Assembly (NCBI GenBank): GCA_022824365.1
Contig: JAJEAA010000029.1
Location: 186,001-250,000, forward strand
Length of the DNA stretch: 64,000 bases
From: Anaerolineae bacterium
Lineage (GTDB): Bacteria > Chloroflexota > Anaerolineae > Aggregatilineales > Phototrophicaceae
Direction: 5' to 3'
Shown here: positions 1-64,000 of the stretch, piece after piece
How positions within the stretch are numbered: the first letter of the stretch is position 1
Layout: each line of letters opens with the position of its first letter
The notes under the pieces: generated by a model
Databases searched by the model: none
Told to the model about the DNA's origin: nothing
What the model saw: the letters and a program-made list of their open reading frames with translations, nothing else
Made by a program: the position numbers and the translations under genes

Positions 1-2372
1 CCCGGCAGCGTCTCGCTGTGTCCCGACGGGAAATCAATGCGAATCTCATCAGATGCGCGACTGACGGTAAGGCCATGTTGCTCGACACTGATCGGATCAC
101 CCCAGCCGAATTCTCCACCCGTCCAAACTTTGTCGGGGGCTAGGACACGTATGCCGATGAGTTCGTGCAGCAAGCTCAGAGGCGCTATGCCGCCGACATG
201 ATGTTCCTCGCCGAAACCCTTGGCTTCATCAGCATGGTAAAACTGCGCCAGCTTGCCATCCCGCTCCAGGACGCGCGCGAGCATATCCAGGACTCGCTTC
301 ACGATGTCCGCCGTTTCTTTGGTATAGCCGGCCTTGACCATACCCTCGCAGACCAGCGTCAACCAGTACAGCCAGACGCCACCGCCGCCGCGCGCATTCG
401 ATGGGTCGTAATCACGATCGCTGGCGCTGACCATCGTCAAGCCGTTTGGGCGCAAGAAATGGGCATTGTCCAGCGCTGTTTCGGTCAAGGCCGAGGCGCG
501 GTTCGCTGCGAGGCGCCCGGTAATCAACGGCAGCAGGGCATTGATATCCAGCTTGCTGTAGTCGATTGTGCGGACGTAGACCTTGTACACGCGGCTCAAG
601 CCACGTATGGCGATTCTTTCTACGCGGGAAAGAGGCTGTTTGGTCGTGTATACGCCTTGCCTATTCTGCCAGACAAAGTCGTCCACCGGCGCTTCGATCG
701 TGCAATTGGCGCCGCTTTCGTCCTTCCCTTCCAGCTTGAGAGAGATTCGTGGGCGCTGGCTGACGCCGCCGACGACGCGGATCATCAATCGCGCTGGGCT
801 GGGTAAAGACTGCCCGATCTCGTGAACCTGGTCGCCGGCGCCACGTTGGAGCAGATGCCGCCCATCACTGGTATGGTGAGAATCGCGGTCACGGTAGGTG
901 TAACGCTCCCCGTCCCAGAGCTCTTCCAGATGGGCTTCCAGCTCTTCCAGCTTTTCCGCCATGACTTCTGCAGTTGCTTCGTCGCCCGCGAGCGCCGCCA
1001 TCTGTCGCAAGGCGTCAGCTTCCGAGACCAAATAAGCCAGCAAATCGGGTGTCTCCATCTGGCGAATATCGGCGCCCTGCGCCCAAGCTTGGCCGCGGCC
1101 AAAAGTGGGAAAGGCGATATATCCCATCTGGCGCTCCGATTGCCATTCAGGCAGGCCATCGTTGTCGGCGTCGGCTGCCAGCCAACTGCCAAAATAGCCC
1201 GCCAGCGCCGGCAGCGCTTCCGCGACAAATTCAAGTTCATCGGTCTGGCGCGCAAGCCAGAGACTGAGACGCGCCAATATCGGCGTGAGCAAGACGCCTT
1301 GCCGCTGTCCGCCCAAGCCGGGCTGCCGATCGATTCCTCCGGTTTCGTGCTGGACGGACAGATAATTCCGAATGATCGCTTTCGCGAGATCCACATCAAC
1401 GGTTGCGGCCGCCTTGGCTGCTTGATAGACAAACGTTGGATCTTGTCCCGCCCAGGCGCGAACATGGTCGCTGCCATCGCCACGGCGACTCCAGCCGCGA
1501 TTGCTGGCGCGGCTGGCGACCACGGAAGGGTAGGGCAGATGCTCCGTCGGATCCATAAATGACTTGATCAATTGGGCATAAGACAGGTCGATGAGCAAAT
1601 CCCAGTCGGCATTGCCGGTGCAGATCTTCGGTATGGCAGCGGCGCTACGATCAATCTGCTCGAAGTAGCGCTCCCAGGGGCGCGACAGCAAGTTCATGGC
1701 AACGCTGTAGGAATCGCGCATATCGGGCAAGCCGGCGACGACGAATGGCAGCCGCGCGTCGGCGCCCGGCGCCAGCACGATACGGCGCCCCAGCTTGGGG
1801 CTGCTAATACGACCGCCGTAGATGTCGATGCTCGCCCCTTCCAGCGTCACAACCGGATTGAGATTGCCGATCTGCCCAAGATGCAGCGCCAGGCTGTAGT
1901 CCGCCATTGTCAATACGTTCAAAGTCTGGTTGCGCTCATTGATGACGACGTGGCCAAAGAGATCGAGTTGAAGTTCAATGGGATCGCCGCTTCGATTGCG
2001 CAAGGCGAACTCACCTCCGCTCGCCCGAGATTCCAATGCCACAAAGCGGGCGACGAGCTCAAGTTCGGGCGTTGGCGCCGCTTCGACCTGAATAAAGTTA
2101 GGAGCAAATGCGGTGATCACGGGGCGTTTGTGGTATGCATGCGCTTGGTAAATGATGCGGTCGCTGATGCGCCACATCGGCACCAGGCTCACCAAGCCGG
2201 CGCGTCCGCCATATTGGGTCTGCAGCGCTATCGCCGCCTCATCGCGGAGGCCTAGCCGCGCCACCCAGGCTTGATCATCGCAATAATCCGTCTTGCTAAT
2301 CCGCGCGTCGGCCGCGAGATGGAAGTCGAATGGACGATCAGGGGCGATAGATTGGCGCCGGAGATGCTGCAT
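1..2372 (-). CDS. Six-hairpin glycosidase (GH63/glycogen-debranching-like), C-terminus beyond left edge
   Basis: Manual minus-strand translation from ATG at 2372 (MQHLRRQSIAPDRPFDFHLAADARISKTDYCDDQAWVARLGL...) stays open to base 1. It contains SNRGWSRRGDGSDHVRAWAGQDPTFVYQAAKA and DADNDGLPEWQSERQMGYIAFPTFGRGQAWAQGADI. Not in the ORF track, probably because no stop lies in the window. Confidence 0.8.
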   Translation of the reverse strand, partial: MQHLRRQSIAPDRPFDFHLAADARISKTDYCDDQAWVARLGLRDEAAIALQTQYGGRAGLVSLVPMWRISDRIIYQAHAYHKRPVITAFAPNFIQVEAAPTPELELVARFVALESRASGGEFALRNRSGDPIELQLDLFGHVVINERNQTLNVLTMADYSLALHLGQIGNLNPVVTLEGASIDIYGGRISSPKLGRRIVLAPGADARLPFVVAGLPDMRDSYSVAMNLLSRPWERYFEQIDRSAAAIPKICTGNADWDLLIDLSYAQLIKSFMDPTEHLPYPSVVASRASNRGWSRRGDGSDHVRAWAGQDPTFVYQAAKAAATVDVDLAKAIIRNYLSVQHETGGIDRQPGLGGQRQGVLLTPILARLSLWLARQTDELEFVAEALPALAGYFGSWLAADADNDGLPEWQSERQMGYIAFPTFGRGQAWAQGADIRQMETPDLLAYLVSEADALRQMAALAGDEATAEVMAEKLEELEAHLEELWDGERYTYRDRDSHHTSDGRHLLQRGAGDQVHEIGQSLPSPARLMIRVVGGVSQRPRISLKLEGKDESGANCTIEAPVDDFVWQNRQGVYTTKQPLSRVERIAIRGLSRVYKVYVRTIDYSKLDINALLPLITGRLAANRASALTETALDNAHFLRPNGLTMVSASDRDYDPSNARGGGGVWLYWLTLVCEGMVKAGYTKETADIVKRVLDMLARVLERDGKLAQFYHADEAKGFGEEHHVGGIAPLSLLHELIGIRVLAPDKVWTGGEFGWGDPISVEQHGLTVSRASDEIRIDFPSGHSETLP

Positions 2373-2386
2373 GGCGTCGTCAACTC

Positions 2387-3076
2387 TTAGCTGTCGATTG
2401 ACCAAGTGAAAGAATCTTCATTGAAGCGGAAGGTATCGCCGCTCGCGCCGCGCACGAGATGATAACCGGGTCCTGGCACGTAGATATTGTCGGCGTTGAG
2501 GTGACCGCCTTGATGGTATTCGTATCGAGTGGTGTGCCCGATCTCCGTTTCGAGCGCCCAGCCTAATTCTTGTCGCACTTCCAGATTCTCGCGCCATAGT
2601 TTGCCGAAGCCGCGTATCGGCTGATGATGGTTCTCCGGCGCTACGATCTGCGGGTCGAATTCCGCTTCGCCTTCCACAAAGGTATCGTCATAAACCGACC
2701 AGATGTTTCTGCCCGTTTCGTCGGCGCTGAGCAGCCAGATTTGGCCGTTGGGCTGCAACCAGAACATCCAGCCGCGTTCAAAGCGCTGTTCCGCCACATA
2801 GATCTTTCCCTTGACCGGCGTGGGAAAGGGATCGGGCGTCGGGGTCTCCGTCGGTATGTCAGTTGGCGCGGCTTCGGTGGCTGCGATTGCCACAGCCTCT
2901 GTGGCGTAAACGGCGGTGTTGGTGGCGGCGATGCTGCCGAGAGTCGCGATATGCTGCGCGACTGCCGCTGATTCCGCTGTCGCCGTCTGCTGCTGGGGCG
3001 CGATACCGGGTCCTTGGCAAGCGGCAAGCAAGATGATGCAGAGTTGCAGCAGGCAAATTCCATAACTTTTGCGCAT
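2387..3076 (-). CDS. Putative lipoprotein of unknown function
   Basis: 229 aa; signal peptide with lipobox-like LLAAC; Thr/Pro-rich linker TPTPDPFPTP. Confidence 0.65.
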   Translation of the reverse strand: MRKSYGICLLQLCIILLAACQGPGIAPQQQTATAESAAVAQHIATLGSIAATNTAVYATEAVAIAATEAAPTDIPTETPTPDPFPTPVKGKIYVAEQRFERGWMFWLQPNGQIWLLSADETGRNIWSVYDDTFVEGEAEFDPQIVAPENHHQPIRGFGKLWRENLEVRQELGWALETEIGHTTRYEYHQGGHLNADNIYVPGPGYHLVRGASGDTFRFNEDSFTWSIDS

Positions 3077-3246
3077 ACTGTTTGCTCCACCTAATGCGAC
3101 GCCGACACAGGTTAAACCATTGTATCAGAGCGAATACGTACTGCAAGTTGCGCCCGCGAATGGCGCCGGGGGCAGGGATTCGCCTGTTCAATCTTCCTGC
3201 AACACTATACGATAAGCTGGCAGCGAGAGTTACACAGGCAGCATGA

Positions 3247-3579
3247 ATGGATCCCAAACCGCAAGCGATCACATTGAACAAGACCGAGAGCCGGCTGGAA
3301 ATTACCTGGACCGATGGTTTGGTCAGCCGCTATCCCTTGAGTCATTTGCGGGAAGCCTGCCCTTGTGTTGAATGCCGCGGCGGGCATAGCAAGATGGGCT
3401 TGGAGCATGCTCCGGATGATTTGCTCAAGCTGGTTCCAAGGCGTTCCTACGCGGTTATCGCGCTCGCCGCGGTCGGCAACTATGCCCTCCAGCCGAGTTG
3501 GGACGACGGGCATAGCACTGGCATCTACACATGGGAATATTTGCGCCTCATTTCTCCGCAACAGCCGGCGGAGCTATAA
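3247..3579 (+). CDS. DUF971 (gamma-butyrobetaine hydroxylase-like N-terminal) domain protein
   Basis: LEITWTDGLVSRYPLSHLREACPCVECRGG and GIYTWEYLR are typical of the family. Confidence 0.8.
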   Translation: MDPKPQAITLNKTESRLEITWTDGLVSRYPLSHLREACPCVECRGGHSKMGLEHAPDDLLKLVPRRSYAVIALAAVGNYALQPSWDDGHSTGIYTWEYLRLISPQQPAEL

Positions 3580-3608
3580 CATCAGTAGGTCCGAACAGAC
3601 GCGTTCTA

Positions 3609-3637
3609 TTGATATACAGCGATATTGATTGTAAAAT
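3609..3637 (+). promoter_or_regulatory. Putative sigma70-type promoter of malE
   Basis: TTGATA - 17 nt - TAAAAT, about 50 nt upstream of the likely malE start. Confidence 0.55.
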
Positions 3638-3688
3638 CTATATATCGCCTTGATGAATGGTCAGGTAATCAAAGCAAAGGAATCTCTC

Positions 3689-4876
3689 ATGAATCACACA
3701 CGATTTTTGGTCTTGTTAATCGTGCTGTTGGCGAGCGTATTTGTCGGCTCGGCGCAGGACGATAGCCTAACGATTTGGGCGGATGACACCCGCGCGCCGA
3801 TCCTGGAAGAACTGGGCGCGCAATTTGAGGAAGAGTTCGGTATTCCGGTTGTTGTACATGAACTGGGTTTTGGCGATATTCGCGACCAATTCAAGACAGC
3901 GGCGCCCGCCGGCGAAGGTCCTGACATGATCATCGGCGCGCACGACTGGCTCGGCGAGTTGGCGGTTAATGGCTTGTTGGCGGAGCTGGATGTATCCGAC
4001 ATCGCCGATCAATTCTTGCCGGCTTCGCTGGCCGCCTTTGTATATGAGGGCGCGCAGTACGGCTTGCCTTATGCCGCTGAGAATGTCGCGTTCATCCGCA
4101 ATACGGAGCTGGTGCCGGAGAATCCGGAAACCTGGGGCGATGTCCGCGCGATCAGCGAGCAATTGGTTGCTGAGGGCGCCTCTCAGTACGGCTTCATCAT
4201 GTTCGACAATAATCCTTACCACTTCTTCCCGGTCCAGACTGCCTTCGGCGGCTACGTGTTTGGCTTGACTGACGAAGGCTATGACCCGAACGATGTCGGC
4301 ATTGACAGCGAGGGTTCAATCGCCGCGGCCGCCTATCTCGAAGCCTATGGCGCTGACGGCTTGATGCCCAGCGGCATCGACTACGATGTTATGCATACCA
4401 TGTTCGAAACGGGCGATGCCGCCATGATCATCACCGGTCCCTGGGCCATCCCGCGCATTGAGGAATCAGGCGTCAGCTTTGAGGTGGCGGGCTTGCCGGC
4501 CGGACCGGGCGGGGTTGGCAAACCATTCCTTGGCGTACAGGGCTTTATGGTAAGCGCCTTCAGCGAAAACAAGATCTTGGCGGAAGCCTTCCTCTTCGAC
4601 TACGTCGCCACTTTGGAGACGATGGAGTCGTTGTATAGCGCCGATCCACGGCCGCCGGCTTTGCTGGAAGCGCGCGAAAACCTGGATGACGAGATTATGC
4701 TCGGCTTCGTCGCTGCCGGCGGTGAAGGCTTGGCGATGCCGGCGATTCCCGAGATGTCTGCTGTTTGGAGCGCTTGGGGCAACGCGATGGAATTGGTCCG
4801 CACCGGCGAATCAAGCGCGGAAGACGCCTTCGGCAACGCTGGAGAGCAGATCCGCGAGCTAATCGCAGGGGAATAA
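3689..4876 (+). CDS. malE: Maltose/maltodextrin ABC transporter substrate-binding protein
   Basis: Signal peptide MNHTRFLVLLIVLLASVFVGSAQ then DDSLTIWADDTRAPILEELGAQFEEEFGIPVVV; MalE-like throughout. ATG at 3689 preferred over 3650. Confidence 0.85.
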   Translation: MNHTRFLVLLIVLLASVFVGSAQDDSLTIWADDTRAPILEELGAQFEEEFGIPVVVHELGFGDIRDQFKTAAPAGEGPDMIIGAHDWLGELAVNGLLAELDVSDIADQFLPASLAAFVYEGAQYGLPYAAENVAFIRNTELVPENPETWGDVRAISEQLVAEGASQYGFIMFDNNPYHFFPVQTAFGGYVFGLTDEGYDPNDVGIDSEGSIAAAAYLEAYGADGLMPSGIDYDVMHTMFETGDAAMIITGPWAIPRIEESGVSFEVAGLPAGPGGVGKPFLGVQGFMVSAFSENKILAEAFLFDYVATLETMESLYSADPRPPALLEARENLDDEIMLGFVAAGGEGLAMPAIPEMSAVWSAWGNAMELVRTGESSAEDAFGNAGEQIRELIAGE

Positions 4877-4922
4877 TAAGCGGCTTTTCGGCTACGGCGC
4901 GGTAGAAATGAACAATCGAAAG

Positions 4923-4961
4923 CGGAGGATCGCCAGGAGGCAGTCCTCCGTTTTGTTTTTT
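4923..4961 (+). terminator. Intrinsic terminator/attenuator between malE and malF
   Basis: CGGAGGA (4923-4929) pairs perfectly with TCCTCCG (4944-4950), followed by TTTTGTTTTTT. Confidence 0.75.
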
Positions 4962-5019
4962 GGCAGGTCAAATAGAAAGGATTAGGTCGTGACGCCTAAA
5001 GGCTCAGTGACCGACCAAT

Positions 5020-6645
5020 ATGGCTGAGATTTCATACGAGCAGAAGCGAAAGCGGAGTAGTTTCGGTCCGGCGACGATTATAAGGCTTGGCGCTGTCTAT
5101 CTAGGCTTGATGATCGTCGATGCCTTCGCCCTGTTTCTCGTGTATGCCTTCGCCACCGATGGCGTTTGGGAACTGGCGATCACAATAGGTTTGATCACGA
5201 TTATGGTCAATATCATCAACCTGCGCCGCGATCTTTACGCCCTGCGCTGGATCGCGCCGGCGCTGGCATTGATGTGCTTGTTGGTCGTCTATCCTATTGC
5301 GTACACGGTATATGTTTCTTTCACCAATTATGGCGATGGCAACTTGCTGACCAAGTCGCAGGTCATCAAGCTCCTGGAGCGTGAAACTTATCTGCCGGAA
5401 GGCGGCAAGGTATATGCCTGGGACCTTTACCAGAATCCGGATGGCCAATTTGCCCTCTGGCTGACCGATGAGAATGACGGCGACAAGTATTATTTCGCCA
5501 CCATGACTGACTTCTCGCCAGTAGAGAGCCTTGCCGCCGGTGCGGAAAAACCGGAGGACTATCAGGGTTATCGCAAGTTGAGCCGAGCCGAGTCATTGCG
5601 AGCCAGCGGCCAAGCGCAAGATCTAACCTTCGGGACGGAAGCGGCGCCAATCGGCATCGCCGGGCGCAGAGACGCGGGAGAATTCGCGCAGCGCTACGTG
5701 TATCAAACCGAGCAAGACGTAATGTTGGATCGGGCAACCGGCTCAATGTTTTATCCGGTGTACGAGACAGGAAGAGATGAAAACGACCAAGTCTATCGTA
5801 CCGGTCAATTCGAGAATGAAGCGGGCGACACCTTGCGCACCGGCTTCATTGCCAACATCGGCTTGAAGAATTACCGCAGCTTCCTCGAGCGGGACGACAT
5901 TCGCATCCCCTTGACGAGGATTTTTCTTTGGACGATCGGGTTCTCCTTTATTTCAGTGCTGTCTACCTTTACGGTTGGTTTACTCTTCGCGCTCTTGCTG
6001 CAGAACCGGCGCATACCTTATCGCCGCGCTTTCCGCACCTTGCTCATCGTGCCTTGGGCAATACCCGGGCTCATATCGGTGGCGGTCTGGAAAGGCATGC
6101 TCAACCCCAATCTGGGTGTGGTATCCAACATGCTACGCGCTATTGGCTTGGAGCCGCCGCCTTTCTTCATCGATCCCGGCTGGGCGAAGGCAGGCATTTT
6201 GCTGGTCAATCTGTGGTTGGGCTATCCCTACTTCATGCTGGTATGCAGTGGCGCGCTGGCGGCAATACCGTCTGATATGTACGAAGCGGCCGAGGTGGAC
6301 GGCGCTGGTTGGTGGAACAAATTCCGCGACTTGACGCTGCCGATGCTCCTGGTTGCTGTCGGGCCGCTTCTGATCGCGTCCTTCACTTACAACTTCAACA
6401 ATTTTGTGATCATTGAGGCATACAACGAAGGAGGACCACCGATGGTCGAGTCGGGCACGCTGCCCGCTGGACATACGGACATTCTTATAAGCTACGCTTT
6501 TCGTCTGGCATTCGGTGGCGGGCGCGGCGCCGATTTCGGTCTGGCCTCAGCGATAACCATCATCATCTTTCTGATGGTCGCGGGGGTGACCTTGCTCCAA
6601 TATCGGCTGACCAAAGGCTGGGAGGAGACTTCGGAAAATGTCTAG
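5020..6645 (+). CDS. malF: Maltose-type ABC transporter permease with large extracytoplasmic loop
   Basis: 541 aa; several TM segments; long loop after TM3; EAA-type motif MYEAAEVDGAGWWNKFRDLTLPML. Confidence 0.85.
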   Translation: MAEISYEQKRKRSSFGPATIIRLGAVYLGLMIVDAFALFLVYAFATDGVWELAITIGLITIMVNIINLRRDLYALRWIAPALALMCLLVVYPIAYTVYVSFTNYGDGNLLTKSQVIKLLERETYLPEGGKVYAWDLYQNPDGQFALWLTDENDGDKYYFATMTDFSPVESLAAGAEKPEDYQGYRKLSRAESLRASGQAQDLTFGTEAAPIGIAGRRDAGEFAQRYVYQTEQDVMLDRATGSMFYPVYETGRDENDQVYRTGQFENEAGDTLRTGFIANIGLKNYRSFLERDDIRIPLTRIFLWTIGFSFISVLSTFTVGLLFALLLQNRRIPYRRAFRTLLIVPWAIPGLISVAVWKGMLNPNLGVVSNMLRAIGLEPPPFFIDPGWAKAGILLVNLWLGYPYFMLVCSGALAAIPSDMYEAAEVDGAGWWNKFRDLTLPMLLVAVGPLLIASFTYNFNNFVIIEAYNEGGPPMVESGTLPAGHTDILISYAFRLAFGGGRGADFGLASAITIIIFLMVAGVTLLQYRLTKGWEETSENV

Positions 6646-7747
6646 AGAAAGCAACGAGAAACGCAAACATTATCGTCCGGCGGAAAACCTGCAACTGGCT
6701 GTGCAGATTCTCATTCTAGTCGCCGCAGTCATCTTTGCGCTATTTCCCATTATCTGGGTGATCTCGGCTGCGTTGAATCCCAGCCAATCTATGAGTTCGC
6801 AGACCGTCATTCCACCTTTGCCAGAAACGCGCGTCATCACTGCCGAAGCGCCGGGCAGGCTTCTGCGAATCATTTCGCCTGCGGGCACTCGGGTTGAACG
6901 CAGCGCCGAAATGATCTTGCTCGTTGAAATCGAGGGCGAGGAAGAAGAATTGCGAGCGCCGAAAAATGGCTACGTCGAGAACATCCGATTTGCTGTGGGC
7001 GAGACCTTTCAAGACGGCGACCCCTTATACGATATCCGCTCAAGTTATCTCATCAATGTGGATACACTGCTCAACACGGAGCGCAAACCATTTCTGCGCT
7101 GGATGTTCAACTCGGTTGTCATTGCCAGTGTAAGCTCGATAATCGTGGTGCTCATCACTGCTTTCAGCGCCTACTCTTTCTCTCGCTTTCGCTTCGCCGG
7201 GCGGCGCAACCTGCTTGTCTTGATCTTGTTGGTGCAAGTTTTCCCCAATCTGCTGTCCATGGTGGCGATCTTCCTTATGTTGCAGCAGATCGGCCAACAC
7301 ATCCCCTTCTTCGGTTTGAACACGGCCGGCGGTTTGATTCTGGTCTATGTCGGCGGAGCGATGGGCATCAATATCTGGTTGATGAAAGGCTTCTTCGATT
7401 CCGTTCCGCGCGACATAGATGAATCGGCAATGGTCGATGGCGCCAACCACTGGCAAGTCTACTGGCGTCTGATATTCCCGCTGGTGCGGCCGGTGCTGGT
7501 GGTGGTTGGCATCTTGTCATTCGTCGGCATCTACAATGAATTTGTGCTGGCGCGGGTTTTGCTGCGCGATAAGGATAGCTGGACGCTGATGGTCGGTCTC
7601 TGGCAATTTATCAGCGCCACCTTTGGTCAAGACTGGGGCGTATTCGCCGCCGGCGCTGTTATTGGCGCGCTGCCCAGCCTGGTCATATATTTGTCGTTGC
7701 AAGATCAGATTGTCGGCGGATTGACACAAGGCTCTGTCAAAGGTTAA
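6638..7747 (+). CDS. malG: Maltose-type ABC transporter permease with inserted lipoyl/biotinyl-like domain
   Basis: EAA-type motif DIDESAMVDGANHWQVYWRLIFPLVRP; overlaps malF by 8 bp; unusual insert at aa ~64-133. Confidence 0.85.
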   Translation: MSRESNEKRKHYRPAENLQLAVQILILVAAVIFALFPIIWVISAALNPSQSMSSQTVIPPLPETRVITAEAPGRLLRIISPAGTRVERSAEMILLVEIEGEEEELRAPKNGYVENIRFAVGETFQDGDPLYDIRSSYLINVDTLLNTERKPFLRWMFNSVVIASVSSIIVVLITAFSAYSFSRFRFAGRRNLLVLILLVQVFPNLLSMVAIFLMLQQIGQHIPFFGLNTAGGLILVYVGGAMGINIWLMKGFFDSVPRDIDESAMVDGANHWQVYWRLIFPLVRPVLVVVGILSFVGIYNEFVLARVLLRDKDSWTLMVGLWQFISATFGQDWGVFAAGAVIGALPSLVIYLSLQDQIVGGLTQGSVKG

Positions 7748-7828
7748 GCCGACGGCGATACTAAGCAGTGTGCCTTATATATATGGCTGCTATACTTTTG
7801 GCGACGCCAAATAAACGAGGATGCCGAC

Positions 7829-8710
7829 ATGACACCGCCGTCAATGGAGACGGTCAATCAAGCGATAGGTTTGGAAATCGCGCGGACCAGCTACAGCTAC
7901 AGCGAACGGGATGCCGTGCTCTACGCCTTGGGCATCGGCGCGCCGTTTGATCCCCGAGATCCCGCCGAGTTGAAGTTCGTTTACGAACTCAGCGATGATT
8001 TTCAGGTCCTGCCGACCTTTGCCGTGATCTTCGCCAAAGATTTGATCAATGAGTTTCTCAGCGGCGATATTGCGGGCATCAGATACAACCCCATAATGAT
8101 GGTGCATGGCGAGCAAGAGTTGGAGGTATTCCAGCCGCTGCCGCCGGCTGCTACCGTGACATCGCGCTTTAAGATCGCGGATATTATGGACAAAGGCAGT
8201 GGCCTGCTCATGGTATTTGAGGTCACCAGTTGTGATGATCGTGGCGACTTGATCGCCCGGGCGCGGACATCAGTGTTCATCCGCGGGATCGGCGGCTTCG
8301 GCGGTCACCGAGGCGCCAGCCGCAAGGTTGATTTACCCAGCCGGGCGCCGGATCGGATCCATCAAGAGACGACGCTGCCGCGGCAAGCGCTGTTTTATCG
8401 TCTGTCGGGCGATCGTAATCCACTTCATGCCGATCCATCCATGGCCGCCATCGGCGGATATGATCGGCCCATCTTGCACGGGCTCTGTACTTATGGCTTT
8501 GCCGCGCGCGCCCTGATCAAGCAATTCTGTGAGAACGACGCCCGGCGATTTTGTGGTCTGGACGCGCGCTTTTCGTATCACGTCTTTCCGGGCGAGACCT
8601 TGGTCACCGAGATGTGGCGGCGGAATGCGAGCGAGATCGGCTTTCAAACCAAGGTCAAGGAACGTGATGCGGTCGTGTTGAGTCATGGCCGAGCGCGAAT
8701 CAAAGTCTGA
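7829..8710 (+). CDS. MaoC-like hydratase (double hot-dog)
   Basis: GDRNPLHADPSMAAIGGYDRPILHGLCTYGFAARAL is the MaoC hydratase motif. Confidence 0.8.
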   Translation: MTPPSMETVNQAIGLEIARTSYSYSERDAVLYALGIGAPFDPRDPAELKFVYELSDDFQVLPTFAVIFAKDLINEFLSGDIAGIRYNPIMMVHGEQELEVFQPLPPAATVTSRFKIADIMDKGSGLLMVFEVTSCDDRGDLIARARTSVFIRGIGGFGGHRGASRKVDLPSRAPDRIHQETTLPRQALFYRLSGDRNPLHADPSMAAIGGYDRPILHGLCTYGFAARALIKQFCENDARRFCGLDARFSYHVFPGETLVTEMWRRNASEIGFQTKVKERDAVVLSHGRARIKV

Positions 8711-8713
8711 CCA

Positions 8714-9751
8714 ATGCCCTTCGATTTCAGTGAGCATCCGCACCGGCGTTACAATCCGCTGTTGGACGAATGGGTCCTCGTCTCGCCGCATCGCACCAAA
8801 CGTCCCTGGCAGGGCAGCCGGGAAAAACCGATCGCGGATGAGCGGCCGCGGTACGATCCCGATTGCTATCTCTGTCCTGGGAATGTGCGCGCCAATGGCG
8901 ACCGTAATCCACAATATGACGCCACCTTTGTATTCGTCAATGACTTTGCCGCTGTGCTGCCCGCAACGCCCGACTTGGAGGCCGCCTCAAATCCGCTGTT
9001 TCGAAGTGAAGCGGTACGCGGCGAGGCGCGCGTGATTTGTTTCTCGCCGCGCCACGACCTGACGCTGGCTGAAATGTCGCTGCCTGATATTGGGCAGGTT
9101 GTAGACTTATGGGCGCAGCAGACTGAAGAACTGGGCGAGCGCTTCTGTTGGGTGCAGGTCTTCGAAAATCGCGGCGCGATGATGGGCGCGTCCAATCCGC
9201 ATCCGCATGGCCAGATTTGGGCGACCGATAGATTGGGCACGATTCCGGCCAAGGAAGACCGACAGCAGCGCGCCTACAAAGATCGCTACGGCGGTAGCCT
9301 GCTGGTGGACTATGCAGCGCAAGAAGGCGAAAGCCTGGAACGGCTAGTGGTCGAGAATGAGAGCTGGCTGGTTGTGGCGCCGTTTTGGGCGGTCTGGCCC
9401 TTCGAAAGCTTGCTCTTGCCCAAGTTCCCGGTGCGTCGCTTGCCCGATTTGGATGCCGCGCAGCGGGCCGAACTGGCGCAGATACTGAAACGGCTGCTCG
9501 TCAAATATGACAATTTGTTTGAGGTCTCGTTTCCCTATTCCATGGGCTGGCACGGCGCCCCATACAATGAGGAAGACAATGTTCACTGGCAACTGCACGC
9601 ACACTTTTATCCACCCCTATTACGGTCAGCTACGGTCAAGAAGTTCATGGTCGGCTATGAGATGCTGGCCGAGGCGCAGCGCGATTTCACGCCGGAACAG
9701 GCTGCGCGGGAATTGCGCGATGCCTCGGAAACTCACTTCAAACTGCGTTAG
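8714..9751 (+). CDS. galT: Galactose-1-phosphate uridylyltransferase
   Basis: [40 protein letters not shown] (HPH active site). Confidence 0.93.
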
Positions 9752-9821
9752 TCAAGATTCATAGCCGCTTTGACGGGGCTGATCATAACGCCGCCGCGAC
9801 AATACTCGCGCGACACGAATA

Positions 9822-9849
9822 TTGACATCTTGATAGGAGGGACTATACT
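9822..9849 (+). promoter_or_regulatory. Putative sigma70 promoter of tRNA-Leu
   Basis: TTGACA - 16 nt - TATACT, ending 16 nt before the tRNA. Confidence 0.65.
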
Positions 9850-9864
9850 GCTTGTTATTAGCTT

Positions 9865-9948
9865 GCCGAAGTGGCGGAATTGGCAGACGCGCTACGTTCA
9901 GGGCGTAGTTCTCTTCGGGGAGTGTGGGTTCGACTCCCACCTTCGGCA
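9865..9948 (+). tRNA. tRNA-Leu (anticodon CAG)
   Basis: GCCGAAG/CTTCGGC acceptor stem; anticodon arm CTACG-TTCAGGG-CGTAG; long variable arm; GGTTCGACT T-loop; CCA not encoded. Confidence 0.95.
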
Positions 9949-9955
9949 TTTATCT

Positions 9956-9981
9956 AGCTCGGCGCGCGGCCGGGCTTTTTC
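9956..9981 (+). terminator. Intrinsic terminator after tRNA-Leu
   Basis: AGCTCGGC - GCGCG - GCCGGGCT then TTTT. Confidence 0.7.
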
Positions 9982-10061
9982 TATTGGCAGTCCCCTGCGC
10001 TGGCGGTTTCGCGACGCTGGTATAAGATAATGATGGATGCTGTCTTTGGACAACTATTGGT

Positions 10062-10526
10062 ATGGCGGAAATCGGCATGAACAGCGGGGCGGAAACGGGC
10101 AGCGCGAGCCGACCTAAGGCCGGCCGCAGGTTGACCAGCGTTCAGGTAATATTGGGCGTCGCCTTGACACTCGGGCTGGTGCTGGCTCTAAATTTCAGTA
10201 GCCGCATCAAATTGGATCGCGATCTTGGCCGCATCCATGATGAATTCGCTCGCGAGATAGATGGGTTGCTCGCTGATCAGCGCTCCCTGCTGTCCGAGTT
10301 GGATTACGTCAAGAGCGACGCTTATGTCGAGTATTGGGCGCGCGACGAAGGCAAGATGGTTCGGGATGGCGAAGTCCTGGTCTTTCCGCAAGGCGTTGGC
10401 GTCCAAGATGTTTTGCCCGCTTCGACCCGCCGCCTGTTCGACCTCGAAACGACAGCGCCTGAGCCGGAGAATTGGGAATTGTGGTGGGCTCTCTTCTTCG
10501 ATGGTCCGCCTCTAGTCCTGGATTGA
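10062..10526 (+). CDS. Septum formation initiator (FtsB/DivIC-like) protein
   Basis: TM segment, coiled coil, then SDAYVEYWARDEGKMVRDGEVLVFP. Confidence 0.75.
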   Translation: MAEIGMNSGAETGSASRPKAGRRLTSVQVILGVALTLGLVLALNFSSRIKLDRDLGRIHDEFAREIDGLLADQRSLLSELDYVKSDAYVEYWARDEGKMVRDGEVLVFPQGVGVQDVLPASTRRLFDLETTAPEPENWELWWALFFDGPPLVLD

Positions 10527-10553
10527 TGCTGCGGGCCGCATGAATCGAGACAG

Positions 10554-11633
10554 TTACTTCTCCTGAATCAACTGCGCCACATAAGGCGGTTGACAACCGG
10601 CATACTCCTTGACTGTGGCCTCGACTTCTTGCTCTCCAATGCTCAGGCTCGCGCCGGCTCGCGCCTGATTGAGCCGGACGACCGCTAGCGCATATATCTG
10701 GCCATCGGGCGCTGCGACACTGCTTGTAAGCCTTCCGACAGCGCGGCCGTCGGCGAAAATCTGCGCCGGCGCCGCGACCAGCTCGGACAGATTCAGTTTC
10801 ACGATAGTCTTTGCCAAGCGTCTGCGGCTTTCCATGCGCGCGATGATCTCTTGCCCGGTATAACAGCCTTTGCTGAAACTGACCTCGTCCCAAAGCCCGA
10901 CTTCCAGCGGAATGTAGTTAGACGAGAGTTCGAGACCCGCCGGCCGGCCGCTACGGATGCGCAAGGCATTGTAGGTCAGGGAACCGGCAGGAATCAGACC
11001 GCTCGCCGAGCCCTCGCGCAGCAGCAGGCTATGAACAGCGGCTGCCTGTTCAGCCGGGCAGATAAAGAGCCAATGCTCTCCGCAGAGCGGTTTGCGCCGC
11101 GCCAGCGTAAGCCGACAGCCGGCCGCTTCCAGTTCGATACAGCCCATCAAGGCCAAGTCCGCCGCAGCCGGGGCGAGCGATGCAACAACAGCGTGGGCGC
11201 TCGGACCGTGAATGGCGAATTGCGCCGTTTCTCCGGCGCTTTCGCGCAGAGCCGCTTTGTCGCCGAAGAATATATTGCGCCGCAAGAATTCCGCCAGGGC
11301 GCCGCCTTGCCCCGCTTCGCTGATTAGCAGCAATCCCTCCGGTCGATTCAGACAGACAACTCTGAACAATATTCGCGCATTGGCATTGGTGAAGATGGTC
11401 GCGCAACCATTGTTTTCGGCCAAGGCGGCGACATCGTTGGTGGACATGCGATTGACCAGGTTGAGACGATCGCGTCCGCTCAAAAGGATGCGTCCTTCGT
11501 GAGAACGATCGAGTAGAATGGCTGAGCCGGACACCGATTCAAACTCGGCTGCCAGATCGCCGTAATCCAGCGGAATACGATCGGGCGCCAGATTAGCGCC
11601 AAGCTTGAGGTGATGCTCCGTAAGCGCAGTCAT
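10554..11633 (-). CDS. ygfZ: Folate-binding YgfZ/GcvT-like protein
   Basis: KGCYTGQEIIARMESRR matches the YgfZ signature; YgfZ/GcvT fold. Confidence 0.85.
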   Translation of the reverse strand: MTALTEHHLKLGANLAPDRIPLDYGDLAAEFESVSGSAILLDRSHEGRILLSGRDRLNLVNRMSTNDVAALAENNGCATIFTNANARILFRVVCLNRPEGLLLISEAGQGGALAEFLRRNIFFGDKAALRESAGETAQFAIHGPSAHAVVASLAPAAADLALMGCIELEAAGCRLTLARRKPLCGEHWLFICPAEQAAAVHSLLLREGSASGLIPAGSLTYNALRIRSGRPAGLELSSNYIPLEVGLWDEVSFSKGCYTGQEIIARMESRRRLAKTIVKLNLSELVAAPAQIFADGRAVGRLTSSVAAPDGQIYALAVVRLNQARAGASLSIGEQEVEATVKEYAGCQPPYVAQLIQEK

Positions 11634-11638
11634 GACGG

Positions 11639-12256
11639 CTAGCTCAGAAGACCGCGGTCGGCCAGTTCGCGCTTGATTATGGCGCGGGCGCGCCCAATCG
11701 CTTGCGACAGATCGTCATTAACAACGACATAATCACATTCATCTTGGTAGGGCAATTCCAGAGTCTTGGCTCGCTCCAGCCGCTTCTCAATATCAGTGTT
11801 TGGATCCGCGCGCTCTACCATTCTCCCTCGCAGGACCGCCAGTTGCTGCGCGATGTCATTGCCCGGCACGGTGATGTATATCTGGACTACATTGTCTCCA
11901 AAAGCCTTCGCCATTACCTTCGCGCCCAGCACCTCTATATCGGCGATACGAACGGCGCCCACGACCAGCGCGTCGACAACGGTCTGACGGGGAATGCCAT
12001 AGAATTTGCCGGGTGTCACTTCTTGGTATTCGAGCAACTCGCCGCGTTTGATCATTCGCTTGAATTCTGTCCGGCTGACGAAGAGGTGTTCCCGACCTTG
12101 CGCTTCATCGCTGCGCATCTGCCGAGTAGTTGCGGTCGCCAACTGCTGGACAATGCCGATGTCAGCGATTAGCGCCTTCATAATCGCATTTTTGCCGGCG
12201 CCGCCCGGTCCAATCATGACAAAGATGACGCCAGGAAGTTTCTCACAAGCGTACAC
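11639..12256 (-). CDS. gmk: Guanylate kinase-like protein
   Basis: P-loop GPGGAGKN; TATTRQMRSDEAQGREHLFV; LLEYQEVTPGKFYGIP. Confidence 0.75.
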   Translation of the reverse strand: MYACEKLPGVIFVMIGPGGAGKNAIMKALIADIGIVQQLATATTRQMRSDEAQGREHLFVSRTEFKRMIKRGELLEYQEVTPGKFYGIPRQTVVDALVVGAVRIADIEVLGAKVMAKAFGDNVVQIYITVPGNDIAQQLAVLRGRMVERADPNTDIEKRLERAKTLELPYQDECDYVVVNDDLSQAIGRARAIIKRELADRGLLS

Positions 12257-12431
12257 TGTATGTTATCCTAACAGAGAAAATGGCGCAGCTTAGTGTAGCA
12301 AGAGGATTGATAGTTCTCCATAGCCAAGCGCGCATGAAACAGTCTCGAGCGGGGTAGCAAACTGGCGCTGCCTAAGCATGTCGCTGATAGAGGGCGATCG
12401 TAAGGCGGCTCTTTGTGGAAAGGAATTCAAC

Positions 12432-13319
12432 ATGCCGGCGGAAATCATCGATGGACGGGCGGTAGCAAAGCGCCTGCAAGGAGAAATCGGCAAGACGGTC
12501 GTAGATTTTGAGAACAAGACCGGCTTTGTGCCCGGCCTGGGTGTTGTGCTAGTCGGCGATGACGCGGCTTCAGCAATGTATGTGCGGATGAAACGGCGCG
12601 CTTGCGAGCGGGTCGGCATCCATTCCAAGGCGGAGATTCTACCGGCTTCAGCCACTCAGGCTGAGGTGGAGAATGCCGTTCGAAGCTACAATGCCGATCC
12701 GAGTATTCATGGTATTCTGGTTCAATTGCCAATGCCAGACCATATTGACGAAGAGGCGGTCCTCAACGAAGTCAGCCTGGCAAAAGATGTCGACGGCATC
12801 CATCCAATGAACTTGGGTCGGCTGGGTATGCGAGGGCGCGAGCCCAGCTTTACGCCGGCCACGCCGACCGGCGTCATGACGCTGATCAATGAGACTGGCG
12901 CGCAAGTTGAAGGGGCGGAGGCGGTCGTGATCGGGCGCAGCAATATTGTTGGTCTGCCTGTCGCGCTGATGCTGGCCAATGCCAACGCCACTGTGACGAT
13001 TTGCCATAGTCGGACGCGTGATCTGCCAGCAGTGATCAAACGCGCGGACATCGTGGTGGCGGCGGTTGGACGCGCCGAGTTCGTCAAAGGCGACTGGCTG
13101 AAAACTGGCGCTGTGGTCATTGATGTGGGTTCAAATTCGCTGCCCGATGCGAACAGCGAAAAAGGCTATCGTTATGTCGGCGATGTTGATTATGCTGCGG
13201 CGCTGGCGGTGGCTGGCCATATCACGAAAGTGCCGGGCGGGGTCGGTCCCATGACCATCACAATGCTCCTGGCGAATACGCTGAAAGCGGCTCAGCGCAG
13301 CCGGGGCCTGGCTGGCTGA
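12432..13319 (+). CDS. folD: Methylenetetrahydrofolate dehydrogenase / methenyl-THF cyclohydrolase
   Basis: LQGEIGK...PGLGVVLVGDDAASAMYVRMKRRACERVGI; VPGGVGPMTITMLLANT. ATG 12432 preferred over 12378. Confidence 0.95.
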   Translation: MPAEIIDGRAVAKRLQGEIGKTVVDFENKTGFVPGLGVVLVGDDAASAMYVRMKRRACERVGIHSKAEILPASATQAEVENAVRSYNADPSIHGILVQLPMPDHIDEEAVLNEVSLAKDVDGIHPMNLGRLGMRGREPSFTPATPTGVMTLINETGAQVEGAEAVVIGRSNIVGLPVALMLANANATVTICHSRTRDLPAVIKRADIVVAAVGRAEFVKGDWLKTGAVVIDVGSNSLPDANSEKGYRYVGDVDYAAALAVAGHITKVPGGVGPMTITMLLANTLKAAQRSRGLAG

Positions 13320-13413
13320 GAGAATTTACCCTGGCCGCTCACGGACAGGAGCGATGTTGCGTCAGCATGTGGACGAGTGGATTCAAACCTGACAGATGAC
13401 AGCGAGCTAGGTA

Positions 13414-14772
13414 ATGTCGACGCTTCTACTACAGAACATCAGCAGTCTCGCGACCATGGACGAACAACGCCGCGAATTGTCGCAGGCCTGGATACTGATT
13501 CGCGATCGCGAAATCCAAGCGCTTGGCGTCGCCAGCGAGATACCGCCCGAGCCGAGCCCTGATCGTATCATTGATCTTTCGAATCATGCGGTATTGCCGG
13601 GCTTAGTTAATACACATCATCACATGTTTCAAGCCACGACGCGGGTCATGGGGCAACAGGGGGATCTGTTCGGCTGGTTGCGGGCTTGTTACCCGATTTG
13701 GCTGCGGCTGCGCTCTGAGCATGTGTATGCCTCGGCGCGCCTGGCTATGGCGGAGCTGTTGCTCTCCGGCTGCACGACAGCCAGCGACCATCATTATATC
13801 TTCCCCAACGATGTGCAGCTGGAAGACGAGATCCGCGCCGCGCAAGACATGGGCATTCGCTTTCATGCTTCGCGCGGCAGCATGAGCGTGGGAGAGGGGC
13901 ACGGTGGCCTGCCGCCCGACAGTCTGGTCGAGGGCGAGGACGATATCCTGCGAGATACGCGCCGTTTGATCGAAACCTGGCACGATCCCGCGCGTCACGC
14001 CATGCTGCGGATAGGCGCTGCGCCTTGCTCGCCGTTCAGCGTCTCAACCGACCTCATGCGCGAATCAGCCGCTCTGGCGCGAGCTTATGGCGTGCGGATG
14101 CACACGCATCTGGCGGAAACGGACGATGATGTCGCCTACAGTCTGGAGCGCTTTGGCATGCGACCCGGCGATTACGCCGAAGATATGGGCTGGGTCGGCG
14201 ATGATGTCTGGCATGCCCATTGTGTCAAGTTGAACGGAGAAGAGATCAATCTCTTTGCCAAGAGCGGCACCGGCGTATGTCATTGTCCGTCCTCCAATAT
14301 GCGTTTGGCTTCTGGTATCGCGCCAATCCGACAAATGCTTGACCGCGGCGTCAAAGTTGGCTTGGGCGTCGATGGCTCAGCCTCCAACGATAGCGGACAC
14401 TTGCTCAGCGAAGCGCGTCAGGCCATGTTGCTGCAGCGTGCCTTGGGTGACCCGGCCGGGCTGGCGGCCCGCGAGGCGCTGGAGCTGGCTACGCTGGGCG
14501 GCGCGCGTGTCCTGGGACGGGACGATATCGGCAGTATCGCGCCGGGCATGTCGGCCGATATCATCGCTTTTCGGCTGGATCAAGTGGCATTCGCTGGCGC
14601 GTTGCACGATCCAATTGCGGCGTTGGTCTTTTGCCAGCCACAGCGCGTCGACCTGTCCATCATCAATGGACGCGTTATTATTGAAGACGGGCAACTGCTT
14701 TGCGCCGACGAGCCAAGTCTGGTAGAAGCGCATAACAAGCTGTCGCTGTCGCTGGCGCGCGATGAAGCTTAG
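13414..14772 (+). CDS. 8-oxoguanine deaminase-like amidohydrolase
   Basis: NTHHHMFQ; RGSMSVGEGHGGLPPDSLVE; HTHLAET; LGVDGSASNDSG. Confidence 0.85.
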   Translation: MSTLLLQNISSLATMDEQRRELSQAWILIRDREIQALGVASEIPPEPSPDRIIDLSNHAVLPGLVNTHHHMFQATTRVMGQQGDLFGWLRACYPIWLRLRSEHVYASARLAMAELLLSGCTTASDHHYIFPNDVQLEDEIRAAQDMGIRFHASRGSMSVGEGHGGLPPDSLVEGEDDILRDTRRLIETWHDPARHAMLRIGAAPCSPFSVSTDLMRESAALARAYGVRMHTHLAETDDDVAYSLERFGMRPGDYAEDMGWVGDDVWHAHCVKLNGEEINLFAKSGTGVCHCPSSNMRLASGIAPIRQMLDRGVKVGLGVDGSASNDSGHLLSEARQAMLLQRALGDPAGLAAREALELATLGGARVLGRDDIGSIAPGMSADIIAFRLDQVAFAGALHDPIAALVFCQPQRVDLSIINGRVIIEDGQLLCADEPSLVEAHNKLSLSLARDEA

Positions 14773-14811
14773 GAGGCGCCTGACAACAGGGAAATCAAGC
14801 GGAGGCAGTCT

Positions 14812-16518
14812 ATGTCTATAGTTGATCGCTTGGCGGCGGCGCGCGGCGAGTTTCCGGTTGACCTCGTCCTCCGTGATGGCAATCTAGTGAATGTAATCAG
14901 CGGTGAAATCTATCGCAGCGATATCGTCATTCACGATCGTCATGTGGTGGCCCTAGGCGCTGGCTACGATGGGCAACGCGAAATCGACCTGGGAGGTCGA
15001 TATGTGACGCCCGGTCTTATAGATGCCCATGTCCATATCGAAAGCAGCCTTGTCACCCCGCCCGAATTCGCGCGCGCCGTGCTGCCGCATGGCGTCACCA
15101 CCGTCGTCACCGATCCACATGAGATCGCCAACGTGCTGGGTTTGGAGGGCATGCGTTACATGCTCGGACAGGCCAAGCATGGTCTGCTGAACATGTATGT
15201 GATGGCTTCAAGTTGTGTGCCCGCTACCGATATGGAGACATCCGGCGCGCGTCTGGAAGCGGAAGACCTGGCGGAACTGCTTGATCATCCCTGGGTACTG
15301 GGCTTGGCGGAATTGATGAATTATCCGGGCGTTGCCCTCGGCGACGAAGGCATGCTCGACAAGATCAGCCTTTTCAGCCATCTGGTCCTGGATGGACACG
15401 CGCCCGATATGACCGGCCCCATGCTCAACGCCTACGTCACCGCTGGCGTACGGAGCGAACACGAATGCACCACCGTCGCTGAAGCGGCGGAAAAGCTGCG
15501 GCTGGGCTTGACCATTTTCGTCCGCGAAGGCACGACGACCCGCAACCTCGAACCGCTGCTGCCCCTGATCACGCCGGAGAATCATGGCGCGATCTGCTTC
15601 TGTACCGATGACCGGATCCCAGCCGATCTGATCGACCATGGCTCGATCGACTACATGATTCGCGTCGCTATCGCCAAGGGAATTGATCCGCTGATGGCGA
15701 TTCGCATGGGCAGTTACAATACGGCGCGCCACTTTGGTTTGGGCAAGTACGGCGCTGTGGCGCCCGGCCGCTATGCCGACTTGCTGATCGTTCGCGACCT
15801 GCAGGACTTCAGGCCGGAGCAAGTTTATCGCGGTGGCGTTCTGGTCGCGCAAGACGGCGCCATGACGCTGGAGCCGCTGGCGCCCCGCGGCAGCAATCTG
15901 CGGAGTACGGTCAATGTGGCCACAAACTCCCTCGACTTCAAAATTCCGGCGGCCAGCGAGCGCATTCGCGTGATCGGCACGGTCAAAGACCAGGTCGTCA
16001 CCGAGCATTTGATCGAGCCGGCTCATATTGTCGCGGGCTTCGCTGAAAGCGATGTCGAGCGCGACATGCTGAAGTTCGCCATGGTCGAGCGGCACCATGC
16101 CACCGGCAATATCGGGCTCGGTTTCATCAAGGGATTCGGCCTGCAACGGGGAGCCATCGCCGGCACCGTCGCGCACGATCACCACAATCTGGCCGTGATC
16201 GGCGTCGACGATGCGAGTATGAAGACAGCCGTTCTGGCCGCAGTGGAGATGGGAGGCGGTTTGGTGCTGGCCGATGGCGATCGGATCTTGGCGCGCTTGC
16301 CCTTGCCTATTGCCGGCCTGCTTAGCGATGAGCCGATTCACACCGTGCGCGCGGATTACGATCGCATGATAGTCGCGGCGCACAGCTTGGGAAACCGGAT
16401 GAGTGACCCGTTCATGGTTATGAGTTTCATGGGCTTGGAAGTGATTCCCAAACTCAAATTGACCGACCTGGGTCTGGTGGATGTCGAAGGGTTCAAATTA
16501 ATTGGTCTATTTGTCTAA
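14812..16518 (+). CDS. ade: Adenine deaminase
   Basis: PGLIDAHVHIESS; VVTDPHEIANVLG; ATGNIGLGFIKGFGLQRGAIAGTVAHDHHNLAVIG. Confidence 0.95.
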   Translation: MSIVDRLAAARGEFPVDLVLRDGNLVNVISGEIYRSDIVIHDRHVVALGAGYDGQREIDLGGRYVTPGLIDAHVHIESSLVTPPEFARAVLPHGVTTVVTDPHEIANVLGLEGMRYMLGQAKHGLLNMYVMASSCVPATDMETSGARLEAEDLAELLDHPWVLGLAELMNYPGVALGDEGMLDKISLFSHLVLDGHAPDMTGPMLNAYVTAGVRSEHECTTVAEAAEKLRLGLTIFVREGTTTRNLEPLLPLITPENHGAICFCTDDRIPADLIDHGSIDYMIRVAIAKGIDPLMAIRMGSYNTARHFGLGKYGAVAPGRYADLLIVRDLQDFRPEQVYRGGVLVAQDGAMTLEPLAPRGSNLRSTVNVATNSLDFKIPAASERIRVIGTVKDQVVTEHLIEPAHIVAGFAESDVERDMLKFAMVERHHATGNIGLGFIKGFGLQRGAIAGTVAHDHHNLAVIGVDDASMKTAVLAAVEMGGGLVLADGDRILARLPLPIAGLLSDEPIHTVRADYDRMIVAAHSLGNRMSDPFMVMSFMGLEVIPKLKLTDLGLVDVEGFKLIGLFV

Positions 16519-16592
16519 AATTGCCTGTATTTTCTGGTTAGTTTTCGCTAGAGTATAGCTTTCCAATGAATTGATCGACAACAGGTTCCAAC

Positions 16593-17813
16593 ATGGTTGA
16601 CCATACTCAAATACAAGTTCTGCGCAGCCGCGTCGAGACGCAGCGACATGATATCATCCGCTTCTTGCGCGAGATCTGCGCCATACCAAGCATGGACAGC
16701 CAAATAAAGGATTGTGGCGAGCGCATCGCGGTCGAGATGACCAAGCTCGGTTTCGACGAAGTCTTCTGGGACAAGATGGGCAATATTGTCGGGCGCATCG
16801 GCAATGGCGACAAGATTTTGCTCTACGACAGCCATATCGACACCGTTGGCATTGGCGATCCCGACGAATGGGGGTGGGACCCCTTTGAGGGCAAAATCGA
16901 AAACGGCATCTTGTATGCTCGTGGCGCTTGTGATGAAAAAGGCAGCACGCCCGGCATGGTCTACGGTTTGGCGCTGGCTCGCGATCTTGGTCTGCTTGAT
17001 GGCTTCACCGGCTATTACTTCGGCAATATGGAAGAGTGGAACGATGGGCAGGCGCCGCAGGCCTTTGTCCAAACCGAGGGCATCAAGCCTGATTTCGTGG
17101 TTATTGGCGAGCCGACCAAGATGCAGATTTATCGCGGACACAAGGGCCGGGTGGAATTCAAAATTGTCGCCAAAGGCAAGAGCGCCCATGCCGCCAGCAA
17201 TTATCTCGGCGACAATGCCATATACAAACTGTTGCCTATTATTGAGCGCATCAGCCATATCGAACCGGAATTAGGCGACCATGACTTTCTGGGGCAGGGA
17301 CGGATCACCGTGACCGATATGGAGGTCAAGACGCCCAGCATCAATGCCGTTCCCGACGAAGCCACCATTTACATTGACCGGCGCATCACCTTCGGTGAAG
17401 AACCTGCGGCGGAATTGCAGCGGTTGCAAAATCTGATCGGCCGCCGCGATGATATTAAGGCTGAGATCCTGGTATACGATGAACCGAGTTATACCGGTTT
17501 TGTCTTTCCGCTTGACAAGGTCTACCCCGCCTGGGCTTATGAGGAAGATGAGCCCATCGTCAAGGCCGGTCTGGCGGCGGCCGAGGTGCTCTACGGTCCT
17601 GTCGATACCGGCAAATGGGATTTCTCCACCAACGGCATTTATTGGGCGGGCAAAGCCGGAATTCCTAGTATCGGCTTCGCGCCTGGCAACGAGATCCATG
17701 CCCATACCGTTCTGGATCAGGTGCCATTGGATGATGTCGTGCGCTCTACTGAGTGGTATGCTTTGTTCCCGGCTATCCTTCGGCAAAGGTTGAATGGCGC
17801 GGTTAGCGTTTGA
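16593..17813 (+). CDS. ygeY: YgeY-family M20 hydrolase
   Basis: LLYDSHIDTVGIGDPDEWGWDPFEGKIENGILYARGACDEKGSTPGMVY; SINAVPDEATIYIDRRITFGE. Confidence 0.88.
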   Translation: MVDHTQIQVLRSRVETQRHDIIRFLREICAIPSMDSQIKDCGERIAVEMTKLGFDEVFWDKMGNIVGRIGNGDKILLYDSHIDTVGIGDPDEWGWDPFEGKIENGILYARGACDEKGSTPGMVYGLALARDLGLLDGFTGYYFGNMEEWNDGQAPQAFVQTEGIKPDFVVIGEPTKMQIYRGHKGRVEFKIVAKGKSAHAASNYLGDNAIYKLLPIIERISHIEPELGDHDFLGQGRITVTDMEVKTPSINAVPDEATIYIDRRITFGEEPAAELQRLQNLIGRRDDIKAEILVYDEPSYTGFVFPLDKVYPAWAYEEDEPIVKAGLAAAEVLYGPVDTGKWDFSTNGIYWAGKAGIPSIGFAPGNEIHAHTVLDQVPLDDVVRSTEWYALFPAILRQRLNGAVSV

Positions 17814-17895
17814 GCGTCAAAGAATATTGCTTGCTGCCATGAAATGACAACCCGGCGGGCGGCTGGGAATAATCAGAATGGGAGAGGGGAAAACA

Positions 17896-18876
17896 ATGCA
17901 GACGGATCTTCGCGGTCGTGACCTGATCAGCACCCAAGATTGGACCCGAGAAGAAATAGAAACATTGCTTGATGTCGCCTGGGACTTGAAAAGGAAACGG
18001 GCGCTAGGCGAGCCGCAGGCCTACCTGCGCGATAAAGTTTTGGCTTTGCTTTTCTTCTTCACTAGCACGCGCACGCGCATCAGTTTCGAGGCCGGTATGG
18101 CGCAATTGGGCGGGCACGCCCAATTCATCGACCACACCACCACGCAGATCAGCCACGGGGATACCGCCAAGGAAATCGGCGAAATCGTCGGCCGTTACAC
18201 GGACGGCATCGCAATCCGCCAATGCGATTGGGGCTTCGGCAACAACTACATTAATGCGGTGGCCGAAGCCAGCCGAGTGCCCGTCCTGAATATGCAATGT
18301 GACATCTATCATCCATTTCAAATCCTGGCTGATCTGATGACGATCCAGGAGAAGTTCGGTCGGGACTTGCGTGGCAAGACAATAAACATCAGTTGGGCTT
18401 ACGCGTCCAGCTATCAGAAACCGATATCGGTGCCTCAGAGCCTCGTATTGCTAATGTCGCGCTTCGGTATGAACCTGCGTTTGACGCGACCGCCGGAATA
18501 CAAGTTGATGCCCGATATTGTCGAGCAAGCCAAAGAGAATACGCGCAGACACGGCGGCTCCTTTGAAATCATCGACGACTTTGACGCTGGTTTCGCCGGC
18601 GCCGACATCTTGTATCCCAAGAGTTGGGGCAGTTGGCTGACGACCGAGGATGAAGCGGCATCGGCTGAAATCGGCGCCAAATATACCGATTGGATCACGG
18701 ATGATCGGCGGATGGCCTTGGCGCGGGACAACGCGATTTATATGCACTGCCTGCCGGCCGACCGCAATATTGAGGTGACCGACAGCGTCATCGACGGGCC
18801 TCAGAGCGTCGTGTATGACGAAGCCGAAAATCGCCTTCACGTGCAGAAAGCGACCATGGCCTTGACCATGCGCTGA
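17896..18876 (+). CDS. ygeW: YgeW-family knotted carbamoyltransferase
   Basis: FFFTSTRTRISFEAGMAQLGGHAQFID; HCLPADRNIEV. ATG 17896 preceded by GGGAGAGGGG. Confidence 0.88.
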   Translation: MQTDLRGRDLISTQDWTREEIETLLDVAWDLKRKRALGEPQAYLRDKVLALLFFFTSTRTRISFEAGMAQLGGHAQFIDHTTTQISHGDTAKEIGEIVGRYTDGIAIRQCDWGFGNNYINAVAEASRVPVLNMQCDIYHPFQILADLMTIQEKFGRDLRGKTINISWAYASSYQKPISVPQSLVLLMSRFGMNLRLTRPPEYKLMPDIVEQAKENTRRHGGSFEIIDDFDAGFAGADILYPKSWGSWLTTEDEAASAEIGAKYTDWITDDRRMALARDNAIYMHCLPADRNIEVTDSVIDGPQSVVYDEAENRLHVQKATMALTMR

Positions 18877-18971
18877 GGGTTTGTCAGGCGCCGCAATTGA
18901 ACGGCGCCAAGAATGACGCGCGCCATACGCTCGTAAGCAAGAGCGCGTTGATGAGTTAAGAGACGCTAATC

Positions 18972-19931
18972 ATGATTGACAAACTGGTAGTGGTGGCCAT
19001 CGGCGGCAACTCCCTGATACCTGATCCGCGCAATCCTGATATTGAATGGCAGTGGGAAGCGGTGCGCGAAACTTGTCGTCACATCGCCGATATGATCGCC
19101 GATGGCTGGCAGGTGGTGGTCACGCATGGCAACGGTCCTCAGGTTGGCTACATCATGAATCGTTCGGAGATCGCCAAACGCGAAGCCGGCATTCATGAGG
19201 TGCCGCTTGACTTGGTCGTGGCCGATACCCAGGGCAGCATCGGTTATATGCTGCAACAGGCCTTGGACAACTCGCTTCGCCGCGTCGGCATGAATCACAC
19301 GGTCGCGACAATAATCACGCAGATGCGAGTTGATCCGGACGATCCCGCTTTTGATAACCCGGACAAGCCCGTTGGCGGATTTCTATCCGAGGCGGAAGCG
19401 CGCGAAGCCGAGGCCGAAGGCTGGCAGGTGATGGAAGACGCCGGGCGGGGCTGGCGGCGGGTCGTCGCCTCGCCGAAACCGCTGGTGATCAACGAGATCA
19501 ATGCGATCAATGCGCTGGTCTTGGCTGGCTACATCGTGGTCGTTTGCGGCGGTGGCGGCGTGCCGGTCGTCCGCAACGAATATGGCAGCCTTCGCGGCAT
19601 CGCTGCTGTCATCGATAAAGACCGCGCCAGTAGCGCGCTGGCGCAAACCTTGCGCGCCGATCTGTTGTTGATCTCCACCGGCGTCGAGCGTGTCTGCCTA
19701 GATTTTAATACGCCGCAGGAAAAGCCGATCGATATCTTGACGTTGGAGGAGGCCAGGCGCTATCTTGCCGAAGGGCATTTCCCGCGCGGCAGCATGTATC
19801 CCAAAATTGAAGCGGCAATTGATTTTGTGCATAGTGGCGGACCGCGAGCGATCATCACAAATCCGCAGAATATCACACGGGCCTTGCACGGAGAGACAGG
19901 CACGCAAATCGTCCCTGGTGACGCTGGCTGA
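18972..19931 (+). CDS. arcC: Carbamate kinase (YqeA/ArcC)
   Basis: VVVAIGGNSLIPD; VVTHGNGPQVGYIMNRSEIAKREAGIHEVPLDLVVADTQGSIGYMLQQAL; CGGGGVPVV. Confidence 0.92.
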   Translation: MIDKLVVVAIGGNSLIPDPRNPDIEWQWEAVRETCRHIADMIADGWQVVVTHGNGPQVGYIMNRSEIAKREAGIHEVPLDLVVADTQGSIGYMLQQALDNSLRRVGMNHTVATIITQMRVDPDDPAFDNPDKPVGGFLSEAEAREAEAEGWQVMEDAGRGWRRVVASPKPLVINEINAINALVLAGYIVVVCGGGGVPVVRNEYGSLRGIAAVIDKDRASSALAQTLRADLLLISTGVERVCLDFNTPQEKPIDILTLEEARRYLAEGHFPRGSMYPKIEAAIDFVHSGGPRAIITNPQNITRALHGETGTQIVPGDAG

Positions 19932-19993
19932 GCCTGAGATATGGCGGATGCTCGACAGTCAATCAATAGGCGACTTAAGATGACGACATTGTA

Positions 19994-21250
19994 ATGGCGG
20001 AAATCACTGAACTGCGTTGTGTCATCGGTGGCTGCCGTTTCGCGCCAGATGAGGTTGAATATACTTGCCCGGAGCATGGCGAAGCGGGCACGCTTGATGT
20101 GCTCTATGATTATGCCGCGCTCAGCGCTTCTGTGGATCGCGACGCGCTCAGCGCTAGCCAACTCAGCAATATCTGGCGTTATAGAGCATTGCTGCCGGTC
20201 GACTCGGGCAGCCGCGTGCCGCCTGCCGCCGTTGGCTGGACGCCGCTTTACGAAGCGCCGCGCATCGCGGACCAGTTCGCCCTGCCCCGCGTTTGGGTGA
20301 AAGACGATGGCGCCAACCCAACGGGTTCGTTGAAAGACCGTGCGAGCGCGCTGGTATTGGCGCAAGCGCTTCAGGCAGAATACAAGATTGTGAGCGCCGC
20401 CAGCACCGGAAACGCGGCGGCCGCTTTGGCTGGCCTGGGCGCCGCCTTACCGGAAATTGATGTGCTGATCTTTGTGCCTGCAAGCGCGCCGGCGGCCAAG
20501 ATTGCGCAACTTCTCGTTTATGGCGCGCTTGTTCTACTGGTTGAAGGCAGCTATGACGATGCCTTCGAGTTGTGCATGGAGATCTGCCAGGATCAGGGCT
20601 GGTACATAAGAAATACAGGCGTGAATCCCTTCACGACCGAGGGCAAGAAGACGGTCGCTCTTGAGATTGCCGAGCAGTTGGATTGGCAAGTTCCGGATGT
20701 CGTGACGGTTAGCGTCGGCGATGGCAGTATCATAAGCGGTATCCATAAGGGCTTTCAAGATTTGGCTGAATTGGGCTGGATCGACCGCGTGCCGCGTTTG
20801 ATCGGAGTCCAGGCCGAAGGCAGCGCGGCGTTGGCGGATGCCTTCGCGGCTGGCTTGGCGCCGGAAGCAATGGCGCGGCAACCTGCGAATACGATCGCCG
20901 ACAGTATCGCCGCAGAATTGCCGCGCGACCGCGCCAAGGCATTGCGCGCGGTCCGGCAGACGGGCGGCGCCTTTCTCACGGTCTCGGATGACGAAATTCT
21001 GGCCGCGATACCGAGGCTGGCGCAACTGAGTGGCGTATTCGCCGAACCAGCTGCTGCCGCTAGCTTCGCCGGCTTGGGTCGGGCGCTGCGTATCGGACTT
21101 GTTGACAAAGATGAGACCGTGTGCCTCGTGAGCACGGGAAACGGCCTGAAGGATATCGATGGCGCGCGGAAGTCCGTAACGGGCGCATTAAGCGTCCCGC
21201 CTGAAATTGCCGCGGTCAAAACGGCATTAAATGAGTTCGGGGTCTTATGA
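19994..21250 (+). CDS. thrC: Threonine synthase-like PLP enzyme
   Basis: KDDGANPTGSLKDRASALV; SAASTGNAAAALAGL; Cys-rich N-terminus. Confidence 0.8.
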   Translation: MAEITELRCVIGGCRFAPDEVEYTCPEHGEAGTLDVLYDYAALSASVDRDALSASQLSNIWRYRALLPVDSGSRVPPAAVGWTPLYEAPRIADQFALPRVWVKDDGANPTGSLKDRASALVLAQALQAEYKIVSAASTGNAAAALAGLGAALPEIDVLIFVPASAPAAKIAQLLVYGALVLLVEGSYDDAFELCMEICQDQGWYIRNTGVNPFTTEGKKTVALEIAEQLDWQVPDVVTVSVGDGSIISGIHKGFQDLAELGWIDRVPRLIGVQAEGSAALADAFAAGLAPEAMARQPANTIADSIAAELPRDRAKALRAVRQTGGAFLTVSDDEILAAIPRLAQLSGVFAEPAAAASFAGLGRALRIGLVDKDETVCLVSTGNGLKDIDGARKSVTGALSVPPEIAAVKTALNEFGVL

Positions 21251-22296
21251 GCGCGCGCACAACGGTTTCGATCGTGGCGCCGGTATATAATGAAGCCGGC
21301 AACTTGCGGCGCTTCTACGAGGAGGTGAGGGCGGCGCTGGAGGGCGCCGGCCTAAGCTGGGAGTTGCTGCTGGTTAATGATGGCAGTACCGATGGCTCGC
21401 ATGAATTAATGTTACAATTGGCCGATGCTGATCCGCGCTTGCGCGTCATCAGTTTCGCGCGGAACTTCGGTCATCAGATCGCCGTGACGGCCGGGATCGA
21501 TTATGCTTGCGGGCGCGCGGTGATCTTGATTGATGCCGATCTTCAAGATCCGCCAGCGGTCATCCCGCGCTTGGTCGCCAAATGGAGAGAAGGCTACGAC
21601 GTGGTCTACGCCGTGCGGTCCGAGCGGAAGGGCGAAAGTTTTTGGAAACGGTTCAGCGCCAGGATCTTCTATCGCTTGATCCACCGCATCACGGATATCG
21701 ATATTCCCGTTGATACGGGAGATTTTCGTTTGATGGACGAACGGGTGGCGGTTGTGCTGCGGCAAATGCGCGAACATCATCGCTTTGTGCGCGGCATGAC
21801 GAGTTGGGTCGGCTACAAACAGATCGGCATCGAATACGTGCGTGAGCAGCGAGTTTGGGGGGAAACAAAGTACCCGCTGCGCAAGATGATCGCGTTTGCG
21901 CTGGACGCCGTGACCAGCTTTTCCTTCTTCCCCTTGCAGATCATGATTTATATCAGTTTCACTCTTGCAATACTGTCCTTACTGGTCGGCGTCATAATTT
22001 CCGGGCTGCGGCTGGTTATGGGCGAGGAGTTCTTCGGCGGCCAGGCGACCACGATCATTTTGTTGCTGCTTCTCAGCTCTTTTCAACTATTTTTTCTCTT
22101 TATAATCGGTCAATATGTCGCGCGCACCTACGACGAGTCGCGCGATCGTCCACTATATGTCGTGTCGTCGACTTATGGTTTGGGCGAACCGTTGGCGCCA
22201 AATCAACGCATCGGTATTGCGCCCAGCAGTGGTCAGTCGGGCGCTGGCTTAGTCGATCAAGAGACGATGGGGGTGGCGGGTCATGGCCGCGTCTGA
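21247..22296 (+). CDS. Family 2 glycosyltransferase (DPM/GtrB-like) with C-terminal TM helices
   Basis: SIVAPVYNEAGNLRRFYEEV; VNDGSTDGS; IDADLQDPP; two C-terminal hydrophobic helices. Confidence 0.88.
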   Translation: MSARTTVSIVAPVYNEAGNLRRFYEEVRAALEGAGLSWELLLVNDGSTDGSHELMLQLADADPRLRVISFARNFGHQIAVTAGIDYACGRAVILIDADLQDPPAVIPRLVAKWREGYDVVYAVRSERKGESFWKRFSARIFYRLIHRITDIDIPVDTGDFRLMDERVAVVLRQMREHHRFVRGMTSWVGYKQIGIEYVREQRVWGETKYPLRKMIAFALDAVTSFSFFPLQIMIYISFTLAILSLLVGVIISGLRLVMGEEFFGGQATTIILLLLLSSFQLFFLFIIGQYVARTYDESRDRPLYVVSSTYGLGEPLAPNQRIGIAPSSGQSGAGLVDQETMGVAGHGRV

Positions 22297-22534
22297 AGGC
22301 AAGGACCTGCAAATGGTCCGTCAGTATCGGCAGTTGGTTGAAGATTACGAGGCGATCGACAGTCGCATTGACGCGTTGATCATGGCAAACAAGGGCAAGA
22401 GTGAAGACATGTCGGCCGAAGATCGGCGCCTTTACCGCGAGTTGGCGCGAAAGCGCAGCGAAATCCTCAATGAAATGCGATTGTTGGAACGACAATTGAA
22501 TCTGATGGAAGATGACGCGCCCGACGCCAAATGA
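22283..22534 (+). CDS. Small charged helical hypothetical protein
   Basis: 83 aa; overlaps the GT2 end by 14 bp in the same direction; continuous operon spacing. Confidence 0.6.
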   Translation: MAASEGKDLQMVRQYRQLVEDYEAIDSRIDALIMANKGKSEDMSAEDRRLYRELARKRSEILNEMRLLERQLNLMEDDAPDAK

Positions 22535-22544
22535 GGAATACAAG

Positions 22545-23924
22545 ATGGTCACAGGTCCCAGCTTCGAAGAAATGTTGCACCCGCAGACAATTGATCCGAA
22601 AATTCGCGCTGATGCTTTGGCCGCATTGGAGAATGATCCGCTCAATCCGCTGAATCTTTATAACATCACCTGGCGAGACCCGCAGAATCAGATCTACCAC
22701 ATTGTTTTACCCAGAGAACTCACCGGCGTTGACGCCAATATCGTTTTGATATACGGCATGCATTTCCCGTCGGGCAGCCACAAGGTCGGGGCGGCCTATT
22801 CGGTTCTGCTGGAGAAGCAGTTGTTAGGCGAGGTCGACCCGAATGCGCACACACTGGTTTGGCCCTCGACCGGCAATTATGGGATCGGTGGCGCTTTCAT
22901 CGGCTGCCGCATGGAGTACGACAGTATTGTCGTATTGCCGGAGGAGATGAGCCAGGAACGATTCGATCGCATTACCCGCTATGGCGCGCGGATCATTCGC
23001 ACGGCGGGCAGCGAGAGCAATGTCAAAGAAATATATGACGAGGTTAAGCGGCTGCGCGGAAGCGATCCCAAGATTCGCGTGCTCAACCAATTCGAAGTGA
23101 TGGGCAATTATCGCTTTCACTACCATGTAACCGGGAATACCTTGGTAGAGTTGGCGGCTGAGTTGCAGGATGAGGGCATTGGCGCGGGGATGATTTCGGC
23201 TTATGTGTCGGCCATGGGTAGCGCCGGCACCATCGCCGCTGGCGACCGACTAAAACAGATTTGGCCGGATCACAAAATCGTCGGCCTGGAGCCGATCCAA
23301 TGCCCGACGCTCTACAACAATGGTTACGGCGCGCATGAGATACAGGGCATCGGCGACAAGCATGTGACCTGGATCCATAATGTGTTTAATATGGATGCGC
23401 TCATGGCGATAGACGACATGGATGCTCTGAATGGATTGCGAATACTGGCGGAGGAACGCGGCCGACAGGTCTTGCGCGAGCGCTTTGGCCTGGCGGAAGG
23501 CATGGCCCGGCAGCTTTCGCAAGCCTTGGGCATCAGCGGAATCTGCAATATTATCGGCGCTATTAAAACAGCGAAGTTTTACAATTTGGGGAGGCAGGAT
23601 GTGGTGGTGACTGTCGCCACCGATGCCATGGAGCGTTACGGCTCGGTTATGAAGCAACTCCGCCGTCAGCATGGTCCCTTGGACGAGGCGAGAGCGACGG
23701 CGATTATCGACGGAGTCTTTCATCGCGCGGGCACAGACTGGGTGGTGGAAGGGAGCCGCGAAGCGCGAGAACGCTGGCACAACTTGAAGTATTACACCTG
23801 GGTGGAACAGCAAGGCAAGACGGTCGCTGAACTCGACGCTCAGCGCGATCCGGCTTGGTGGATCGGCCATCAGGAGCGGGTCGCCGAGATCGACAAGCGC
23901 CTCCTGGCGCAACGCAGGCAGTAA
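22545..23924 (+). CDS. Fold-type II PLP-dependent enzyme, uncharacterised
   Basis: FPSGSHKVGAAYSVL (PLP-Lys); WPSTGNYGIGGAFIGCRM; VSAMGSAGTIAAGDRLKQ. Confidence 0.8.
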   Translation: MVTGPSFEEMLHPQTIDPKIRADALAALENDPLNPLNLYNITWRDPQNQIYHIVLPRELTGVDANIVLIYGMHFPSGSHKVGAAYSVLLEKQLLGEVDPNAHTLVWPSTGNYGIGGAFIGCRMEYDSIVVLPEEMSQERFDRITRYGARIIRTAGSESNVKEIYDEVKRLRGSDPKIRVLNQFEVMGNYRFHYHVTGNTLVELAAELQDEGIGAGMISAYVSAMGSAGTIAAGDRLKQIWPDHKIVGLEPIQCPTLYNNGYGAHEIQGIGDKHVTWIHNVFNMDALMAIDDMDALNGLRILAEERGRQVLRERFGLAEGMARQLSQALGISGICNIIGAIKTAKFYNLGRQDVVVTVATDAMERYGSVMKQLRRQHGPLDEARATAIIDGVFHRAGTDWVVEGSREARERWHNLKYYTWVEQQGKTVAELDAQRDPAWWIGHQERVAEIDKRLLAQRRQ

Positions 23925-23945
23925 GCGAGAGACACAGGTTCGATA

Positions 23946-24389
23946 ATGTATGCTGACGACCGAGTGCTGGTAGGCGTCATAAAGCGCAAGAAAGATTTCC
24001 AGATCGCCCGTCGGTCTAACTGGTATCGGATCCCGCAGCGCCAATTGCCGCGCGGACTGAATGCCGAGTACATCGCCTTGTTTTTAAGCGGCAAGACCTT
24101 TCGCGAGCGCAGCGGCACCATCGCTTACTTCGCGCGAATCACCGGGTTGGAGCTGGCCCGGCGAGGCGAGTTGCTGCCCGATGAAGACCAGCGGGCGAAT
24201 GAGATCTACTACAAGGTGCAGTTTCGTCAACTGATTCAGCGAGACCCGCCGATAGCTAATTTGCCGGCGCGGTCCATCAGTTTCATCCGCACGACCTGGG
24301 ATCGTTTCATCTGCGCCGAGACTGTCGGCGACTTGTACAGCGCTGCTGATTTCTATGTCGATCGTGTTTATCACGCGCTGCGGAACTGA
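23946..24389 (+). CDS. Conserved hypothetical protein
   Basis: 147 aa; VLVGVIKRKKDFQIARRSNWYRIPQRQLPRG...RSISFIRTTWDRF. Confidence 0.65.
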   Translation: MYADDRVLVGVIKRKKDFQIARRSNWYRIPQRQLPRGLNAEYIALFLSGKTFRERSGTIAYFARITGLELARRGELLPDEDQRANEIYYKVQFRQLIQRDPPIANLPARSISFIRTTWDRFICAETVGDLYSAADFYVDRVYHALRN

Positions 24390-24409
24390 AGCGCAGGAGG
24401 CATAGACTC

Positions 24410-25771
24410 ATGTCCGATATGATCATCGTAAACGGGACGCTTGTCACCTTGGGCGGGGCTCCGCGCATATTACCCGATCAGGCGCTGTATATCGCCGACG
24501 GGCGGATAATGGCCTTGGGCAAGCGCGCCGATTTGGCGGCGCTGCATCCCAATGCCGACATTGTGGATGCCCGCGGACAATATGTGATGCCCGGCAACAT
24601 CTGCGCCCACACCCATTTTTATGGCGCCTATGCCCGCGGCATGGCGATACCGGGTCCGGCGCCGCGTGACTTCCCACAAATTCTGAGTCGCTTGTGGTGG
24701 CCGCTGGATAAAGCCCTGGATCGAGAGAGTGTGCGGGCGAGCGCCCTGGTCTGCCTTGTCGACGCGGTCAAGCACGGGACGACCAGCCTGGTTGATCATC
24801 ATGCCAGTCCAAACTTCATCCACGGCAGCCTTGATGTCATTGGCGATGCCATTGACGAGGCTGGCCTGCGCGCCGTCTTGTGCTACGAAGTGACCGATCG
24901 CGATGGCATGAACAAAATGCGCGCCGGTATCGCCGAAAACTTGCGCTTCATGGCGAAGTCAGCGACCCATCCGCGGATACGCGGGACCTTTGGTCTCCAC
25001 GCCAGCTTGACGCTCAACGATGAAAGTCTGCGCGCCTGCGCCGATGCCATTACGACGGACGGCGGCTATCATATCCACGTCGCCGAACACGAGGCGGACG
25101 AAGAGGACAGTCTGCGCCGCAGCGGAGCGCGCGTGGTGGAGCGGCTGGACCAATACGGCATCTGGCGCGATTCCACCATCGCCGCGCATTGCGTGCATAT
25201 TGACAATGCTGAGCGAGATATTTTGCGCGAGCGGGGCGTCTGGGTCAGCCATCAGCCGCGCTCTAATATGAACAACGGCGTGGGAGCGGCTGATATCGAT
25301 GGCTTGCTTGATGCCGGCATCAAGCTCTGCCTTGGCAATGATGGCTTCAGCAATAATATGTGGGCGGAATGGAAAGCGGCTTATCTCCTGCACAAGGTCG
25401 TCAATCGCGACCCGCGCCGCGCAAATGGCATGAACATCGCCCAAATGGCTTGGGGGAATAACGCCCGCTTGATCGGGCGATTTTTCCCCGGCGAGACCAT
25501 CGGCGAGATTGTCCCGGGCGCGGCCGCCGATTTGATCTTCGTCGATTATCAGCCCTTCACGCCGCTTACCGCCGGCAATCTGCCCTGGCATCTGCTGTTT
25601 GGCTTTGAGGCGTCGATGGTGACCGCTACGATCTGCGGGGGCCGCCTGCTCATGCGCGATCGGGAGTTGCTCACGCTGGACGAAGCCGAGATCGTGGCGG
25701 AGGCCATGGCATTGGCGCCAAGAGTTTGGGAAAAGTATACGCGAAACGCCCAGGATACTTTACAATCCTAG
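24410..25771 (+). CDS. ssnA: SsnA-family aminohydrolase
   Basis: MPGNICAHTHFYGAYARGM; LSRLWWPLDKALDRESV; GTTSLVDHHASP resembles E. coli SsnA; SD GGAGG upstream. Confidence 0.82.
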   Translation: MSDMIIVNGTLVTLGGAPRILPDQALYIADGRIMALGKRADLAALHPNADIVDARGQYVMPGNICAHTHFYGAYARGMAIPGPAPRDFPQILSRLWWPLDKALDRESVRASALVCLVDAVKHGTTSLVDHHASPNFIHGSLDVIGDAIDEAGLRAVLCYEVTDRDGMNKMRAGIAENLRFMAKSATHPRIRGTFGLHASLTLNDESLRACADAITTDGGYHIHVAEHEADEEDSLRRSGARVVERLDQYGIWRDSTIAAHCVHIDNAERDILRERGVWVSHQPRSNMNNGVGAADIDGLLDAGIKLCLGNDGFSNNMWAEWKAAYLLHKVVNRDPRRANGMNIAQMAWGNNARLIGRFFPGETIGEIVPGAAADLIFVDYQPFTPLTAGNLPWHLLFGFEASMVTATICGGRLLMRDRELLTLDEAEIVAEAMALAPRVWEKYTRNAQDTLQS

Positions 25772-25802
25772 AAATACTGTGACGGCTGGAACAGGGGCGG
25801 AT

Positions 25803-26465
25803 ATGAAGACACTGGCGATTCTGGGCGGTACTGGCAAGGAAGGCGCTGGCTTGGCCATGCGCTGGGCGCTAAAGGGCTATCGCGTTATCATCGGGTCGCG
25901 CGCGGCGGAAAAGGCCGAGCGGCGCGCGAGAGAGATGAATGCCGAACTCGGCGATGACTTGCTGACCGGTTTGGCGAACGAAGACGCCGCTGCCGCGGCT
26001 GATATCGTGATTCTTAGTGTGCCATATAGCGCGCATGGCCCCACGCTGTGTGACTTGCGCGAGCAATGTCGCGGCAAAATCCTGGTTGATTTGACCGTAC
26101 CGTTGAAGCCGCCCGAGATCATGGCGGTCAATCTGCCCGAAGGCGGCGCCGCGGCAATTGAGGCGCAAGCCATGTTGGGCGATTCTGTATCCGTGGTCGC
26201 CGCCTTTCAGAATGTCAGCGCGATCAAGCTGCGGCAACTCGATCGGGATGTCGATTGCGATGTCTTGGTCTGCGCCGATGACGCCGATGCCAAGTCGGCG
26301 GTCATTGAATTGGTCATTGCCGCCGGCATGCGCGGTATCGATGCGGGTCCTCTGAAGAATGCGGTGGCGGCCGAGTCTTTGACTCCCATACTCTTGCATA
26401 TCAACCGCGCTTACAAGGTCAAGGGCGCCGGCATTCGCATTACCGGCTTGGAAACATCAGAATGA
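25803..26465 (+). CDS. npdG: F420-dependent NADP reductase
   Basis: LAILGGTGKEGAGLAMRWALKGYRVIIGSRAAEKA; ILSVPYSAHG. Confidence 0.85.
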   Translation: MKTLAILGGTGKEGAGLAMRWALKGYRVIIGSRAAEKAERRAREMNAELGDDLLTGLANEDAAAAADIVILSVPYSAHGPTLCDLREQCRGKILVDLTVPLKPPEIMAVNLPEGGAAAIEAQAMLGDSVSVVAAFQNVSAIKLRQLDRDVDCDVLVCADDADAKSAVIELVIAAGMRGIDAGPLKNAVAAESLTPILLHINRAYKVKGAGIRITGLETSE

Positions 26466-27229
26466 GCCACGCGCCAAGATTGACCGCCTTTGCCATCCCG
26501 GCTATCCCGCTCATCCGCTCAGGTGATGATATTGTTGACATAATCCTGGCGCGGGCGGCTGCGGCGGATATGCAAATCCAAGATGGCGATGTATTGGTCA
26601 TCGCGTCCAAGATCGTCGCCAAAGCCGAGGGACGTTATTTGCGCTTGTCAGAGGTATGCCCTTCGGAGCGGGCCGATGCGCTGGCGGCCGAGACGGGAAA
26701 GAATCCTCGCCTGGTCGAGTTGATCTTGCAGGAGTCCAACGCGATCTCGCGCAAGCGCCTGGGCGTACTGGTCACGGAGCATCGTCTGGGTTTCGTCTCC
26801 GCCAATGCCGGCGTCGATCAGAGCAATATAGAAGCAGGTGATGATGCGGCGCTGCTTTTGCCGCGCGATCCAGATGGCGCGGCCGCCGCGATTCGCGCCG
26901 ATATCAAGGCGCGTTGCAGCATCGATGTCGCCGTCATCATCAGCGATACGCACGGCCGAGCCTTTCGTGTGGGCAATGTAGGCGTCGCCATCGGCGCTGC
27001 CGGCTTGCCGGCGGTCAAGGATCTGCGCGGCAGCCGCGATCTCTATGGTCGCATGCTTGAGGTGACGCAATTGGCTTACGCCGATCTGGTCGCGTCGACG
27101 GCGCACTTGCTTTCCGGTGAAGCGGACGAAGGTTTGCCGGCGGTCGTGATCCGTGGACTGGACCTGAGCGCAAAGCACGGACGCGCGGCTGATATGATCC
27201 GTTCGGCCGAGCATGATCTTTATCGCTAA
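26462..27229 (+). CDS. cofE: Coenzyme F420-0:L-glutamate ligase
   Basis: IPLIRSGDDIVDIIL; DVLVIASKIVAKAEGR; VIISDTHGRAFRVGNVGVAIGAAGLPAV. Confidence 0.92.
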   Translation: MSHAPRLTAFAIPAIPLIRSGDDIVDIILARAAAADMQIQDGDVLVIASKIVAKAEGRYLRLSEVCPSERADALAAETGKNPRLVELILQESNAISRKRLGVLVTEHRLGFVSANAGVDQSNIEAGDDAALLLPRDPDGAAAAIRADIKARCSIDVAVIISDTHGRAFRVGNVGVAIGAAGLPAVKDLRGSRDLYGRMLEVTQLAYADLVASTAHLLSGEADEGLPAVVIRGLDLSAKHGRAADMIRSAEHDLYR

Positions 27230-27236
27230 GTCAGCG

Positions 27237-27842
27237 ATGAATCCCGACGCCCTGCTGCAATTCATGCGCGAGCGCCGCTCACTGCGACGCTATGAGGCGC
27301 GTGCCGTTCCGCCGGAATGCATCGAGCAATTGCTGGAAGCCGCCAGTTGGGCGCCATCCGCTCATAACCGGCAGCCCTGGCGCTTCGTGGTTATAGAAGC
27401 GCCCGCTATCAAGGAGCGGCTGGCGCGGGAAATGGGCGCGCGCCTACGCCTCGACTTGCAAGCGGATGGTATGGCGGAAGAGTTCATCGAGAACGATGTC
27501 GGGCGTTCCTACGCGCGCATTACCTCGGCGCCGCTTTTGCTCCTGCTCTGTATGAGTCTTGGCGATATGGATGTCTATGCCGACGACCAGCGCAACGCGC
27601 ACGAGGCGACCATGGCGCAACAAAGCGCGGCGATGGCGGGCCAGAATATATTACTGATGGCCGCCAGCCTCGGCTTAGGCGCTTGCTGGATGTGCGCGCC
27701 CTTGTTCTGCCAGGGCTTAGTCGCATCGGTTTTGGACCTGCCCGTCGACTGGCGACCGCAAGGCATGATCACGTTGGGTTATCCGGCGCAGATTCGAAAG
27801 CGAAGCCGCGACCCTTGGGAAGCAAAAACATTGTGGCGATAG
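27237..27842 (+). CDS. Nitroreductase-family protein (FbiB C-terminal-like)
   Basis: FMRERRSLRRYEARAVPPE; ASWAPSAHNRQPWRFVV; directly follows cofE. Confidence 0.82.
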   Translation: MNPDALLQFMRERRSLRRYEARAVPPECIEQLLEAASWAPSAHNRQPWRFVVIEAPAIKERLAREMGARLRLDLQADGMAEEFIENDVGRSYARITSAPLLLLLCMSLGDMDVYADDQRNAHEATMAQQSAAMAGQNILLMAASLGLGACWMCAPLFCQGLVASVLDLPVDWRPQGMITLGYPAQIRKRSRDPWEAKTLWR

Positions 27843-28777
27843 ACAAGAATGTTGTTGTCCTGATCGGCGGCGTCGGCGGAGCCAAGCTGGCGCTCGGTTT
27901 GAGCCAGGTGGTGAAGCCCGAAAGGCTAACCTTCATCGTCAACACTGGCGATGATTTCTGGCATCTCGGCCTAAAAATCTGCCCGGACCTCGATACGCTG
28001 ATGTATACTCTGTCCGGCTTGGTTGACCCCGCCACTGGCTGGGGCGTCGCGCATGACTCCGATGCGGTATTAAGAAGCCTGCATGTAAATTTTGGTCTTG
28101 AGCCCTGGTTTCGGCTCGGTGACAAAGACCTGGCCACGCATCTCATGCGGACGCAAATGTTGCGATCAGGAAACACGCTGACCGAAGCGACTGTGTGCCT
28201 GACTGAGCGTTTAGGCATTCGCGCGCGCTTGCTGCCTATGTCCGATGCCGAAGTGCCAACGATCGTGGATACCGCCGAAAAGGGCGAGCTCGGTTTTCAA
28301 AAATACTTCGTAAAGCACCGCTGGCAGCCGACTGTCAGATCGATACGACATCAGAATTGTGAAAGGGCGCAAGTTTCGACGGCTGTCCAAGCGGCCCTTG
28401 CCGCCGCGGATATGGTGTTGCTTGCGCCATCCAACCCCTGGCTTTCGCTGGCGCCGATCCTGGCGGTTCCCGGTCTGCGCGCCCTCCTCAAAGACCTGAC
28501 CTTGCCAATTGTGGCGGTGACGCCGATTATTGCTGGCGACGCTGTAAAAGGTCCGACGGCAAAGATCATGACTGAGCTTGGCATTGATGTATCGGCGAAG
28601 TCAGTGGTCGATTACTTCGGCGTCTTGATTAATGGTTTTGTTGACGACATTCGCAACGAGCCCTTTGACGATGGGAGGCTGCGTCTGGCGCGGATGGATA
28701 CGCTGATGACAGACCTGTCGGCCAAGGTCGGCCTGGCGCGCGCAATTCTGGCTTGGATCGAGGGCTGGGCGCCATGA
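27833..28777 (+). CDS. cofD: 2-phospho-L-lactate transferase
   Basis: VVLIGGVGGAKLALGLSQVV; VNTGDDFWHLGLKICPDLDTLMYTLSGLVD. GTG at 27833 preferred over 27683. Confidence 0.92.
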   Translation: MAIDKNVVVLIGGVGGAKLALGLSQVVKPERLTFIVNTGDDFWHLGLKICPDLDTLMYTLSGLVDPATGWGVAHDSDAVLRSLHVNFGLEPWFRLGDKDLATHLMRTQMLRSGNTLTEATVCLTERLGIRARLLPMSDAEVPTIVDTAEKGELGFQKYFVKHRWQPTVRSIRHQNCERAQVSTAVQAALAAADMVLLAPSNPWLSLAPILAVPGLRALLKDLTLPIVAVTPIIAGDAVKGPTAKIMTELGIDVSAKSVVDYFGVLINGFVDDIRNEPFDDGRLRLARMDTLMTDLSAKVGLARAILAWIEGWAP

Positions 28778-29421
28778 GCCTTTGGGCTATCATTCCGGTG
28801 AAACCGCTGAAAAACGCCAAGAGTCGCCTGGCGCCGGCTTTGCTGCCCAATCAGCGATTCGAATTGGCTCAAGCGATGTTTCGCCATGTGCTCTCTGTGA
28901 CCGCTACAATTCAACAGGTCACAGGCGTGCTGGTGATTTCCCGCGATACCAAGGCGCTGGCGATAGCCCGGGAATTGGGCGCTAAGACCTTGCAGGAAGG
29001 CGCTTTATCGAATCTTAATCCCGCGCTCCTGCGAGCGACCATGGTGGTCAAGAGCTGGCGCGCCGACGCTGTTCTGATCTTGCCGGCGGACCTGCCCTTC
29101 ATCAATGCGGAAGACATCCGCGCGATGATCCGGCTGGCTGATGAAGATTCTCTTGTCATCGCCACCGATCGCGAACGCGATGGCACCAACGCCCTGCTGA
29201 TTCGCCCGCCCGGCGCGATCGAATATGAATACGGCCGCGGCAGTTACGCGCGGCATATTCACTTGGCGGAGAAAGTCGGCCTGCGTGTCTCCACCTATCA
29301 ATCTGACCGAATGGCTCTGGATATTGATGTTCCTGAGGATCTCAGAGATTATCAGGAAATCCTGGCGGGCGGCCAGTTCGGTCACTTGCCGTCCTTCCCG
29401 CTGGCGCTCGGCGCGAGTTGA
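28774..29421 (+). CDS. cofC: 2-phospho-L-lactate guanylyltransferase (CofC/FbiD)
   Basis: MSLWAIIPVKPLKNAKSRLAPALLPNQR; LPADLPFINAEDI; ATGA overlap with cofD. Confidence 0.9.
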   Translation: MSLWAIIPVKPLKNAKSRLAPALLPNQRFELAQAMFRHVLSVTATIQQVTGVLVISRDTKALAIARELGAKTLQEGALSNLNPALLRATMVVKSWRADAVLILPADLPFINAEDIRAMIRLADEDSLVIATDRERDGTNALLIRPPGAIEYEYGRGSYARHIHLAEKVGLRVSTYQSDRMALDIDVPEDLRDYQEILAGGQFGHLPSFPLALGAS

Positions 29422-29505
29422 GGTCGGGGCATGATTTGCCTCAAGAGGCGATGATGATAGATAATATCGGTGACAAGGGATGCACTAGCGAACTGGAGAA
29501 TTCTC

Positions 29506-30510
29506 ATGGCTGATCGGGTAGCGCTTTATCTGCAGGACGCGCACAATTTGGCTGACGCGATCGAATATGTGAAATATGCTGAGTTATGCGGTTTTGAGGC
29601 GGTCTGGCAAGCCGAAAGCCGCCTGGTTCGCGACGCGATCGTGCCGATGGCCGCTTTCGCCGCCGTCACCTCGCGCATCAAAATCGGCTCGGGCGTGATT
29701 AACAACTGGACGCGAAACGCCGCCGTGATCGCTGCCACTTTCCTCACGCTGGATGACTTGGCGGAAGACCGTATCTACTGCGGCATTGGCGCTTGGTGGG
29801 ATCCTCTGGCGGCGAAAGTCGGCATCACCCGCCGCAAAAACCTGCTCGCCATGCGCGAAGTGGTGACTGTGGTCCGTCGACTGTTGAATCGTGAACGCGT
29901 CAGCTTTGATGGCGAATTTGTCCAGATGGATGACGTGGAACTGGATGTCGTGCATGGACGCAAGGAACCACGTAACGTGCCCATATATATTGGCGCGACC
30001 GGGCCGAAGATGATGGCGCTCACGGGTGAAATCGCTGACGGCGCCGTGCTGAATTATTTGGTCTCTCCCAAATATAATGAGATGGCGATGGCGCAACTGG
30101 AGATCGGGGCGAAGAAGGCAGGCAAATCGATCCATGATGTGGATCGGCCCCAGCTTGTCGTCTGCTCGGTGGATAATGATCGAGCCAAGGCGCTCGACGC
30201 CGCCCGCAAACTCGTGACGCAATACCTTGGGCAACAGCCGCATATCATGAAAGCCAGCGGCGTCAGCCAAGAATTGCTCGATGAAATCGGACAAGTTTTG
30301 ACCTGGCCCGCTACCGAGGAGCAGATCCTGGAAGCGATGAAGCTGGTGCCGGACGAAGTCGTGCAGATGATTACCGCTTCCGGGACGCCGGCTGAAGTCA
30401 AGGCCAAGGTGCGTGAGTATATCGCGGCAGGCGCGACTTGTCCCATTCTTTACCCGCTGGGTGAGGATGTTCGCCTCATGATCGACACCTTCGCCGGCGG
30501 CTACTCGTAA
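29506..30510 (+). CDS. LLM-class F420-dependent oxidoreductase (Mer-like)
   Basis: [74 protein letters not shown]. Confidence 0.87.
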
Positions 30511-30562
30511 TAGACTCGACGAGGCAATAGAAGAAAGCGCGTATCAGAAAGCTATCGGCGGT

Positions 30563-31174
30563 GTGAAGATCCTCTGTGTAAGCGATATCGAGATGCCGCA
30601 ATTGCATAACGCGGTGAACCTGCGCCGACAGTACAGCGATATTGACATCATTATCAGCTGTGGCGATCTGTCGCCTGGCTACCTAGATTTCATTACGAGC
30701 ATCACCAGTGTGCCGATGTTTTACGTTCGCGGCAACCACGACGAGGCCTATGATCATGAGCCGCCCGGCGGCATCAATCTTCACCAGCAAGTAGTCGAAT
30801 ATGGCGGGATCACCATGGCCGGCCTGGAAGGCTCGATCAGGTACAACAAGGGGCGCATCCAATATACTCAGTCACAAATGCAGCGTATGGTCTTGGGGCT
30901 GGCGCCGGCGGTTCTTTGGCATCGTTGGGTGCGCAAGCGCGGCATTGACCTCTTCGTAACACATTCGCCGCCGAAAGATATTCACGACGGCTCGGATGTC
31001 GCTCATCGCGGCTTCAGCAGTTTTCTGGTCTTTATGCGCTGGTTCCAGCCGCGGTACATGCTTCACGGGCATGTCCATACCTGGGATCGCCGCAAGACAG
31101 TGCGGACCGAGTTCGAATCGACCTGCGTCATGAACATTAATCCTTTCACGATCTTGGAGCTTGATCCCGTTTGA
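30563..31174 (+). CDS. Calcineurin-like metallophosphoesterase
   Basis: ISCGDLSPGYLDFI; YVRGNHDEAYDHEPPGG; THSPPKDIHDG; LHGHVHTWDR. Confidence 0.85.
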   Translation: MKILCVSDIEMPQLHNAVNLRRQYSDIDIIISCGDLSPGYLDFITSITSVPMFYVRGNHDEAYDHEPPGGINLHQQVVEYGGITMAGLEGSIRYNKGRIQYTQSQMQRMVLGLAPAVLWHRWVRKRGIDLFVTHSPPKDIHDGSDVAHRGFSSFLVFMRWFQPRYMLHGHVHTWDRRKTVRTEFESTCVMNINPFTILELDPV

Positions 31175-31215
31175 GCGAGAGCAGCCGAGATCAAGCGATT
31201 GGAGGCACAGACTGA

Positions 31216-32643
31216 ATGTGGCGAGCTTATTACAGTGTCAGCAGCATTGATGAAGCGCTCGCGCTTTTGGACGAACACCAGGCGACAGCGCGTATTGTGG
31301 CCGGCGGCACCGATCTGATCATCGAGATGGAACACGGCGGACATCCTCAGCTAAAAGCGCTGATTGATATCACCCGCGTGCCCGGTCTGGATCAAATTCG
31401 CCTCGAAGACGACACGATTGTATTGGGCCCACTCGTGACCCACAACCATGTCGTGAGCAGTGAATTGATCCGGCTGAGGGCGCTTCCGCTGGCGCAAGCA
31501 TCTTGGGAAGTCGGCGCGCCTCAAATACGTAACCGCGCCACTGTCGCCGGCAATCTGATCACCGCGTCGCCCGCCAACGATACCATCACGCCGCTGATCG
31601 CCATGGATGCCGAAGTGACCCTGGTTTCGGCCGAAGGCGAACGGACGCTGAAGCTGGCCGATTTCTATAGCGGCTTTCGACAGACCGTCCTCCGTCCGAA
31701 TGAGCTGCTGCTTGCCATTCGCATTCCGGCGCTGGAAGCCGACCAGCGCGGTGTTTTTCTGAAACTGGGCTTGCGGCGCGCCCAAGCCATTTCTGTTGTG
31801 GATGTCGCTGCAGTTTTGCGTCGCGACAAAGATCAACGGGTTGCGGAGGCTCGCATAACGCTAGGCAGCGTTGCCGCTACTATCATTCGCGTGCCCGCCG
31901 CCGAGCAATTCTTGCTTGGCAAGCGGTTGACGGCGGAGACGATCGCCGAGGCCGGGCGCCTAGCCAGCGCGACTGCTACGCCGATCGACGATGTACGCGG
32001 CAGCGCCGAGTATCGTAGCGAAATGGTCAAGATCCTAGTCCTACGCGCGCTGCGCCAGTTGGCGGCGGCTGAGCAAGAGAGCGGCTTGCCCGCTGCGCCT
32101 CCCATGCTCTGGGGCGGAGATGGCGCCATCGTAAAGCGCGGTCTCCCGCGGCAAATCCTTCATAGGCCCGATACGCCGATCGAATGCCGCGTCAACGGCG
32201 AAGACTTGAGCATCCCCACCGGTCAACAGAAATCACTGCTGCATTGGCTCCGCGATGATGTCGGCCTGCTCGGCGCCAAGGAAGGCTGCGCCGAAGGCGA
32301 ATGTGGCGCTTGCACGGTCTTCTTGGATGATGTGGCGGTCATGTCGTGCATGGTGCACGCGCCGAGGGCGCATGGCGCCGCGGTCGTCACGGTCGAAGGC
32401 TTGCGGCAGGGCGAGCGTCTGCATCCTATTCAACAAGCTTTCATCGATGAAGCCGCCGTTCAATGCGGTTACTGCACACCGGGCTTCTTGATGGCGGGGG
32501 CCAAACTTCTGGAAGAAATTGCCGAACCCGACACTGAACAGATCAACTACAGTATCAGCGGCAACCTTTGTCGCTGCACCGGCTATTATAAAATCGTGGA
32601 GGCTTTTCGTCAGGCGAGCAAAGCGAAGGCGAGAATCAGATAA
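31216..32643 (+). CDS. Xanthine dehydrogenase-type FAD-binding + [2Fe-2S] fusion subunit
   Basis: N-terminal VAGGTDLIIEME...APQIRNRATVAGNLITASPANDT; C-terminal GCAEGECGACTVFLDD and CGYCTPGFLM...NLCRCTGYYKIVEA. Confidence 0.9.
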   Translation: MWRAYYSVSSIDEALALLDEHQATARIVAGGTDLIIEMEHGGHPQLKALIDITRVPGLDQIRLEDDTIVLGPLVTHNHVVSSELIRLRALPLAQASWEVGAPQIRNRATVAGNLITASPANDTITPLIAMDAEVTLVSAEGERTLKLADFYSGFRQTVLRPNELLLAIRIPALEADQRGVFLKLGLRRAQAISVVDVAAVLRRDKDQRVAEARITLGSVAATIIRVPAAEQFLLGKRLTAETIAEAGRLASATATPIDDVRGSAEYRSEMVKILVLRALRQLAAAEQESGLPAAPPMLWGGDGAIVKRGLPRQILHRPDTPIECRVNGEDLSIPTGQQKSLLHWLRDDVGLLGAKEGCAEGECGACTVFLDDVAVMSCMVHAPRAHGAAVVTVEGLRQGERLHPIQQAFIDEAAVQCGYCTPGFLMAGAKLLEEIAEPDTEQINYSISGNLCRCTGYYKIVEAFRQASKAKARIR

Positions 32644-32652
32644 GGACAGCGT

Positions 32653-34407
32653 ATGGACCGACGCGTTCCCAAAACAGGCAGCGAAGAAGTCGAACTTTAT
32701 ATGCGCACTTATTATTCGCTGCTGCGCTCCAGCGATAGCATCAAGATCGAGACCTTGGTCGAAAGCCATTTGGCAATGTCATCGTCATTGCACGAGCATG
32801 CTGATGCCGCCGAGCTGGATGCCTCCGCTTTGATGTATAGCGCTTTGCGCCTGCCCAGTTGTATCATCGATGTCGACGAGGTCCTGGTCGGGCAATTGGA
32901 GCGCGCATTCGTCGCCGCTGGCTACAAGAACATCTCAGCCTGGCAGCGCGTCTATGCGCCTGGCCGCCGCCGCCGCACGCACTTCAATGGCGATAGCGCC
33001 ATGGCGGTTTTCATTGTCAGCCGCTCCGATATTGACGATCTCGTGCCTATGTTGACCGCTTTTCAGATCGAATGGAACAAGTTGCACCGTCTGCTGCAGG
33101 CGGAGGACTTGCGCCTTCTGCTTGAACCCTTTGCCGAGGAGGGCCGGCTGCCGGATGCGGAATTCGATGAACTGGCGACTTGCCTGCGGATGGCCGTTAG
33201 CGACTTGCGACGCCTCCAGCTGTTGTGGGGCGCCGACTTCGTGAATAACTTGCTGCGCATCGGACGACGGCGCAAGAGCATGACCTTGCGTTTGATCTCC
33301 GGCTCGCTCGCCGATTATCGCCGCGCGACTGCCTCCTGGTGGTATGAACTCTGTGAAGAGATGGCGCTTGCCGACATAGATCTTCAGGAACGGCCCGTTT
33401 ACTTCGTCTCCAGCAATACCCATTCCTTGATCAATTTGCTGGCCGGTTTCGCCCGCCGCTTTGAAGAGAGCCTGGTCAACTATATCGAGCAGTTTGAAGA
33501 AAAGTCGCTGCTGACCGAGTACGAAGATCTCAAAGAGAGCTACCACAAGAGCATCGATAACTTCTTGTATTTTGTCTTGCGTCAATATCTTTCGGAACAA
33601 GGCGGTCAGGCGAAACGCATACTCCAGAAAGAGGAACATCGCCTCGGCATCCATCGTGTGCCCAGCCGGCACGGCTTCGAAATGGAAACACAGGTGATCG
33701 AACTGGGTAAACTGGAAGCGCAATGGTTTGATCCGCGCCTGGGCCGGGCTGATGACCTAGAGCCTTTGCGACATAGCAACGCCATCATCATCAATATTGA
33801 TTACCCGCTGGGTATGGCGTCTTATGAGCTTCTTAGCCGGATATCCCAAGGCGTTGGCCGGCTTGATGGCGTCTATGTCATGGGCAAGGCGGCCACGCTA
33901 AACGGTCGCATCGGCGATATGATGATCCCGAACGTGATTCACGATGAGCACTCGCAGAATACCTACCTCTTTCGCAACTGCTTTACCGCGCGTCACGTCC
34001 GCTCCTGGATGGAGCACGGCAACGTCCTTGACAATCAGAAAGCGGTCACCGTTCTGGGCACCTTTCTGCAGAACCCGCACTATATGAGCGTTTTCTACAA
34101 AGAAGGCTACACCGATATCGAAATGGAAGGCGGACCATACCTTTCGGCGGTATACGAGGCCTTCCGCCCGCAGCGGCATCCGGTGAATGAAATTGTAAAT
34201 CTGCATTCGGTGCGCTTTGATATCGGCTTCTTGCATTACGCATCGGATAAACCCATGAATCGCGGGCAGAACCTGGGCGCGGGCAGCTTGAGTTATGGCG
34301 GTGTGGAGCCGACCTATGCTGCCGCCATCGCTATATTGCGCCGCATCTTTTACAACGAAACGGAAAAGTTCATTGAGACGACATTCGAGGCGATTCCATC
34401 GTATTGA
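32653..34407 (+). CDS. Uncharacterised protein with possible C-terminal nucleoside-phosphorylase-like fold
   Basis: 584 aa; C-terminal half has GVYVMGKAATLNGRIGDMMIPNVIHDE and DIEMEGGPYLSAVYEA, resembling PNP/MTAN motifs. Confidence 0.6.
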   Translation: MDRRVPKTGSEEVELYMRTYYSLLRSSDSIKIETLVESHLAMSSSLHEHADAAELDASALMYSALRLPSCIIDVDEVLVGQLERAFVAAGYKNISAWQRVYAPGRRRRTHFNGDSAMAVFIVSRSDIDDLVPMLTAFQIEWNKLHRLLQAEDLRLLLEPFAEEGRLPDAEFDELATCLRMAVSDLRRLQLLWGADFVNNLLRIGRRRKSMTLRLISGSLADYRRATASWWYELCEEMALADIDLQERPVYFVSSNTHSLINLLAGFARRFEESLVNYIEQFEEKSLLTEYEDLKESYHKSIDNFLYFVLRQYLSEQGGQAKRILQKEEHRLGIHRVPSRHGFEMETQVIELGKLEAQWFDPRLGRADDLEPLRHSNAIIINIDYPLGMASYELLSRISQGVGRLDGVYVMGKAATLNGRIGDMMIPNVIHDEHSQNTYLFRNCFTARHVRSWMEHGNVLDNQKAVTVLGTFLQNPHYMSVFYKEGYTDIEMEGGPYLSAVYEAFRPQRHPVNEIVNLHSVRFDIGFLHYASDKPMNRGQNLGAGSLSYGGVEPTYAAAIAILRRIFYNETEKFIETTFEAIPSY

Positions 34408-34449
34408 TGCGTCCGCATCCCTGTACGCCACTTTCCGAGGTACAAACCT

Positions 34450-36675
34450 GTGTTAAATGAAACGACCGCGGTCATCAGTGAATCCATGAAGCGCATAGAC
34501 GCCAGGGGCAAGGTCACCGGCGAAACCCCTTATCCCGGCGATATTGATATCGACGGCCAACTCTGGATGCGCATCAAGTTTAGCGAACGCGCCCATGCCC
34601 GTGTGGCGCGCATAGACGTTAGTCAGGCAGAAGCGCTGCCCGGCGTCATCCGCGTATTTACGAGCCAAGATGTGCCGGTTAACGAATATGGCTTGGTGAT
34701 GAAGGACCAGCCAGTGCTCTGCGGTCCCGACGGTGACAAAGCCGGGACCGATGTCGTGCGCTGCTACATGGACATGGTGGCCACGGTCGTCGCGGAAACG
34801 GACGACATCGCCAGGCGCGCGCTCGACTTGATCCAGGTCGAATACGAAGATTTGCCCGCGGTATTTGATCCCGAAGATGCCATGGCGGCATCTGCGCCGC
34901 AGTTGCATCCTGAGCATCCTCAAAATCTGGTGACGCAATACCGCATCCGCCGGGGAGATATGGCGGCCGGCTGGGCGGCGGCCGATGTCGTTGTCGAAGG
35001 CGAATACGAGACCACCTGGCAGGAACACGCCTATCTCCAGCCGGAAGCCGGTCTCTCATATATTGACGAAGAAGACCGCGTCACCGTGGTCGTAGCCGGC
35101 CAATGGACGCACGAAGACCAGGAACAGATTTATCATGCGCTCAACCTGCCGCCAGCGGAAGTGCGCGTGATATACCCAGCGATTGGCGGCGCCTTCGGTG
35201 GCCGCGAAGACATGTCGGTGCAGATCGTCTTGGCGCTGGCGAGTTGGAAGCTGCGCCGGCCGGTGAAGATCCAGTGGAATCGCGAAGAATCCATTCTCTA
35301 CCATCACAAGCGCCATCCCATCAAAGTTCGCGCGAAATGGGGGGCGGCTCGGTCCGGCAAATTGACTGCGGTCCAGGCCGAGGTCATCGGCGACGCCGGG
35401 GCCTATAACTATACTTCCAACAAGGTGCTGGGCAACGCCCACATCAACGTCAGCGGTCCTTATGAAATTCCCAACATCAACATTGATACTTACGCCGTCT
35501 ATACCAACAACATCCCATCGGGAGCTTTTCGCGGCTTCGGCGCGCCCCAGGCTCTGCTGGCCGCCGAAGGGCAGATGAACCGTCTCGCGGCCGCGCTGGA
35601 TATAGATCCCCTGCAAATCCGCTTGATCAACAGCATCCGCGAAGGCAGCATCGGCACAGTCGCTACGCCCTTTCCCGCCGGTGTGACTATGCCTGAAGTC
35701 TTTGAGGCTTGCGGCAGAGAGTCCTGGTGGCGCGAAACGACCGCAGGCTGGACGTTGCAAAAGCCAACTCAACCAACCGACAAAAGCAAGCGGCGCGGCC
35801 GCGGACTGGCCGGTGGCTTCAAAAATGTCGGTTTCGGCTTCGGGTACCCCGAACATTGCTGGGCTGGCATCGAATTGCTGGGCAGCACGGAGATCGAGAC
35901 GGTCATTCTTTACCAGGCCGGCGCCGATGTGGGGCAAGGGGCGCATACCGCCCTTTCGCAAATGGCGGCTGATGCCGTCGGTGTGCCATTTGACAAGGTG
36001 CGGATCGTCGCCTCCGACACCGCCACCTCCGGATCTTCAGGCAGCGCTTCCGCCTCGCGGCTGTCATTCATGTCCGGCAATGCCATCCGCGGCGCCGCTG
36101 AAATCGCCTTGCGCAAATGGCGCGACGAAGAGCGGCCCGCCAAAGGCGAGTTCATGTATCACCCGCCGCCGACCACCGATTTTGACCCGCAAACCGGCAA
36201 GGCGGAACCTAACTTCGCCTATGGCTACGTGGCGGAAGCGGTCGAAGTTGAAGTCGATATCGAAACGGGTCAGGTGCAATTGATCGATGTGGTTTGCGCC
36301 AACGATGTCGGCAAAGTGATCAATCCGCAGCAACTGGAAGGTCAGATTGAAGGCGCGGTCATTCAGGCTCAAGGCTATGCGCTGATGGAGTATCTAGTAT
36401 CGCGCGAGGGCAAGATCCTTAATCCCTATCTGTCGACCTATCTGATCCCGACCTCGCTGGATGTGCCGCCCCGGATAAAGTCGGTCGTGTTGGAAAATCC
36501 CGATCCGCTCGGTCCTTGGGGGGTTCGCGGCATGGCCGAGATGCCCTTCTTGCCTCTGGCTCCGGCTATAGCTGCCGCTATCTACGACGCCACCGGCGTC
36601 TGGGTTGATTCCCAACCCTTTCTTGCCCAGAAGGTCGTCAAGGCGCTGCGCAAGCATGGCATTGGCGCGGTCTGA
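34450..36675 (+). CDS. xdhA: Xanthine dehydrogenase-family molybdopterin-binding subunit
   Basis: RIDARGKVTGETPYPGDI; GGAFGGREDMSVQIVLALAS; GPWGVRGMAEMPFLPLAPAIAAAIYDATG; GTG start. Confidence 0.9.
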   Translation: MLNETTAVISESMKRIDARGKVTGETPYPGDIDIDGQLWMRIKFSERAHARVARIDVSQAEALPGVIRVFTSQDVPVNEYGLVMKDQPVLCGPDGDKAGTDVVRCYMDMVATVVAETDDIARRALDLIQVEYEDLPAVFDPEDAMAASAPQLHPEHPQNLVTQYRIRRGDMAAGWAAADVVVEGEYETTWQEHAYLQPEAGLSYIDEEDRVTVVVAGQWTHEDQEQIYHALNLPPAEVRVIYPAIGGAFGGREDMSVQIVLALASWKLRRPVKIQWNREESILYHHKRHPIKVRAKWGAARSGKLTAVQAEVIGDAGAYNYTSNKVLGNAHINVSGPYEIPNINIDTYAVYTNNIPSGAFRGFGAPQALLAAEGQMNRLAAALDIDPLQIRLINSIREGSIGTVATPFPAGVTMPEVFEACGRESWWRETTAGWTLQKPTQPTDKSKRRGRGLAGGFKNVGFGFGYPEHCWAGIELLGSTEIETVILYQAGADVGQGAHTALSQMAADAVGVPFDKVRIVASDTATSGSSGSASASRLSFMSGNAIRGAAEIALRKWRDEERPAKGEFMYHPPPTTDFDPQTGKAEPNFAYGYVAEAVEVEVDIETGQVQLIDVVCANDVGKVINPQQLEGQIEGAVIQAQGYALMEYLVSREGKILNPYLSTYLIPTSLDVPPRIKSVVLENPDPLGPWGVRGMAEMPFLPLAPAIAAAIYDATGVWVDSQPFLAQKVVKALRKHGIGAV

Positions 36676-36908
36676 GCGTGTCCCGGCTGGTATTGTCTGC
36701 CGCTAACATCAAACCAGCGGGCCAAGGACCGATTGGCTTGATTCGCCGCAAGGGGAATCTGACCCTTTTCTTAACCCTTTCTTGATTTCTTGCTTGGTCC
36801 AACATGGGCGCGTCTCGGCGCTTTCGTGTTATGATTGGAGCGATCCAGCTTTCTAGTTGCCGCTGCTCGGCATTTTGGCGAGACGTGGCTTGCCTAACCG
36901 ACGGAGTA

Positions 36909-38273
36909 ATGATGAGATTTGCCCAAGCCTTTGAACTGGCGCCCGGCGATGTAGTCGCCTTCGTCGGCGCTGGCGGCAAGACATCACTCATGGTCAGTTT
37001 GGGATATGAACTTGCCGAAGCGGGCTGGCGCGTTCTAGCGACTACTACAACCCAACTCGCCAAAGATCAGTTGGCGCTCTTTCCTTGCGTCTTGCCCGCT
37101 GATACTGATGCCCGCGCGATATCGCAGGCGCTAAGTGAAAAGCAATTCGTCTTGTTGCACGACGAGGTTAGTGGGGGAAGCGTTTACGGACCGGCGCCTG
37201 AGTGGACGCGGCAAATGCTGGATAGCGTTGATTCTGATATCTTGCTGGTAGAAGCCGATAACGCGCGTGGCTTGCCTTTCAAGGCTCCATTGGCGGATGA
37301 ACCGCGGATTCCGCCGGAGACATCGTTGGTAATTGCGGTAGCATCGCTTAAAGCCCTGGGCGCGCCGCTGGATAATGATCATATTTACAATCCGCGAGCG
37401 ATGATCGAGAAGTACGGCTTTGCCGAGAACAGTCCGGTCAAATCTCCCTGGCTCGCGCAAGTCTTGCGTGATGAGGACTTGGGCTTGCGCGGCGTCCCGC
37501 AAGACGCGAGAGTTTTGATCTTCCTCAATCAAACGCCGGAACGCGGTTATGTCCGCGGCCGGGCTCGCATGATCGCGCGCTTGAGCCTGCAAAGCGAGCG
37601 CATCAGCGCAGTCGCGCTTGGCTCGGTCCGGGGCGTGGAACCGGTATACGAATTGCAGCGGGCGGTTGGCGCGCTGGTCCTGGCGGCCGGCGACGCCTCC
37701 TGCCGGAACCTTGACGCCCTCCTGCAACCAGTCGATACCGGCGGCTGCGCCTTGGCGAATGTCACCGAACAACTGATGCGCTCTCGAATTGATCATATCC
37801 GCCTGGTCACTGGCCGGGGCGCCCGCGATGTGAAAAAAGCCGTGAAGCACCTCGGTGTCAAATCAATTCAAAATCGCGCCTGGAAATCCGGAGGCCTTGT
37901 CTCTTCGCTCAAAGCGGGTTTTGGCTCCCTGCCGGATCACGTCGCTGCGGCGCTTCTGGCGCCCTGCTGCGAGGCGCGCATCCAGCCCAAGTTGATCTAT
38001 CAACTCTTTTCCGCATTTGCGCGCTGCGACGGAGACTTCATCGTTCCGCAGTTTCAACGACGGTACAACCAACCGATCCTGATCGCGCGGAAATACTGGG
38101 ACGAAATCCTCAAGCTGCCGCGCCAAACCGACCTGCGCTCCATCATCAACCACTTTGAGGCTCAGGTGACCTTTGTCGATGTGGACGCCAACGGTATCTT
38201 CCGCGATGGCGATTCGCTTAACGATACGGGCCGCAGGCGCCGGCCCGCAAGCATAAAGCATCACGGACCCTAG
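36909..38273 (+). CDS. YqeC (selenium-dependent hydroxylase accessory) fused to MocA-like domain
   Basis: FVGAGGKTSLMVSLGYELAEAGWRVLATTTTQL; VEADNARGLPFKAP; C-terminal LVLAAGDASCRNLDALLQPVD. ATG 36909/36912 preferred over 36804. Confidence 0.82.
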   Translation: MMRFAQAFELAPGDVVAFVGAGGKTSLMVSLGYELAEAGWRVLATTTTQLAKDQLALFPCVLPADTDARAISQALSEKQFVLLHDEVSGGSVYGPAPEWTRQMLDSVDSDILLVEADNARGLPFKAPLADEPRIPPETSLVIAVASLKALGAPLDNDHIYNPRAMIEKYGFAENSPVKSPWLAQVLRDEDLGLRGVPQDARVLIFLNQTPERGYVRGRARMIARLSLQSERISAVALGSVRGVEPVYELQRAVGALVLAAGDASCRNLDALLQPVDTGGCALANVTEQLMRSRIDHIRLVTGRGARDVKKAVKHLGVKSIQNRAWKSGGLVSSLKAGFGSLPDHVAAALLAPCCEARIQPKLIYQLFSAFARCDGDFIVPQFQRRYNQPILIARKYWDEILKLPRQTDLRSIINHFEAQVTFVDVDANGIFRDGDSLNDTGRRRRPASIKHHGP

Positions 38274-40342
38274 TTGCCTTCGTGCTGCGCGATTAATTCA
38301 CGAACCATATCGCGCGACCAGCTGCCGGTGCTCATCATGTCTACATTCAGACGCAACGTTGCTGGGCGTCTGTCTTTATGACTGGTTGCTTGCGCTCGCA
38401 GTTCATCGAAATACTGCATCGGTGTGATAATGATCAATACCTCGTGCGGCTGAATGACATGCTCCGCCGATGGCGTGTAGATAAATCCCGCGCTGTTGGA
38501 ATGTCGGATGCCGATAACCCCGGCGCGATAACGAATCGTGAGCCGCAAGTCGCGTATCCTCTGGCCGATCCAGGGCGAATCGCCTTCCATATATAATTCA
38601 GCCGTCTCCAAACCGGTAAGCTCATTGTAGAGCACGTGCTGCAAGAAGTTCGCAATTTCCGGACGCGTGGTAGACAACATCACAAATTGCGCCGCGACGT
38701 GAAAAGGGCTCACGACACGATCCGCCCCAGAGCGTTTCAGCTTGTCTATCATGTCATCGGTCTTGGCGGTGACCGAGATCAACAATGACTTGCTGATGCT
38801 GCGAGCCGAGAGTACGGTGAGCACTGCTGCCGCTTTGTCATGGACCGAGAGCATAAGCGCTTGCGCTCGCTCAACACCGGCCTTTTTCAAAACGTCTTCT
38901 TGTGTTGGGTTGCCGTGGATCACACTGAATCCCCGTTCAATCCACTGTTCCGCCAAGGCCTTATCGCTTGTGAGCAATACGAAGGGACGCGAAGGATCAA
39001 GAAAGCGGACAGCGCTCTGAATAATTTGATCATTGCCGCAGATCACGAAGTGCTTCCGCATTTCTCTTATCTTTTCTTCGCACTCGGCCAAACTCATTAT
39101 TTCGTCCAGGCGCTTGACCTGGCGCGCTTGTACCAAACGCTGGAAGGCGGCGAAGCGCATCTCATTCCGCCCGGAGGGTCGGCATTCGCTTTGTAACTTG
39201 GGGATCATCTGCCCCGGCGCGACCACCAGCAGGATTTCATCTTCCGCAAGGATGCGGCTGCCACCGGGCGTATGGATGAAATCGCCCGTCTCCAGGCGAA
39301 TGCCGATGACGCCAGCATCGTAAGTCTCGCGCAGGTTCAAGTCGCCGATACGCTTGCCTATCCAGGGCGAATCATCCTCGAGTTCCAACTGTGTGATCTG
39401 GTGATGCGTGTCCTGATCAAACATAATACTGTTGAAGAAGTCATTCACAGCCGGGCGGAGCGTCGCGCTGTTCAGAAATTGCGACGATACTTCATACGGC
39501 GCCAGCACGATGTTGGCGCCGGACTTGATCATCTTCACTTTCAATTCTTCTTCGACGGCCGCCGCCGTAATATACAGTCGGGGATTGAGATTCCGCGCCG
39601 TCAAAACGGTGAGCAGGCTCTCGGTATCTTGGTTCAGCATGACCATGATCGCTTTTGCTCGCGCGATACCAGCCACAAGCAAGGTATCGTCATCGGTAGG
39701 GTCGCCATCGATAACCAGTATGCCGGCGCTGCGCAGCCGTTCGGCATAGTCCGTGTCTTCGGTGACGACAACGATGAGATCGAGTAGAGTTGTGTGCTCG
39801 ACGAAATTGTCATGATAAAAAACAGAAATCCGCCTGAACAATTTTCGCAGGCTTTTGAATCGGCCGCGATCAGGGGCGCCCAACAGGCGGTTCAGCAGCG
39901 CTTCCGCTGGCTGCAAGATCGCGTCCCGATGCTGTGTGCGCCGAATCTCTGCGCCGTGAAGAACGTAACCAATGGTCTTGTCGACCATTTCGCCCGTTCC
40001 ACAAATGATGTAATGGCTGTTCAGTTTTTTGATCTTATGCCGAATGCGGAACTTGTGGCGCCGCGCCATCGCCTCTGCGCTGAATAGCAGGGCAAATGAA
40101 GACGATAGAAAAAACGCCAGGGCGCCCAATCCAGCGAAGACGAGCAGAAGCGTGAAAAATCGGCCGAATATCGTTATTGGCACGACATCGCCGTAGCCAA
40201 TCGTCGTAAGTGTGATGATGGTCAGGTAGACCGCTTCAAACAGTGTCCGCTCTTCAATGATCATGTAGCCGACGATGCCGATTGGCAAGATAATCAGGAT
40301 TAGTATTGTTGCTGCGCGGAATTGCCTGCGGACATCGTCCAA
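38270..40342 (-). CDS. Two-TM potassium channel with tandem RCK (TrkA-N/TrkA-C) domains
   Basis: LTTIGYGDVVP selectivity filter; HYIICGTGEMVD and HFVICGNDQIIQ; two DDSPWIGKRI/GDSPWIGQRI TrkA-C segments. Confidence 0.9.
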   Translation of the reverse strand: MDDVRRQFRAATILILIILPIGIVGYMIIEERTLFEAVYLTIITLTTIGYGDVVPITIFGRFFTLLLVFAGLGALAFFLSSSFALLFSAEAMARRHKFRIRHKIKKLNSHYIICGTGEMVDKTIGYVLHGAEIRRTQHRDAILQPAEALLNRLLGAPDRGRFKSLRKLFRRISVFYHDNFVEHTTLLDLIVVVTEDTDYAERLRSAGILVIDGDPTDDDTLLVAGIARAKAIMVMLNQDTESLLTVLTARNLNPRLYITAAAVEEELKVKMIKSGANIVLAPYEVSSQFLNSATLRPAVNDFFNSIMFDQDTHHQITQLELEDDSPWIGKRIGDLNLRETYDAGVIGIRLETGDFIHTPGGSRILAEDEILLVVAPGQMIPKLQSECRPSGRNEMRFAAFQRLVQARQVKRLDEIMSLAECEEKIREMRKHFVICGNDQIIQSAVRFLDPSRPFVLLTSDKALAEQWIERGFSVIHGNPTQEDVLKKAGVERAQALMLSVHDKAAAVLTVLSARSISKSLLISVTAKTDDMIDKLKRSGADRVVSPFHVAAQFVMLSTTRPEIANFLQHVLYNELTGLETAELYMEGDSPWIGQRIRDLRLTIRYRAGVIGIRHSNSAGFIYTPSAEHVIQPHEVLIIITPMQYFDELRAQATSHKDRRPATLRLNVDMMSTGSWSRDMVRELIAQHEGN

Positions 40343-40479
40343 GCCGATGATCCCCTCATTGTGCCAGTCTTGTCCTCGCTGTCATTATATCGGAGAACCG
40401 TAAGTTGTGATAATATGACCCTTATCAGCGCGGCTGCGGCTGCCGGCAGCGTATTTGGGTTATTGGTCCCGTCAATGCC

Positions 40480-41337
40480 ATGAATCGGAGCGAAGCAATG
40501 CGCCAGCGAGAGGAATATCGACGAGCAGCCGAGTTCGTACGCGGACGCATTGACTTGCAGCCGTCAATCGGCTTGGTGCTCGGTTCGGGCTTGGGCGCCC
40601 TGGCCGATACGATGGGGCGGAGTATTGTCGTGCCTTATGCGGATATCCCCGGCTGGCCCCAATCGACTGTAGTGGGCCATCACGGTAATCTTGTCATTGG
40701 CGAGTTGGAAGGTCAGGTCGTCGTCGCCCAACAAGGGCGGGCCCACTTCTATGAAGGTTACACGCCCCAGCAGGTCACATTTCCTATTCGCGTGATGAAG
40801 GAATTGGGTATTCATTCCCTGATTTTGACGAACGCTGCCGGCGGCGTAAATCGGTCTTACAAAGTGGGCGATCTGATGTTGCTTGAGGACCATATCAATC
40901 TGCCCGGTTTGGCCGGCGCCAACCCTCTCATGGGACCGAACGATGACGAATTAGGCGAACGCTTTGTGGGCATGGCGCAAGCCTATGACCGCGCCTTGCG
41001 TATGCGGGCGTTGGAGGTCGCGCGCGAGCGCAATATTCCGCTTCATAGCGGCGTCTACTTTGGCCTGTCCGGTCCCGCATTCGAGACTCCCGCCGAGATT
41101 CGCATGGTGCGCGCGCTCGGCGGCGATACTGTGGGAATGTCTACCGTGCACGAAGTAATGGTGGCGCGCCACGCGGGCATGCGCGTCATGGCCTGCTCCG
41201 GCGTCACCAACGTCGCCATCGACGCGGTCGAAAGCGATCTCGAAACCAATCATCTGGAGGTCTTGGAAGCCGCGGAGATAATCGTGCCGCGCCTGACTGC
41301 CATACTGAAAGGCGTGCTTCGAAACTTCCCGACATGA
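40480..41337 (+). CDS. punA: Purine nucleoside phosphorylase
   Basis: IGLVLGSGLGALAD; GHHGNLVIGEL; GRAHFYEGY; LTNAAGGVNRSYKVGDLMLLEDHINL; GPAFETPAEIRM. Confidence 0.93.
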   Translation: MNRSEAMRQREEYRRAAEFVRGRIDLQPSIGLVLGSGLGALADTMGRSIVVPYADIPGWPQSTVVGHHGNLVIGELEGQVVVAQQGRAHFYEGYTPQQVTFPIRVMKELGIHSLILTNAAGGVNRSYKVGDLMLLEDHINLPGLAGANPLMGPNDDELGERFVGMAQAYDRALRMRALEVARERNIPLHSGVYFGLSGPAFETPAEIRMVRALGGDTVGMSTVHEVMVARHAGMRVMACSGVTNVAIDAVESDLETNHLEVLEAAEIIVPRLTAILKGVLRNFPT

Positions 41338-42125
41338 CTGCCATAATTGCGCTCATCGATCAGGTCGCAATCGGCATCTATTTTCTAATTGCCGCCGGCA
41401 TTCTCTTTGCCCTGCGCCGGTATCTCATTCATGGTGAAGAATATCGCTCATCGTATTTTGAGCTCGAGCGCGACCTGGCGCGCTACCGTCGTACAAACGC
41501 TGTTACGCTCATTATCTTTCTGATCGAGTTCGCCATTATCATCGTCGGCGTTCAATTGGTAATCGTCCCTGAGTTGGTCGACGAGCGTAGATTACAGGAA
41601 TTGCTCGCCGAGACCCGCGCCGAGGATGGCATATTTGAAACGCCTGTGCCTCCCCAGCCCGCCGCCGACCTTGGCATTGATCCGGTCGCGTTGCCGCGCT
41701 CTGTCGATACCAGCGGTCAAATTCAAGCCACGCCTTTGCCGACGCCGACCGCCGTCGGCACCATCATCCCGGCTGACCCGCCTATCGGCTGCGAGTCGCC
41801 CGAGGCGCAATTGCAAATACCGGGAAACGGCATGCGCGTCTTTCAACCGGTACCTGTCGTCGGCACGGTCTACACTGACCAGTTCTCATACGCTTCCGTA
41901 GAGATCAACGGGCCAAGCACTCGTGGCAACTTTCAGTTGATTGACGACCAGCTAAGCGAGGTCCGCGAGGCGGCGGAATTCAGTTTGTTTGTACCCGCGG
42001 GTTATGAGCAGGGCGAGTACCAGTTTCGCCTGATGGTTTACGATATCACCAATACACTCAAGGCATCATGCCTGGTTCACATTTATATTTCCGCCCCGCT
42101 GCCGACATTGACGCCGGTTCGTTGA
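41334..42125 (+). CDS. Membrane protein of unknown function
   Basis: Two N-terminal TM segments, Pro-rich linker, Ig-like C-terminal region; ATGA overlap with PNP. Confidence 0.65.
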   Translation: MTAIIALIDQVAIGIYFLIAAGILFALRRYLIHGEEYRSSYFELERDLARYRRTNAVTLIIFLIEFAIIIVGVQLVIVPELVDERRLQELLAETRAEDGIFETPVPPQPAADLGIDPVALPRSVDTSGQIQATPLPTPTAVGTIIPADPPIGCESPEAQLQIPGNGMRVFQPVPVVGTVYTDQFSYASVEINGPSTRGNFQLIDDQLSEVREAAEFSLFVPAGYEQGEYQFRLMVYDITNTLKASCLVHIYISAPLPTLTPVR

Positions 42126-42229
42126 GGCCTGGTGAAGCCGAGTTTAGGCGCGTCTCTCGCGCTGATACGCGGCGCGCAATAAATCTACTTGCGCAGCAGA
42201 CTGCCTCTAATCTGTGAACGATTTGGGGG

Positions 42230-43405
42230 TCAGTTTCGCATGTCCTGCACCTTGCGGTTAACCCGTCGGCGCCACCGGCGGGAGCGAGACCGCCACTTCG
42301 CAATGCGATACTGTACATGACGACGTTGGCGGTTCAGGAGCGAGCTATGCTGTTCGCTCGGTTTTGGCACACCCCAGCGTATGACCATCGCCGCCCAGGT
42401 CAAACCGCCGCCGAAGCCAACCAAGGCAATATGATTCTTGTCTTGAATCCGCTTTTGCTCGATGGCATCGCACAAGGCAATCGGGATGGAGGCTGCCGAT
42501 GTATTGCCGTAATGCTCGACATTGCTCATAAATTTTCTAATGTCGATGCCCAGCTTGCGCGAAGCGGCTTGCAGGATACGTAGGTTGGCTTGATGCGGGA
42601 TCACCAGGTCTATATCCTTCACCGAGATTCCCGCCAGTTTGCAAGTCTGTTCAATGCTCTCGCTGACAACACGCGTGGCGAATTTGAAAACTTCGCCCCC
42701 AGCCATATACATCTTGTACAACTTGTAGCCGTTCGCGCCAGCTCTGGATTCGTTGGCGTCGATGCTGCCGACGCTCGGTATGGCGAGCAAATCGCCGCCC
42801 GCGCCATCGGACCTGAGCACACTTGAAAGCACACCGCCGGGAGCATCGCTCGCCTGCAGGACGACCGCGCCCGCGCCATCGCCAAAGAGGATGCAGGTGC
42901 TGCGATCTTGCCAATCGAGAATGCGGCTCATCGTCTCTGCGCCGATCACGAGCGCCGCCTTAATTGACCCGGCCCGGATCGAATCCGCCGCCATATTCAA
43001 AGCGTAGACAAAACCGGAACAAGCCGCGCTCAAATCGAAGGCGCCGGCCTCGTGCGCGTTCAGCCAATCTTGCACCAGGCTGGCGGTGCTGGGAAATATA
43101 TTCTCCGGCGTCGATGTCGCGACCACAATCAGATCGAGATCTGTCGGCAAGATGTCCGCCACTTCCAGGGCTTGCTGCGCGGCGCGATAAGCGAGTGTCG
43201 CGGTCGATTCGCCTTCATCGGCGATATAGCGTTGGCGAATGCCGGTTCGCGCGAATATCCATTCATCGTTGGTTTCTACGAAGGTTGAAAGTTCATCATT
43301 ACTGAGGGCAGTATCCGGCACAGCCATGCCCCAGCCAATAATATGCGCGTAGCGCCTTGCGGCTAAGCCGCCGTCGATGTCGGTCCGCGGTTCAAAGGTT
43401 GCCAT
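42230..43405 (-). CDS. fabH: Beta-ketoacyl-ACP synthase III with Arg-rich C-terminal tail
   Basis: NDEWIFARTGIRQRYIADEG; FDLSAACSGFVYAL; VIPHQANLRI; VEHYGNTSAASIPIAL. Confidence 0.9.
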   Translation of the reverse strand: MATFEPRTDIDGGLAARRYAHIIGWGMAVPDTALSNDELSTFVETNDEWIFARTGIRQRYIADEGESTATLAYRAAQQALEVADILPTDLDLIVVATSTPENIFPSTASLVQDWLNAHEAGAFDLSAACSGFVYALNMAADSIRAGSIKAALVIGAETMSRILDWQDRSTCILFGDGAGAVVLQASDAPGGVLSSVLRSDGAGGDLLAIPSVGSIDANESRAGANGYKLYKMYMAGGEVFKFATRVVSESIEQTCKLAGISVKDIDLVIPHQANLRILQAASRKLGIDIRKFMSNVEHYGNTSAASIPIALCDAIEQKRIQDKNHIALVGFGGGLTWAAMVIRWGVPKPSEQHSSLLNRQRRHVQYRIAKWRSRSRRWRRRVNRKVQDMRN

Positions 43406-44645
43406 TATCTTGGTATTCGCCAAATATAACCACGGCATTATGCCCGCCAAACCCAAAGGCGTTTGACATGGCATTACGAATTTGGTGGCGGATCCCTACC
43501 TTTGGCACGTAGTTTAAATCGCAAACCGGATCCGGCTCCTCCAGATGAATCGTCGGCGGGACGAAACTCTCACGTATCGCCATAATGCAGAAGATCGCCT
43601 CAATCGCGGCGCCGCCGCCGAGCAAATGCCCGGTCATTGACTTGGTCGAACTGACTGGTATGTTATAGGCAGTTTCGCCAAGGGCGCGCTTGAGCGCGTT
43701 GGTTTCCGCAGCGTCGTTCAAAGGCGTGCTCGTGCCGTGGGCGTTGATGTAGTCAATATCTTCAGGCGCAAGCCCGGCATCGCCCAGCGCGAGTTCAACC
43801 GCCTTGGCCGCGCCTTCTCCCGTTTCCATCGGCGCCGTAATATGGTAGGCGTCAGACGTGTGCCCATATCCCATCAGCTCGGCATAAATCTTTGCCCCCC
43901 GCGCCAGGGCATGGTCCAACGCTTCAAGCACGAGGACGCCTGCGCCTTCGCCCGGCACAAAACCATCGCGGTTCAAGTCGAAAGGACGGGAGGCCGAGGC
44001 CGGGTCATCATTGCGGCTCAAGGCGGTCATATTGTTGAAGCCAGCCACGCAAAGGGGGACGATCGCCGCTTCCGACGCGCCGGCTACCATCGCCTTGGCA
44101 TCGCCCCGGCGAATAATATGCATCGCCTCGCCAATGGAATTGTTGCCGGAGGCGCAGGCAGTGACGATACAGTGATTCGGCCCGCGCAAATTGTAGACCA
44201 TCGATACTGTGCCCGAGCAGGAGTCGCTGAGAATCTTCGGGATTGCCAGCGGCTTGATGCCCCGATGACCGCGCGTGTCAATACTCTGCTGGGCCTCCAC
44301 AAAGGAGTTAATGCCGCCAACGCCTGAACCGATGATGCAGCCGACGTCATACATATTGTCGGCGTTGATCGTCAAGCCACTGTTGTCGATTGCTTGACGA
44401 CTCGCTTCTAACGCGAACTGCGCCACTCGGTCCATGCGCCTCGCCTCTTTCCGGCCGAAGAGCGAGTTCGGATCAAACTGCTTCACTTCACCCGCCAACT
44501 GATTCTGCGTGAGCGCTCGGTCATAGCGAGAAATGAAGCCGATACCATTGACGCCGGCGGAGGTGTTCGCCCAAGCATCTGCCACATTGTTGCCCGTCGG
44601 GCAGACGATGCCCATGCCGGTGATGACGACTCTTGTTTTGTCCAA
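43392..44645 (-). CDS. fabF: Beta-ketoacyl-ACP synthase II
   Basis: RVVITGMGIVCPTGNN; VTACASGNNSIGEAMHII; NAHGTSTPLNDAAE; TKSMTGHLLGGGAAIEAIFCI. TTG start at 44645 preceded by GGAGG. Confidence 0.93.
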   Translation of the reverse strand: MDKTRVVITGMGIVCPTGNNVADAWANTSAGVNGIGFISRYDRALTQNQLAGEVKQFDPNSLFGRKEARRMDRVAQFALEASRQAIDNSGLTINADNMYDVGCIIGSGVGGINSFVEAQQSIDTRGHRGIKPLAIPKILSDSCSGTVSMVYNLRGPNHCIVTACASGNNSIGEAMHIIRRGDAKAMVAGASEAAIVPLCVAGFNNMTALSRNDDPASASRPFDLNRDGFVPGEGAGVLVLEALDHALARGAKIYAELMGYGHTSDAYHITAPMETGEGAAKAVELALGDAGLAPEDIDYINAHGTSTPLNDAAETNALKRALGETAYNIPVSSTKSMTGHLLGGGAAIEAIFCIMAIRESFVPPTIHLEEPDPVCDLNYVPKVGIRHQIRNAMSNAFGFGGHNAVVIFGEYQDNGNL

Positions 44646-44720
44646 GCGCTCCTCCGATTCGAGCTTTGCAGGCGCAACGACGTCACAACCATTGTAACAC
44701 CATGTCGCCGCTTCCGTTGC

Positions 44721-44749
44721 TTTACAGGCCATGCGTAGCCACCTATAAT
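44721..44749 (+). promoter_or_regulatory. Putative sigma70 promoter for the 44810 gene
   Basis: TTTACA - 17 nt - TATAAT. Confidence 0.55.
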
Positions 44750-44809
44750 ACGGACTTTAGCCTGCGTCGTGGCGGGAAAAGACGAAATTCTGGGTAGCTT
44801 AGTCAATTC

Positions 44810-45769
44810 ATGATTCTTATAACTGGCGCGACCGGACTTGTCGGGCGGGCGCTGGTGCAGCGCACAATGGCGGAAACTCTGCCCACACGCTGCCTGCTTG
44901 CCGAAGGGCGAACGCATCGCTTGCCTTGGGATACTGGCAATCCACATGCGCCCGAGGTTGTCATTGGCGCGGTCACGGACGAGCAGACATTTTTCCGCGC
45001 GGTTACCGGCTGCCATGCGGTAATCCATCTGGAGAACGCCATGTGGTGGGGCAGGCGGCGAGATCTGGAACAAGTGGAACTTGAAGGCGCCAAAACGCTG
45101 GCCGCAGTGGCGCGGGCCGCTCGCGTCGGGCGGATCATCACCCTCAGTCACTTGGGCGCCGCGCCGTCCTCGGCCTACATCTTGCATCGCGTCAAGGGCG
45201 AAGTGGAGCATATCCTGCGACACAGCGGCGTCGCCTACACCATCATCCGCAGCGGCCTCGTGTATTCGGCAGAAGACGCCTTCATAAACCACATTGCCAG
45301 CATGTTGCGCATCAACCCGGCATTCTTCCTCATGCCCGGCAGGGGCGAGACCGTCTTGCACCCCATCTATATTGACGATCTCGTGGAAGCCATTTATCGT
45401 AGCCTGAATCTTATCAGGTTGGTGGATACAACGGTAGAAATCGGCGGCGCCGAATATGTTTCTTTACGCGATCTTATGCGCACAGTCATGCGCGTGACCA
45501 ATATGCGTCGTATCCTGGTCGATATGCCGCCGTATCTGTTGCGCTGGATCACCGGCATTTACAGCCGCCTGCTTCCGCGCTCGCTAATGACCAATCAATG
45601 GCTCGATATTCTGGCGGCAAATCGCACTGCTCCGCTCGGCAATACCTACGATTATTTTGGTTTTCAGCCGCGGCGCTTTGAAGAGACCCTGCTGACATAC
45701 CTGCCGCAAAGGCGCCATTTTGTCGCCTCCTTGCGGGGCACATTCCGCCGTCGGCCACGCGCCGCTTGA
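44810..45769 (+). CDS. NAD(P)-binding Rossmann/SDR-like epimerase
   Basis: MILITGATGLVGRALVQR; ARVGRIITLSHLGA; KGEVEHILRHSGVAYTIIRSGLVY. Confidence 0.82.
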   Translation: MILITGATGLVGRALVQRTMAETLPTRCLLAEGRTHRLPWDTGNPHAPEVVIGAVTDEQTFFRAVTGCHAVIHLENAMWWGRRRDLEQVELEGAKTLAAVARAARVGRIITLSHLGAAPSSAYILHRVKGEVEHILRHSGVAYTIIRSGLVYSAEDAFINHIASMLRINPAFFLMPGRGETVLHPIYIDDLVEAIYRSLNLIRLVDTTVEIGGAEYVSLRDLMRTVMRVTNMRRILVDMPPYLLRWITGIYSRLLPRSLMTNQWLDILAANRTAPLGNTYDYFGFQPRRFEETLLTYLPQRRHFVASLRGTFRRRPRAA

Positions 45770-45785
45770 TCGACCGGATATCGAT

Positions 45786-46670
45786 ATGGACGAAATACGA
45801 ATCGAGCGCCTGCTACAACGAGAGCAGCATGATCAAGCGGTGGAGCTGCAAAAAAACTATTGGGGCGACGACGCCGGCAACCTCGTCCCCCGACACATGC
45901 TGCATTCCATTGCCCATTACGGCGGTCATATCATCGGCGCCTATCACGGCCAGCAGCTTGTCGGTTTCGTCATGGGTTTCATCGGCGCCGATATCGACAT
46001 CGACCACCAAGATGCGCGTCCGGCCATGGCTAACTTGTTGATCATGTCGAAACGCATGCTCGTGCTGCCACAGTTCCGCGGCCGGAATATCGGCTTTCGC
46101 CTGAAGATGGCTCAGCGCGATATCGCCCTCAAGCAAGCTATTCGGTTGGTAACCTGGACGGTTGACCCCATGCTGTCGGCGAACGCTCATCTCAATATTC
46201 GCAAGCTGGGCGGCGTCATTCAACGCTTTTCAGCCAATTACTTCGGCCTGGACGAGCCAGACAGCCTGCGAGCCGATCGCCTGTTTGTCGACTGGTGGGT
46301 GACGCATCGGCGGGTCAAAGAGCGCGCCCGGGGCAAGGGCAGCAAACTGACGCTGAGGCAGTACTTCGATGTCAATGCGCCGATCGTCAATCGCGCTGAA
46401 ACGAAGGGACCGTGGCTGCAGCCGCGGTCAATGACCGACGTCCCCAATTCGACATTCGCGCTTGTGGAAATCCCGGCCGATTTCCGCCAGTTCGAAGTTT
46501 CTGAGCGCGGCCTCGCCGACGACTGGCGCTATCATATTCGCGATGTTTTTAGCCGGATGTTTGCCGCTGGCTATATCGTCACCGACTTTGTCTCCGACCA
46601 TTACGACGGTCGCCGCCGCTCCTTCTACCTGCTCAGCCATCATTTTGATAATAACTATCGAAAGAATTAA
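45786..46670 (+). CDS. GNAT-family acetyltransferase-like protein
   Basis: LVGFVMGFIG...MLVLPQFRGRNIGFRLKMAQRDIALKQAIRLVTWTVDPMLSANAHLNIRKLGG. Confidence 0.75.
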   Translation: MDEIRIERLLQREQHDQAVELQKNYWGDDAGNLVPRHMLHSIAHYGGHIIGAYHGQQLVGFVMGFIGADIDIDHQDARPAMANLLIMSKRMLVLPQFRGRNIGFRLKMAQRDIALKQAIRLVTWTVDPMLSANAHLNIRKLGGVIQRFSANYFGLDEPDSLRADRLFVDWWVTHRRVKERARGKGSKLTLRQYFDVNAPIVNRAETKGPWLQPRSMTDVPNSTFALVEIPADFRQFEVSERGLADDWRYHIRDVFSRMFAAGYIVTDFVSDHYDGRRRSFYLLSHHFDNNYRKN

Positions 46671-46673
46671 GGT

Positions 46674-47495
46674 GTGACTATGGCTTTCAATGGTGAAACG
46701 ATTGCATTTGTCGGCGCCGGCGTTATGGGCGAAGCGATGATCAAAGGCTTGCTGCATCAGGAATTGTTGCAGCCGACCCACATCGTCGCCTCTGATCCAC
46801 GGGCGGAGCATCTCGAGACTCTGCGCGAGCGCTACGACATTCGAGTTACAACCGACAATGTGGAAGCGGCGCGCGGCTCCGATGTCTTGGTCCTGTCCGT
46901 CAAACCGCAAGTGATGAGCAAGGTCCTGCCCGAGCTTCGCGGTCATGTCGATGGCGTTCGCTTGATCGTCAGCATCGTCGCCGGCGTGCCGCTCAAGACC
47001 ATCGCGGACAGCTTGCTAAATGTTCGAGTGGTGCGGTCCATGCCCAATACCCCCGGGCAGATCGGCCAAGGCATAACCGTTTGGGCGGCCTCGCCCGAAG
47101 TTGGTGGCGACCAGCGCAAACAGGCGGAAATCCTCCTGGGCGCGCTCGGCCAACACATATATGCCAGTGACGAGAGCTTTCTCGATATGGCAACGGCGCT
47201 CAGTGGTTCCGGACCCGCCTACGTCTTCATGTTCATGGAAGCCATGGTTGATGCCGGCGTCCACATGGGTTTCGCCCGCCGCGATGCCGAAAAGCTGGTG
47301 ACGCAGACCTTGCTCGGCTCCGTCCTCTACGCCCAGCAATCGGGATTGCATCCGGCGCAACTGCGCAACCAGGTGACGAGCCCGGGCGGCACAACGGCGG
47401 CCGCCTTGCACGAGATGGAAAAAGGCGGCCTGCGCACTGTGCTGTCCGAAGGCGTCTGGGCCGCATATCGGCGGTCTCAGGCTCTGGGACAATAA
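46674..47495 (+). CDS. proC: Pyrroline-5-carboxylate reductase
   Basis: IAFVGAGVMGEAMIKGLL; RSMPNTPGQIGQGITVW; ALSGSGPAYVFMFMEAMVDAGVHMG; TSPGGTTAAALHEME. Confidence 0.95.
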   Translation: MTMAFNGETIAFVGAGVMGEAMIKGLLHQELLQPTHIVASDPRAEHLETLRERYDIRVTTDNVEAARGSDVLVLSVKPQVMSKVLPELRGHVDGVRLIVSIVAGVPLKTIADSLLNVRVVRSMPNTPGQIGQGITVWAASPEVGGDQRKQAEILLGALGQHIYASDESFLDMATALSGSGPAYVFMFMEAMVDAGVHMGFARRDAEKLVTQTLLGSVLYAQQSGLHPAQLRNQVTSPGGTTAAALHEMEKGGLRTVLSEGVWAAYRRSQALGQ

Positions 47496-47636
47496 GATGG
47501 CTTGCGGATCCTGATGAACGCTTTGCGTTTCGCCCGTTGCCGCCACGCTAATGTCTTGGGAAGATTAGAGGGCAAGGTGATCTGGAACCGGAAACTTGCG
47601 CCCGTAAAGGACAAGATTTCTGCCGAAAGAATCCGT

Positions 47637-47654
47637 TTGTGAAATAATGGACAA
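47637..47654. promoter_or_regulatory. Putative Rex operator upstream of atpA
   Basis: TTGTGAA-ATAA-TGGACAA versus Rex-type TTGTGAA-N4-TTCACAA (left half 7/7, right half 5/7). Confidence 0.5.
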
Positions 47655-47676
47655 GCCCCGTTATCTACGCTACAAT
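47648..47676 (+). promoter_or_regulatory. Putative atpAGDC promoter
   Basis: TGGACA - 17 nt - TACAAT. Confidence 0.5.
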
Positions 47677-47822
47677 TGACTGGATTCAGCGGAATAGGCC
47701 AATTGATCGCTGCCGCAGGGCACAGGCGATGGGATGAGCAAAGTTCTTTCCGCATAAACATTAGACGACATTAGATTATTGCCAGACCCGAATTTGCTTA
47801 AGCTGAGGCAAGGAGCCTGCGA

Positions 47823-49328
47823 ATGGCAGACAATATCTACGAATCTATTTTGGAGCAGATAAAAGATATCGAGCTTGGCCAGCTCGAATCGGTCGAAGTC
47901 GGCTATGTCGAAGAAGTCGGCGACGGCATCGCCCGCGTCTCCGGCTTGGACAGGGTCCGCTATAACGAATTGGTGCAGTTTGACAATGGCGTCGCCGGGA
48001 TCGCCTTCAACCTGGAGAAAGACAATGTCGGCGTCATCATCATGGGCGCCTACGATGACATTCAGGAAGGCGACACCGTCAGCGCGCTCGGGCGAATCGC
48101 TTCTGTCCCAGTTGGTATGGGACTGGTCGGTCGCGTCGTCAACGCCCTGGGCCAGCCTATCGACGGCCGCGGACCGGTTCAGTTCGACGAATATTACAAC
48201 ATTGAGCGCATCGCCCCCGGCGTGATGGAACGCCGCAGCGTCGATCGCCCCGTGCAGACCGGCATCCTGGCCATCGACACCATGATCCCCATCGGCCGTG
48301 GCCAGCGCGAGTTGATCATCGGCGATCGTCAGACTGGCAAGACCGCCTTGGCGCTTGACACCATCGTCAATCAAAAAGGCGAAGACATGTATTGCATCTA
48401 TGTCGCCATTGGCAAGCGGCGTGGCGAAGTGGCGCGCATCCGCGAAACACTCGAACGCGAAGGCGCCATGGAGTACACGACCCTGGTTGTCGCCTCCGCT
48501 TCCGATGCCGCCGCGCTGCAGTATCTTTCGCCGTATTCAGGCTGCGCTATCGGCGAGTGGTTCATGGAAAACGGCAAGGACGCCCTGGTCATCTATGACG
48601 ACCTTTCCAAGCACGCCAACGCCTATCGCCAGGTCTCTCTGCTGATGCGCCGCCCGCCGGGGCGCGAAGCCTTCCCTGGAGATGTCTTTTATTTGCACAG
48701 CCGCTTGCTGGAGCGCGCCGCCCAATTGAGCGACGAGCGCGGCGGCGGCAGCTTGACCGCCTTACCCGTGATCGAAACCTTGCTCGGCGATGTCTCCGCC
48801 TTCATTCCCACCAACGTCATTTCCATCACCGACGGCCAGATCTACCTCGAATCCGAACTCTTCAACGCCGGCCTGCGCCCAGCATTAAACACCGGCATCA
48901 GCGTGAGCCGCGTGGGCAGCGCCGCGCAAACTCGCGTCATGAAGGATGTCGCCGGCGGCTTGAAGCTGCAAATGGCGCAATTCCGCGATTTGGCGGCTTT
49001 CGCGCAATTCGGCTCCAACCTCGATAAGGCGACGCAGCAGCAGCTTGACCGCGGCATGCGCCTCACCGAGCTTTTCAAGCAGGTCCAATATCAGACCCTC
49101 TCCCTGGACGAACAGGTCGCGCTGACCTACGCCGGCACCAGCGGCTTGACCGACGATGTGCCGGTTGAGCGTATGCTCGCCTGGAAAGAAGAATTCCTGC
49201 GCTCTTTCCGCACTCAGTTTTCGGATACCGGTGAATTCATTCGTGAGAACCGCAACGAGCGCGCCAAAGAGCAAGTACAGGAAAAACTGGATGCGGCCGT
49301 CGAAACCTTTAATGAGGCCTGGTCATAG
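47823..49328 (+). CDS. atpA: F-type ATP synthase alpha subunit
   Basis: [47 protein letters not shown]. Confidence 0.97.
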
Positions 49329-49360
49329 TGTCACCATCGATTGAAAAGAGGAGACACTAA

Positions 49361-50329
49361 ATGCCCACCCTCAGAGAAGTCAAGAACCGCATTCGCAGCG
49401 TCCGCAACATCACGCAGATCACGCGCGCCTTGGAGGCGGTTTCCGCCTCGCGTGTGCGTCGTGCGCAAGCTCGTGTTTTGGCCAGCCGCGCTTTCGCCGA
49501 GAAGGCCTGGGAAATCCTGGTCAATATTCAAGCGGCCAGCAAGAACCTGCCGCTCCATCCTTTGCTGACTGAGCGCGAGGAAATCAACCGCGTGATGGTG
49601 GTTGTGATCACATCCGACCGCGGCTTGGCTGGCGCTTACAACGCCAATATCCTGCGCGTCGCCCAGCGCTTCGCCACCCGGCTGGGCAAGCCTGTTGACT
49701 ACATCACGGTGGGGCGCAAGGGACGTGACTCGCTCGCCCGGCTCAATGCGAATATCGTCGCCTCCTTCACCGATATATCGGCGGAACCGAAAATTGCCGA
49801 TATATCGCCTATCGCCCGCATCGCCATTGACGCCTACCTCGGCGGCGAGGTCGACGAAGTACTGATCGCCTATACCGACTTTATCAACATGCTGGCGCAG
49901 CGTCCCGCGGTGCTCGGCTGGCTGCCCCTGACCACGCATAGTATCGCTGAACAGGTCGCGGCCGAATACGTTAAGGATGTGGCGACGGTCAGCGGCGGCA
50001 TCCAAAATTACGACTACGAACCTAACGCCGAAGCGGTTGTCGATGAGATCGTGCCTCGCTTCACCGAGTTGCAACTCTACCAGGCTCTGCTCGAAGCGCA
50101 AGCCAGCGAGCATGCCGCGCGTATGGCCGCGATGAGGAACGCCACCGACAACGCCACCCAACTGACCGCCGACCTGACTCTGCAATACAACAAAGCCCGC
50201 CAGGCGGAAATTACGGCGGAAATCCTTGATATCGTCGGCGGCGCCAACGCCTTGCAGCAAGCAATCGACAATACCGCGGATGACATTCTCAAAGCGGACA
50301 CCCTAAGAGGACAATTGCAGGACGCTTGA
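49361..50329 (+). CDS. atpG: ATP synthase gamma subunit
   Basis: N-terminal REVKNRIRSVRNITQITRALEAVSASRVRRAQ; C-terminal ATDNATQLTADLTLQYNKARQAEITAEILDIVGGANAL. Confidence 0.95.
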   Translation: MPTLREVKNRIRSVRNITQITRALEAVSASRVRRAQARVLASRAFAEKAWEILVNIQAASKNLPLHPLLTEREEINRVMVVVITSDRGLAGAYNANILRVAQRFATRLGKPVDYITVGRKGRDSLARLNANIVASFTDISAEPKIADISPIARIAIDAYLGGEVDEVLIAYTDFINMLAQRPAVLGWLPLTTHSIAEQVAAEYVKDVATVSGGIQNYDYEPNAEAVVDEIVPRFTELQLYQALLEAQASEHAARMAAMRNATDNATQLTADLTLQYNKARQAEITAEILDIVGGANALQQAIDNTADDILKADTLRGQLQDA

Positions 50330-50362
50330 GCCGGACGCTCGGCGCCTGTGAGACTGACATAA

Positions 50363-51778
<1,416 letters not shown>

Positions 51779-51781
51779 GAG

Positions 51782-52240
51782 GTGATCATGCCGATTCATA
51801 TCGAGCTGGTCACGCAGGAACAGAAAATCTTCGACGAACCGGAAGCGGATATTATTATTGTGCCCGCTGTCGAGGGGGAGATGGGTGTCTTGCCTAATCA
51901 TGCCCCGGTTTTGACTACCCTTACCTTCGGCGAGTTGGTCGTGCGCAAAGGCGAGGCGGAAGAGCGCTTCGCCATCTACGGCGGCGTCGTCGATGTGCGC
52001 CCCGATAAAGTGGTTGTCCTCGCCGATCTTGCCGAGTCCTCCTATGCCCTGGACCTGGAAAGGGCGCAAGAAGCGCGCGATCAGGCTCGCGAAGTGCTGG
52101 AACAAGGTCCTCCCGATGCCATCAATCGCGAAGCCGAATTGGCGCTCCGTCGCGCGAACCTGGCTCTGCGTATTAGCCAGAAAATCCGGGGCCGCGGCTC
52201 CGCAATTCGTATTATCGACGAGCACAGCGACGAGGTCTGA
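51782..52240 (+). CDS. atpC: ATP synthase epsilon subunit
   Basis: PAVEGEMGVLPNHAPVLTTLTFGELVVRKGEAEERFAIYGGVVDV. Confidence 0.93.
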   Translation: MIMPIHIELVTQEQKIFDEPEADIIIVPAVEGEMGVLPNHAPVLTTLTFGELVVRKGEAEERFAIYGGVVDVRPDKVVVLADLAESSYALDLERAQEARDQAREVLEQGPPDAINREAELALRRANLALRISQKIRGRGSAIRIIDEHSDEV

Positions 52241-52279
52241 GATCTCAACGCTATCTGCCATACACTTCTACATTCCTGC

Positions 52280-52320
52280 GCCCGGCACTGCTTTTGTAGT
52301 CCGGGCTTTCATTTTGCAGT
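52280..52320 (+). terminator. Intrinsic terminator after atpC
   Basis: GCCCGG-C-ACT ... AGT-CCGGGC followed by TTTCATTTT. Confidence 0.65.
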
Positions 52321-52363
52321 AAAATATCCCTAGCGTTCATAGCTAGCTTCATCGGTGAGAAGC

Positions 52364-53380
52364 ATGCCTCGCTTTGGAAAACAGCTCGGCGTCGACCTCG
52401 GCACCATCAACGTTCTCATCTACGATAGCGGCCGCATCGTTCTGCAGGAGCCCTCCCTCGTCGCCTTATTGGCGGAAGAAGAGCGCATCGTCGACTTCGG
52501 CAACCCCGCGCGTGAAATGCTGGGCCGCGTGGATGATGAAGATATTCAAGTTATGCGTCCGCTGCAAAACGGGGTCATAGCCGATTACGAAGTCACCGAA
52601 GCCATGCTTGAGTATTTCTTTAGCCGCATCGCGGGTCGCTTGCGCTTGTTCCGTCCGTCCGTCATGGTCGCTGTGCCCTATGGCGCGACCAGCGTCGAGA
52701 AACGCGCGGTCCGCGAGGCGATCCTGGCGGCCGGCGCTCGCGAAGTTCAGTTGATATGGGAGCCGCTGGCAGCGGCGCTTGGCGCTGGCTTGCCGGTGAG
52801 CACGCCAGCTGGCGGCATGGTCGTCAACATCGGCGGCGGCATCACAGAAGCGGCAGTGTTGACGATGAACAACATCGTACGGGCGGAGAGCGGACGAGTC
52901 GGCGGCTTGCGCCTGGATGAGGGCATCGTCAGTTATGTTCGCCGCAAGTACAATTTGACGATGGGCCAACCCACCGCCGAGTCAGTCAAAATCCAGATCG
53001 GCGCTGCTGTCGATCAACCACAAGAATTGGCGATGGAAATCCAGGGCCGCGACAATGTTTCAGGCCTGCCTCGTACCGTGCGAATTACCACCGGCGAAGT
53101 CGTTGAGGCGCTCGACGAATCTCTCGGTCAAATCGCCACCGTGGTGAAGAACGTGCTGTCTACGACTCCGCCGGAACTCTCCTCCGATATTATCGATCGC
53201 GGCATTGTGCTTTCCGGCGGCGGCGCCCTTCTGCGCGGCGTCGATGCTTACTTGACGCGGGAAACCGGCGTGCCGGTCTATCAAGCTGATAATCCGCTTA
53301 TCAATGTGGTCGTCGGTTGCGGCAGGGCAATGGAAGACCCGGCGATATTGCGCCGGCTGGCGCAGACCAACTATTACTAA
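52364..53380 (+). CDS. mreB: MreB-like actin-family protein
   Basis: QLGVDLGTINVLIYDSGRIVLQEPSLVAL; VAVPYGATSVEKRAVREAILAAGAREVQLIWEPLAAALGAGLPV; VLSGGGALLRGVDAYL. Confidence 0.85.
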   Translation: MPRFGKQLGVDLGTINVLIYDSGRIVLQEPSLVALLAEEERIVDFGNPAREMLGRVDDEDIQVMRPLQNGVIADYEVTEAMLEYFFSRIAGRLRLFRPSVMVAVPYGATSVEKRAVREAILAAGAREVQLIWEPLAAALGAGLPVSTPAGGMVVNIGGGITEAAVLTMNNIVRAESGRVGGLRLDEGIVSYVRRKYNLTMGQPTAESVKIQIGAAVDQPQELAMEIQGRDNVSGLPRTVRITTGEVVEALDESLGQIATVVKNVLSTTPPELSSDIIDRGIVLSGGGALLRGVDAYLTRETGVPVYQADNPLINVVVGCGRAMEDPAILRRLAQTNYY

Positions 53381-53398
53381 AGCACCAGCGGCTGCGTC

Positions 53399-54025
53399 CT
53401 ACAAGTAATAGGTCATATGCTGCAGGTGCGTCACCGGGTCAATATACTGGATCTGAACAGTCTCCGGCACGTTAATGTTGATTGGCGCGTAGTTCAGGAT
53501 CGCCTTCACGCCAGCCTCTACCAGTTGATCCGCCACCGTCTGCGCGTGTTCCGCCGGCACCGCCAGCATCGCAATCTTGATGCCGTCTTTGCGGATCGTC
53601 TCGCTCATTTCGCTGACGGGAAGCACTACAAACGCGCCTATGCGCTGCCCGACTTTATCCGGGCTGATGTCGAATAAATGAGCGATACGGAACCCGCGAT
53701 CCTGAAAGCCGCGATAATGAGAGATCGCGCTGCCGAGGTTGCCCGCGCCGACTACCGCTACCATCCATTCTTGATTGACCTGCAGCACAGCCTGCAAGCG
53801 CTCTATGAGGAACTCTATCTGATATCCCGTTCCTTGCTTGCCGAAGCCGCCAAAGTGCGACAGGTCCTTGCGGATCTGAGCCGAGCTGATATCCAGCCGC
53901 CGTCCCAATTCATGCGACGAGGTAACTTGCTTGCTTTCTTGTTGCAATCGCGTGAGCGCGCGCAAATACAGGGGCAGTCGCCCGATGACAATATCTGGAA
54001 TAGTCGATGTTGATACGCTTGACAT
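53399..54025 (-). CDS. rex: Redox-sensing transcriptional repressor Rex
   Basis: LPLYLRALTRLQQES; SSAQIRKDLSHFGGFGKQGTGYQIEFLIERL; VVGAGNLGSAISHYRGFQDRGF. Confidence 0.95.
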   Translation of the reverse strand: MSSVSTSTIPDIVIGRLPLYLRALTRLQQESKQVTSSHELGRRLDISSAQIRKDLSHFGGFGKQGTGYQIEFLIERLQAVLQVNQEWMVAVVGAGNLGSAISHYRGFQDRGFRIAHLFDISPDKVGQRIGAFVVLPVSEMSETIRKDGIKIAMLAVPAEHAQTVADQLVEAGVKAILNYAPININVPETVQIQYIDPVTHLQHMTYYL

Positions 54026-54049
54026 CGATACTGATCCGCGAAGAGAAGT

Positions 54050-54067
54050 TTGTGAAACTTTCTACAA
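54050..54067. promoter_or_regulatory. Putative Rex operator upstream of rex
   Basis: TTGTGAA-ACTT-TCTACAA; left half matches Rex consensus 7/7, right half 5/7. Confidence 0.5.
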
Positions 54068-54221
54068 TCATCATCTTACCACCCTCCACAAATCCACGCC
54101 ATAGAATCCTTCCTCGCCCGCTTCCGGTGAGGGTAGGTCATAGCCTCCTGCTTGATAGCCGATTGCCGCGATGTTAAACTGATGTGGCAATACAAACCGC
54201 GCTCACTTTCCATAGGCTTTT

Positions 54222-54848
54222 ATGAATTCCTTGACCGATCACGACGATACAACTGGGAACACTTCGTTGCCGCATAACAGCAGGCAGGTCAGCGATGATC
54301 GGCTGCTTACCGGCGATCTGCAAATTGTCCACGACAGCATGTTGGACGGTTTGGGCCAACTCGCCGATTATTTCGGGTTCAGCAAGGTCATGGGCCAGCT
54401 TTACGGCAGCTTGCTGCTAAGCGCCGAGCCACTGTCCCTGGACGATATGATGGCGCGGCTCAGCATCTCCAAAGCCAGCGTGAGCACCAACATTCGCGCC
54501 CTGGAACACATGGGTATGGTGCGGCAAGTATGGGTCCGCGGCGGGAGCGGGCGTCGCAAGTACTTTCAGGCGGAGACCGATTTCTGGCAGATTTTCTCCA
54601 ATTTCCTTAGCGGACGCGAGCTCCGCGATCTAGAACACGCGCTCGCAGTCATGGAGGAAAACCACGAGCGGATCACCGCTGCGCTGGGGGACTTGCCGCC
54701 TGAGCAGAAGATCCTGGCGCGCCTCTATCTCGATCGCATTGCCCAGATGCAAGCGCTCTTCCGTTTCGCCCAGCTTATCATCAGCAGTGTGCTCAACCAG
54801 GTCAGCGGCCGCGATGTCTCCGATGTCTCCGGCGTCGAGCTTCAGTAG
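54222..54848 (+). CDS. GbsR/MarR-family transcriptional regulator
   Basis: GLGQLADYFGFSKVMGQLYGSLLLSAEPLSLDDMMARLSISKASVSTNIRALEHMGMVRQVWVRGGSGRRKYFQAETDFW. Confidence 0.87.
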   Translation: MNSLTDHDDTTGNTSLPHNSRQVSDDRLLTGDLQIVHDSMLDGLGQLADYFGFSKVMGQLYGSLLLSAEPLSLDDMMARLSISKASVSTNIRALEHMGMVRQVWVRGGSGRRKYFQAETDFWQIFSNFLSGRELRDLEHALAVMEENHERITAALGDLPPEQKILARLYLDRIAQMQALFRFAQLIISSVLNQVSGRDVSDVSGVELQ

Positions 54849-54858
54849 CTTTCGCCCC

Positions 54859-54887
54859 TTGTAGGCATTCCGCCGCCTGACTATAAT
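54859..54887 (+). promoter_or_regulatory. Putative promoter of tRNA-Leu(TAG)
   Basis: TTGTAG - 17 nt - TATAAT, 21 nt before the tRNA. Confidence 0.5.
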
Positions 54888-54907
54888 TTCACCTAGTTCC
54901 TAACGCT

Positions 54908-54988
54908 GAGGAAGTGGCGGAATTGGCAGACGCGCATGACTTAGGATCATGTCTCTTTGAGGTGAGGGTTCGAGTCCCTCCTTCCTCA
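54908..54988 (+). tRNA. tRNA-Leu (anticodon TAG)
   Basis: GAGGAAG/CTTCCTC acceptor; anticodon arm CATGA-CTTAGGA-TCATG; GGTTCGAGT T-loop; CCA not encoded. Confidence 0.95.
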
Positions 54989-55102
54989 TCATGAATGCAA
55001 CTCCGGGGCGCAGAACGCGCCTCTCGACTTTCTAATGTATGATCTGCTTGGCAGGTCGCCGGCTTGTGTCATAATGAGTCCAGTAGAATTGAAGGAAGTA
55101 TC

Positions 55103-56725
55103 TTGAAACTGCAAACAGAACGTATCGACAACCACCGGGCGCAATTCACCATCGAAATTGATACGGAGCGGCTGGAAGACGCCAAGCGTAAAGCGGCGCG
55201 CAAAATCTCGCGCCAGGTTCGCATCAAAGGTTTTCGCAAGGGCAAGGCGCCGTATCGCCTGGTCGCGCAACATGTCGGCGAAGGCGCGATCCTGGAAGAG
55301 GCTCTGGAAGCGCTCGGCGATGTCTTGTACAAGCAAGCACTGGAAGAATCCGATATTGTGCCCTACGGTCCCGGCGCCTTTGACGACTTTGAGCTTGAGC
55401 CGGCCCCCACCTTCATATTCTCCGTGCCGTTGCAACCGGAAGTCGATCTCAAGGATTACCGCGAGATCCGCGTCGACTTTGAAGAGCCGGAGGTCAACGC
55501 CGACCAAATTGAACAAACCATGCGACAAATGCAATTGCGGGCGGTTGAGGTAACTGACGAGAATGTTCAAGTTGCCGCCGCTGGCAACCGCGTCACAGTC
55601 GCCGTCGAAAGCGAGTTTGTTGATGGCGAGTCGCCCGATGAATTGACTGAAGAGGACGCGCCCCCCCTGGAACAAGATTCGCTGACTGATGATGAAAGCG
55701 AGGAAGAAGACGGCGAAGACAGCCCGGCGCCCTACATCCCAAAAATGGGCGATGCCTTCGTCAATGACGAAAACGCGATTATCATTCTTGATCCGAACGA
55801 AGATCCGTTCACGCATGGCTTCGTTGAGCATCTGATCGGCGTTGAGCTGGGCAGCGATGTCGAATTCGAATTGACGATTCCAGATGACGACGCCGACGAA
55901 ACGATCCACGGGCGTCGCGTGAGATTCTTCGTGTCCTTGAAGAATATCGAAGCGATTTCAATTCCCGAGTTAGACGACGACTTCGCTCGCCTTGTCAGCC
56001 GCAACCGCGGCGACGAAGAGCTGGACCTGGCCAGCCTGCGCGCGGCGACCCAGGAAGAGCTGGAGCGCTCGACGCTTGCCGAGGCCAAGTCCCGCTATAG
56101 CGGCGAGGTGCTACAGAAGATTGTCGAAGGCGCCGCTATCGATTATCCGGAAATGATGCTTGAAGAGCATATTGACGACATGATCGGTGACTTTGAGCGC
56201 AACCTCGCCCAGCAAGGCATCAAGCTCGAAGATTATTATCGCCTGACCAACAGCGGCAAAGAAAATTTGCAAGAACAGTATCGTGATCGCGCGATCCAAT
56301 CGCTGCGGCAATCGCTCGTCCTGCGGGAAATTGTCACTGCGCAAGAGATCGAGGTGAGCGAGGACGATATTGAGTTGCGGCTCGACTTGGTGACCGCCGG
56401 CTACGGTCCCGGCCCGGAAATCCGCAAGCTCTTCGATACGCCGCAGATGCGCGGAAATATTCGCAATGAACTGATGATGAACCACCTCAACGAACACATC
56501 ATCGCTATCGGCCGAGGAGAAGATCCGGCTGCGGCTATAGAAGCTTGGCGCGCCCAAATGACGGGCGATGCCAAACGCGCTGAGGAACGCAGCGAACGAC
56601 TGCAACGCTACCAAACGGAGGATGCGGCTGACGCGCCCGCGGAAGAGCAATCAAGCGACGCGGAGTTGGAAGTTCTTTCGGAAGCGGAAACTGCTCAACC
56701 AGGCGACCAATCGACCAGCGCCTAG
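55103..56725 (+). CDS. tig: Trigger factor
   Basis: IDNHRAQFTIEIDTERLEDAKRKAARKISRQVRIKGFRKGKAPYRLV; TTG start with AAGGAAGT upstream. Confidence 0.9.
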   Translation: MKLQTERIDNHRAQFTIEIDTERLEDAKRKAARKISRQVRIKGFRKGKAPYRLVAQHVGEGAILEEALEALGDVLYKQALEESDIVPYGPGAFDDFELEPAPTFIFSVPLQPEVDLKDYREIRVDFEEPEVNADQIEQTMRQMQLRAVEVTDENVQVAAAGNRVTVAVESEFVDGESPDELTEEDAPPLEQDSLTDDESEEEDGEDSPAPYIPKMGDAFVNDENAIIILDPNEDPFTHGFVEHLIGVELGSDVEFELTIPDDDADETIHGRRVRFFVSLKNIEAISIPELDDDFARLVSRNRGDEELDLASLRAATQEELERSTLAEAKSRYSGEVLQKIVEGAAIDYPEMMLEEHIDDMIGDFERNLAQQGIKLEDYYRLTNSGKENLQEQYRDRAIQSLRQSLVLREIVTAQEIEVSEDDIELRLDLVTAGYGPGPEIRKLFDTPQMRGNIRNELMMNHLNEHIIAIGRGEDPAAAIEAWRAQMTGDAKRAEERSERLQRYQTEDAADAPAEEQSSDAELEVLSEAETAQPGDQSTSA

Positions 56726-56781
56726 GCCTGTGCCAATCTACATTCAGTCTCCTTAGCCGAGCGAAAGGAATGCAATAGCGA

Positions 56782-57396
56782 ATGAACCACTTTCACAGCG
56801 TTATCCCTATGGTCATCGAGCAGGGCAGCCGCGGCGAACGCGCTTACGACATATACTCCCTGCTTCTAAAGGAGCGTATTGTCTTTGTCGGCTCCGGCAT
56901 TAACGACCAAATCGCCAATCTCATCGTGGCGCAGTTGCTCTTTCTCGAGCGTGAAGGTCCCGATCGCCGAATTCAAATGTACATCAATTCGCCCGGCGGG
57001 GCTGTTTATTCTGGCTTGGCAATCTATGACACCATGCAGCAGATTGCGGCGCCGGTCAGCACGGTTGCCGTCGGCATCACCGCTAGCTTCGGTACCGTCC
57101 TCTTGACCGCTGGCGGGCCCGACATGCGCCTCGCCTTGCCCAATGCCACCATCCACATGCACCAGCCTCTTGGCGGCGCGCAGGGCCAGGCTTCCGATAT
57201 CGTGATCCAGGCCGAAGAGATCGTTCGGCTCAAGAAGCGCATCATCGATATCTTCGTCAAGCACACGGGCAGAACCCCCGAAGAAATTGAACGCCTCACC
57301 GACCGCGATGTCTATATGACCGCGCAGGAAGCGGTCGATTTCGGCTTGATAGACAACGTGCTCGTCGGTGAAGCGCGCGAGCTTGAAAGGGCATAA
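56782..57396 (+). CDS. clpP: ATP-dependent Clp protease proteolytic subunit
   Basis: [77 protein letters not shown]. Confidence 0.96.
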
Positions 57397-57397
57397 C

Positions 57398-58681
57398 TTG
57401 AGCTTCTCACCTATCAAACATCGCTGTAATTTCTGCGCCCGCACTCACGACGAAGTCGACCGTCTGATCGCCGGTCCCGAGCATATCCACATCTGCAACT
57501 TCTGCGTGGAGCTCTGCCACAACCTGCTGCTCAAAGAGGAAGCCAACGAAGTAAACGTCTCAGGCGGTGTTGAATTTGAGTTCTCTTTCTCGCCCCGTCA
57601 GATCATGCAGCGGCTTGATGAGTATGTCATCGGGCAGCGAGACGCCAAACGAGTCCTGAGCGTCGCGGTATATAATCACTACAAGCGCATCCAAGCAGCC
57701 GATGAGCCGCTCGATGTCGAATTGGACAAGAGTAATATCCTGCTTATTGGACCCACCGGCTGCGGCAAAACCTTGCTCGCGCAGACCCTCGCGCGCATTC
57801 TGGATGTGCCCATCTGCATTACTGATGCGACCGCGCTCACGGAAGCCGGCTACGTCGGCGAAGATGTGGAGAACATTCTCCTGCGCCTGATTCAAGCGGC
57901 CGACGGCAATATCGCCCGCGCCGAGCGAGGCATCATCTATATCGACGAGATCGATAAGATTGCGCGCATGTCCAACTCGAATCCCTCGATCACGCGCGAT
58001 GTATCCGGCGAAGGCGTACAGCAGGCGCTGCTCAAGATACTGGAAGGCACGGTAGCCAACGTGCCTCCGCAAGGCGGGCGCAAGCATCCCCATCAAGAAT
58101 TCTTGCAGATTGATACCCGCAATATTCTCTTCATCGTCGGCGGAACATTCTCCGGTCTGGACGAGGTCATTCGCCGCCGCGTCGGCATGAAGAGCAAGAT
58201 AGGCTTCGGCGCCCAGCAGGACGCAAGCGAGCAAGACATGACTGACCTGCTGAGCCTCGCCTCGCCGGAAGATTTGGTCCAGCACGGTATGATCCCCGAG
58301 ATGGTCGGGCGCCTCCCGGTCATCGTAGCGCTTCAATCGTTGGAGCTGGATGATCTGGTGCGTATCATGATTGAGCCGAAGAATGCGCTCATCCGTCAAT
58401 ATGAACATCTGCTTTCCTTGGACGATGTTGAGCTGGTCTTTGACGAGGCGGCAATGCGAGCGGCGGCTGAACTGGCGATTGAGCGTGATACCGGCGCCCG
58501 CGGTTTGCGCTCCATCATTGAGTCCTGCTTGCTTGATGTGATGTTCGAAGTGCCCAGCCGCGAGGATATTACTCAGGTCCTAATCAATGATGCTGTCATC
58601 CGCGGCGAGGAAAAACCTCGCATCCTCACTGGCGACGGCAGCGTCATCAATTTGTCAGGCGAGATCGATTCAGCCGCCTGA
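57398..58681 (+). CDS. clpX: ATP-dependent Clp protease ATP-binding subunit
   Basis: [18 protein letters not shown]...CNFCVELC zinc finger; [44 protein letters not shown] start at 57398. Confidence 0.96.
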
Positions 58682-58693
58682 TGCGCCGGCGCT

Positions 58694-59317
58694 TTATGGA
58701 TTAACCGGCAACAGCAGCACTTCGGTTGCGCCTGTCACACGGCTTCTGAAACTCTGAGCGTCCAATTCCGTCGCTTCCGCGCCGGCGCCGCCCCAATTGT
58801 ATGGAATCGCCCAGGCCGGTTTCATCATGTCCACCAGTTCCAGCCCCGCCTCTACCGACAGCCGACCGTAACCATCAATTGGCAGCAGGATGATATCGGG
58901 CATGAAATGTCTGACATCCGGTATAACTTCTGATTCGCCCACATAATATATGTCGTACAGGTCCAGCGATATCAGGAATCCCAACCTGCCATCCGTTGTC
59001 GAAGCGCGCGCGGACCGCCTCGTGGCCGCCGGTATCGCGGTGATGCTCGCCCGCTCAACGCTGATGCTCTGCCACTCTCGTAATACCTTGACCTCCGGGA
59101 TGACGCGCGCGGCGCTTTCGCTGCCGATCACAACTGTGTTCTCGCCGCGGATCTTCTCGATATCAGCCGGCGAACAATGATCGAAGTGATCATGCCCGAT
59201 GAGAATAACATCGGGCGGCTTGTCGCTCTTGACCACCCGCCAGGGCGCGATCTGAATCGAGGGCTTGCCTTCTATGACAAAGCTCCCGTGACCCTGCCAA
59301 CGTATGCGATCGATCAA
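58694..59317 (-). CDS. Metallo-beta-lactamase-fold hydrolase (UPF0173-like)
   Basis: IRWQGHGSFVIEG; VILIGHDHFDHCSPADIEKI; HFMPDIILLPIDGYGRLSVE. Confidence 0.8.
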   Translation of the reverse strand: MIDRIRWQGHGSFVIEGKPSIQIAPWRVVKSDKPPDVILIGHDHFDHCSPADIEKIRGENTVVIGSESAARVIPEVKVLREWQSISVERASITAIPAATRRSARASTTDGRLGFLISLDLYDIYYVGESEVIPDVRHFMPDIILLPIDGYGRLSVEAGLELVDMMKPAWAIPYNWGGAGAEATELDAQSFRSRVTGATEVLLLPVNP

Positions 59318-59520
59318 GTTGCTATCCTTCGCCGTTCAATTCAATTCGGTTGACTTGCTTTAACTTTTCCCTGCGGATTATAGTTGGCGCTGTGCTGGCG
59401 CGCCATGATTTTTGCAGGCGCTTGCAGTCTTTCCCGCAGCCATTCAATCTACTCGCCTGTCACAATCTGCTGTATGCTCAAGCTGCGCAAAAATTGCCAC
59501 CAATCGACGGTCATGCGGCA

Positions 59521-60789
59521 ATGCTGGTTGATGAAGCCAAGATATTTGTAGCGAGCGGCAAAGGCGGCGATGGGATGGTGTCCTTCCGCCGTGAAAAGTT
59601 TATCCCGCGCGGCGGCCCCTCTGGCGGCGACGGCGGGCGCGGCGGCGATGTCCTGCTGAAAACGGACGCCAATCTCAATACCCTCTATTTCTTCCGCAAG
59701 CGCGTTCACTTCAAAGCCCGAGCCGGTGGCAAAGGCGGCTCCGGCAACAAAACCGGCGCCGATGCTGACCGGCTTATCGTGTCCGTGCCGATGGGCACCG
59801 TCGTCCGCGACGCGGAGACCGGCGGCTTGATCGCGGACCTGGTCGCGCAGGACGCTGAAGTTGTGGTTGCCCCCGGTGGACGCGGCGGCCGAGGCAACGC
59901 CCGCTTCAAAACCTCCGCCAACCAAGCGCCTCGTATGGCGGAAAAAGGCGAACCTGGCGTTGAACGCTGGATCACCCTGGAACTCAAGTTGATCGCCGAT
60001 GTCGCCCTTGTCGGCTTGCCCAACGCCGGCAAGTCCACGCTGCTCTCGGTCGTCAGCAACGCCAAGCCTAAAATCGCCGATTATCCCTTCACCACCCTTG
60101 AACCGAATATCGGCACGGTAGTATACGACAATAAAGACCTCGTCTTTGCCGATGTGCCCGGGCTCATCGAAGGCGCTCATCTCGGCGTCGGCCTCGGCCA
60201 TTCATTTCTCCGGCATGTGCAGCGCACCTCTTTGATCGTGCATCTCCTGGACGGCGCCGCTGCCGATCCCTTGGCCGATTACAATCAGATCCGGGCCGAG
60301 TTGGCGCTCTTTGATGAACGCCTGGCGGAGAAACCGGAAGTTGTCGTCGTCAACAAAATTGATCTCCCCGAGGCCCGCGAGTATCTGTCCATAATAGAAG
60401 AGAGCCTTGTGGAGCGCGGCGTCGAGAAACCGCTGGCGATCTCCGCCTTGACGCGCGAAAATGTCGACCGCCTGATACAGCGAGTTTTCGCGCTGGCCGC
60501 GACCTTGCCCAAACAGCCCGAAGTTTCGCTGGAAGAGACGCCGATCTATGATCTGAACGAAGATGCAGATCCCCCATTTGAGCTGACGGTGGACGACGGC
60601 GTCTATTATGTCAGTGGCGACCGGATCGAGCGCGCCGCGGCAATGACATACTGGGACTATGACGAAGCGGTTACGCGCTTTCAAAGAACGCTGGACGTCA
60701 TGGGCATAGCCGACGCGCTGAAGCAAGCGGGCGTGACAAACGGCGATACCGTTTTCATCGGCGACTTCGAATTGGAATGGTCGGAATGA
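59521..60789 (+). CDS. obg: GTPase Obg/CgtA
   Basis: DEAKIFVASGKGGDGMVSFRREKFIPRGGPSGGDGGRGGDV; GLPNAGKSTLLSVVSNAKPKIADYPFTTLEPNIGTV. ATG 59521 preferred. Confidence 0.96.
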   Translation: MLVDEAKIFVASGKGGDGMVSFRREKFIPRGGPSGGDGGRGGDVLLKTDANLNTLYFFRKRVHFKARAGGKGGSGNKTGADADRLIVSVPMGTVVRDAETGGLIADLVAQDAEVVVAPGGRGGRGNARFKTSANQAPRMAEKGEPGVERWITLELKLIADVALVGLPNAGKSTLLSVVSNAKPKIADYPFTTLEPNIGTVVYDNKDLVFADVPGLIEGAHLGVGLGHSFLRHVQRTSLIVHLLDGAAADPLADYNQIRAELALFDERLAEKPEVVVVNKIDLPEAREYLSIIEESLVERGVEKPLAISALTRENVDRLIQRVFALAATLPKQPEVSLEETPIYDLNEDADPPFELTVDDGVYYVSGDRIERAAAMTYWDYDEAVTRFQRTLDVMGIADALKQAGVTNGDTVFIGDFELEWSE

Positions 60790-61394
60790 AACGCCAACGT
60801 ATCGGCATTCTGGGCGGATCTTTCGATCCACCGCAGATCGGCCATCTTATCCTAGCGGAATACACCTGCGAAGCGCTGGATATCGATCGTATCCTCTTTG
60901 TCCCGGTCGCCGACCATCCGGTTAAACGTGACGACCTTCGCCTCCCCATCGCGCATCGGCTGGCCATGCTGGAACTGGCAATCTGCGGCAATCCCAGATT
61001 CAGCATCTCCCGCATCGATATTGATCGAGAAGGACCGCATTATTCGGCCGACTCAGTGAAACTGCTGCGCGAACAGCATCCGGATGCCGAATTTTATTTC
61101 CTCATGGGCGGCGATAATCTGCGCACTTTGCCGACCTGGGAGCGTCCGCGCGAGCTTTATCGCTGCTGCCGGCTTGCCGTCATGAAACGAGCTGATGAAG
61201 ATATCGCGGCGGACATGCACGACGATACCCTGCCGGGCTTGTCCAGCCAGGTTGATATCATCGATGTGCCGATGCTCAGCGTCTGGCTCTCTTCCAGCTA
61301 CATCGTCAGTCGCTTGCGCGCGGGCCTCAGCGTCCGTTATCTCGTGCCGGATAGCGTCCTGGCTTACATCAATCAAAACAATCTGTATCGCTGA
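60786..61394 (+). CDS. nadD: Nicotinate-nucleotide adenylyltransferase
   Basis: RIGILGGSFDPPQIGHLILAEY; MGGDNLRTLPTWERPREL; SSSYIVSRLRAGLSVRYLVPDSVLAYI. Confidence 0.94.
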   Translation: MKRQRIGILGGSFDPPQIGHLILAEYTCEALDIDRILFVPVADHPVKRDDLRLPIAHRLAMLELAICGNPRFSISRIDIDREGPHYSADSVKLLREQHPDAEFYFLMGGDNLRTLPTWERPRELYRCCRLAVMKRADEDIAADMHDDTLPGLSSQVDIIDVPMLSVWLSSSYIVSRLRAGLSVRYLVPDSVLAYINQNNLYR

Positions 61395-63140
61395 ATGACT
61401 ATGGCTCGTAACTCCCTGCTGATTTTGACATTCCTTCTCGCTTTGGCGGCGCTACCGCTGCTGCGCGCCCAAGACAGTCCGCCTGTGCCGACCTTGATCG
61501 CGCCGACTTTGGTCCCGCCGCTTGAAACCGCCGCGCCGTTGGACGCCCTGCCCGCTGTCTCCGCCGTCGCGGAAATCGCCGATTCCGGTGTATTTCGCGT
61601 CGGCTTGCTCTACAACGATCCCCCCTATAGCGAACTCACCTTGCGCGGCGAACTCAGCGGTTTCGATGTGGACCTGCTGCGCAAGATCGCCGCTGCCTGG
61701 GAAAGCGAAATCGAGTTTGTCCAGGTGACGCGACTCAACGCCCTCGACAAACTCAACGCCGGCATAGTGCACGCGGTCGCTTCCGCCTTTGTCCATTATC
61801 GCGACCTTGACGCGGAAATGGACTTCAGCCAGACCTACTTACGCGGGGCGCAAGCGCTTATGGTGTCCGCCGACAGTCCCGTCACAAGCCCCGCCGAAGC
61901 CAGCGATCAAACCATCGGTTATGTCCTCGGCACGCGCTCCGAAAAAGCGCTCGCCATCTGGCAAGATCGACTGGGTCGGGAATTGAACCTGCGGCCCTTC
62001 CTCACGTTGGATAGAGCGGTCGCGGCTTTGACGCGCGCTGAAATCGTCTCTTTGATCGCGGAGGAGCAGGCGCTGCTGCGCGTCACTGCCGATTCCGCCG
62101 CCAGCGTGATACTGCTCGAAGAACCGGTCCTCCGCGAAGCGCATGCCTTTGCTGTCCGGCGTCAGGACGCGCCCATGCGGCAATTGCTGAATCGCTCGCT
62201 GCAATTCCTGGCCAGTGATGGCGAACTTGACGTGCTCTTCCGCGAGTACTTCCCCGATGCCGACTACAACAGCGATGTGATTGCGCTTTGGTCGGGCATC
62301 GGCGATGAAGTGCGCCCGGAACAGTTTCCAGCCGAAATCCGCTACCAGACCTCGTATGCGCTGCCTCGCATCGCCTCACGTGGCGTACTGCGCGTCGGTG
62401 GCATTACGGATGCCGGCCAAGCTGGGACCGCGGGGCAACGCCGCCTCGCCGATTTGAACCGCGCCCTCGCTGGCGAGATTGCCGCGCGTTGGGGCGTCAG
62501 TCTCGAATTCAATTCGGGCGATCCAGCATCAGTTGCCGACTTGTTGAACAGCGGCGCGGTCGATATTGTCGTCGGGGTCAAGCCCGATTGGAGCGAGGCC
62601 GCTGCCCTGGAGTTCTCGGCGCCTTATCTCCTGCACGGCGACCGGCTGATGGCGCGCGCGAATTCCAGTATCGCCGGATTCAACAACCTACGCGGCCGCA
62701 TCGTCGGTATCCTCATCGGCGACGCCACCGCCCAAGAGCGGGCTGAAGCTTGGGCTGATAGCATCAATGCGACAGTGCGATTCTTTCGCACGACCGAAAG
62801 CGGCGCCGCCCTGACGCTTCTGGACCACAACAATGCCAATGCCATCTACGCCGATAGCCTGGCTTTGCTAGCGCATTTGGAAGCGAATCCTGATTCCCTG
62901 CGCTTGACAGACCGCTGGTATAGCCGCTCCTTCTATACCTTTGCTCTGCCTTACAATGACCCGGATACCCGCCTTTTGCTCGATTATACGCTGCAAGAGT
63001 TCATTGTCGACGGCACTCTGTATCGTTTGACCGCGCCATTGATCGTTTCTGACGAACTGCCCGATTTCGATATCATTCCCGGCGCCAGCCAATTCGCCGG
63101 CATTGAACTGTCTAGCCGCTCGACCGATGCTGCCCCCTGA
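61395..63140 (+). CDS. Secreted protein with two tandem family-3 solute-binding domains
   Basis: Signal peptide; SBP_bac_3-like segments FRVGLLYNDPPYSELTLRGELSGFDVDLLRKIA and RGVLRVGGITDAG...DLNRALAGEIAARWGVSLEF. Confidence 0.8.
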   Translation: MTMARNSLLILTFLLALAALPLLRAQDSPPVPTLIAPTLVPPLETAAPLDALPAVSAVAEIADSGVFRVGLLYNDPPYSELTLRGELSGFDVDLLRKIAAAWESEIEFVQVTRLNALDKLNAGIVHAVASAFVHYRDLDAEMDFSQTYLRGAQALMVSADSPVTSPAEASDQTIGYVLGTRSEKALAIWQDRLGRELNLRPFLTLDRAVAALTRAEIVSLIAEEQALLRVTADSAASVILLEEPVLREAHAFAVRRQDAPMRQLLNRSLQFLASDGELDVLFREYFPDADYNSDVIALWSGIGDEVRPEQFPAEIRYQTSYALPRIASRGVLRVGGITDAGQAGTAGQRRLADLNRALAGEIAARWGVSLEFNSGDPASVADLLNSGAVDIVVGVKPDWSEAAALEFSAPYLLHGDRLMARANSSIAGFNNLRGRIVGILIGDATAQERAEAWADSINATVRFFRTTESGAALTLLDHNNANAIYADSLALLAHLEANPDSLRLTDRWYSRSFYTFALPYNDPDTRLLLDYTLQEFIVDGTLYRLTAPLIVSDELPDFDIIPGASQFAGIELSSRSTDAAP

Positions 63141-64000
63141 GTACAATCATCACGCCCAGCAACAGGATCACGGCGCCGGCCGCCTGCCAGCCAGTTGGTA
63201 TCTCGTTGAAGATAATGTATGCCCAAATGGCGCTCAAGACCGGCACCGTTTGAACAGACATCGTCAAGGTCGTTGGCGACATGAACTTAACCACGAAATT
63301 GAGCGCGCCGTGACCAATGATCTGCGCCAGGATTGCCAACAGCAGCACCCAGAGGTATCCACGCAGGTCGTAGCTGACGAGCGGTAGGCCGCTGATTGCA
63401 ATGATAAGCAGTGTGACAAGCGCGCCGCCAGAATATACCAGCCAGATATACGGAACGAAGGAGACGCTGCCCCGCAATCTCCGACCGACAATAATATACA
63501 GGGAAGCCGAGCAGGCGCTGCTTACCGCCAGCAGCACCCCAAGTGTTGGGTTGCCGCCGTCCGTAATGGCAGGTTCCCCCGAAGTGGCGAAGGCGATCAT
63601 AAAGCCGCCGACAAATGCGGCTAGAATGCCGATCCAAACTGCCTTGCCGAGATTCTGTTTGAGCAGAGTCACCTCAAGAAAGGCAACCCAAATCGGGATC
63701 GTCGCGATAAAGGCTTGGTTGACCATTACACTGATATGCTGGAGGGAGGCGACCATTAGCAGGATATTGGCGCCGGATAAGACCCCCGCGCCTACCGCCA
63801 GCCACAGTGTTCTACGAGGCATCGCGACTATCTCTCGCTGGCCCTTGTACCAGATGTAAGGCGCAAACATGAGCACTCCCGTGATCATCCGGCCGAATGA
63901 AACCAGCGCAGGCGGCATGTCGTATTGAAACGCGTAACGCACACAGATGGGACCGAATGACCAGGCAAGAGCCGATAATGCCACAAGGATCCAAAGTTGG
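63112..64000 (-). CDS. EamA/DMT-family transporter, N-terminus beyond right edge
   Basis: Multi-TM protein; the frame stays open upstream of the track start 63984 (QLWILVALSALAWSFGPICVRYAF), so the gene probably starts outside. Confidence 0.82.
   Translation of the reverse strand, partial: QLWILVALSALAWSFGPICVRYAFQYDMPPALVSFGRMITGVLMFAPYIWYKGQREIVAMPRRTLWLAVGAGVLSGANILLMVASLQHISVMVNQAFIATIPIWVAFLEVTLLKQNLGKAVWIGILAAFVGGFMIAFATSGEPAITDGGNPTLGVLLAVSSACSASLYIIVGRRLRGSVSFVPYIWLVYSGGALVTLLIIAISGLPLVSYDLRGYLWVLLLAILAQIIGHGALNFVVKFMSPTTLTMSVQTVPVLSAIWAYIIFNEIPTGWQAAGAVILLLGVMIVLRGQHRSSG

Follow-up and report, generated by a model that had tools for sequence, protein, structure and literature searches.

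AMP nucleosidase (Amn, EC 3.2.2.4), trimeric purine nucleoside phosphorylase (PNP), and the MTA/SAH nucleosidases (MTAN) with the hexameric NP-I phosphorylases are the closest described systems to the protein considered here. AMP nucleosidase joins an N-terminal domain to a C-terminal NP-I domain, and M404, E405, and D428 are the only residues of its active site that are common with distant structural homologues (PMC9584410). MTAN and the hexameric NP-I enzymes carry EME and SD motifs in about 230 to 250 residues, and a G(S/T)xGG loop is usual, though not universal, in NP-I.

In the window, i.e., the whole stretch of 64,000 nucleotides that was analysed, an open reading frame on the + strand (32653..34407) encodes a 584-aa protein of the DUF6909 family (PF21850), a Pfam domain of unknown function that roughly one in three of the sampled Chloroflexota genomes encodes. 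Our study proposes for this domain an enzyme role that can be tested at specified residues. As judged from a structural model, the protein is most likely an NP-I-fold enzyme resembling purine nucleosidases and lying outside the characterised NP-I families. Among bacteria known mainly through metagenomes, such an enzyme could release bases in a step of purine or N-heterocycle breakdown that has perhaps gone unrecognised, and the hydroxylase encoded beside it may oxidise bases freed from nucleosides.

The DUF6909 gene, its operon, and its distribution

The protein matches PF21850 over residues 32 to 566 (E 7.4e-216, 718 bits with a gathering cut-off of 27) and covers model positions 1 to 534 of 535, an agreement in which no difference was found. 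By its sequence it is thus a full-length DUF6909 member, and a chance reading frame is excluded by the Pfam E value of 7e-216 together with homologues in 140 of the 400 genomes drawn from the phylum Chloroflexota, where the gene is nearly always single-copy. NCBIfam gave no match for the protein, PDB sequence searches with the protein and with the family profile gave no meaningful one, and PADLOC matched the locus to no defence system. The Pfam entry carries no described function, and the literature searched holds no mention of DUF6909.

Among close relatives the gene occurs in 45 of 61, the 14 control genomes all lack it, and no homologue was found among viral contigs and phage records. A distant relative is carried by Persicobacter plasmids (Bacteroidota), with identities of 19% in the N-terminal half and 28% in the C-terminal half. 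All named relatives are Chloroflexota, except one record titled Pleurocapsa minor (Cyanobacteriota; L164), which is placed by the DUF6909 tree next to an Aggregatilineales sequence, has the same operon, and is probably a mislabelled or contaminating contig. An apparent fusion of 1100 aa at another locus was rejected by eye as a low-complexity read-through ahead of the conserved start.

In the window, the + strand carries in this order (i) the fused FAD and [2Fe-2S] subunit of a molybdenum hydroxylase (31216..32643; Pfam FAD_binding_5, CO_deh_flav_C, Fer2, and Fer2_2), (ii) the DUF6909 gene after a gap of 9 nt, (iii) the Mo-cofactor subunit of the same hydroxylase after a gap of 42 nt (34450..36675, start codon GTG at 34450; Pfam Ald_Xan_dh_C, MoCoBD_1, and MoCoBD_2), and (iv) a YqeC-MocA-type fusion of the kind involved in molybdenum hydroxylase maturation (36804..38273; Pfam YqeC and NTP_transf_3, NCBIfam TIGR03172 above cut-off). 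A canonical PNP gene of the trimeric type (40480..41334, + strand; PF01048, E 1.9e-53) follows ~6 kb downstream of DUF6909, and the genome carries three canonical PF01048 enzymes. An earlier note, made from the letters alone, had placed the 584-aa reading frame between two Xdh subunit genes, and its coordinates, its quoted C-terminal strings, and its flanking genes are all confirmed. The flanking genes do encode xanthine dehydrogenase-type subunits (fused FAD plus Fe-S, then Mo), but xanthine as the substrate is not established, since neither of them reaches an NCBIfam equivalog cut-off. Among NCBIfam models, the Mo subunit scores best with the xanthine dehydrogenase subunit pucD, at 561 bits where the cut-off is 784; in the PDB, xanthine dehydrogenase scores lower than 4-hydroxybenzoyl-CoA reductase and nicotinate dehydrogenase, which rank best. 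The name Xdh is provisional and, because of this, so is the purine reading of the operon.

Predicted fold and conserved residues

An AlphaFold2 model of the protein built from 59 sequences (pLDDT 84.7, pTM 0.86) predicts an NP-I fold for the C-terminal half. The top 50 matches of this model in a Foldseek search against the PDB are all NP-I enzymes (PNP, AMP nucleosidase, and MTAN), bearing out the resemblance to PNP and MTAN that the earlier note had seen in the C terminus. The best match is to human and bovine PNP (E 3.6e-7), AMP nucleosidase is among the best (2guw, E 6e-7), and the MTA nucleosidases have the highest target-normalised TM-scores of the list (0.59 to 0.62); the rmsd among the top matches is mostly 5 to 12 Å. 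The predicted domain spans residues ~246 to 575 (33388..34377, + strand), its boundary being drawn from the order of secondary-structure elements, and includes a helical insertion at residues 284 to 330 (33502..33642, + strand) that is its least conserved part. Sequence similarity to NP-I falls below significance: a single one of 61 DUF6909 members weakly matches the PF01048 profile (E 0.006), and hhalign against NP-I enzymes of the same order gives a probability of <1%, aligning GKAATLN with GGAGVLD and EMEG with EMEA in the correct register within an overall match that is not significant. The NP-I placement therefore rests on the predicted fold and on motifs.

The N-terminal domain (residues 1 to 245, 32653..33387, + strand) is alpha/beta and then all-helical in a model of residues 1 to 250 alone (pLDDT 91.3), for which the PDB holds no match below E 0.8. 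This provides a contrast for the C-terminal half, since the fold search evidently does not return significant NP-I matches for any model. The N-terminal ~300 aa, which the earlier note could match to nothing it recognised, also lie inside the known DUF6909. An internal duplication, considered from the N-terminal model, was rejected because the NP-I-like PDB matches were too weak (probability up to 0.28). Within this domain, R105-R106-R107 (32965..32973, + strand) show no variation across 61 Chloroflexota homologues and the two Persicobacter sequences, and S125 and D129 of the SRSDIDD stretch (residues 123 to 129, 33019..33039, + strand) are kept across phyla.

In the C-terminal half, E490-M491-E492 (34120..34128, + strand) and S531-D532 (34243..34248, + strand), by motif the ribose-binding EME and the purine-type catalytic Asp, are invariant in the 61 Chloroflexota homologues and the two Bacteroidota ones. 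This includes E492, the Glu of the MEG string whose conservation the earlier note had proposed to check. By motif, M491, E492, and D532 are the counterparts of M404, E405, and D428 of AMP nucleosidase. TFLQN (residues 470 to 474, 34060..34074, + strand), a putative base-side loop, has T470, L472, Q473, and N474 invariant across phyla. Two loops are altered relative to the ordinary NP-I enzymes found in this genus. GKAATLN (residues 411 to 417, 33883..33903, + strand) replaces the GSAGG loop, so that the Ser/Thr of G(S/T)xGG is absent and an invariant lysine, K412, stands where the usual loop has Ser, and SSNTHS (residues 253 to 258, 33409..33426, + strand), in the loop after the first beta strand, replaces the GDPxR loop, with S253, N255, and H257 invariant across phyla. 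When a conserved residue is defined as one kept in ≥95% of Chloroflexota sequences and found unchanged in both Persicobacter sequences, 22 of the 34 in the NP-I domain sit in six loops at NP-I active-site positions (hypergeometric P ~3e-11, a description more than a test since the loops were picked with the motifs in view).

The protein thus shares its predicted fold with trimeric PNP. Its EME and SD motifs, however, are those of the hexameric/nucleosidase branch, the FETPAE motif seen in the neighbouring PNP is missing, and an extra N-terminal domain and the insertion are present. MTAN and the hexameric enzymes have the same EME and SD motifs, and differ in size and in the two altered loops. 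The two-domain layout recalls AMP nucleosidase, whereas AMNp_N (PF10423) is absent from the DUF6909 protein (E up to 1) and from the whole genome, the N-terminal fold has no PDB counterpart, and sequence similarity is not significant; the regions of its phosphate-binding R381, K436, H188, and Y189 give no reliable residue alignment to DUF6909. The altered GKAAT loop and a large, conserved N-terminal domain with its invariant RRR and no solved relative would also suit a catalytically inactive sensor or scaffold of the NP fold, binding a nucleoside or base and signalling through the N-terminal domain. We consider such a role improbable, the residues typical of catalysis (EME and SD) being strictly invariant in 61 diverse homologues and Pfam recognising no DNA-binding or output domain.

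Linkage to the hydroxylase

At least one hydroxylase subunit gene flanks DUF6909 in 63 of 80 named loci and both do so in 56, while 11 have enough flank and neither gene; these loci are the best-scoring relatives and are therefore biased to the lineage of the window. Of the linked loci, 43 have a full downstream flank, and 34 of these contain a PNP gene. Linkage to hydroxylase genes is seen at 9 loci of the phylum-wide sample and is lacking at 44. On the DUF6909 tree the linkage label needs at least six changes, and linked sequences occur in several branches, down to about 50 to 53% identity with the window protein, so that the linkage is old or recurrent. It is widespread in Anaerolineae-type lineages, but in most other Chloroflexota classes DUF6909 has no conserved neighbour and no linkage to purine genes. 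Moreover, a MoCoBD protein was undetected in at least five DUF6909 genomes. The conserved xdh linkage looked for by the earlier note thus holds across many lineages and fails in most other classes, and its suggestion of a protein acting with Xdh reduces to a lineage-specific coupling at most. Co-occurrence of DUF6909 with MoCoBD was discarded as evidence, 338 of the 400 genomes having MoCoBD and the comparison being uninformative.

The same data bear on a role in maturation or assembly of the molybdenum hydroxylase, in which the NP-I fold would handle a nucleotide-type cofactor, e.g., molybdopterin dinucleotide, and not act as a metabolic nucleosidase. Hydroxylase maturation genes are indeed among the neighbours (YqeC-MocA, XdhC, and a YqeB-like gene), but the genomes without a detectable MoCoBD protein and the unlinked state of the gene across most of the phylum make this role unlikely. 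The lack of conserved linkage in most classes would in turn be expected of an NP-I-fold enzyme working outside purine catabolism, e.g., on a modified nucleoside, a sulfur-containing nucleoside, or a deazaflavin-type compound, and standing in the xdh operon by coincidence; in the lineage of the window F420 genes are found upstream, and one distant genome has them close to DUF6909 as well. We give this alternative a low probability as well, since the xdh linkage is kept down to ~53% identity in several branches and DUF6909 occurs in Bacteroidota, which are not known for F420.

A candidate nucleosidase and its neighbours

On balance, we lean towards DUF6909 being a two-domain enzyme whose divergent NP-I catalytic half cleaves a purine nucleoside or nucleotide and, in Anaerolineae-type bacteria, supplies the base to the adjacent hydroxylase. 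We propose a model in which the purine nucleoside or nucleotide would bind to the C-terminal NP-I-fold domain, its ribose being held through E490/M491/E492 and its base protonated through D532. The unusual K412/H257/N255 pocket would handle whatever differs from PNP, be it a 5'-phosphate, another substituent, or the nucleophile site. For cleavage of the N-glycosidic bond, water would be a more likely reactant than phosphate, since no counterparts are seen for the arginines that normally make up the phosphate site. The base so released could then, in Anaerolineae-type bacteria, pass to the adjacent molybdenum hydroxylase. Against this model stand the nonsignificant NP-I sequence homology, the replaced GSAGG loop, and the high Foldseek rmsd, as well as the missing purine-gene linkage outside the Anaerolineae-type lineages and the canonical PF01048 enzymes that the genome already has. 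A further-reaching version, which we hold only tentatively, would make DUF6909 a new NP-I branch in which the pocket is built around a lysine and the fused N-terminal domain has an unseen fold and invariant RRR and S-x-x-x-D sites of its own; the protein would then perform a second step or bind a nucleotide-type substrate in a way new for the superfamily, feeding the hydroxylase of the same operon.

Several other neighbours were recorded around the gene. The xdh operon of the window is preceded by F420 genes at 27683-30510 (CofD, CofC, and an F420-type luciferase-like oxidoreductase, with a CofE-like gene upstream), which stay linked to it in relatives. Judged by sequence identity, the luciferase-like (LLM) protein (29470-30510) is unusually strongly conserved, at 84 to 99% across near relatives, where its neighbours often reach only ~55 to 80%. 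A translin-like protein adjoins DUF6909 in three distant loci, in one of which (L108) the Pfam Translin match is weak and below cut-off (E 0.0015). Directly upstream of DUF6909, seven loci encode a small protein for which two membrane segments are predicted, at a position where the window has only 9 nt.
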